Below, piece by piece: positions 1 through 35,012 of a DNA stretch of 35,012 nt. The notes beneath the pieces were generated by a model. It saw only the letters and a list, made by a program, of their open reading frames with translations, was not told the DNA's origin and searched no databases. This DNA is from Gloeomargaritaceae cyanobacterium C42_A2020_066 (GTDB taxonomy: Bacteria > Cyanobacteriota > Cyanobacteriia > Gloeomargaritales > Gloeomargaritaceae), in the NCBI GenBank assembly GCA_015272465.1, contig JACYLR010000145.1, positions 1 through 35,012 of the forward strand, in the 5' to 3' direction. A program made the position numbers and the translations under genes. Every line of letters begins with the position of its first letter. The stretch's first letter is position 1.

Positions 1-672
1 TCATCCTCCCATGTTACGCCGCAGAGCGGCGGGGAATTGACCCGCAGAGATTAAAAATCGCAGATAAATTACCAGCAAGCACCTTAAACATGTTAGTAGT
101 ACTCGATTCAAATTGAATTAATTGTAACAATTCTGATTTGGTAGCTTAAATCTGGGAATAGCATTGAACTATTTCGCGAGAGTACATAGCAATCTTCTTA
201 AACTAAGACAAACTATAATGAGCCAAGCCCATAAGCATTGTATTAGTTGGGCTTCTGTTGAGAATTTGGGGTCTAACTAAGTGCTATACGGCAGGTCACT
301 GCATAACATTCTTAGCTTGCGAAGCCTAGAAGCCAGATTCTACAACAGCTTGAAGGATTTTAGAAGCCCTTGACGGGGGGATCAATCCCGGCACAGCTAC
401 GATTAGATACTCTGCTAACTCCGCTTGAAAGTTCTCTCTGAATCCTGCTGCGTAAGTGCTTTGCCAAAACATGCGGTTTCGCTCCCACAGTGTAACCCCT
501 TCTGTTCGATGTCAGTAAGCCGCCTTACTGTAAGCTTCACTACGATTATCCCCTTGGCGTTAGGCTGCCAAACGGTGAACTGTGGCCAAACCAGCACCGG
601 CGAGAACAATTCTGGATCATGGGTCAGACCTCGCCAAGACTAACTTGCAAGATCACCCTGTAGGCAAACGGG
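1..672. other. AT-richer stretch with no supported gene
   Basis: This stretch is visibly AT-richer than the genes beside it and contains no GGCCGGCC site. No frame gives a protein I recognise. A minus-strand open frame at 415-609 (64 codons, TTG start) reads protein-like but has no recognisable domain and no convincing ribosome binding site. A perfect 7-base inverted repeat lies at 225-231 and 248-254 (AAGCCCA/TGGGCTT, 16-base loop). The many stops and the composition would suit a decayed insertion sequence or transferred segment, but I could not identify a family, so that is only inference. Confidence 0.5.
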
Positions 673-1101
673 TTAACGGTACTGGCAACGGTCGCTCGCA
701 CAAGCTTGGGTGCGCTGGGCCACAAGGGTCGCCAAATCCGGCCGGCCGGTGAGAGCCAAACGCCGGTCGGCCCAGCGTTCATACATCCAGTCCGCCACAC
801 GGCCCACCCCGGGCCAGCGGGTGAGGGCATAGACCCAACCCAAGTCGAGCGCCGCGTAGATCTGACGAAAGACCTCCAGCCCCTGAATCACAGTGCCGTC
901 TGCCCCCACCGCGTGGATGCGGCCCATCGCCGTGGCAAAGTCCACACCGCCGTACTGGGAGGGGTCGTAGCTGGGATCGGCAATGTCCACAAAACGCACC
1001 TGCCCCCGGCCGGCATCCCGCCGTCGGAGAAACGCCACTTCCCGCAAACAGAGGGGACACTCGCCATCGTAAAGCAGGGTAATTGGCCCAGGAATGTTCA
1101 T
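673..1101 (-). CDS. DCC-family thiol-disulfide oxidoreductase-like protein (DUF393)
   Basis: A 142-residue protein of the DUF393 family, named DCC after its N-terminal motif. Here the motif reads LLYDGECPLCLREV at about residues 8-21, which gives a CPLC (CxxC) pair expected to act as a redox dithiol. Members are soluble thioredoxin-like proteins whose substrates are mostly unknown. The ATG at 1101 was chosen because GGAG sits about 8 bases upstream and the DCC motif follows at once; the frame is open further upstream but would run into the ABC ATPase gene. Only 5 bases separate it from that gene's stop, so the two are probably co-transcribed. A GGCCGGCC site lies in its 3' half (740-747). Confidence 0.85.
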   Translation of the reverse strand: MNIPGPITLLYDGECPLCLREVAFLRRRDAGRGQVRFVDIADPSYDPSQYGGVDFATAMGRIHAVGADGTVIQGLEVFRQIYAALDLGWVYALTRWPGVGRVADWMYERWADRRLALTGRPDLATLVAQRTQACASDRCQYR

Positions 1102-1106
1102 GATCG

Positions 1107-1787
1107 CTACTCCACAAGTTCGTCCAAATGCTGGCGCTGTACGTAGGCCCGCAGTTCGGCCGGCCGGTCCTGAAACACTACCTGCCCCTGGTGGATGACA
1201 AACCCGCCATCGCAGTAGTCCAACTCTTCTAGACGGTGGGTCACCCACAGGGCGGTAATGCCCTGGGTCTGCACCAAATGGCGCACCACCTTCACCAGAT
1301 CAAACTGACTTTCCGGGTCCAGGAGGGCGGTCGGCTCGTCCAGCAACAACACCTGCGCCTGATGGGCCAAGGCACCCGCCAGCGCCACCCGCTGCTTTTG
1401 GCCCCCGCTCAGGGCATAGATCGGGCGCTGCTGAAAGGCACCCATATCCACCAGGTTGAGGGACAGACTCACCCGCTGCCGCACCTCCGCTGCCGACAGT
1501 CGCTGAGTGCCCAAGCTGAGGGCCACATCCGCCGCCACTGAAGGCATCACTAACTGGTGATCGGGATTTTGGAAGACGTAGCCCACGGGCTGAGCCAGTT
1601 TGCAGCGGCCGGCCTGGGGCACCAGCAGCCCTGCCAGGATACGCAGCAGCGTTGATTTACCGCTGCCATTGGTTCCCAACACCATCCAAAACTGGCCAGC
1701 CGGCACTGCCAAGGAACAGTCCTGGAGCACGACCTGCCCATTGGGCCAGGCAAATGAGAGGTTCTCCGCTCGGACGCCGATGGACAT
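1107..1787 (-). CDS. Energy-coupling-factor-type ABC transporter ATP-binding protein
   Basis: A 226-residue stand-alone ABC ATPase resembling CbiO/EcfA. In order it shows Walker A GTNGSGKST (about residues 39-47), a Q-loop QNPDHQ, the signature LSGGQKQR, Walker B LLLDEPT and the switch histidine in WVTHRLEEL. The NPDHQ Q-loop is typical of ECF ATPases. No membrane partner lies in the window. Cyanobacteria and plant plastids carry similar single ATPases (the ABCI10/11 group), but the substrate is not evident here. The ATG at 1787 overlaps the stop of the upstream pentapeptide gene as TAATG, implying translational coupling. A TTG three codons earlier is the alternative start. Confidence 0.85.
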   Translation of the reverse strand: MSIGVRAENLSFAWPNGQVVLQDCSLAVPAGQFWMVLGTNGSGKSTLLRILAGLLVPQAGRCKLAQPVGYVFQNPDHQLVMPSVAADVALSLGTQRLSAAEVRQRVSLSLNLVDMGAFQQRPIYALSGGQKQRVALAGALAHQAQVLLLDEPTALLDPESQFDLVKVVRHLVQTQGITALWVTHRLEELDYCDGGFVIHQGQVVFQDRPAELRAYVQRQHLDELVE

Positions 1788-2296
1788 TAGGGACAAAAGA
1801 GGGTGTCGCGGGTCGGCCGGCCGGTGGCCGGGTTGGTGCCCGATGCGGTGGCACAGAGGAGTTTTTGGGCGTCGGGACGCATCACCACATCTGTGAAGTC
1901 AGCTCCCTCCACGTTAGCCCCCTGGAATTGGGCCTTGTAGGCGTAGGCGCCCTCCAGAATGGCGTTGTGGAGATTGGCCTTGGCCACTAGGGCTGTATCC
2001 AGGGTGGCATTGCGGAGGTCAGCCCCCTCCAGATTGGCCCCCTCCAGGTTGGCCCCAAAAAAACTGACTCCCTCTAGGTTGGCGTAGCTGAAGTCAGTGT
2101 TACGCAGCAGGGCCTTGACAAAGCTGGAGTCCCGTAAGTCCTGGTGGGAAAAATCGGCTCCCACCATAATCCGCTTGTTGTAGTCCTCGGCGACGGCCGG
2201 CCGCAGGCTCACCAGACACAACACCAGCAGTACCAGCCCAAACCCCAGCCATTTCAGCCAACGTGGCCTTGTCCGCGATTTAGTGTCTCCGATCAT
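1787..2296 (-). CDS. Secreted/lumenal pentapeptide repeat protein
   Basis: A 169-residue protein. Residues about 12-36 form a basic stretch followed by a hydrophobic core (LGFGLVLLVLCLVSL) ending in PAVA, a signal peptide with an AxA-type cleavage site. Residues about 45-135 are pentapeptide repeats of the A(D/N)LxX type (ANLEG, ADLRN, ANLHN), which fold as a right-handed beta helix. The C-terminal tail carries two cysteines (LLCATA and LFCP) that could form a disulfide, as in the thylakoid lumenal TL15/TL17 family; that placement is inference. GGAGGT lies about 10 bases before the ATG. It is the first gene of a unit with the ABC ATPase and the DCC protein. Confidence 0.85.
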   Translation of the reverse strand: MIGDTKSRTRPRWLKWLGFGLVLLVLCLVSLRPAVAEDYNKRIMVGADFSHQDLRDSSFVKALLRNTDFSYANLEGVSFFGANLEGANLEGADLRNATLDTALVAKANLHNAILEGAYAYKAQFQGANVEGADFTDVVMRPDAQKLLCATASGTNPATGRPTRDTLFCP

Positions 2297-2950
2297 GTTC
2301 TACAAACCTCCGACGTTCCCTGGGGCTATGGTAGCGGCCGAACCCTATTCAGGGCATAGAGACTTGGGGCATGGCATAGGGTACCGTGGGTACACCGGAG
2401 AGGGTTGCGGCCTGTGCCCAGCTCTAAATAGGGGTCAAGTCCTTTAGCAGGTTCTGCGCCAACACTCACTCACTACCAACCTCGTTAACCTTCCAGGAGG
2501 TTTGTGCCAAACCAGGGACTCTCACCGAGTACAGATTCTCTGAGGCGAAATCCTGTACAGTTTTTGTCCTTGACGGGCCGAGGGGGGGAATGCTATGGCT
2601 ATGCTCAATTGGTAGTGGTATTGGCATAAATCTTTATAGCTATTCATGCTTGGGTTGACACATTAGTTTCAAAGCTGTAGGCGCAAAAGCCCTCCTGTCA
2701 GTTCAGAGGCTTACGTAGTGGACGTGTGTCAAGCCAAGGCAATCCGGCTATAAACGTTGTTCGAGGGATGTTTCATCTAACATAGATCTGTCCTTATGGT
2801 TTTGCTGCTGCCGATATAATTGACGCACCTGATGACTGTTTGCAAAACCCGGCGATCTAGGTCTACAAATCTCGACATCACAATGGCATGATTCACAGGT
2901 TCAGCCTTGAAGGAGCTAGATTCTCACTGTCTAACATGACAGGTGACGGG
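2297..2950. other. Gene-free intergenic region with hairpins
   Basis: This 654-base spacer lies between the oxidoreductase end and the pentapeptide gene start. It is AT-richer than the flanks, lacks GGCCGGCC (none between 2203 and 3091), and has no long open frame over most of its length. It must hold the promoter of the minus-strand pentapeptide unit, though I cannot place it reliably. Visible structures are a perfect hairpin at 2499-2513 (GGTTTG/CAAACC), an inverted repeat GTACAG/CTGTAC at 2529-2558 followed by TTTTT, and a consensus TATAAT on the plus strand at 2815-2820 with no plus-strand gene downstream. Confidence 0.5.
2529..2565 (+). terminator. Possible intrinsic terminator (plus strand)
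   Basis: GTACAG (2529-2534) pairs with CTGTAC (2553-2558). With one bulge the stem extends by ATT/AAT, and TTTTT follows at 2561-2565. This is the shape of a rho-independent terminator for plus-strand transcription. No plus-strand gene ends here, so it could be a relic of a lost gene, end a small RNA, or be chance. Confidence 0.25.
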
Positions 2951-4270
2951 TCATCCTCGGTCGAAGTCTCGAAAAGTCGTCCAATCCCGCTGCCAGGTCA
3001 ATAAGGTCTGGAGAAACCACTGCTGCCAGGGTGGCATTGAGTTGTCCAAGAGTCCAGCAGCCTCACCCCAACTGGGGTTTACCCCTAGTCCGGCCGGCCG
3101 GCCGAGCACTTGGGCCATCAGTTCCGCCGCCCTGGAACCCCAGAGATGCACCCCCACCAACCGGCCGGCCGGTTGGCGAATCACCTTGATCAATCCAATC
3201 GAGTCGTCTTCCCACTGGGCAAGGGGTAATCGGTGCCAGGGCAGACGCTCCACCCGAATCCGGTTGCCATAATGCTGGCGAGCTTGAATTTCTGTCAGCC
3301 CCCAACAGCAGACTGGTGGGTCGAGGTCAATCTGCTGGAGCGGGGGAGACTGCCGCTGAAACCAGGGGGGCTGGCCCAGGGCACGCTGGACGACGGCTTG
3401 GGCTTCCCAGGGTTCAGGAGGTGCAACCCAGAGACGGCGTTGACGCGTCCGGCCCCAGGCGTTGCGACGAATGCCTTGGCGGCCGTAACCCACACCCACA
3501 CGGTCGATACCCCAGGTTTCGCCGCTAAACACGGGCTGGGTGGCGAGGATAATCTCATCCACGCGCAGCGGGCCGGCCGGCCGGTGGAGGATTTTGCTGG
3601 GCGTACCAGCGGCGATAGCTGTGATCGGTTCCTCACCGTGCAGCGCCACCCCCTCGGCCTGGAGCAGGGCCTCAATCCCCAGCCCAATCTCAGGGTCTAC
3701 CCGATTCACCTCTGCCAGCGGAAACAGGTGCACCTGCACTCCCAGCCGTTGCAGGGCCTGAGCCATAATCACTGCCGCCGCCCCGGCGCCCAGGATGGCT
3801 ACTGTTTGGGGAAGGGGATGCCGATGCAAGTCCCAGGGCCAGCAAAAGCCCACAGTCCGCAGACCCTCAATTTCTGGAATGTCGGGTAGGTGGGGTTCCA
3901 CTAGGACATAGGCGCAGGCTCGCAATCGCCGGCCGGCCGTCTCCACGGCTAAGGGAGGTATCAGGCGTCCCGGCTCCGGCATAACATCGACCCCAGCTTG
4001 AGCCAGAGCTGCGCAACCGTAGCGTGCATCCCAGCGTTCCTGGAGGATGTTCAGGTAGAGACGGCCTTGGTTTTCCGCCAGTGGTTTCCCCTGGGCAGCT
4101 AGCCGGCCAAGGTGGCCCCAGCCTTGCAGCAGCCAGGGCCAGCAGCTTGTATCTGTCTGGCCATCGCCGTTTACCCAGGCGACCCGTGCTCCCTGCCGCA
4201 ACGCCCAGAGGGCAGCCGGCCGGCCGGCCCAACTGCCCCCCAGAATCAGCAGATTATGATCAACCGCCAC
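2951..4270 (-). CDS. Pyridine nucleotide-disulfide oxidoreductase-like flavoprotein, degenerate active site
   Basis: A 439-residue protein with the two-dinucleotide-fold layout of the lipoamide dehydrogenase/mercuric reductase family. The FAD site is LLILGGSWAGRPAA near the N-terminus, the NAD(P) site AILGAGAAAVIMAQAL in the middle, and a dimerisation-like C-terminal domain follows. The family's redox CxxxxC motif is not intact: Cys43 is present but residue 48 is Leu. The usual C-terminal His-Pro...Glu pair reads GVNPSWGE, so the histidine is replaced. It therefore probably does not act as a classical disulfide reductase. The GTG start at 4270 overlaps the stop of the DUF1517 gene (TAGTG). 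The gene holds five GGCCGGCC loci, the densest small gene in the window. Confidence 0.75.
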   Translation of the reverse strand: MAVDHNLLILGGSWAGRPAALWALRQGARVAWVNGDGQTDTSCWPWLLQGWGHLGRLAAQGKPLAENQGRLYLNILQERWDARYGCAALAQAGVDVMPEPGRLIPPLAVETAGRRLRACAYVLVEPHLPDIPEIEGLRTVGFCWPWDLHRHPLPQTVAILGAGAAAVIMAQALQRLGVQVHLFPLAEVNRVDPEIGLGIEALLQAEGVALHGEEPITAIAAGTPSKILHRPAGPLRVDEIILATQPVFSGETWGIDRVGVGYGRQGIRRNAWGRTRQRRLWVAPPEPWEAQAVVQRALGQPPWFQRQSPPLQQIDLDPPVCCWGLTEIQARQHYGNRIRVERLPWHRLPLAQWEDDSIGLIKVIRQPAGRLVGVHLWGSRAAELMAQVLGRPAGLGVNPSWGEAAGLLDNSMPPWQQWFLQTLLTWQRDWTTFRDFDRG

Positions 4271-5193
4271 TAGACCAGTTTTAGGTCAGGATACTGGGCC
4301 AGGAGTTCCTCTGCCGTCAGGGAATCCCCAGTGGCTTGGGGCGTCCAGATCACCTCAACGGCCAACAGCCGGTCAGTACCTAACGAACCCAACTGTTGCA
4401 GTGTCTGTTGCACATCCGTCATCGACCGCACGGGCGGCAGAGCCAGCTTGCCCGTCGCCGCGACCACCAGTGTCACCAGAATGTACTCACTGGGCGCTTG
4501 CGCCAGGTCATCAGTCGGAGCCGCCAAGGTAGATTCCCGGAACTGACCATTGACATTGACCAGGGTTTCCGTTTGCAGTTTGCTGCGTTCGCTGAGGGCT
4601 AACTGATTGAAAGCACTTTCGGCTTGGCTGAGGCGTAACTGTTGTGCCTGGGTATTGGCGTAGGCCCAATATTCCGGGTGGCGGAGCAGCGCCAGGGTAG
4701 TTTCTTGGACGATCTGCACCCGGCCGGCCGCCGTATCCGGGTTGGCCGAACGGGCCAGCTTATCCAGGTCAGCTTGGAGACCGCGGGCGGAGGACAGCAG
4801 ACCCACCTGAAGTCGGGCCACAGCAACTGGGGGATTCTCCGATTCCCCGCCATAGCCTTCCCCACCCCCAGCCGCCTGCTGGAAAGCCCGCAGAAGGAAG
4901 CCACCCACCGCCAAGATCAGCAGCAGGGAGAAGAGGCCACCCCCACCCCCCCCAATAAAGAAGGGGAAAATGAGGGGAAAACCGAAACCACCCCCGTAGC
5001 CCCGGTATCCAGGTTGAGACGGCGCATAGGTACGCGAGGGGACTGAACGGCTAGGACTGCGGAAGGAGCTTCCCCCAATCCGTCCCCCACTGCGGGCCGC
5101 CCAGGCTGGGCCAACCTGACTGAGGAGGAGAACCACGGCCACCAACCCCACCAGCAGCGGGCGCACGGCACCCTTGAGCAGACGCGTCATCAT
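4270..5193 (-). CDS. DUF1517 membrane protein (FLAP1-like)
   Basis: A 307-residue protein. An N-terminal hydrophobic segment ending in PAWA (residues about 10-32) is a signal peptide or anchor. A Gly/Ser/Arg/Tyr-rich linker follows, then a hydrophobic segment interrupted by a Gly run (FPFFIGGGGGGLFSLLLIL, about residues 76-95). The soluble C-terminal DUF1517 domain holds the characteristic VARLQVGLL and EYILVTLVVA stretches. Plant FLAP1, a thylakoid/envelope protein tied to photoprotection under fluctuating light, belongs to this family; a similar role here is inference. Two ATG codons stand in tandem at the start (5193 and 5190). The downstream oxidoreductase is coupled by a one-base overlap. 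Confidence 0.8.
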   Translation of the reverse strand: MMTRLLKGAVRPLLVGLVAVVLLLSQVGPAWAARSGGRIGGSSFRSPSRSVPSRTYAPSQPGYRGYGGGFGFPLIFPFFIGGGGGGLFSLLLILAVGGFLLRAFQQAAGGGEGYGGESENPPVAVARLQVGLLSSARGLQADLDKLARSANPDTAAGRVQIVQETTLALLRHPEYWAYANTQAQQLRLSQAESAFNQLALSERSKLQTETLVNVNGQFRESTLAAPTDDLAQAPSEYILVTLVVAATGKLALPPVRSMTDVQQTLQQLGSLGTDRLLAVEVIWTPQATGDSLTAEELLAQYPDLKLV

Positions 5194-5280
5194 CTCAAAA
5201 CCCCATAACGATGCTTGAAGCCCCGGCCGGCCGGACTGGGAGCCTTTACTCTCAGGATAACACTGGGACCCAGAGGGGAG

Positions 5281-5979
5281 TTAGGCCCCGGCCGGCCGGA
5301 CAACGTGCACCAGGTAGGAGAAGTAAAACCGTGTGCTCACCTGCGTCTTGGCCTGCACCACCCAACCCAAGTCTTCCAGGGTTGAGGTCATGTCAAAGGG
5401 ACGATGCAGATAGGCGCGGGTTGCCTTGCTGGGGCCGGGAAAGAGATTGCCAATCCACTTCAGCAGGCTGTAGTAGGGTGTCCAGGGCGCAAAGCTAATA
5501 ATCAGCGACCGCTCCGCCAGGGTGCTGAGGTGCTTGAGCATGGCGATGGCTTGGGCATCCGGGTAGTGAATCAGCACATCCAGGCAAACCACAGTGTCGT
5601 AACGCCCCTCCAAGTGCTCCAGGTCATTTGCAGCAAAGATTGGGTTTTCGCCCTGCCCCAGGACTTGGCGCGCCCGCACCTGAGCTTCCGCCACCATCTT
5701 TTCCGACAGGTCACTGGCGTACACCAGGGCACCCGCCTCCGCCAGGGGAATACTGAGGCTACCCACCCCACAACCCGCATCGCATATCCGTCGCCCTTGC
5801 AGAGGCTCAGCCTTCAGCCAAGCCAGAACTCGATTCACCGTTTCCTGGTGCCCCGCGCGGATGTCCGCCTGAACCTTGTTGACCTCTCCCTCACCATAAA
5901 TCCGCCGCCAGCGCTCGAAGCCTGTCTCATTGAAATAGGCTTTGACCACAGCTTTTTCGTCTAGGGCAGGGGTAGACAT
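5281..5979 (-). CDS. chlM: Magnesium protoporphyrin IX methyltransferase
   Basis: A 232-residue SAM-dependent enzyme that methylates the 13-propionate of Mg-protoporphyrin IX, the step after Mg chelatase in chlorophyll synthesis. The N-terminal YFNETGFERWRRIYG is diagnostic of ChlM/BchM. The SAM motif I is CDAGCGVGSLSIPLA (about residues 66-80), followed by acidic YASDLSEKM, and the C-terminal RFYFSYLVHVVR is also typical. Length is normal. Start is the ATG at 5979. It stands alone: 87 bases to the next gene downstream and a 242-base spacer upstream containing two adjacent inverted repeats. A GGCCGGCC site falls in the last codons. Confidence 0.95.
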   Translation of the reverse strand: MSTPALDEKAVVKAYFNETGFERWRRIYGEGEVNKVQADIRAGHQETVNRVLAWLKAEPLQGRRICDAGCGVGSLSIPLAEAGALVYASDLSEKMVAEAQVRARQVLGQGENPIFAANDLEHLEGRYDTVVCLDVLIHYPDAQAIAMLKHLSTLAERSLIISFAPWTPYYSLLKWIGNLFPGPSKATRAYLHRPFDMTSTLEDLGWVVQAKTQVSTRFYFSYLVHVVRPAGA

Positions 5980-6146
5980 GGTAACGACCCGGCTCAGGAA
6001 TGCATAACAGCACTTCCATTGTCACCGATGTGCATCTCCCAGGCACCCCCTTTCCCCCTCTCCCTGGCCTAGATCGAGGCCCACAGTCACTCTGCCCTGC
6101 TCCCATATTGCAGGTTCGGGTAGGCAGTGACTGGCAAAACGTTTTC

Positions 6147-6169
6147 CTCACAGGTGAGTTCGGGCGAAC
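6147..6169. promoter_or_regulatory. Two back-to-back perfect inverted repeats
   Basis: CTCAC-AG-GTGAG (6147-6158) shares its last G with GTTCG-GG-CGAAC (6158-6169). Both are perfect short palindromes. They lie about 170 bases upstream of chlM and about 50 bases past the DUF29 stop, so they could be an operator region for chlM or part of a DUF29 transcript end. No T-run follows either one. Confidence 0.3.
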
Positions 6170-6221
6170 GGCTGGGTACAGGAGACCTTAAGCGTTTTGC
6201 CTGAAATACCGCCATCACCCT

Positions 6222-6677
6222 CTACGGTACGAGCCAGAAGTCGCGATCCAGTATTTCTTCCGGAGCTTGCCCATAAGGCCATGTGACGGGAAATGCAATG
6301 GTTGGGTATTCCCTACACACCGTTTTGAGGGCAATCCGCCAAGCCTTCTCAAAACTGGCCTCCCACCGAGTCACGAGGCTGGGTGCAGCATCAAGCAGAA
6401 GTTGTAACTCGACACGTTGAGTCCGAATAGTTCGCTCCCAGCCGCGACAGTTATTTGGCGAGGGAATATAGATTCGCTTTAGCAGATGTTCCAACAAGAT
6501 GACTAGGCGACTGAGTAGTTCCTTCTTCTGCGAAGTACCCAATGCCTCCACCTCTTCGATTAAATGCTCAATGTCAAGGTGGGCAAAGTCCTGTGCCTTA
6601 AGTTTGGCCACAGTATCTTCTAGCCATAGCAAAATATCTTGCTCGTAGAGTGTCCTTGAAATCTTGGCATCTGACAT
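6222..6677 (-). CDS. DUF29 family protein
   Basis: A 151-residue protein with the DUF29 pattern: LYEQDILLWLEDTVAKLKA at the N-terminus, then LDIEHLIEEVEALG, then LLEHLLKRIYIP, and an all-helical remainder ending in DFWLVP. DUF29 proteins are abundant and multi-copy in cyanobacteria and have no established function. A strong AAGGAG sits 6 bases before the ATG. The gene is AT-richer than its neighbours and has no GGCCGGCC site, which may reflect more recent arrival. It stands alone between chlM and the hydrolase gene. Confidence 0.85.
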   Translation of the reverse strand: MSDAKISRTLYEQDILLWLEDTVAKLKAQDFAHLDIEHLIEEVEALGTSQKKELLSRLVILLEHLLKRIYIPSPNNCRGWERTIRTQRVELQLLLDAAPSLVTRWEASFEKAWRIALKTVCREYPTIAFPVTWPYGQAPEEILDRDFWLVP

Positions 6678-6716
6678 GGATAACTCCTTTCAAGGTCAAA
6701 CTATGAGTCAGCTTAA

Positions 6717-6738
6717 TTCGGGTTTATCCCCGAAGGGG
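6717..6738. repeat. Overlapping alternative hairpins upstream of the DUF29 gene
   Basis: TTCGGG (6717-6722) pairs with CCCGAA (6729-6734), and CCCC (6728-6731) pairs with GGGG (6735-6738). The two stems share bases, so only one can form at a time. They lie 40-60 bases upstream of the DUF29 start codon, where they could affect its leader or end the upstream hydrolase transcript. Confidence 0.25.
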
Positions 6739-6839
6739 AACGTGCCTTAGGCCCAGGTAGATAGCTAATCAGCTTAGGTAGGAGTAACGAACCAGATCAG
6801 GTCGAGTCTAACTTGCAAGCTCGATCGATCGTGCAGAAT

Positions 6840-7691
6840 TTACAGTAGGCGTAGCACCATACCTTCGCGGGCTAGCAGCGCGTTAGCACAGGCTTTTTTG
6901 ACTGCCTGCTCGATCTGGTCGAGGTCATCGTCATCGTGGTTGGCATCATGGTGAAACATGACGACCTGCCGCACACCCGCCGCTTTGGCCAAGCTGAGGC
7001 CCGCCTCCCAGGTGGAGTGTCCCCAGCCCCGCCGTGGTGACGTGGGATGGTGATACTCGGCTTCGGTGTAATTGGCGTCGTAGATCAGAATGCTGGCATT
7101 ACGGGCCAAGTGAACGAGGCTGCCATCGAGGCGATCAGGGTAATGTTCGGTGTCGCTGGCGTAGACGATGGACTCGCCTTGCCAACTGACCCGGTAGCCG
7201 AGGGCATAGTTGGGATGGTTGAGGCTGCCGGTTTCGACAGTGACTTCCCCCATCTGCAACACCTCGCCGGCCGTGAGTTCATGAAAACTCAGGGTGGAGC
7301 GCATGATTTGGAGAGGAACGGGGAAATTGGGGTCTTGCATCTGCTCACTAAGGCGCTGCTTGATGGTGGCCCCGTGGCTGGGAAGCGGCCCATAAACCCG
7401 AAACTCATTGCCTGCAACGTAGGCGGGAGTGAAAAAGGGAAACCCCTGGATGTGATCCCAGTGGGTGTGGCTGAAAAACAGGTGCGCGGACACGGGCATT
7501 TCAGCCAAGAGGGCTTTCCCCAGGACTCGCAGCCCAGTGCCGCCATCAATAATCAGGCGCTGTCCGGCCACCTGAATCTCAACGCAGGGCGTGTTGCCGC
7601 CATAGCGTACTGTGTGGGGACCTGGCACAGGAATACTTCCCCGTACCCCCCAGAAACGCACGAGAAAACCGGAGTCAACGGCTGCGGGCAT
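6840..7691 (-). CDS. MBL-fold metallo-hydrolase
   Basis: A 283-residue metallo-beta-lactamase-fold protein. It opens with RFWGVRGSIPVPGP and RYGGNTPCVEI, typical of the RNase Z/class II phosphodiesterase-like subgroup. The metal-binding SHTHWDHIQGFPFF (HxHxDH) is intact. Later ligands are likely in YASDTEHYPD and in YDANYTEAEY, with HHDANHDDDDLD near the C-terminus. The substrate cannot be told from sequence; a phosphodiester or ester is likely. The start is uncertain: ATG at 7691 is used here, but a TTG at 7712 has a better GGAGG about 11 bases upstream, and a GGCCGGCC lies between the two. The 53-residue protein gene lies upstream. Confidence 0.85.
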   Translation of the reverse strand: MPAAVDSGFLVRFWGVRGSIPVPGPHTVRYGGNTPCVEIQVAGQRLIIDGGTGLRVLGKALLAEMPVSAHLFFSHTHWDHIQGFPFFTPAYVAGNEFRVYGPLPSHGATIKQRLSEQMQDPNFPVPLQIMRSTLSFHELTAGEVLQMGEVTVETGSLNHPNYALGYRVSWQGESIVYASDTEHYPDRLDGSLVHLARNASILIYDANYTEAEYHHPTSPRRGWGHSTWEAGLSLAKAAGVRQVVMFHHDANHDDDDLDQIEQAVKKACANALLAREGMVLRLL

Positions 7692-7805
7692 AGGTGGCCG
7701 GCCTTGTGTCAATGCGGGCTACCCCTCCAAGGTAACCTGTACCTGCCTACTGAACAGTGACCCAGACCTTTTTTCAGTCTCGGCCCTTGAGTGGCGGTTG
7801 TTTTC

Positions 7806-7821
7806 CACCGGCATCCCGGTG
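7806..7821. repeat. Perfect 6-base-stem hairpin in the spacer
   Basis: CACCGG-CATC-CCGGTG forms a perfect tetraloop hairpin between the end of the 53-residue protein gene and the start of the hydrolase gene. No T-run follows on the minus strand, so it is not a classical terminator. It could be an RNA-stability or leader element. Confidence 0.25.
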
Positions 7822-7872
7822 CAAGGATCAATTCGCCCTGACACTTGCTGCGGATTGACTCGAAGCTCAACT

Positions 7873-8034
7873 CTAGGGAAGTTTGTCCCGGCCGGCCGGC
7901 CGGCGGCGTTGGATGTCACCCTCAAAGGGTTGGGGGCCGGTGGGGGGATAGTCGTCGTCAGCGGGGCTGAAGATGCGGGTGGCACCCTCCGAGAGGAATT
8001 GCATTGTTTTCTCAAACCAGCGGAAAGCGTTCAT
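7873..8034 (-). CDS. Small conserved-type cyanobacterial protein (53 aa)
   Basis: A 53-residue protein. The ATG at 8034 is preceded by a perfect AGGAGG with a 7-base spacer, the best ribosome binding site in the window. The body has an amphipathic N-terminus (MNAFRWFEKTMQFL), then TRIFSPADDDYPPTGPQPFEGD, which from memory resembles a motif of small cyanobacterial proteins of unknown function. The last residues (RRRPAGRDKLP) are encoded by a GGCCGGCCGGCC run at 7890-7901, so the tail may be shaped by palindrome insertion. No domain of known function is visible. It is upstream of the MBL-fold gene in the same orientation with a 180-base gap. Confidence 0.7.
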   Translation of the reverse strand: MNAFRWFEKTMQFLSEGATRIFSPADDDYPPTGPQPFEGDIQRRRPAGRDKLP

Positions 8035-8099
8035 GATCCAACCTCCTGCACCATCACGACAAGCCAAGCCTGGCGGGGTTCAAAGCTATTCCACTCCCA

Positions 8100-8141
8100 T
8101 TTTCGCGGGCGGGTTGAACCCCTCTCCGGTTCGCGCGAAAA
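8100..8141. terminator. 8-base inverted repeat downstream of cobS
   Basis: TTTTCGCG (8100-8107) and CGCGAAAA (8134-8141) are perfect inverted repeats 3 bases past the cobS stop. The 26-base interior can itself pair (GGGTT/AACCC or GAACC/GGTTC). Its position fits a transcript end for the tadA-cobS unit, though there is no long U-run after the stem. Confidence 0.4.
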
Positions 8142-8143
8142 GT

Positions 8144-8908
8144 TCACCAAAGCAACCCACTGGTGAGGCAGACCAGCAGGCCAGCTTCAGTCCACTCCAC
8201 GACGGCTCCGTAGGTGTCCCCCGTATGGCCCCCCAGGACGCGACGGAGACCATAGCCCACCCCCAGGGCCAGCAGTGGGCCAGCCAGCGCCAGGATGACG
8301 GCCGGCCGGGGATGCCCTGCTAGGGTCAGGCCCAGGGAAAGCCCCCAAAGCAGCACCCCATTGGGTAGCCAGACCCAGGGACAGGTAGCTAGGCCGGCTT
8401 TGTGGAAGGCCCCTTTGCCTGTGGGTTTGAGGTAGGGATAGGCCAGGATGGCGATCTGTTGGCCCCAGCGCCCCCAACCGGCACAGCCCATCAGCACCCA
8501 GAGGCGGCCGGCCGGGATGTCTGCCAGGGCCAGGGTTTTGAGGAGCAGCAGGATCAGAGCAGCCATCACCCCAAAAGCTCCACTGCGACTGTCGGCCATC
8601 ACCGCCAAACGGCGCTCCGGGTCTTGAACTGCCAAGCCATCAGCCGTATCCATGGCGCCATCCAGATGGAGACCACCGGTAATCACCACCCAGGCAGCCA
8701 TCACCAGCGCACTGCGCGGCGCTAGGGGCATCTCCGCCAGAGCCAGCGCCTCGTCTAGTCCCCCTAGTAAGCCGCCCACCCCCAGGCCGACAACGGGTGC
8801 CCAGGCGGCCACACGGGTAAACCGCACCGGCCAGCGAGCAGGAAGGGGCAAGCAGGTATAGAACTGAACGGCACCCAGGCAGTCCCAGAGCCAGGGGATT
8901 CCTCTCAT
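8144..8908 (-). CDS. cobS: Adenosylcobinamide-GDP ribazoletransferase (cobalamin synthase)
   Basis: A 254-residue polytopic membrane enzyme that joins adenosylcobinamide-GDP to the lower-ligand riboside, the last assembly step of (pseudo)cobalamin. The signature GGLHLDGAMDTADGL (about residues 78-92), the following MADSRSGAFGVMA and several hydrophobic segments identify CobS. ILAYPYLKPTGKG lies mid-protein and GGHTGDTYGA near the C-terminus. The ATG at 8908 overlaps the tadA stop as ATGA, which implies coupled translation. No other cobalamin gene is in the window. Two GGCCGGCC sites lie in the gene. Confidence 0.93.
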   Translation of the reverse strand: MRGIPWLWDCLGAVQFYTCLPLPARWPVRFTRVAAWAPVVGLGVGGLLGGLDEALALAEMPLAPRSALVMAAWVVITGGLHLDGAMDTADGLAVQDPERRLAVMADSRSGAFGVMAALILLLLKTLALADIPAGRLWVLMGCAGWGRWGQQIAILAYPYLKPTGKGAFHKAGLATCPWVWLPNGVLLWGLSLGLTLAGHPRPAVILALAGPLLALGVGYGLRRVLGGHTGDTYGAVVEWTEAGLLVCLTSGLLW

Positions 8909-9390
8909 GGCTTGGCCCGTTGCCGTTGACGGTGCTGGCGGAACCAATCCTGAAGTTGGTGGCGACAGTCGGTTTCCAAAACACCCCCGACGACGGCCAG
9001 ACGGTGAAATGCCGCGGGGCTGTGGGGCAGGTTAAGGACGGTTTGAATGGCCCCAGCCTTGGGGTCGGGCGCACCGTACACTAACACTCCAATCCGGGCT
9101 TGGAGAATGGCCCCGGTGCACATGGGGCAAGGTTCGAGGGTGACGTAGAGGGTGCAGTTGGTGAGATACCAGGTGCCTAGGGCCTGGCCGGCCGCCCGCA
9201 GGGCCAGGATCTCGGCGTGGGCAGTGGGGTCGTGATCCCGCTCCCGTCGATTTTCTCCCGTGGCGAGAATCCGGCCGGCCGCATTGACAATCAGGGCACC
9301 CACCGGCACTTCCTCAGCCCGGCCGGCCGTGGCGGCAAGCTCGATGGCCTGGCGCATCCAGAGTTCGTGATCGGGCAGTTGGGTAGGCAC
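8905..9390 (-). CDS. tadA: tRNA-specific adenosine deaminase
   Basis: A 161-residue zinc deaminase that converts A34 to inosine in tRNA-Arg(ACG). The catalytic TAHAEILALR (His ligand and proton-shuttle Glu) and LEPCPMCTGAI (two Cys ligands) are intact. VPVGALIV and YGAPDPKAGA are also family hallmarks. The GTG at 9390 is taken as the start because an upstream ATG is closed by an in-frame TGA within two codons, and the next internal Met would remove the first helix. The stop overlaps the cobS start. Three GGCCGGCC sites fall in the 5' part. Confidence 0.93.
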   Translation of the reverse strand: MPTQLPDHELWMRQAIELAATAGRAEEVPVGALIVNAAGRILATGENRRERDHDPTAHAEILALRAAGQALGTWYLTNCTLYVTLEPCPMCTGAILQARIGVLVYGAPDPKAGAIQTVLNLPHSPAAFHRLAVVGGVLETDCRHQLQDWFRQHRQRQRAKP

Positions 9391-9408
9391 GGGTTCCGGT
9401 CAAGCCAT

Positions 9409-10572
9409 TTAACGAACGGGCAAATGTTGAAATTGGGCCATGAAACCTCGGTCGATCCAATCCTTCCACCACCACACCAGCGGGGATTGCCAAGCAAACT
9501 GACCCCAAACGGCTACCGCGTCCCCAGTTCCAGTCCCCAGCAAACTCAGATAGGTCTTCTGGGGATGGTAGGTGATCAGCGGCCGGCCGGCTAGAGCACG
9601 CCAGAGATTCTCGCGCAGCGGCCGGCCGTGGCGCACCGCAAACACGCCCGCCTTGGGGCGCGGATGATGCATTTGGGTGGCGATGTCGCCCGCAGCAAAG
9701 ACCTGGGGATGGGAAAGGGACTGGAGGGTATCAGCGACAGCGACAAAGCCCTGGGGATCGGTGGCCAAGCCACTGGCGGCAATCCAGTCGGGGGCGCTGG
9801 CCTGGGTTACCCACAGGACACGATCGGCCGTCAGAGCTAGGCCGGAGGCGCAGCGGACACCAGTGGGCAGCACTTCGACAACCGTTTCCTGAAGATGGAT
9901 CTGAATGTTGCGCTGTTTCAGGATGTCTCGTAACCGGTGCTGGGCACGCGGATTAAAGCTGGGCACCAGATGGGCTTGACGCTGGAAAAGGTGCAGGGCG
10001 AGGGGTGCCCGCATCAGGTTTTGCAGCCGCGCCTGGATGGCTAGGGCCAGCTCCACGCCCCCTGCCCCCCCACCCACAATTGCCAGGGTCAGGGGCTGGG
10101 TCGGGTGGGCACTAACCTGGTTGACCAGGTTTTGCCAGGCTTGGAGAAAGGATGGTACCGGTTTCACGGGCAGGGCATAGACGGCAGCTCCCGGCACCGC
10201 AAGGGCGGCCGGCCGACTGCCAATATCCAGGGAAAGCCAGTCGAAGGGCACCGGGGCGTGGGTGGCACAGTGGACTTGGCGGGCCTCCAAATCCAGGCCT
10301 ACGGCTGCATCAACCACGAGAGCGGCCCCGGCAAACCGGGCCAACCGCACAAGATCAATCTGGCCTTCCTCTGGCCCATAAATGCCTGCAACCGTACCGG
10401 GCAGCATCCCCGAATAGGGGGTTGTCGGTTGGTCAGTAATCAGTGTCAGGCGTACACCGGGTCGGGGCGACTGTCCCCAGTAGCGCAGTACCAGGGCATG
10501 GCTGTGGCCCCCCCCGACGAAGACCAGGTTTTGGGTTGCGTGAATGGGCACGGAGACACCACTGGCGGGCAA
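9409..10572 (-). CDS. FAD/NAD(P)-binding oxidoreductase, SelD-N-terminus type (TIGR03169-like)
   Basis: A 387-residue NDH-2-like flavoprotein. The FAD motif is NLVFVGGGHSHALVL, the second dinucleotide motif AIVGGGAGGVELALAI (about residues 164-179), and VFAAGDIA is the late FAD contact. The GGGHSHALVL opening is typical of the family that in many cyanobacteria is fused to the N-terminus of selenide-water dikinase SelD. Here the protein ends after about 390 residues with no SelD domain. The TTG start is supported by AGGAG 6 bases upstream, which overlaps the stop codon of the upstream transglutaminase gene. Substrate unknown; quinone or sulfur/selenium chemistry is possible but unproven. Confidence 0.8.
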   Translation of the reverse strand: MPASGVSVPIHATQNLVFVGGGHSHALVLRYWGQSPRPGVRLTLITDQPTTPYSGMLPGTVAGIYGPEEGQIDLVRLARFAGAALVVDAAVGLDLEARQVHCATHAPVPFDWLSLDIGSRPAALAVPGAAVYALPVKPVPSFLQAWQNLVNQVSAHPTQPLTLAIVGGGAGGVELALAIQARLQNLMRAPLALHLFQRQAHLVPSFNPRAQHRLRDILKQRNIQIHLQETVVEVLPTGVRCASGLALTADRVLWVTQASAPDWIAASGLATDPQGFVAVADTLQSLSHPQVFAAGDIATQMHHPRPKAGVFAVRHGRPLRENLWRALAGRPLITYHPQKTYLSLLGTGTGDAVAVWGQFAWQSPLVWWWKDWIDRGFMAQFQHLPVR

Positions 10573-10581
10573 CAGTAACTC

Positions 10582-13500
10582 CTAGGCCCGGCGCAGATCG
10601 AGGGTGAGGGGACATTCGGGGCTGGGGTAAGCCTCCTGGAGTGTGACTGGGCCAGGCGTATGACCCGCGGGCACAAACCGCACCCGCAGGCGGGCCTCTG
10701 CTTCTCGGGCATTCACCGGCCGGCCGAGGTATTCCTGGCCCTGGGGATCGCCGGCGTAGTAGGTGCAGCCCCCCAAACTGCGCCCCCGCCAGGTATCCAC
10801 GAGATCAAAGACGAGGGGTACGTGGGGATCAATCGCGGGATGCAGCCCGGCGGCCGGCCGGTGGGCACGGAACCGCACCCCGGCGATGGCTTCTCCCTGG
10901 ATGCCCGTGGGTTGGAGCGGCAGCGGCCGGCCGTTACAGGTCACCTGATGCCGGCCGGGTGTGTAGCCCTGCACCCGCACCTGCAAGCGCTCCAGAGAAG
11001 AGTCCACGTAGCGGGCTGTCCCCGTCTGGGTGACCTCTTCGCCCAACACGGGCCAGGGTTCCAGGGCCTGTCGGAGTTCAACCAAAACCCCCTCCCCGAC
11101 CCACTGGCCATAGACAGGACAGCGAAACTCCACAAAGGGCGTAAACCAACCCGGTTCAAAAGCCAGGCCCGCCTGGGCCAAGTCCTTGAGCACATCCACC
11201 AAATCCTGCACCAGGAAGTGGGGCAACATAAAGCGGTCGTGGAGGCTGGCCCCCCAGCGCACCAGGGGTTTGTGGTAGGGGGTTTCCCACAGCCACACCA
11301 CCAAGGCGCGCACCAGCAGGGCTAAGGTGAGGGCCATCTGGGGATGGGGAGGCATTTCCATGGCCCGCAATTCCAGCAAGCCGAGGCGACGCGGCTTGTG
11401 CTCTACCGGGTAGAGCTTGTCAATGCAAAACTCCGCCCGGTGGGTGTTGCCCGTGACATCCACCAGCAGATGGCGCAACAGTCGATCCACCAACCAGGGG
11501 GGAGGGGTAGCCCCAACCGTTAATTCTTGAAAGGCGATTTCCAGTTCGTACAAACTTTCGTGGCGACCCTCATCCACCCGCGGGGCCTGGCAGGTTGGCC
11601 CCACAAACAGGCCAGAGAACAGGTAGGAGAGGCTGGGATGGTGCTGCCAGTAGGTGAGCAGGCTCCGCAGGAGATCCGGGCGCCGCAGCAGGGGACTGGT
11701 TGCCGGGTCGCTCCCCCCCAAGGTGAGGTGACTGCCGCCACCCGTGCCGACGCGCCGCCCATCGGGCAAATACTTTTCCGCCGCCAAGCCACAGTTTTGG
11801 GCTTCCGTGTAGAGGGTTTCCACCGTGGTTACCCAGTCCGGCCACTGGGCTGCCGGATGAATGTTCACTTCCAAAACCCCCGGGTCGGGCGTGATCTGGA
11901 ATTGTTGGAGGCGGGCATCGGTGGGGGGTGGGTAGCCCTCGCAGCGAATGGGTTGGTTGAGGGCGCGGGCCACCGTTTCCACAGCAGTTACCAAAGCCAA
12001 GTAGTGATCCAGGACACTCAGCGGCGGGAAGAAGACGCAGAGCCGGCCGGCCCTGACCTCCACAGTCAGGGCAATGGCAATCGTGTCCGGCGCAGCAAGG
12101 TGGCCACCTACCGGGGGCGGAACCTCAGCTTCCCCCAGGCTCTCCACGGTCGCCTCGATCAGCCGCTCGGTGTCGGGGTTGAAGCGATCCAGGGGCAGGC
12201 GATAGCCGAGGGGTGAGTTTCCCGGTAAGAGCGCCAGGGTGGGCTGGGCGAACTGCCAGGTACAGGTGATCCAGTGGGGCCGGCCGGCCGGGGCCACCCG
12301 TAGCAGGGGCAGCACAAACCCCACGAACCCCCGCTCCGCATCCTGGGCCGGGTGGATGGCTGTCACCGCCACCCCCAAGTGCTGGGCTAGGGTTTCGATA
12401 AAGGTGCGGGCGGTGGACAAATTGACCTTACCCAGGGTGTCGCCGATGGCCTCCAAGTCGGGGGATTGCCAGAGGGGCGCCCCGGCCGGCCGCCAGTAGC
12501 AGCTCAGGGACCAGCGGGGTAGGGGTTCGCCCGCGTAGGTTTTCCCCTGACCCATCAGCAGCCAGCCCCCCGGCGCAAACCGATCCCGTAACCGCCGCAG
12601 CAGGTGTTCACCCCGCTGGAGTTTGTCATCCCCTAAGGCCGCCACCAGCCACTCCGGAGCGTCCCGGTTATCGGCCGCCACAAAGGTCGGCTCCCCTCCC
12701 ATCCACAGGTTCACGCCCCCCTGCTTCAGGCGGGTTTCCACCGTTTCCCCTAGGGCGAGGATCTGCTGCCACTGGTCCTCGGTGTAGGGCTGGGCTGGCG
12801 TGGGTACTTCCTGGAGACGGGTGACGGCCACCTGGAAGTTGAGGGTGGCGTTGCAGGGTTCAACGGTGCCTTCCACAGGAGCAGCTTGGGAGGGGTCAAC
12901 GGCCACGGCCAGCGGGATGTGACCCTCTGCGGTCAGTAACCCGGAGGTGGGATCGAGGCCAATCCACCCGGCACCCGGCAAATAAACCTCAGCCCAGGCA
13001 TGGAGGTCGGCGCTATCGACGGTCGGGCCGGCCGCGCCCTCCAGGGCAGGCTCTTCTGGGACGAGTTGCACCAAATACCCGGAGACAAATCGGGCGGCTA
13101 AACCCAAATGCCGCAGGGTCTGAACCAAGAGCCAACTGCTGTCCCGGCACGACCCCAGTTTCTGGCTGAGAGTGGTGTCACAGGGTTGTACCCCCGGTTC
13201 CAGCCGTGTGGTGTACGCAATAGTCTGGCTGAGGCGCTGGTTGAGACCCACCAGGAAGTTCACGGTGGGTTGGGGGCCGGCCGGCCGCACTTCTGCCAGC
13301 CAGTCGGTCATCAATGCACTGGTTTCCTGGGGACTGGGTTGGAGGAAGGGGGCAAGGCTGGTGGCCTGATCGGGGCTGTAGCTGAAGGGATAGTCCTGGG
13401 CTTCGGGCACCAACAGAAAATCGAAAGGGTTGCGGGGATAGAGTTCGGCGATCAACTCCACCAGGATGCGCAGATGGGTACTGGGGGTTTGGAACACCAG

Positions 13501-13695
13501 TCGGTCGAGGGTATTGCCCAGGGGATCGACTTGACTGTGGAGGCGATGATCCTCCGGGGAGATCCGCAGGGTGTAGCCGGAAATGGGGATGCGGTTGTGG
13601 GCGGCCGGCCGGAGGCGGAGCAGGTGGGGTGAGAGGCGCACGGGACGGTCGAACTGGTACTCTAAGCGGTGCTGGAGGACAACTTTGATGGTCAT
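10582..13695 (-). CDS. Transglutaminase-like/DUF2126 two-domain protein
   Basis: A 1037-residue protein. Residues about 1-80 are the bacterial transglutaminase N-terminal domain. The transglutaminase core follows with an apparent catalytic triad: Cys in LGSCRDSSW (about 183), His in DLHAWAEVYLPG (about 232) and Asp in GLDPTSG (about 247). From about residue 310 the DUF2126 domain begins with GGVNLWMGGEPTFV and runs to the C-terminus, including the family-typical GTGGGSHLTLGG. DUF2126 has been linked to amidoligase-type enzymes, so a peptidase plus ligase is possible; no substrate is known. The ATG at 13695 is preferred to a TTG two codons earlier. It carries about nine GGCCGGCC loci, many encoding RPAG-like peptides. 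Confidence 0.88.
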   Translation of the reverse strand: MTIKVVLQHRLEYQFDRPVRLSPHLLRLRPAAHNRIPISGYTLRISPEDHRLHSQVDPLGNTLDRLVFQTPSTHLRILVELIAELYPRNPFDFLLVPEAQDYPFSYSPDQATSLAPFLQPSPQETSALMTDWLAEVRPAGPQPTVNFLVGLNQRLSQTIAYTTRLEPGVQPCDTTLSQKLGSCRDSSWLLVQTLRHLGLAARFVSGYLVQLVPEEPALEGAAGPTVDSADLHAWAEVYLPGAGWIGLDPTSGLLTAEGHIPLAVAVDPSQAAPVEGTVEPCNATLNFQVAVTRLQEVPTPAQPYTEDQWQQILALGETVETRLKQGGVNLWMGGEPTFVAADNRDAPEWLVAALGDDKLQRGEHLLRRLRDRFAPGGWLLMGQGKTYAGEPLPRWSLSCYWRPAGAPLWQSPDLEAIGDTLGKVNLSTARTFIETLAQHLGVAVTAIHPAQDAERGFVGFVLPLLRVAPAGRPHWITCTWQFAQPTLALLPGNSPLGYRLPLDRFNPDTERLIEATVESLGEAEVPPPVGGHLAAPDTIAIALTVEVRAGRLCVFFPPLSVLDHYLALVTAVETVARALNQPIRCEGYPPPTDARLQQFQITPDPGVLEVNIHPAAQWPDWVTTVETLYTEAQNCGLAAEKYLPDGRRVGTGGGSHLTLGGSDPATSPLLRRPDLLRSLLTYWQHHPSLSYLFSGLFVGPTCQAPRVDEGRHESLYELEIAFQELTVGATPPPWLVDRLLRHLLVDVTGNTHRAEFCIDKLYPVEHKPRRLGLLELRAMEMPPHPQMALTLALLVRALVVWLWETPYHKPLVRWGASLHDRFMLPHFLVQDLVDVLKDLAQAGLAFEPGWFTPFVEFRCPVYGQWVGEGVLVELRQALEPWPVLGEEVTQTGTARYVDSSLERLQVRVQGYTPGRHQVTCNGRPLPLQPTGIQGEAIAGVRFRAHRPAAGLHPAIDPHVPLVFDLVDTWRGRSLGGCTYYAGDPQGQEYLGRPVNAREAEARLRVRFVPAGHTPGPVTLQEAYPSPECPLTLDLRRA

Positions 13696-13809
13696 GGGCA
13701 AGTCCCCTATCCTGAGCGCTTCGAGTGGATTTCCCAGAGTCTATCGCTGCTAGGGGCGCAGGACACGGGTTTTAGGGGAATCTACGGAATGGGGCACGGG
13801 GGAGGTCGC

Positions 13810-13839
13810 TTGCCAGAGCTTCCGAGGGAGTGACACAAT
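13810..13839 (+). promoter_or_regulatory. Candidate promoter of tRNA-Leu
   Basis: TTGCCA (13810-13815) and CACAAT (13834-13839) are separated by 18 bases and resemble -35 and -10 hexamers. The tRNA begins 14 bases after the -10, a sensible distance for a short 5' leader. Assigned by position and sequence only. Confidence 0.4.
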
Positions 13840-13853
13840 AGAGGGCCAACCCT

Positions 13854-13937
13854 GGGCGGGTGGCGAAACTGGTAGACGCAGCAGACTCAAAATCTGCCCC
13901 TCGCAAGAGGATGAGAGTTCGATTCTCTCCCCGCCCA
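13854..13937 (+). tRNA. tRNA-Leu (anticodon CAA)
   Basis: An 84-base class II tRNA folded by eye. The acceptor stem GGGCGGG (13854-13860) pairs with CCCGCCC (13930-13936), with discriminator A at 13937. The D-arm GCG/CGC has GGTAGA in its loop. The anticodon stem GCAGA/TCTGC encloses CTCAAAA with anticodon CAA at 13888-13890. The long variable arm is CCTC-GCAA-GAGG, and the T-arm is GAGAG-TTCGATT-CTCTC. CCA is not encoded. It reads UUG codons. It is on the opposite strand to its neighbours, and a WD40 reading-frame remnant begins at its last base. Confidence 0.97.
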
Positions 13938-14092
13938 TCAAACTCTGGAACCCGCAGACCGGGGCACTCCTAACCACCCTCCGGGGACATGAGGATTCGG
14001 TTTGGTGGGTGAGTTGGAGTCCTGATGGACGTGCCCTCGCCAGTGAATCGTATGATAAGGCCATCAAACTCTGGAAAGTATCCCTCCCCTGA
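13937..14092 (+). pseudogene. WD40-repeat gene remnant abutting tRNA-Leu
   Basis: From the tRNA discriminator base an open frame of 51 codons plus TGA encodes one full WD40 blade and its edges: IKLWNPQTGALLTTLRGH, then SVWWVSWSPDGRALAS, then AIKLWKVSLP. GH, SPDG and IKLW are the diagnostic elements. The DNA CCATCAAACTCTGGAA occurs at 13935 and again 126 bases (42 codons, one blade) later. No start codon or ribosome binding site precedes it; the frame runs back into the tRNA. It is therefore the C-terminal stub of a lost WD40 gene, whose break point coincides with the tRNA 3' end. Confidence 0.8.
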
Positions 14093-14171
14093 GAGCCTTG
14101 AGTCTGTTTATTCCCCGTACATCCCACCTCAACCCCACCTGTATCCCGCAGGCACCCCATCAGCACCTTGC

Positions 14172-14513
14172 TCAGGCGGCTGGGCCGGGCCAATTTGGAA
14201 AAGCCACCAGCTTAACAATTACGCCCACAGATGCGGTGAAAACAGCCAAAAGAATTGTCCAGACCCGCCCCTCTTGCACATCTAGTCTTTTCTCGATTCG
14301 CTCTAGCCGCTGATCAATGCGCTTATCAAAATCTGTGATGCGCTGCTCTATGCGTTTGTCCAACTCCGTGATCCGTTGGTCAAGACTGATCAGGCGCTCG
14401 GTCGTTTGTGCTTGAAAAACGCGCGTCTCCTGCAAGCCCTGAGCCAGAGACTCGACTGCCGCAGTCAGCTTGTCGAGGCGGTTCAGCACATCCGAATCAG
14501 TAGCCTGGGTCAT
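14172..14513 (-). CDS. Coiled-coil membrane-anchored small protein, copy A1
   Basis: A 113-residue protein. The N-terminus MTQATDSDVLNRLDKLTAAV is shared with the two neighbouring copies. Residues about 10-85 are a heptad/11-mer coiled coil rich in DKRI and QRI repeats. One C-terminal transmembrane segment (WTILLAVFTASVGVIVKLVAF) ends in NWPGPAA. Compared with copy A2 it has an extra 11-residue coil repeat and lacks four residues (KLET). No enzymatic motif is present. The layout suits a tail-anchored oligomer or scaffold, which is inference. It shows no convincing Shine-Dalgarno. It is the last gene of a tandem A-B-A-B' array in transcription order. Confidence 0.75.
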   Translation of the reverse strand: MTQATDSDVLNRLDKLTAAVESLAQGLQETRVFQAQTTERLISLDQRITELDKRIEQRITDFDKRIDQRLERIEKRLDVQEGRVWTILLAVFTASVGVIVKLVAFPNWPGPAA

Positions 14514-14563
14514 GGTGCATTGGGAATCGCGCTATCCCCAGCGTAGCCCAACCAGTGGCTGGG

Positions 14564-14845
14564 TCATGGGGTAGGGCCACTGGGAAAGAAGGCCAGCTTG
14601 CCCAAGATACCCAGCAGGGCAGTCAAAGTCAGACCAATCAGCGTCCAAAATCGGCCCTCTTGGGCGTCAAGGCGTTTCTCAATGCGATCGAGGCGTTGAT
14701 CCATAGCCACAAGTTTTTCAGTTGTTTGAGCCTGGAATACTCGCGTCTCAAGTTTCGTTTCCTGCAAGCCCTGAGCCAGAGACTCGACTGCCACAGTCAG
14801 CTTGTCGAGGCGGTTCAGCACATCCGAATCAGTGGCCTGGGTCAT
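14564..14845 (-). CDS. Coiled-coil membrane-anchored small protein, copy B1
   Basis: A 93-residue paralogue. The N-terminal 30 residues match copies A1 and A2 almost exactly. The coil is shorter (KLVAMDQRLDRIEKRLDAQE), and the transmembrane segment is different: RFWTLIGLTLTALLGILGKLAFF. This second type of tail is shared only with the decayed copy at 15284-15460, defining a B form distinct from the A form. Function unknown. The upstream bases differ from those before the A copies just before the ATG, then converge again. Confidence 0.75.
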   Translation of the reverse strand: MTQATDSDVLNRLDKLTVAVESLAQGLQETKLETRVFQAQTTEKLVAMDQRLDRIEKRLDAQEGRFWTLIGLTLTALLGILGKLAFFPSGPTP

Positions 14846-14896
14846 GGTGGGTGTGGAAATCGCGCCATCTCTAGCGTAGCCCGGCCGGGTGAGAGG

Positions 14897-15217
14897 CTAT
14901 GCGGCCGGGCCGGGCCAATTCGGAAAAGCCACCAGCTTAACGATCACACCCACAGATGCAGTGAAAACAGCCAACAGAATTGTCCAGACCCGCCCCTCTT
15001 GAACATCTAGTCGTTTCTCGATCCGCTCCAGCCGCTGATCGATGCGCTTGTCCAAATCTGTAATGCGCTGCTCCAGGCTCATCAACCGTTCTGTTGTCTG
15101 GGCCTGGAAAACCCGCGTCTCAAGTTTGGTTTCCTGCAAGCCCTGAGCCAGAGACTCGACCGCCGCAGTCAATTTGTCTAGGCGGTTTAGCACATCGGAA
15201 TCAGTGGCCTGGGTCAT
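14897..15217 (-). CDS. Coiled-coil membrane-anchored small protein, copy A2
   Basis: A 106-residue protein, a near-twin of copy A1. It has the same N-terminus, the KLET insertion seen in B1, a shorter coil, and a C-terminus identical to A1 from RIDQRLERIEKRLDVQEGR through the transmembrane segment to GPAA. The DNA upstream of its ATG also matches that of A1, so coding and leader were duplicated together. As in A1, no clear ribosome binding site is seen. Confidence 0.75.
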   Translation of the reverse strand: MTQATDSDVLNRLDKLTAAVESLAQGLQETKLETRVFQAQTTERLMSLEQRITDLDKRIDQRLERIEKRLDVQEGRVWTILLAVFTASVGVIVKLVAFPNWPGPAA

Positions 15218-15283
15218 GGTGCATTGGGAATCGCGCCATCCCTAGCGTAGCCCGGCCGGGTGAGAGGCTATGCGGCTGAGCCA

Positions 15284-15460
15284 CTAGAAAAAACAGGAGT
15301 CCAGCTTGCCCAAGATACCCAACAAGGCAGTCAGGGTCAGGCCAATCAGCATCCAAAATCGGCCCTCTTAGGCATCAAGTCGTTTCTTGATTCGGTCGAG
15401 GCGCTGATCCATAGCCACAAGTTTTTCAGTCATTTGGGCCTGGAAAACTCACGTCTCAGC
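15284..15460 (-). pseudogene. Decayed copy B2 of the coiled-coil protein
   Basis: On the minus strand this reads like copy B1 from the ETRVFQ region through KLVAMDQRLDRI, KRLDA, EGRFW and LIGLTLTALLGILGKL. The shared N-terminal part is missing. Two in-frame stops interrupt it: the R of ETRVFQ is TGA and the Q of LDAQEG is TAA. Both are explained by single C-to-T changes (CGA to TGA, CAA to TAA). The transmembrane part is better preserved than the ends. It is certainly non-functional as a B-type protein. Confidence 0.8.
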
Positions 15461-15673
15461 TTTATAGCCGTTTCAAACAGAAACAATACACCTTTCTCAA
15501 CCCTACTACGACCCTTATGTGCCTTGAAACTCGTTGGTAGGAAGGATGCCGCGAGGATAGAGGTGAACATGGGTGTCTCACGCCTAACCAAAGTGGCTAG
15601 CTATAGGTGTCAGAGCGGTGGGGCATCTGGCGGTCTCAGGGTTGGTAAAGCCGTGCTGCTGCTGGGATTAGGA

Positions 15674-16027
15674 TCATCCCCTGGGCCAGTAGAGGATCAG
15701 TAGTGCCCCAAGTGTCGCTACGCCCGCCCCCACAAGGTCGCCCAGATCCGGCACCTTGCCCTCGACCCGCGCCCCCCATACCAAGGCCATCAGAATAAAT
15801 AACCCTCCATAGGCGGCGTAGACCCGACTGAAATGGTGTGCAGTCTGGAGGGTCGGTAAGATGCCATAGGCAAAGAGCACAAGGGCACCCAAAAGACCTA
15901 CGGGCAATCCCCAGCCTTCCCGTAACCATAACCACACCAGGTACCCACCCCCAATCTCACACAGGCCGGTGATACCGTAGATGCCTAGGGTTTTGCTCAC
16001 GTTGAACAGGGCGTTGAGCTTATCCAC
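15674..16027 (-). CDS. YnfA/UPF0060 family membrane protein
   Basis: A 117-residue protein with four predicted membrane helices. The family signature GLCEIGGGYLVWLWLREG (about residues 21-38), SRVYAAYGGLFILMALVWG and GDLVGAGVATLGALLILY identify UPF0060. These resemble half-size drug/metabolite transporter or SMR-like folds; the substrate is not known. The GTG at 16027 is the only reasonable start, with a weak ribosome binding site. It lies 20 bases downstream of tpiA in the same direction and is the last gene of the long co-oriented block. The palindrome GGCCGGCC is absent here. Confidence 0.88.
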   Translation of the reverse strand: MDKLNALFNVSKTLGIYGITGLCEIGGGYLVWLWLREGWGLPVGLLGALVLFAYGILPTLQTAHHFSRVYAAYGGLFILMALVWGARVEGKVPDLGDLVGAGVATLGALLILYWPRG

Positions 16028-16047
16028 CTGAAGGAGGTCTTAAGGGC

Positions 16048-16785
16048 CTAGCAATAGTTTGCAATCCGGGCGAAACTTTCTGGTTCTAGGCTGGCTCCGC
16101 CTACCAAAACGCCATTGATCTCTGGGGCGGCCATCAGTTCGTCAATGTTACCGGGTTTGACCGACCCCCCATACTGAATCGTGATGTCCGGCCGGCCGAC
16201 CCGCTGCCGAATCAGACCGATCACCCGGTTAGCCTCCTGGGTCTCACAGGTGAGGCCAGTGCCAATCGCCCAGATGGGTTCGTAGGCAATCACCAGGTTG
16301 TCGGGGTCAACCCCAACCAGGGCTTGGTCTAGTTGGCGATAGATCAGGGACTCTATCTGGCCCGCCTCCCGCTGTTGCTTGGTTTCCCCCACACACAGAA
16401 TAGGCGTTAGGCCATGGGCTTGCGCCGCCCGTAGCCGACCATTGACGGTCTGATCCGTCTCGCCAAAATACTGGCGACGTTCACTGTGGCCCACCACCAC
16501 GTAGCGCACCCCCAGTTCCACCAGCATGGGAGCCGCGATTTCTCCCGTAAAAGCGCCCTGGTCTTCCCAATGGACGTTCTGGGCACCCAACTGAATTGAT
16601 GTCCCCTGGAGTTTGTCCGCGAGGGGCACCAAAGCGGTAAAGGGCACACACAACACCAGTTCCCGCGCCGCTGGCACCCCACTTACCAGGGGCAGAAAAG
16701 CCTGTAAAAACGCCAGGGCTTCCCTCTGGGTTTTGTACATCTTCCAATTGCCGGCAATCACAGTCTGGGGCACAGGACACTCCAT
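16048..16785 (-). CDS. tpiA: Triosephosphate isomerase
   Basis: A 245-residue enzyme that interconverts dihydroxyacetone phosphate and glyceraldehyde 3-phosphate in glycolysis and the Calvin cycle. The catalytic Lys is in AGNWKMYK near the N-terminus, the catalytic His in VVGHSERR (about residue 100), and the catalytic Glu in [11 protein letters not shown] (about 172). The phosphate-binding loop [10 protein letters not shown] and [12 protein letters not shown] follow. Length is normal. A 99-base spacer with a GGCCGGCC site separates it from pnp, so it may have its own promoter, but none is clear. Confidence 0.97.
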
Positions 16786-16857
16786 GCGAGCAGAAACAGT
16801 ACCGGCCGGCCGTTGGAGTCGTCCGGCGAATACGGTTTAGCTAGTGTACGATGCCCC

Positions 16858-16872
16858 GGTGCCTGCTGCACC
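16858..16872. repeat. Hairpin between pnp and tpiA
   Basis: GGTGC-CTGCT-GCACC is a perfect 5-base-stem hairpin starting 12 bases past the pnp stop. No U-run follows on the minus strand, so it looks like a processing or stability element rather than a terminator. pnp transcripts are known to be RNase-processed in other bacteria; a link here is inference. Confidence 0.25.
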
Positions 16873-16884
16873 ACCTGTGTGTTG

Positions 16885-19020
16885 TTAACCCATGGCCTTC
16901 TCGCGGGCAGCGGCTGCTTCATCGGGATGGATGCCGAGTCGAGTGAGGTTGACCCGACCGCGCCCGTCGATCTCCCGGACACGCACGACCACCTCGTCCC
17001 CCACAGACACCACGTCCTCCACCTTGCCCACCCGGTAGTCCGCCAGTTGGGAAATGTGGATCATTCCCTCCTTCCCTGGCAGGATTTCGACAAACGCTCC
17101 AATCGGGATAATTCGCGTCACCCGTCCCGCGTAGACATCTCCCTCATTCAGGCGGCGGGTCATGCCGTAGATAATGCCATAGGCTTTCTCCGCTTTGATG
17201 CCATCCACCGCAGCAATGGTGACTGTCCCATCATCCTCAATGTCCACTTTGGCTCCGGTCTCCTCAACAATGCCCCGGATCGTTTTGCCTCCAGGGCCGA
17301 TGACGCTGCCAATCAACTCGGGGTCAATCTTGAGGGTGAGCAGGCGCGGAGCAAAGGGCGACTGTTCAGCCCGGGGTGCTGGGATCGCCGCCAGCATTTT
17401 CTCCAGAATATACAGCCGGCCGGCCTTCGCCTGACGCACGGCTTGGGCAAGTACCTCCACGGCAAGTCCGGGAATCTTCATGTCCATCTGCAAGGCGGTG
17501 ATGCCGGTGTCTGTGCCTGCCACCTTGAAGTCCATGTCCCCCAGGAAGTCCTCGATATCCTGGATATCCGTGAGCACGGCCACCTGATCCCCCTCTTTGA
17601 TCAGACCCATGGCCACCCCACCTACCGGCTTCTTCAACGGCACGCCCGCATCCATAAGGGCCAGGGTGGACCCACACACCGACCCCATGGACGTTGATCC
17701 GTTGGAAGACAGCACCTCGGAGACGACCCGCAGCACGTAGGGGAAAGTGTCCTTACTCGGTAAGACTGGTAATAGTGCGCGCTCAGCCAGTGCTCCGTGG
17801 CCAATTTCCCGCCGAGAGGGTGCCCTCATCGGGCGCGCCTCACCCACCGAGTAGGGCGGAAAGTTGTAGTGGTGGAGGTAGCGCTTCTCGTTTTCAGGAT
17901 TGAGGTCATCTGATAGATCCTGGGCATCTCCAGGGGTTCCTAGGGTCGCCGCCGAGAGAACCTGGGTGAGGCCCCGGGTAAACAACCCACTGCCATGAAC
18001 TCGCCGGGGCAGTACCCCTACTTCACAGGTGATGGGGCGTACCTGATCGGTTTTGCGGCCATCCACCCGCACCCCCTTCTCTAGAACCTGCCGCCGCATC
18101 AGTTTCTTGGTCAGGCTCTTGAACAGTGCATCAATGCCCTTGGGCGTGGCCGCCAGCCGGCGCGCGTCCTCTTCGGGCAGGGCTTCTAGGGCCGCTGTCA
18201 CCTGGGCTTTGATCTGATCCAGGGCTTGGTTGCGGAGGCGCTTATCGGGTTCGGTGCGCTCTAGGAGGGCCTGAATCGCGTCGGCGGCCTGATCCTTGAC
18301 AAAGGCTTCCAGTTCAGGGACGGGCGTTGGCGCAGGGGGCAGGGGGGTGTTGATGCCGAGGGCTGACACCAACTCCCGCTGGGCTTGCAGCAGTTCCTGG
18401 ATCGCTTCGTAGCCAAAGTCAATGGCTTCGATCATGTCCTGCTCTGGCAGTTGGTTGGCTTCAGCCTCCACCATGATCACGCCGTTGGGACAGCCTGCCA
18501 CCACCAAATTGAGATCACTGGCTTCGGTTTCGTTGTAGGTGGGGTTGATCACAAAATCATCCCCCACTAAACCCACGCGTACCGCTGCCATAGGGCCTTG
18601 GAAGGGAATCCCGGCAACCATCACCGCCAGGGACGCGCCCGTCACGGCAAGGACATCCGGAGGAACTTCCTCGTCTAGGGAAAGGGTGGTGGCCACCACC
18701 TGAATGTCTTCCCGAATCCAATCCGGGATGAGGGGTCGCAGAGGGCGATCAATCAGGCGACTGATCAGCACCACTTTTTCGGGGGGCCGACCTTCCCGCC
18801 GCAAAAATCCCCCAGGAATCCGGCCGGCCGCATAGAGTCGCTCCTCGTATTCCACCATCAGAGGGAGGAAGTCGATGCCCTCCCGGGCATTTCCCCGGGT
18901 CGCGGTGATCAGAACCGTGGTGTCCCCCATGGTCATCAACACGGAGCCACCCGCTTGGGGCGCAAAATCCCCGATCCGCAGTCGGATTTCCCGCCCGTCA
19001 AACACTATGGTTTTTTCCAT
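16885..19020 (-). CDS. pnp: Polyribonucleotide nucleotidyltransferase (PNPase)
   Basis: A 711-residue 3'-5' phosphorolytic exoribonuclease, the core of cyanobacterial RNA decay and tail synthesis. Two RNase PH domains (about 1-215 and 315-545) flank an all-helical linker. The second holds [28 protein letters not shown] and the active-site region [19 protein letters not shown]. The KH domain has [15 protein letters not shown] (about 572-586). The S1 domain (about 622-690) has [20 protein letters not shown]. Length is typical for cyanobacteria. It starts 32 bases after the tatC stop. The ATG at 19020 opens with [12 protein letters not shown], the usual N-terminus. Confidence 0.98.
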
Positions 19021-19052
19021 CGAATTACGCTTTGCCTTTCTGCTTTGCTGTT

Positions 19053-19934
19053 TTAGTCTGTGGTCATGCTAGCATCACGGGTTGTCCCAATCCCGCCCAT
19101 CCGTTGGGCAAGCACGAGTAGACCCACCCCCCCCAGGTACAGCCCGGCAATGGCACCGCCCAGTAACACTTGGGTGAGGGGATCGGTGGAGGGGGTGAGC
19201 ACCGCCCCCAGAATCACGGCCCCCAGCAGCACGTACCGCCAGCCCGCCAGCATTTGAGGAGCGCTGACAATCCCCAGGACTCCCAGCAGTACTTGCAAGA
19301 TGGGGATTTGAAAGGCAAGGCCCGTACTGAACATCAGCACTAGAATAAACTCAAAGTACTTCTCAATTGACCAGAGGGGTTCGACCACATCCGAGCCGTA
19401 ATTGAGGAAGAAGCGGAGGGCCGCCGGCACCAGCGCGCTGTAGGCAAAAGTCAGCCCCAAGCCAAACAACACCGTTGATCCCAACACCACTGGAGCCACG
19501 AGTCGCCGCTCTCGCAGGGTTAATCCTGGCAATACAAAGGCGAGTACCTGGTACAGCACCATGGGACTGCTGAGAATCAGGCCGCTGTAGGCTGCCACCT
19601 TGAGGGAGACAAAGAAGAACTCGCCGGGGGCTAACTGGAGAAACTTGACAGGGCCGGCCGGCCGCTCCAGGAATTGAACCAGGGGCCGCACAGCGAGGAA
19701 ACAACCCACTACGGCCAACCCCAAGGTGCCCAGCACCCAAAAAAGCCGCTGCCGCAGCTCCTCCAGGTGGTCGAATAGGGGCATCTCCACATCGTAGGGC
19801 GTGAGACTCAGGGGGTCAGGAGCAGGATCTTCCGCGTCTTGCCAGTCGTCTTCTCCGCCATCAAGTTCCGGTGCTGGGGACTCAGAAGTCGGATCAGGAA
19901 GTGGAGAAGGCTCTAGGTTGGGCGGGGAAGTCAT
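19053..19934 (-). CDS. tatC: Sec-independent (Tat) translocase subunit TatC
   Basis: A 293-residue membrane protein with six predicted helices, the twin-arginine signal receptor in the thylakoid and/or plasma membrane. The conserved [15 protein letters not shown] opens the core at about residue 55; [12 protein letters not shown] and FALIPAALRFF-like [14 protein letters not shown] follow. A Pro/Glu/Asp-rich N-terminal extension of about 50 residues precedes the core. Partner subunits TatA/TatB are not in the window. It lies between an ABC ATPase gene and pnp with gaps of 39 and 32 bases. A GGCCGGCCGGCC run (19652-19663) encodes the ERPAGP loop. Confidence 0.95.
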
Positions 19935-19973
19935 AGGGCAGTAAAAGGATAGCCAGCTAGCGCTCTCACAATC

Positions 19974-20972
19974 CTACTTTCTCGCCCCAACTCGCTCTGC
20001 TGCGGCCAATTCCGCATCCGCCAAAGTACGCCCTGTCGCTGCCAGGTACACGTCATCCAGGCTGGGGCGTGCCTGGGCCAGACTGAATACCGGCAGGCCG
20101 GCCGCTTGCAGGGCCTGTTGCACCTGGGTGAGGGCGTTGTCGACGGGCTGGGTCACCAGATTGAGCGAATTCCCCTGGGCGGCATTGACAATCACGTCCT
20201 GAACCCAGGGTAGTCCTGCCAGTAGTTGTCGGGCGGTTTGGGCCTCAGCGAGGGGTGTAAACTCCCGCAGCCGCAACGTGATTCGCTCACCACCCACCTG
20301 GGCCTTTAGTGCCCCAGGGGTACCACTGGCAATCACACGACCCTGATCGATGATGGCCACCTGATCCGCGAGGGCATCGACTTCTTCCAAGTAGTGGCTG
20401 GTCAGTAGCAGAGTCGTCCCCTGTTCCCGTAGCTGACGCAGAAACGCCCAGATTACTTGGCGACTTTCAATATCCAGCCCCACAGTTGGCTCATCTAAGA
20501 CCAGCAGAGGCGGTTGGTGCAACAGGCCGGCCGCCAAGTCAAGACGCTTCTTGAGTCCCCCTGAGTAGGTGCCAATTCGTCGATCTGCCCAGGCTTCCAG
20601 GTCTAGCAACCTGAGGACATCCGCAATCCGCCCAGCCAACTCACCCACTGAAATGTGGTAGAGCGCTCCTTGGAAAGCCAACAGTTCCCGACCCGTCAGT
20701 ACCTTGTCCAGGGCTATCTCTTGGGCCACATAGCCGAGCAACTGGCGAACCTGACGGGGTTGGGTCAGGGCCGATACCCCAAACACCTCCAGGGTGCCGC
20801 TGTCCGGCTGGGTTAGGGTACACAAGCAACGCAGGGTCGTGGACTTACCTGCACCATTGGGCCCCAGCAAGCCGAAAATACAGCCGGGAGGCACCTCCAA
20901 AGATACGCTTTGGAGGGCAACCACTGACCCATAGGCTTTCTTGAGATCGCGGATGGAGACTGCCGGTGTCAT
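19974..20972 (-). CDS. ABC-2 type (DrrA-like) transporter ATP-binding protein
   Basis: A 332-residue ABC ATPase with the C-terminal extension of the drug-export (DrrA/NatA) group. Walker A is LLGPNGAGKSTT, the Q-loop lies in YVAQEIALDKVLTGRE, the signature is YSGGLKKRL, Walker B LLVLDEPTVGLD, and the switch His lies in LLTSHYLEEVDALAD. The last 110 residues include PSLDDVYLAATG, which matches the usual end of this family. No ABC-2 permease is nearby, so the partner is encoded elsewhere and the substrate is unknown. It begins 39 bases after rpoC2 and precedes tatC by 39 bases. Confidence 0.92.
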   Translation of the reverse strand: MTPAVSIRDLKKAYGSVVALQSVSLEVPPGCIFGLLGPNGAGKSTTLRCLCTLTQPDSGTLEVFGVSALTQPRQVRQLLGYVAQEIALDKVLTGRELLAFQGALYHISVGELAGRIADVLRLLDLEAWADRRIGTYSGGLKKRLDLAAGLLHQPPLLVLDEPTVGLDIESRQVIWAFLRQLREQGTTLLLTSHYLEEVDALADQVAIIDQGRVIASGTPGALKAQVGGERITLRLREFTPLAEAQTARQLLAGLPWVQDVIVNAAQGNSLNLVTQPVDNALTQVQQALQAAGLPVFSLAQARPSLDDVYLAATGRTLADAELAAAERVGARK

Positions 20973-21011
20973 AGTTAATCCCCCACATAGCCCTAGGCTA
21001 GGGTGAACAGC

Positions 21012-24000
21012 TCAATCCAGATCATCCTCAAGGTCGTCTGTGGGGGCATCCTCCAACTCGTCGCCGGCCTCGGTTTCGTCAAGGGTACTCACCTCAGAAC
21101 CTAAGCTCAGGCCCACTTCACGACTATAGGTGCGCGCCGTCCGGTCATCCAGGAAGATGTCTTCCAGATTGGTGGGCGTTTCATCGAGTTCGGCCACTAC
21201 TTCGTAGGCCGCCAGATCTGTCACCCCCGGCCCCGCTTCTTCGTAGGCGTTGTACCCAGTCCCTGCCGGGATAAGGCGGCCAATAATCACGTTCTCCTTT
21301 AAGCCCCGCAACCAGTCAGAACGGCCCTCAATGGCAGCTTCCGTAAGCACACGGGTGGTTTCCTGGAAGCTTGCGGCTGAAATAAAGCTGTCCGTATTCA
21401 AAGATGCCTTGGTGATCCCGAGCAGCATGGGGCTGTACTGGGCTGGAGCGCCGCCACTGATGGCGATGGCCTCATTCACCTTCTCAACCTCCTTGAGTTC
21501 CATGATCTCACCGGGCAGCAGGTGGGTGTCACCGCCATCCTCAACCCGTACCTTAGAGGTCATCTGCCGGACGACGATTTCAATGTGCTTGTCGGAGATG
21601 TCGATTCCCTGGGACTGGTACACCGACTGCACCTCATTGACCAAGAAGGTCTGAACCTTGGCGAGAGCTTTGAGTGCAGCCCCATAGCAACCTTCTTCTT
21701 CCCGGTAGAGGCTGAAGTAGAGATCTAGGAGGTCATGGGGATTGGCTGGCCCATCAGTCAAGGGTTCGCCAGCCTCAACCTCTTGGCCATCAATCACCAC
21801 CAGAGTCTGGCCAGGACCAAGGCGGTAATCGGTAATGGTTCCATCTCCTTCGACAATTTTGATTTCTGGGATATCGTCGGCGTCGTACTGTACCTGCACT
21901 GTGCCACGCCGCTGGGCGAGAATACACATCTCCTTCGGCCGCCGACCTTCGAGAAGTTCCTCGATCCGGGGTAAACCCTGGATAATGTCGCCGGTCTTAG
22001 CTCGCTCAAACACGAGGAGTGCCATGCTATCCCCCCGCTGTACCAAGTCTCCAGGCCGGATGTGCAAGATAGCGCCGGGTGATACTAGGTAAGGCCGAGC
22101 TTTACGCAGGGTCACTGCATCCTTGGTCAAGGCCAGCACTTGGCCCGATTCCGTTGCCAAGACCCCGTCGGCCAAAGTATCCCCTTCCCGCACCAACTGT
22201 CCTGGTGTCACCTGCACCGGCCGGCCGGCCGTGGGCACCGCGACACGATCATTCTCAGTAACCACCAACAAGCGGCGCTGGATCAGCGATTCCTCGCGAA
22301 TTCCCCGAATCTGTCCGGCCTGTTTGCAAAGGATGGCTGTGCGGGCCACGACTGCCCCAGGGGGAATAACGCCACCGTCTTCCACCAGGAGTTGAGTCTG
22401 GGTACTTCCCTGGGTGAGATCGGCAGAAACATCCCGCCGCATCATCAAGGACTCCAGAATCACCAACTGGAGGCGCAAAATGCGGTCAGCCCCCGCTTCC
22501 GATTCCGGGTCAGGCACCAACTCAATATCTGCCGCCAGTTGGGGCGCATCCTCGCCAATCTCCAGAACCAACTGGGTACGGAGCAAATCCACGCCCTCCA
22601 CCGTCTTGACGCGCTCCCCGTCTTTGTAGGGTAGGCGCTGCACAGCACGCAGCCGAATCCCCGCCCCCGACTCATTCCGAGACTCTTGGCTGGGGACAGG
22701 AGGTTCTGTGGGCACCGGATACTCCACTACCGGACGGACTAGAAGTGCCGATCCCTCAGGAGTATCAACGAATTCTAGCCACGAGAGCGCCTTTAGGGTT
22801 AGGCCGGGAAGAACCTCCTCACCGGGGTAGCCATAGCTCTCATGGCGCGATTGGGCCGCGTTGGGATCATCGACTAGGTGAACTTGACCCGGCTTGATCA
22901 CCACCTCTCGGAGGATGTCATTCTTCTGGGTAATCACAACCAGACCATCAGACTGGCAGAAAATGTCCTTGACGATTTCGGTGCCAGCTTCCACCAGTTG
23001 GCCATCCTCCACCTGAAGCAAGGAAATGTCCTTGTTAACCTCGTGGGTCTCCTCTGGAATCCACAGGAGTGTCCCCCCGACCGTCACTTCATAGCCCTGC
23101 TTGGCCCGACCCCGTTTGGCAACCTCCACATCTGAATAGCGGAGCATGCCTCCCGTAGTCGTGCGATAGCGGTTGTCCAGAAGCTCCGCTACCACCTGAT
23201 GGTTTTGTACCTTGGTTCCTGGAGTGGCCTTCAGGGCGAAGCGCTGGCCGGACTGGGTTTCCAGGAAATACTGGGTCTGGCCCTGATGACTTTCTTCCCG
23301 CACCCGATCCTGATCCAGGATCACCGCAGCAGTAATAATCTCAATCTCCCGATTCCCTTTGCCAGTTTGGTCGTCTACCAGCCGCACTTGCCCCCCGTGT
23401 TCACTGATCAACTGGGTTTGGGCCAGAATATCTCCGGCAGCAACTGTGTCACCATTCTTCACCACAGGCTCGGCCCCTGGCGGCAAGTTATAGACCTCCC
23501 CAGCCAGAATCCACACGAGGCCGAAGCGGGGGGCAATCCGAGTAGTATTGCCCTGGCGATCTGTCTTTTCCTCTGGCGTAAACTCGCACCACACCTCACC
23601 GGCCAAGTCTGTGGCCACATCCTTGGTGGCTTTTTCAGTAGTACGGCGAACGTTGCGTGCCCCCCCCGGCGGCACCTCCAGAAGCATTTGCCCTTCATCG
23701 ACCCGGCTATTGTGGGTCGCAAACAAAATAGACCCCTGACTCACACCGATACTCTCTGTCTGGCCGTCGGCAGACACCAAGGTGACTTGACCTGTGCTAT
23801 CAGCTAGGAGAGCATCTTGACCGTGGGGTGTCCGGTAGGGCCGGGTGCGTAAATCCTGGGGAAATATCAATGTTCCGGTGAAGGCGGCTCGCACTTGCCG
23901 AGACACTTCCCCGGTAAAAACCCCCCCGGTATGGAAGGTACGCATGGTCAACTGGGTGCCAGGTTCGCCAATGGACTGGGCGGCAATGATCCCTACCGCT

Positions 24001-24965
24001 TCCCCTAGGTCTACAATGCGACCATGGGCCAAGCTCCACCCATAGCAGGTTTGGCAGACGGAGCGACTGGCCTCACACGTTAGGGGAGAGCGCACCCGCA
24101 CCTCAGAAACCCCTGCTGCAACGATATCTTGAGCCAGATCCGCTGAGATTGCTTGGTTGCGAGCACCGATCAGTTCACCTGTTGTGGGGTTGAGGACATC
24201 CTCGGCCAACACCCGTCCGGGCAGGCGGTCGGCCAGGGGAATCAGCACCCGTTCCCCATCAGTCATATCCCGCACCACAATGCCGCGAGAGGTACCGCAG
24301 TCTACCTCCCGAATAATCACATCCTGGGACACGTCTACGAGACGGCGGGTGAGATAGCCTGAGTCGGCGGTGCGCAGGGCGGTATCCACCAAACCTTTGC
24401 GGGCCCCGTAGGAGGAGATGATGTACTCCGTAACGGTCAAGCCTTCCCGGAAGTTGCTTTTGATAGGTAAATCGATGATCTCTCCCTGGGGATCGGCCAT
24501 CAGCCCTCGCATACCGACCAATTGGCGCACTTGGGAAATATTCCCGCGCGCCCCAGAGAAGGCCATCATGTAGACCGGGTTGAGGGGATCAGTCTGGCGG
24601 AAATGCTTGACCACCTCATCTGTGAGAGCGCTGGTGGTGGTGTTCCAGGTGTCAATGACCTTCTGGAATCGCTCCACCTCAGTGATTTCGCCCCGTGAGA
24701 ACCGATCCTCAGCGACCGAGATTTCCTCTTCGGCGGCAGCGAGCAGTTGGCGCTTGCTGGGAGGTACCCGCAGGTCATCGACGCTGATCGACACTCCTGC
24801 CTGGGTTGCGTAGCGAAAGCCCATATTCTTGAGCGAATCCGCAAGGTTGGCGGTGTGGGCCGTGCCGTAGTGGGTAAATGCCCAGGAGATCAGCTTTTTG
24901 AGCTGCTTCTTGTCAATCATCCGGTTGCGGAAAATCCGGGGTGCCGTGGACTGTGAATCGGCCAT
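21012..24965 (-). CDS. rpoC2: DNA-directed RNA polymerase subunit beta'' (RpoC2)
   Basis: A 1317-residue C-terminal half of the split beta' subunit. The N-terminal part includes the bridge-helix region ([24 protein letters not shown], about residues 133-156). Four cysteines near residues 225-300 ([23 protein letters not shown]) form the second zinc site. The trigger loop starts at [15 protein letters not shown] (about 340) and resumes at [17 protein letters not shown] (about 992). The intervening some 640 residues are the cyanobacterial SI3 insertion. The C-terminus is very acidic (DDLEDDLD). The only GGCCGGCC run (22219-22230) lies within SI3. It starts 37 bases after rpoC1. Confidence 0.98.
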
Positions 24966-25002
24966 GGTTCAGGCTCCAGAGGTGCAGGGCGGGGATAGCG
25001 AA

Positions 25003-26895
25003 CTAGCTAGCGAGGGCGTCCAAGACCGTTTTGTTAAATAGGATGCGGCCGGCCGTGGTGGAGATGTACTGACTGAGGAGGTTGCCCTGGTCATCCTCTC
25101 GGGTACGGCGCAGGTCGCGACCGGAACGGCTGCCCCGGTAGAGCTTCGTGACACTGCCATCCGCATGGGTTTCTACGATGGGTGGGGCCTCGGGTTCGTC
25201 CGCATCCACAGCACCCTCGAAGCGTACCCAAATGAACGCGTGCAGATCGACCTGCTTCTGCTGATAGGCAGTGATCGCGTCGTCTAGATTGGCGAAGTAA
25301 TGGCCCACACCTTGGGTGGCCTGCGGATTCTCAGCCGTCAAGTAATAGCACCCCAAAACCATGTCTTGGCTGGGGGCAACTACCGGTTGACCCGTCGCGG
25401 GGAGCAACAGGTTATTGGAAGCCAACATCAGCATCCTCGCCTCAGCTTGGGCTTCCAGGGAGAGGGGGACGTGGACAGCCATTTGATCCCCATCAAAGTC
25501 AGCGTTGAAGGCCGGACAGACCAAGGGGTGGAGTTGGATCGCTCGACCCTCCACAAGCAGTGGCTCGAAGGCTTGAATCCCCAAACGGTGGAGCGTCGGT
25601 GCCCGGTTCAGAAGGACAGGATGGCCTTGAATGACCTCTTCCAGCACCTCCCAAACCATGGGATCATTGCGCTGGATCATTTTCTTGGCTGACTTAATAT
25701 TGTTGCTCACACCTTGCTTGATGAGGCGCTGAATCACAAACGGCTGGAACAGCTCGATGGCCATTTCCCGCGGCAGGCCACACTGGAATAGCTTCAACTT
25801 CGGTCCGACCACAATCACAGACCGGCCGGAGTAGTCCACCCGCTTACCCAGCAGGTTTTGCCGGAAGCGTCCCTGCTTACCCTCAATAATGTCAGAGAGA
25901 GACTTCAGGGGACGATTGTTGGCCCCGACTACGGTGCGACCGCGGCGACCATTGTCAATCAGCGCATCGACCGCTTCTTGCAACATCCGTTTCTCATTGC
26001 GGACAATGATTTCCGGAGCCAGTATTTCCTGGAGGCGAGCCAAGCGGTTATTGCGGTTAATCACCCGCCGGTAGAGATCATTCAAGTCAGAGGTGGCAAA
26101 CCGACCTCCATCTAACTGCACCATGGGGCGCAGATCGGGGGGGATAACCGGGATGTAGGTGAGTACCATCCATTCCGGCCTAGCACCTGTGATGACAAAT
26201 TGATCAATTACCCGCAGCCGCTTGATCAATTTAGCGCGCCGCTGGCCCTTGGAGTTGGCGACCTCCTCGCGCAGTTTTTCGGCCTCAGATTCCAGGTCTA
26301 AGTCCTCTAGTAGGCGCTGGATTGCTTCCGCCCCAATGCTCACCTCAATGTCTGTGAAGGAAGACTCATCGCTGTAAAGTTCATCCTCAATTTCAAGCCA
26401 CTGGTCTTCAGTAAGGAGCTGTTTATAGGTGAGGCCCTCGTGATTGCCCGGGTTGAGCACCACATAGGCGTTGAAGTAGACAATTTGCTCCACATCCCGC
26501 AGTGGCATATCAAGCAGGATGGAGACGTAGCTTGGGATGCCCTTCAAGTACCAGACGTGCGTTACGGGAGCGGCTAGCTTGATAAAGCCCATACGATGGC
26601 GCCGCACCCGGGATTCAGTGACCTCAACCCCACACCGTTCACAGACGATGCCCCGGTGGCGCACCCGCTTGTACTTGCCGCAGTGGCATTCCCAGTCCTT
26701 GACTGGTCCAAAGATGCGCTCACAGAACAGACCGTCCATCTCCGGCTTGAGGGTGCGGTAGTTGATGGTCTCTGGCTTGGTGACTTCCCCCACCATCTGA
26801 CCATTGGGCAAGGTTCGTTCTCCCCACTGCCGAATGCGATCGGGAGAGGCCAAGTTGATCTTGACGTAATCGAAGTACTGTTCTGTCTTGGACAT
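25003..26895 (-). CDS. rpoC1: DNA-directed RNA polymerase subunit gamma (RpoC1)
   Basis: A 630-residue N-terminal half of the split beta' subunit, found in cyanobacteria and plastids. The zinc-binding cluster [19 protein letters not shown] lies at about residues 70-88. The catalytic [16 protein letters not shown], which binds the active-site Mg ions through three Asp, lies at about 465. [14 protein letters not shown]-like [20 protein letters not shown] marks the clamp/lid region. The ATG at 26895 has AAGGA about 10 bases upstream. The gaps to rpoB and rpoC2 are both 37 bases. One GGCCGGCC site, near the 3' end (25047-25054). Confidence 0.98.
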
Positions 26896-26932
26896 TCGAG
26901 GTCAATCCTTCTAGTCGGTGGGCAGTTGGGTC

Positions 26933-29900
26933 TTAGTCCAGATCGTCGTCGCCGTCATCCCGCCCTAGGGATTCATAGGTTGGGCGAGGGGGAGTACGGC
27001 GGCCAGGAGCCTCCGCCATCAGGTCAATTTCCACATCGCGAGCGTTGTTATCCACATCGGTATCGATTTTGTGAGCAGAGATATCGATGCACAGGGACTG
27101 AAGTTCCCGCATTAGAACCTTGAAGGATTCGGGTGTACCTGGACGGGGAATGGGCTGGCCTTTGACGATGGCGTTTAGGGCCTCGTTGCGACCGCGCATG
27201 TCATCGGACTTGACCGTCAGCAACTCCTGGAGGATGTAAGCGGCTCCAAAGGCTTCGAGGGCCCAGACCTCCATTTCGCCAAAGCGCTGCCCCCCCTGCT
27301 GGGCTTTACCCCCCAGGGGTTGCTGGGTAACCAAGGAGTAGGGGCCTGTCGAGCGAGCGTGAATCTTGTCGTCTACAAGGTGAACCAGTTTGAGCATGTA
27401 GGCTTTGCCCACCGTCACAGGGTGGTCAAAGGATTCGCCGGTACGTCCATCTCGCAACACTACCTTGCCTGGATGCTGCTCCTGGTACAACCACGGCCGG
27501 CCGGTGTTTTCAGCAGCTTGACGCAACTTGCCATTGACCAAGGTGCGAGAGGCCTCCTCACCGTACATTTCATCGAATGGCACGAGTTTGAACCGGCGAC
27601 CCAGTAAGTCCCCGGCCCACCCTAGGAGGCATTCAAACACTTGGCCGACGTTCATCCGGGAGGGCACCCCCAGGGGATTGAGGACGATATCCACGGGAGT
27701 TCCATCAGGCAGGTAGGGCATATCCTGCCGAGGCAGAATCCGGGAGATGATCCCCTTATTGCCATGGCGGCCGGCCATCTTGTCGCCTACTTGGATTTTG
27801 CGTTTTTGGGCTACATAGACGCGCACCACCATATTGGCCCCAGGGGGTAACTCATCGCCCTGTTCCCGTGTAAAGACACGTACGTCGACCACCCGGCCCT
27901 TTTCACCGTTGGGCACCCGCAAGGAGTTATCCCGCACGTCCCGCGCTTTTTCCCCGAAGATTGCCCGCAGGAGCTTTTCTTCAGGAGGTTGATCTGATTC
28001 ACCCTTGGGGGTCACCTTGCCCACCAAAATGTCACCCGCCTCCACCCAGGCCCCGATGCGGATAATACCGTTCTCGTCTAGGTTGCGGAGGTTCTCTTCA
28101 GCAGTGTTGGGAATTTCTCGGGTAATCTCTTCTGGGCCAAGCTTTGTCTGGCGGGCCTCAATCTCATATTTCTCAACGTGAATTGAGGTGTAGATATCTT
28201 CCGCCACCAGCCGCTCACTAATCAGGATGGCGTCCTCGTAGTTGTAGCCCTCCCAGGGCATGTAGGCAACCAGAACATTTTGGCCGAGGGCAAGTTCCCC
28301 CCCTTCAGTGGACGCTCCATCGGCGAGCACTTGGCCCGCAACTACAGTACTGCCCTCCCGAACCAACGGCCGCTGGTTCATGCAAGTGTCTTGGTTGGAA
28401 CGCTGGAACTTTTGCAGGATGTAGGTGATGTCGTTGCCTTGGGGGGGGCGCACCACAATTTTTTCGCTAGAGACGTAAATAGTTTGGCCATCGGTGCGGC
28501 TGACCACCACCATGCCAGAGTCCCGGGCCGCCTGGCCTTCTAGCCCCGTACCCACCATGGAACGTTGGGGCCGCAGCAGGGGTACCGCTTGGCGTTGCAT
28601 GTTCGATCCCATCAACGCCCGGTTGGCATCGTCATGCTCCAGGAATGGAATCATTGAGGTGGCAACGGATACCACCTGAACTGGGGAGACTTGGACGTAA
28701 TCCACCCGTTCAGGTACCGCTGTCTCAAACTGCTGACGGTAACGAACCGGCACAAGGGGGCCTTTAATGTGGCCTTCTGGCGTGACTGGTACATCACCGG
28801 GGGCAACCCGAAACTCATCCTCCTCATCCGCGGTCATGTAGGTGGCGGGCAGATCCCAGCGAATCTGACCACCATCCACGCGGTAGAAGGGGGTTTCGAT
28901 AAAACCGTAAGCATTGACGCGAGCGTGGGTGGCCAGGGAGCCGATGAGACCCGCATTGGGACCTTCCGGGGTTTCAATGGGGCAGATGCGTCCGTAGTGG
29001 GAAGGGTGGATGTCCCGCACCGCGAACCCGGCCCGCTCCCGACTTAAGCCCCCTGGCCCCAGGGCACTGAGGCGACGCTTGTGGGTCAGTTCTGCCAGAG
29101 GATTGGTCTGATCCATGAACTGGGAAAGCTGGCTGGAGCCAAAAAATTCCTTGATGGCAGCGACTAGGGGCTTAGGGTTGACTAGGGCAGCGGGTGTCAG
29201 CGACTCTGCGTCCGAGACAGTCATCCGTTCTTTAATGATGCGCTCTAGCCGGTTGAGGCCAACCCGCACCTGATTTTGCAGCAATTCACCCACTGAGCGC
29301 ACCCGGCGATTGCCTAGGTGGTCAATATCGTCAATGCTGCCAATGTCAAACTCCAAATTGATTAGGTAGTCAATGGCTGCCAGAATATCCTGAGAGGTCA
29401 AAACCCGGATGTTTTCAGGCACATTGAGCTGAAGCTTCCGGTTCAGCTTGTAGCGCCCGACCTTGCCTAGGTCGTAGCGTTTGGGGTCGAAGAAGCGGGA
29501 GTCGAGTAACTGCTGTCCCCCGGAAACTGTGGGAGGTTCACCAGGTCGCAGTTTCCGATACAACTCCATCAGAGCCTCTTCTTCAGAGAATTGGCCTTCT
29601 TTCTGGATCGTCTTATCTAGGTATTCTGGGTGACGTAAGTCTTCCCGAATTTCGTTGTCACTCAGTCCCATGGCCTTCAGCAGCACCATGGCAGAAAGCT
29701 TACGGGTTTTGTCAATCCGTACCCAGACCATATCATTCCGGTCGGTTTCAAATTTCAGCCATGCCCCCCGGTTGGGAATCAGGCTAGCGCTGAAAGTACG
29801 GCGACCATTTTTGTCCAGTTCAGACTTGTAGTAGACCCCAGGACTGCGGACGATCTGGTTGACAATCACCCGCTCAGCACCATTGATGATGAAGGTACCC

Positions 29901-30232
29901 CGGTCGGTCATGAGGGGTAGGTCACCGATGAAAACTTCCTGCTCCTTAATCTCACCGGTTTCTTTGTTGATCAACCGAGCTGGGACGTAGACCTGGACGG
30001 CATAAGTGGCATCCCGCCGCTTGGCTTCATCCATGTCGTAGCGGGGCCGCTTGATTTTGTAGTTGCGACCCAGGAAGTGGAGTTCAATTTTGCCGGTGTA
30101 GTCTGTGATGGGCGAGAAGCTTTCCAATTCTTCGATCAGACCCTCTTCCAAGAACCAGCGAAAGCTGGAACGCTGAATCTCAATCAGGTCGGGCATGGAA
30201 AAGAAGGAGGCGTTGGGGGCAAGCTGGGTCAT
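26933..30232 (-). CDS. rpoB: DNA-directed RNA polymerase subunit beta
   Basis: A 1099-residue beta subunit. The ATG at 30232 gives the normal cyanobacterial N-terminus ([20 protein letters not shown]); the frame is open for 33 more codons but these overlap the tatD end and are not conserved-looking. The rifampicin-region sequence [20 protein letters not shown], then [11 protein letters not shown], and the catalytic-centre [16 protein letters not shown] are present. The C-terminus ends in GDDDLD. It lies 40 bases after tatD. Only two GGCCGGCC sites occur in 3.3 kb, both near the 3' third, consistent with constraint on a conserved protein. Confidence 0.98.
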
Positions 30233-30272
30233 GGAGAGTCCTCTCAGGCCAAGGGCATTGGAAAGGGTGCAG

Positions 30273-31061
30273 TTAGACGGGCACTGCGAGTCGAAAAAGC
30301 TGGCGGGCGTTGAGGGTCGTTTGGGTGGCAAGGGTCTCTAGGTCGAGGCCCCGCAGTTCAGCCACCTGTTGGGCAACCCGACGGACGTGGGCTGGCTCGT
30401 TGCGTTGGCCGCGGTGGGGTACGGGTGCCAGAAAAGGGCAGTCCGTTTCGACCAGGATTCGGCCGGCCGGGACAGTCTGAGCCGTTGCCTGGATAGGTTT
30501 TGCGTTTTTAAAGGTCACAGTTCCACTGAAGCTAAGGTAGAAACCGAGGTCGAGAAACCATTGGGCTTCAGCGGGTGAGCCGCCCCAACAGTGCATCACA
30601 CCTTGGATAGGGCCGTGGCGAGCCACGAAGCGATGTAGCAGATCTGCCGTTGCAGCGGCGGCCTCTCGACAGTGGACAATCACGGGTAGGCCGAGGTCAT
30701 GAGCAATGGCCAACTGTTCCCAGAAGGCAGTCATCTGCTCGCTGGTGTTGTCGGCCTTGTAAAAATCCAAGCCCGTTTCTCCGATAGCCACAACCCGCTG
30801 GCCCGACCGGACAGCGCAGGCAATCTGGCGTCCTGTCTCAGTTGTCCACTGGGCTGCCTCTAGGGGATGCAGGCCCACGCTACAGGCGAGTTCTGGCCAG
30901 CAGCTGACGAGGGCTTGGATGGAAATGAACTCCTCCGGCTGCACACAGGAGTGGACAAGATGGACGACCTCGGCTTGCCGCCAGCGCCGCGCAATATCCT
31001 CCAGATCAGCCTGGAAATCGGCAAAGTTGAGATGGACGTGGGTGTCTACCAGTTGCACCAT
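30273..31061 (-). CDS. TatD family metal-dependent hydrolase
   Basis: A 262-residue TIM-barrel metallo-hydrolase related to E. coli TatD, a DNase/exonuclease-type enzyme; despite its name it is not needed for Tat export. The metal site begins with [10 protein letters not shown] (HxH). [24 protein letters not shown] and [12 protein letters not shown] supply the remaining ligands. The ATG at 31061 is chosen over an upstream alternative because it gives the conserved start and is preceded by AGGGG. It is placed between rpsT (62 bases) and rpoB (40 bases), an order seen in other cyanobacteria. Confidence 0.93.
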
Positions 31062-31123
31062 AACCCCTGAAGCCAAACGCGCTGGAGCAGCCAACGGCCA
31101 AGAGACCGGTTCAGGAGGGGCAA

Positions 31124-31426
31124 TCAGACGGCCGGCCGACCTCCTTGGGCACGGGCTAAGGCTCTGGCCAGCCGGGCTTTGCGCCGAGCACCTGTATTGG
31201 GATGGAGAACCCCCCGCTTGACCGCCTTATCGATTTTGCTGAATGCTTGGCTGATCTTGGCTTGCGCCGCTGCTAGAACCTCTTGAGGAGGTTCAACGCC
31301 ACCACTGCTGAGGACTGTGAGCGATTGCTTCATCAAGGTTTTGACGCCAGTTTTGTAGGCTTTATTCCGCAGTCGGTTCCGTTCAGCAATCTGGACACGC
31401 TTGAGAGCAGACTTAGTGTTCGCCAC
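31124..31426 (-). CDS. rpsT: 30S ribosomal protein S20
   Basis: A 100-residue basic helical protein that binds 16S rRNA in the 30S body. [20 protein letters not shown] and the C-terminal [20 protein letters not shown] are typical of S20. The start is GTG (31426) with AGGA upstream. It is the promoter-proximal gene of the block leading to tatD and rpoBC1C2. Several GC-rich hairpins lie in the probable leader upstream, which could serve autoregulation as known for E. coli S20; that is inference. A GGCCGGCC site occurs just before the stop. Confidence 0.96.
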
Positions 31427-31467
31427 GGCCTATCCTGGAATGGGGGAGATGTGACAGACAGAAAGAA

Positions 31468-31502
31468 CCCCAGGGGGAATAGCTTCCCTCGGCCTAGGGC
31501 CG
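31468..31502 (-). promoter_or_regulatory. Structured leader candidate upstream of rpsT
   Basis: Three adjacent small inverted repeats lie 42-76 bases upstream of the rpsT GTG: CGGCC-TAG-GGCCG (31490-31502), GGGAA-TAGC-TTCCC (31475-31488) and CCCC/GGGG (31468-31476). Some overlap, so alternative folds are possible. They sit in the divergent rpsT/hisD spacer and would be transcribed in the rpsT leader if its promoter is upstream of them. Confidence 0.35.
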
Positions 31503-31655
31503 GAAAAGTCTTACCCATCTGTCTTTATGTGGGGCCTTTGATATGAGAACCCATACGGATTAATGATGGTAGTGCGGGCAGCTACTCGCTGTCAAGCCAT
31601 CCTCATACCCAGTTTACAGCCGGGAACAGGCTGGTTGAGCTACAACAGGAGCAGA

Positions 31656-31673
31656 CTGGTCATTCCCGACCAG
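31656..31673 (+). promoter_or_regulatory. Hairpin upstream of hisD
   Basis: CTGGTC-ATTCCC-GACCAG is a perfect 6-base inverted repeat ending 36 bases before the hisD ATG. It may be a leader hairpin or an operator half-pair. No leader peptide rich in His codons was seen, so classical attenuation is not supported. Confidence 0.3.
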
Positions 31674-31709
31674 CCCCACTCTCCTCACCGGGTTGTCTTG
31701 GACGGGCCT

Positions 31710-33032
31710 ATGCTACGTGTTGTTACCCAATCCGCCGATGCCCTTGCCGAACTCCAGCGGATTCGGGATCGCATCTACGACGACCAAATGGTGCACCGGG
31801 AAGCGACGGTGCGGGAGATTCTACAAAAGGTCAAGCGTCTGGGCGACCAAGCCCTGCTCGACTACACCGCCGAGTTTGATGGGCAGGTGTTGAGCTTAGA
31901 GGACTTAAGGGTGAGCAGTGCGGAACTGGATGCCGCCTACCAGCACACGTCCCCAGAACTGTTGGCAGCACTCCGCCTAGCCCAGCAGCGCCTCGAAGAC
32001 TTTCACCGGCAACGCCTCCCCAAGAGTTGGGTCTGTTTCGATAACTACCACAGTGTTTTGGGCAGGCGCTATACGCCCGTAGAGCGAGCCGGTCTCTACA
32101 TTCCCGGGGGGCGGGCCGCCTATCCCAGTACTGTGCTGATGAATGTGATCCCTGCGAAGGCGGCTGGGGTACCTCGAATCGTCCTGGTCACCCCTCCTGG
32201 CCCCCAAAAGCAGGTGAACCCGGCCGTGTTGGTGGCTGCCCAAGAGTGCGGAGTCACTGAGATCTACCGAGTGGGGGGAGCCCAAGCGGTGGGGGCGCTG
32301 GCCTACGGTACAGAAACTATCCCCAAGGTTGACCTCATCTGCGGCCCCGGCAATCTGTACGTCACACTGGCCAAGAAATTGGTCTATGGCACGGTGGGCA
32401 TCGATTCCCTGGCGGGGCCTTCTGAGGTTCTTGTGATCGCAGATCACACCGCGCGGCCCGACCTGGTTGCTGCGGATTTGCTCGCCCAGGCTGAGCACGA
32501 CCCCCTCGCCGCTGCGATCCTGATCACGCCCGATTTAGCGCTCGCTCGCCAGGTAGTTGCGGCCGTTGCCCACCAACTCCAGGATCACCCGCGGCGCACC
32601 CTGACGGAAAAGGCGATTGCTCACTACGGCTTGGTCGTCGTGGTCAACAACCTGGAAGAGGCGGCCAGTTTGGCCAATGAGTTTGCACCCGAACATCTGG
32701 AGATTGCTACAGCGACCCCGTGGGATATGTTGCCCCTGATCAAGCACGCCGGGGCAATCTTTGTGGGGCATAACACGCCGGAAGCAGTTGGGGATTACTT
32801 GGCCGGCCCTAACCATACCCTGCCCACCTCGGGCGCGGCTCGCTATGCTTCGGGACTGAGTGCCGAGGTGTTTCTCAAGGCTTCCAGTTTGATTGAATTC
32901 ACCCCGGCCGGCCTCGGTGCACTGGCAGAAACGGTACAAACCCTAGCCGTTGAAGAGGGTCTGTTCTCCCACGGCGAGTCTGTGCGGCTGCGGGTCGAGC
33001 CACCTGAGGGCGGCCGGCCGGCCGCGGAATAG
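31710..33032 (+). CDS. hisD: Histidinol dehydrogenase
   Basis: A 440-residue zinc enzyme that oxidises L-histidinol to L-histidine in two NAD-dependent steps, the last reactions of histidine synthesis. Motifs in order: PGGRAAYPSTVLMN, DLICGPGNLYVT, the signature DSLAGPSEVLVIAD, DLLAQAEHDP with metal ligand His, EFAPEHLE, and GDYLAGPNHTLPTSGAARY. The ATG at 31710 gives the family length; the frame is open upstream for 49 codons but these look non-coding. It is the only protein gene on the plus strand and stands alone. It ends in a GGCCGGCCGGCC run (33012-33023) encoding GRPAA, 6 bases from the purA stop. Confidence 0.97.
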   Translation: MLRVVTQSADALAELQRIRDRIYDDQMVHREATVREILQKVKRLGDQALLDYTAEFDGQVLSLEDLRVSSAELDAAYQHTSPELLAALRLAQQRLEDFHRQRLPKSWVCFDNYHSVLGRRYTPVERAGLYIPGGRAAYPSTVLMNVIPAKAAGVPRIVLVTPPGPQKQVNPAVLVAAQECGVTEIYRVGGAQAVGALAYGTETIPKVDLICGPGNLYVTLAKKLVYGTVGIDSLAGPSEVLVIADHTARPDLVAADLLAQAEHDPLAAAILITPDLALARQVVAAVAHQLQDHPRRTLTEKAIAHYGLVVVVNNLEEAASLANEFAPEHLEIATATPWDMLPLIKHAGAIFVGHNTPEAVGDYLAGPNHTLPTSGAARYASGLSAEVFLKASSLIEFTPAGLGALAETVQTLAVEEGLFSHGESVRLRVEPPEGGRPAAE

Positions 33033-33038
33033 CCAGGT

Positions 33039-34428
<1,390 letters not shown>

Positions 34429-34433
34429 CCATT

Positions 34434-34451
34434 ATCGCCAAAGTTGGCGAT
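34434..34451. promoter_or_regulatory. 18-base palindrome between purA and the receiver-domain gene
   Basis: ATCGCCAA-AG-TTGGCGAT has perfect 8-base arms and a 2-base centre. It begins 5 bases past the stop of the upstream gene (34457) and about 45 bases before purA. The short spacer favours a dimeric repressor site over an RNA hairpin. No T-run is present, so a terminator for the upstream gene is less likely. Confidence 0.4.
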
Positions 34452-34456
34452 CCACG

Positions 34457-35012
34457 TCAAGAGTCAGCCAGGTAGGGTGCGGCTAGGGCCACGATTTTGT
34501 CGAAGCGCAGGTGTTGGGCCAGGTGGGTGAGGCCGGCCGTGACCTCTGGATTGAGGGATGGGGCGGTAGTGATCAGTTCTAGAACTCGCTTCTGGTTGAC
34601 GCGCAAGGCGGCACTGTGGAGTTGGGTGAGCCAGTCGGGCGGTGCGTCGGCCAAGGCCGTGGCGGGCAGATCCTGGGCGTCCGCGACCGGAGCGGCGGCC
34701 GAACTCGCCTCAGTTTCGTAGCGGTAGGTGACCCCCAGGTACTGAGCCATCTTGTCGAACAGAATCGCTTCCTTGAAGGGCTTAAACACAAAGTCATCAC
34801 AGCCGGCCTCACTGACGGCCAGGCGCTCCTGCTCAAAGACGCTGCCGCTTAGGGCAATCACCACCGTGGCCTGGCCCCGATCCGTGGCTTTGATCCTGCG
34901 GGTAGCAGTAAATCCATCCATGACGGGCATCCGCATGTCCATCCAGATCAGATGTGGCTCCCAGTCTTCCCAGCGATCCAAAGCTTCCTGACCGTTGATA
35001 GCCGTACGCACC
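34457..35012 (-). CDS. Response-regulator receiver-domain protein, C-terminal part (cut by window edge)
   Basis: At least 184 residues; the N-terminus lies beyond the window. The visible part is the end of a receiver domain: HLIWMDMRMPVMDGFTATRR with the phospho-accepting Asp, then VIALSGSVFE with the conserved Ser/Thr position, then DDFVFKPFKE with the conserved Lys. A linker rich in Ala and Pro follows, then a helical tail (DAPPDWLTQLHSAALRVNQ to the end). This layout is typical of the C-terminus of hybrid sensor kinases, where the tail is not a clear HPt domain because no phospho-His motif is seen. A GGCCGGCC site lies at 34531-34538. Confidence 0.85.
   Translation of the reverse strand, partial: VRTAINGQEALDRWEDWEPHLIWMDMRMPVMDGFTATRRIKATDRGQATVVIALSGSVFEQERLAVSEAGCDDFVFKPFKEAILFDKMAQYLGVTYRYETEASSAAAPVADAQDLPATALADAPPDWLTQLHSAALRVNQKRVLELITTAPSLNPEVTAGLTHLAQHLRFDKIVALAAPYLADS

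Follow-up and report, generated by a model that had tools for sequence, protein, structure and literature searches.

A tandem array of predicted tail-anchored coiled-coil protein genes in a Gloeomargaritaceae cyanobacterium represents an unnamed family with modular array evolution

The nearest known architecture to that of the proteins described here is found in the CCDC90-like/DUF1640 class (PF07798), in which an N-terminal head is followed by a coiled-coil stalk and a single C-terminal membrane anchor, an order of parts that the array proteins are predicted to share. In this class, the stalk starts with a beta-layer motif (PMC4786415). By size and layout, the nearest counterpart is XhlA (PF10779), the haemolysin and holin partner of phage PBSX, which is likewise small and has a single membrane segment at its C-terminus, after the coiled coil. 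The Bdr proteins of Borrelia also carry a C-terminal membrane segment. They are multi-copy proteins of unknown function whose internal imperfect repeats vary in number between near-identical orthologues, and their genes reside on Borrelia plasmids, cp32 among them (PMC3303823). The likeness between Bdr and the family described here is one of architecture and repeat variation only, and our family differs in being cyanobacterial and in lying on chromosomes and some plasmids.

We analysed a 35,012-nucleotide stretch of DNA (the window; contig JACYLR010000145.1) from Gloeomargaritaceae cyanobacterium C42_A2020_066. Its minus strand carries three intact paralogous ORFs (A1, B1 and A2) and one remnant (B'), with the transcription order B'-A2-B1-A1 (Table 1). 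A sequence-only reading had described an A-B-A-B' array of four coiled-coil paralogues sharing their N-terminal 30 residues. The tandem array is real, but that order is the plus-strand order, and although three related ORFs are intact and have near-identical heads, the fourth copy is broken. Specifically, B' has no head and contains in-frame TGA and TAA codons and a 4-nt insertion, so it is a pseudogene rather than a fourth gene, and the sharing of the N-terminus is limited to three genes. The best-pair DNA repeats in the array span 163–178 nt at 84–90% identity, far above chance; the two A copies share a repeat of 178 nt (90% identity), and B1 and B' share one of 169 nt (86% identity). The near-identity of the flanks downstream of B' and A2 indicates that the spacers were duplicated too. 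With A2 as the query, B1 is matched at E = 8.5e-35, a fifth paralogue on a separate contig of the same genome (G000:C97:12710-13078, the C97 paralogue) at 5.9e-23, and the B' remnant at 4.4e-9. The C97 paralogue lies about 570 bp downstream of a VapE-like domain gene (PF05272; L060 4611-7082), and such domains are frequent on phage satellites or plasmid-like elements.

Table 1. Features of the array in window coordinates; TM segments are predicted from hydrophobicity only.
Feature	Position	Strand	Description
A1	14172..14513	(-)	intact, 113 aa; rod of three 11-residue units between the shared head and an A-type tail; TM predicted at residues 87-105
spacer upstream of A1	14514..14563	(-)	related to other spacers; common GGGCTACGCT..GAT.GCGCGATT block
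B1	14564..14845	(-)	intact, 93 aa; rod of one 11-residue unit between the shared head and a B-type tail; TM predicted at residues 69-87
spacer upstream of B1	14846..14896	(-)	related to B'-A2 spacer
A2	14897..15217	(-)	intact, 106 aa; rod of two 11-residue units between the shared head and an A-type tail; TM predicted at residues 80-98
spacer between B' and A2	15218..15278	(-)	flank downstream of B' and flank downstream of A2 identical at 37/38 aligned bases
B'	about 15279..15463	(-)	decayed B-type copy without head; TGA 15449-15451, TAA 15368-15370, 4-nt insertion near C-terminal end

In each intact protein, a head of roughly 28 residues leads through a joint into a charged rod, and a single hydrophobic segment forms the extreme C-terminus. 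The rods differ in length by 11-residue units, a feature that the earlier description of coiled-coil paralogues did not mention. Specifically, the rod reads as one unit in B1 (MDQRLDRIEKR), two in A2 (LEQRITDLDKR-IDQRLERIEKR), and three in A1 (LDQRITELDKR-IEQRITDFDKR-IDQRLERIEKR), and A1 is additionally four residues shorter ahead of the rod. A long rod encoded in another genome has its strongest periodicity at 11/3, as expected of hendecads. An AlphaFold2 monomer of A2, computed from a 45-row alignment, is a single helix spanning residues 3-97; since it is a monomer model with a pTM of 0.31, it proves no assembly. Within the helix, confidence is lowest at residues 31-40, which correspond to the joint, and no strand is predicted there.

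The joint is conserved around [QIA]-A-x-[TI]-x-E, although this motif is missing or altered in many family members. The beta-layer consensus of the CCDC90/DUF1640 class, [aliphatic]-A-T-K-[polar]-[DE], resembles the joint of some relatives (IATTTEKF, IAKTDERF), and the window copies read QAQTTEKL, which is loosely like the consensus, at a position where the A2 model is a continuous helix with a dip in confidence. Apart from this Q-A-Q-T-T-E reading, the window proteins differ from the class in head sequence. PF07798 scores 16.7 bits on A1 against a gathering cut-off of 33.5, does not match A2 at E <= 0.001, and is outside the 25 most-matched families for 45 members of the family; because the Pfam cut-off is not reached, we do not claim membership.

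The earlier reading had distinguished two C-terminal tails and regarded them as different membrane anchors. Two tail types are indeed present, but both, like those of the relatives, contain one family motif, R-x-W-x(11)-G-x(3)-K-x(2)-F, and an alignment of the A tail with the B tail lies about 21 standard deviations above shuffles. Together, these results rule out two unrelated anchors and indicate that the A and B tails are homologous, having diverged from a single tail, so "different membrane anchors" is an overstatement. The B tail is nearest to that of the C97 paralogue and to tails from other genera, and the A tail thus looks like a derived form of the family tail. A tree of tails across the whole family contains too few aligned columns for the A tail to be placed.

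The same reading had proposed that an ancestral A-B pair was duplicated as a unit, a proposal that tails and rods support but that heads, which unite A1 with B1, contradict in its plain form. In the tails, A1 and A2 differ at 11/111 nucleotides and B1 and B' at 18/105, while A and B tails differ at about 42%. In the heads, by contrast, A1 and B1 differ at 2/84 nucleotides, A1 and A2 at 7/84, and B1 and A2 at 8/96. Between A1 and B1, DNA identity is therefore 98% in the heads versus 58% in the tails (2/84 versus 44/105 differences, p about 2e-11), and synonymous divergence pS is 0.05 versus 0.68 (p about 5e-6). Among the few informative head sites (8), six unite A1 with B1, one unites A1 with A2, and one unites B1 with A2; four of the six that unite A1 with B1 are derived relative to the C97 copy. 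Given the disparity in identity between heads and tails, duplication of a B-A gene pair followed by segmental conversion between B1 and A1 over approximately the first 28 codons fits best and is the simplest account. Constraint could explain part of the likeness of the A1 and B1 heads, even though the two parts differ so strongly in pS. Sequence comparison further shows that 11-residue units were gained or lost in the rods and that B' decayed; the copies were not each duplicated independently.

Comparison of A1 with A2 reveals 34 synonymous and 2 nonsynonymous changes (Fisher p about 4e-21), distributed as 7/0 in the head, 18/2 in the rod, and 9/0 in the tail, which shows that both A copies are constrained. 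The array genes therefore very probably encode real, functional proteins.

A seven-row profile retrieves relatives in 45/390 cyanobacterial genomes, and a 45-row profile retrieves them in 64/390 genomes and 36/160 genera, its weaker matches possibly being, in part, coiled coils only. A1, A2, B1 and the C97 paralogue score 2e-41 to 4e-50 against a seed profile that includes them, and the window genes display the features by which the family is delineated, namely a short head, a variable coiled-coil rod, and the tail motif. M1, K94 and F98 are conserved in >=90% of 45 members. Relatives are present in Petrachloros mirabilis, an Aphanocapsa, and a Thermosynechococcus metagenome assembly, as well as on Geminocystis plasmids and on pSYSM of Synechocystis PCC 6803. 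A plasmid search with B1 as the query gave no match, and one with another member gave eight cyanobacterial plasmid records. On pSYSM, SGL_RS00040 (L076 6001-6240), annotated as a 'hypothetical protein', is a single short member adjoining a site-specific integrase gene.

Some relatives are singletons, and others stand in arrays. One genome, G102, harbours tandem arrays of seven copies (L052 5036-8335) and five copies (L068 2375-4359), and there are three copies each in G062, G111 and G146, and two each in G072 and G361. The joint in the seven-copy array comes in two cassettes, LTLEVRTNQATTNEKF or DKKLDIHIATTTEKF. In the window's own taxonomic family, genome G006 has a four-gene array (L092 2534-6353); its members have a different type of tail (FGAIIAGVVIALVKYLFFP), and their rods consist of 11-residue units resembling KIDERFNTLDK. 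Copies in most arrays have similar heads and tails and rods of variable length. The G072 pair, however, mirrors the window mosaic, with like heads (pS 0.13) and unlike tails (pS 0.76), while the seven-copy array of G102 exhibits the opposite mosaic, some copies having heads at pS 0.42-0.54 and identical tails. These opposite mosaics indicate that head and tail recombine independently in several arrays.

Scans against Pfam, NCBIfam, PHROGs and PADLOC gave sub-threshold or generic coiled-coil matches only, and no curated family was reached. The earlier statement that no known family is recognisable thus holds for curated families, but relatives are widespread in cyanobacteria. Sequence matches in the PDB (apolipoprotein A-IV, reovirus sigma-1, haemagglutinin HA2, 6h9l, 8qox) are to trimeric and other coiled coils; as most have no single stretch that passes alone, we treat them as compositional. 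A Foldseek structure search and a literature search under one guessed locus name returned no match. What is new is the family itself, which is cyanobacterial and has no name, together with the modular way in which its arrays evolve; the kind of system is not new.

Several explanations of the array compete. We hold the architecture and the evolutionary account set out above with high confidence, and we give about even chances to the reading as a whole, in which the array encodes short tail-anchored coiled-coil proteins, as the best explanation. Among the alternatives, the one that survives best, though we consider it rather unlikely, is that a repeat-rich membrane protein gene of little individual importance duplicates and decays easily, so that copy number and rod length drift near-neutrally. 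The decay of B', the occurrence of members with internal stops in other genomes, and a copy number that ranges from 0 to >10 among the sampled genomes agree with such drift, but the strong purifying selection on A1 and A2, with 16 synonymous and 0 nonsynonymous changes in head and tail together, argues against it.

We regard as quite improbable the possibility that the genes encode XhlA-like lysis-associated membrane proteins, coiled-coil helpers of a holin in membrane hole-making, expanded from a prophage leftover. The PHROG profile phrog_937, 'hemolysin', is collinear with A2 (residues 4-96 to profile positions 22-110 of 115, E = 3e-5) and matches 11/45 members, PF10779 matches 4/45 members at E <= 0.001 (best E among the 45, 4e-7), and the C97 paralogue is near a VapE-domain gene, typical of mobile elements. 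However, PF10779 scores in the ten members shown individually are 18.6-25.2 bits against a cut-off of 34.7, XhlA is not listed for the window genes in the Pfam scan, and, because other families of coiled coils are matched about as well, composition accounts for much of the matching. Furthermore, a search of 50,697 phage records and of viral contigs found no relatives, and no holin or endolysin family was detected in 20 neighbour proteins of members and 9 other window proteins. The family also differs from XhlA in forming arrays with variable 11-residue rods.

The surroundings of family members were searched for a conserved partner gene in the sampled genomes and none was found: the neighbours differ every time and include a photosystem II protein, a release factor, a Clp-type ATPase, a PBP-like binding protein and a transposase, among others. 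We therefore reject a conserved operon partner, and the family genes appear to act without an obligatory linked one. The window array is flanked by housekeeping or unrelated genes, with tRNA-Leu and a transglutaminase/DUF2126 protein on one side and UPF0060/YnfA and what we take, from its sequence, to be triosephosphate isomerase on the other. The UPF0060/YnfA membrane protein gene (15674-16027, minus strand) is directly upstream of the array and adjoins the triosephosphate isomerase gene. At 13853-14089 (plus strand), the 3' end of a tRNA-Leu (caa) directly adjoins an orphan piece of WD40 repeat (PF00400, E = 1.1e-10), which may have been left behind by an element formerly inserted at this tRNA gene. 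In the corresponding stretch of three genomes of the same family, only the triosephosphate isomerase gene and one distant match were found among the window genes tried.

That the arrays are membrane-acting toxins or defence effectors, which would depolarise the membrane when triggered and exchange heads and tails under conflict, is suggested by their tandem, multi-copy and patchy occurrence, by segmental exchange, and by the plasmid-borne relatives, one of them adjoining an integrase, but is hard to credit given the lack of a conserved antitoxin or partner gene in the sampled neighbourhoods, PADLOC matches that are weak and scattered over coiled-coil models, and an A tail protein identical in A1 and A2 through purely synonymous change, which is not an arms-race pattern.

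For the preferred reading, tail-anchored coiled-coil proteins, we propose a stalk-and-head mechanism that is tentative and somewhat less likely than not to be right. The chains would associate in parallel as coiled-coil bundles, the C-terminus being embedded in the plasma or thylakoid membrane and the N-terminal head facing the cytoplasm. Through the head that they share, A and B copies may bind one common partner or may co-assemble; the reach would depend on the length of the rod, and the packing in the membrane on which tail, A or B, is present. The proteins would then work in the manner of head-neck-stalk-anchor proteins of the CCDC90/DUF1640 type. A bolder extension, which we put forward as a long shot, is a bacterial membrane-stalk kit in which tandem genes have head, rod length and anchor recombined as separate modules, so that one cell would own a graded series of co-assembling tail-anchored rods, each a molecular spacer with a fixed reach at its plasma or thylakoid membrane.

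The family outlined here can be recognised in many cyanobacteria, although it has no name. Synechocystis PCC 6803, a model strain, has one plasmid-borne copy, SGL_RS00040, which makes it feasible to delete or tag the gene. The arrays provide a clean case of the separate evolution of head, rod and tail in membrane-anchored coiled coils, by segmental conversion and by 11-residue steps.
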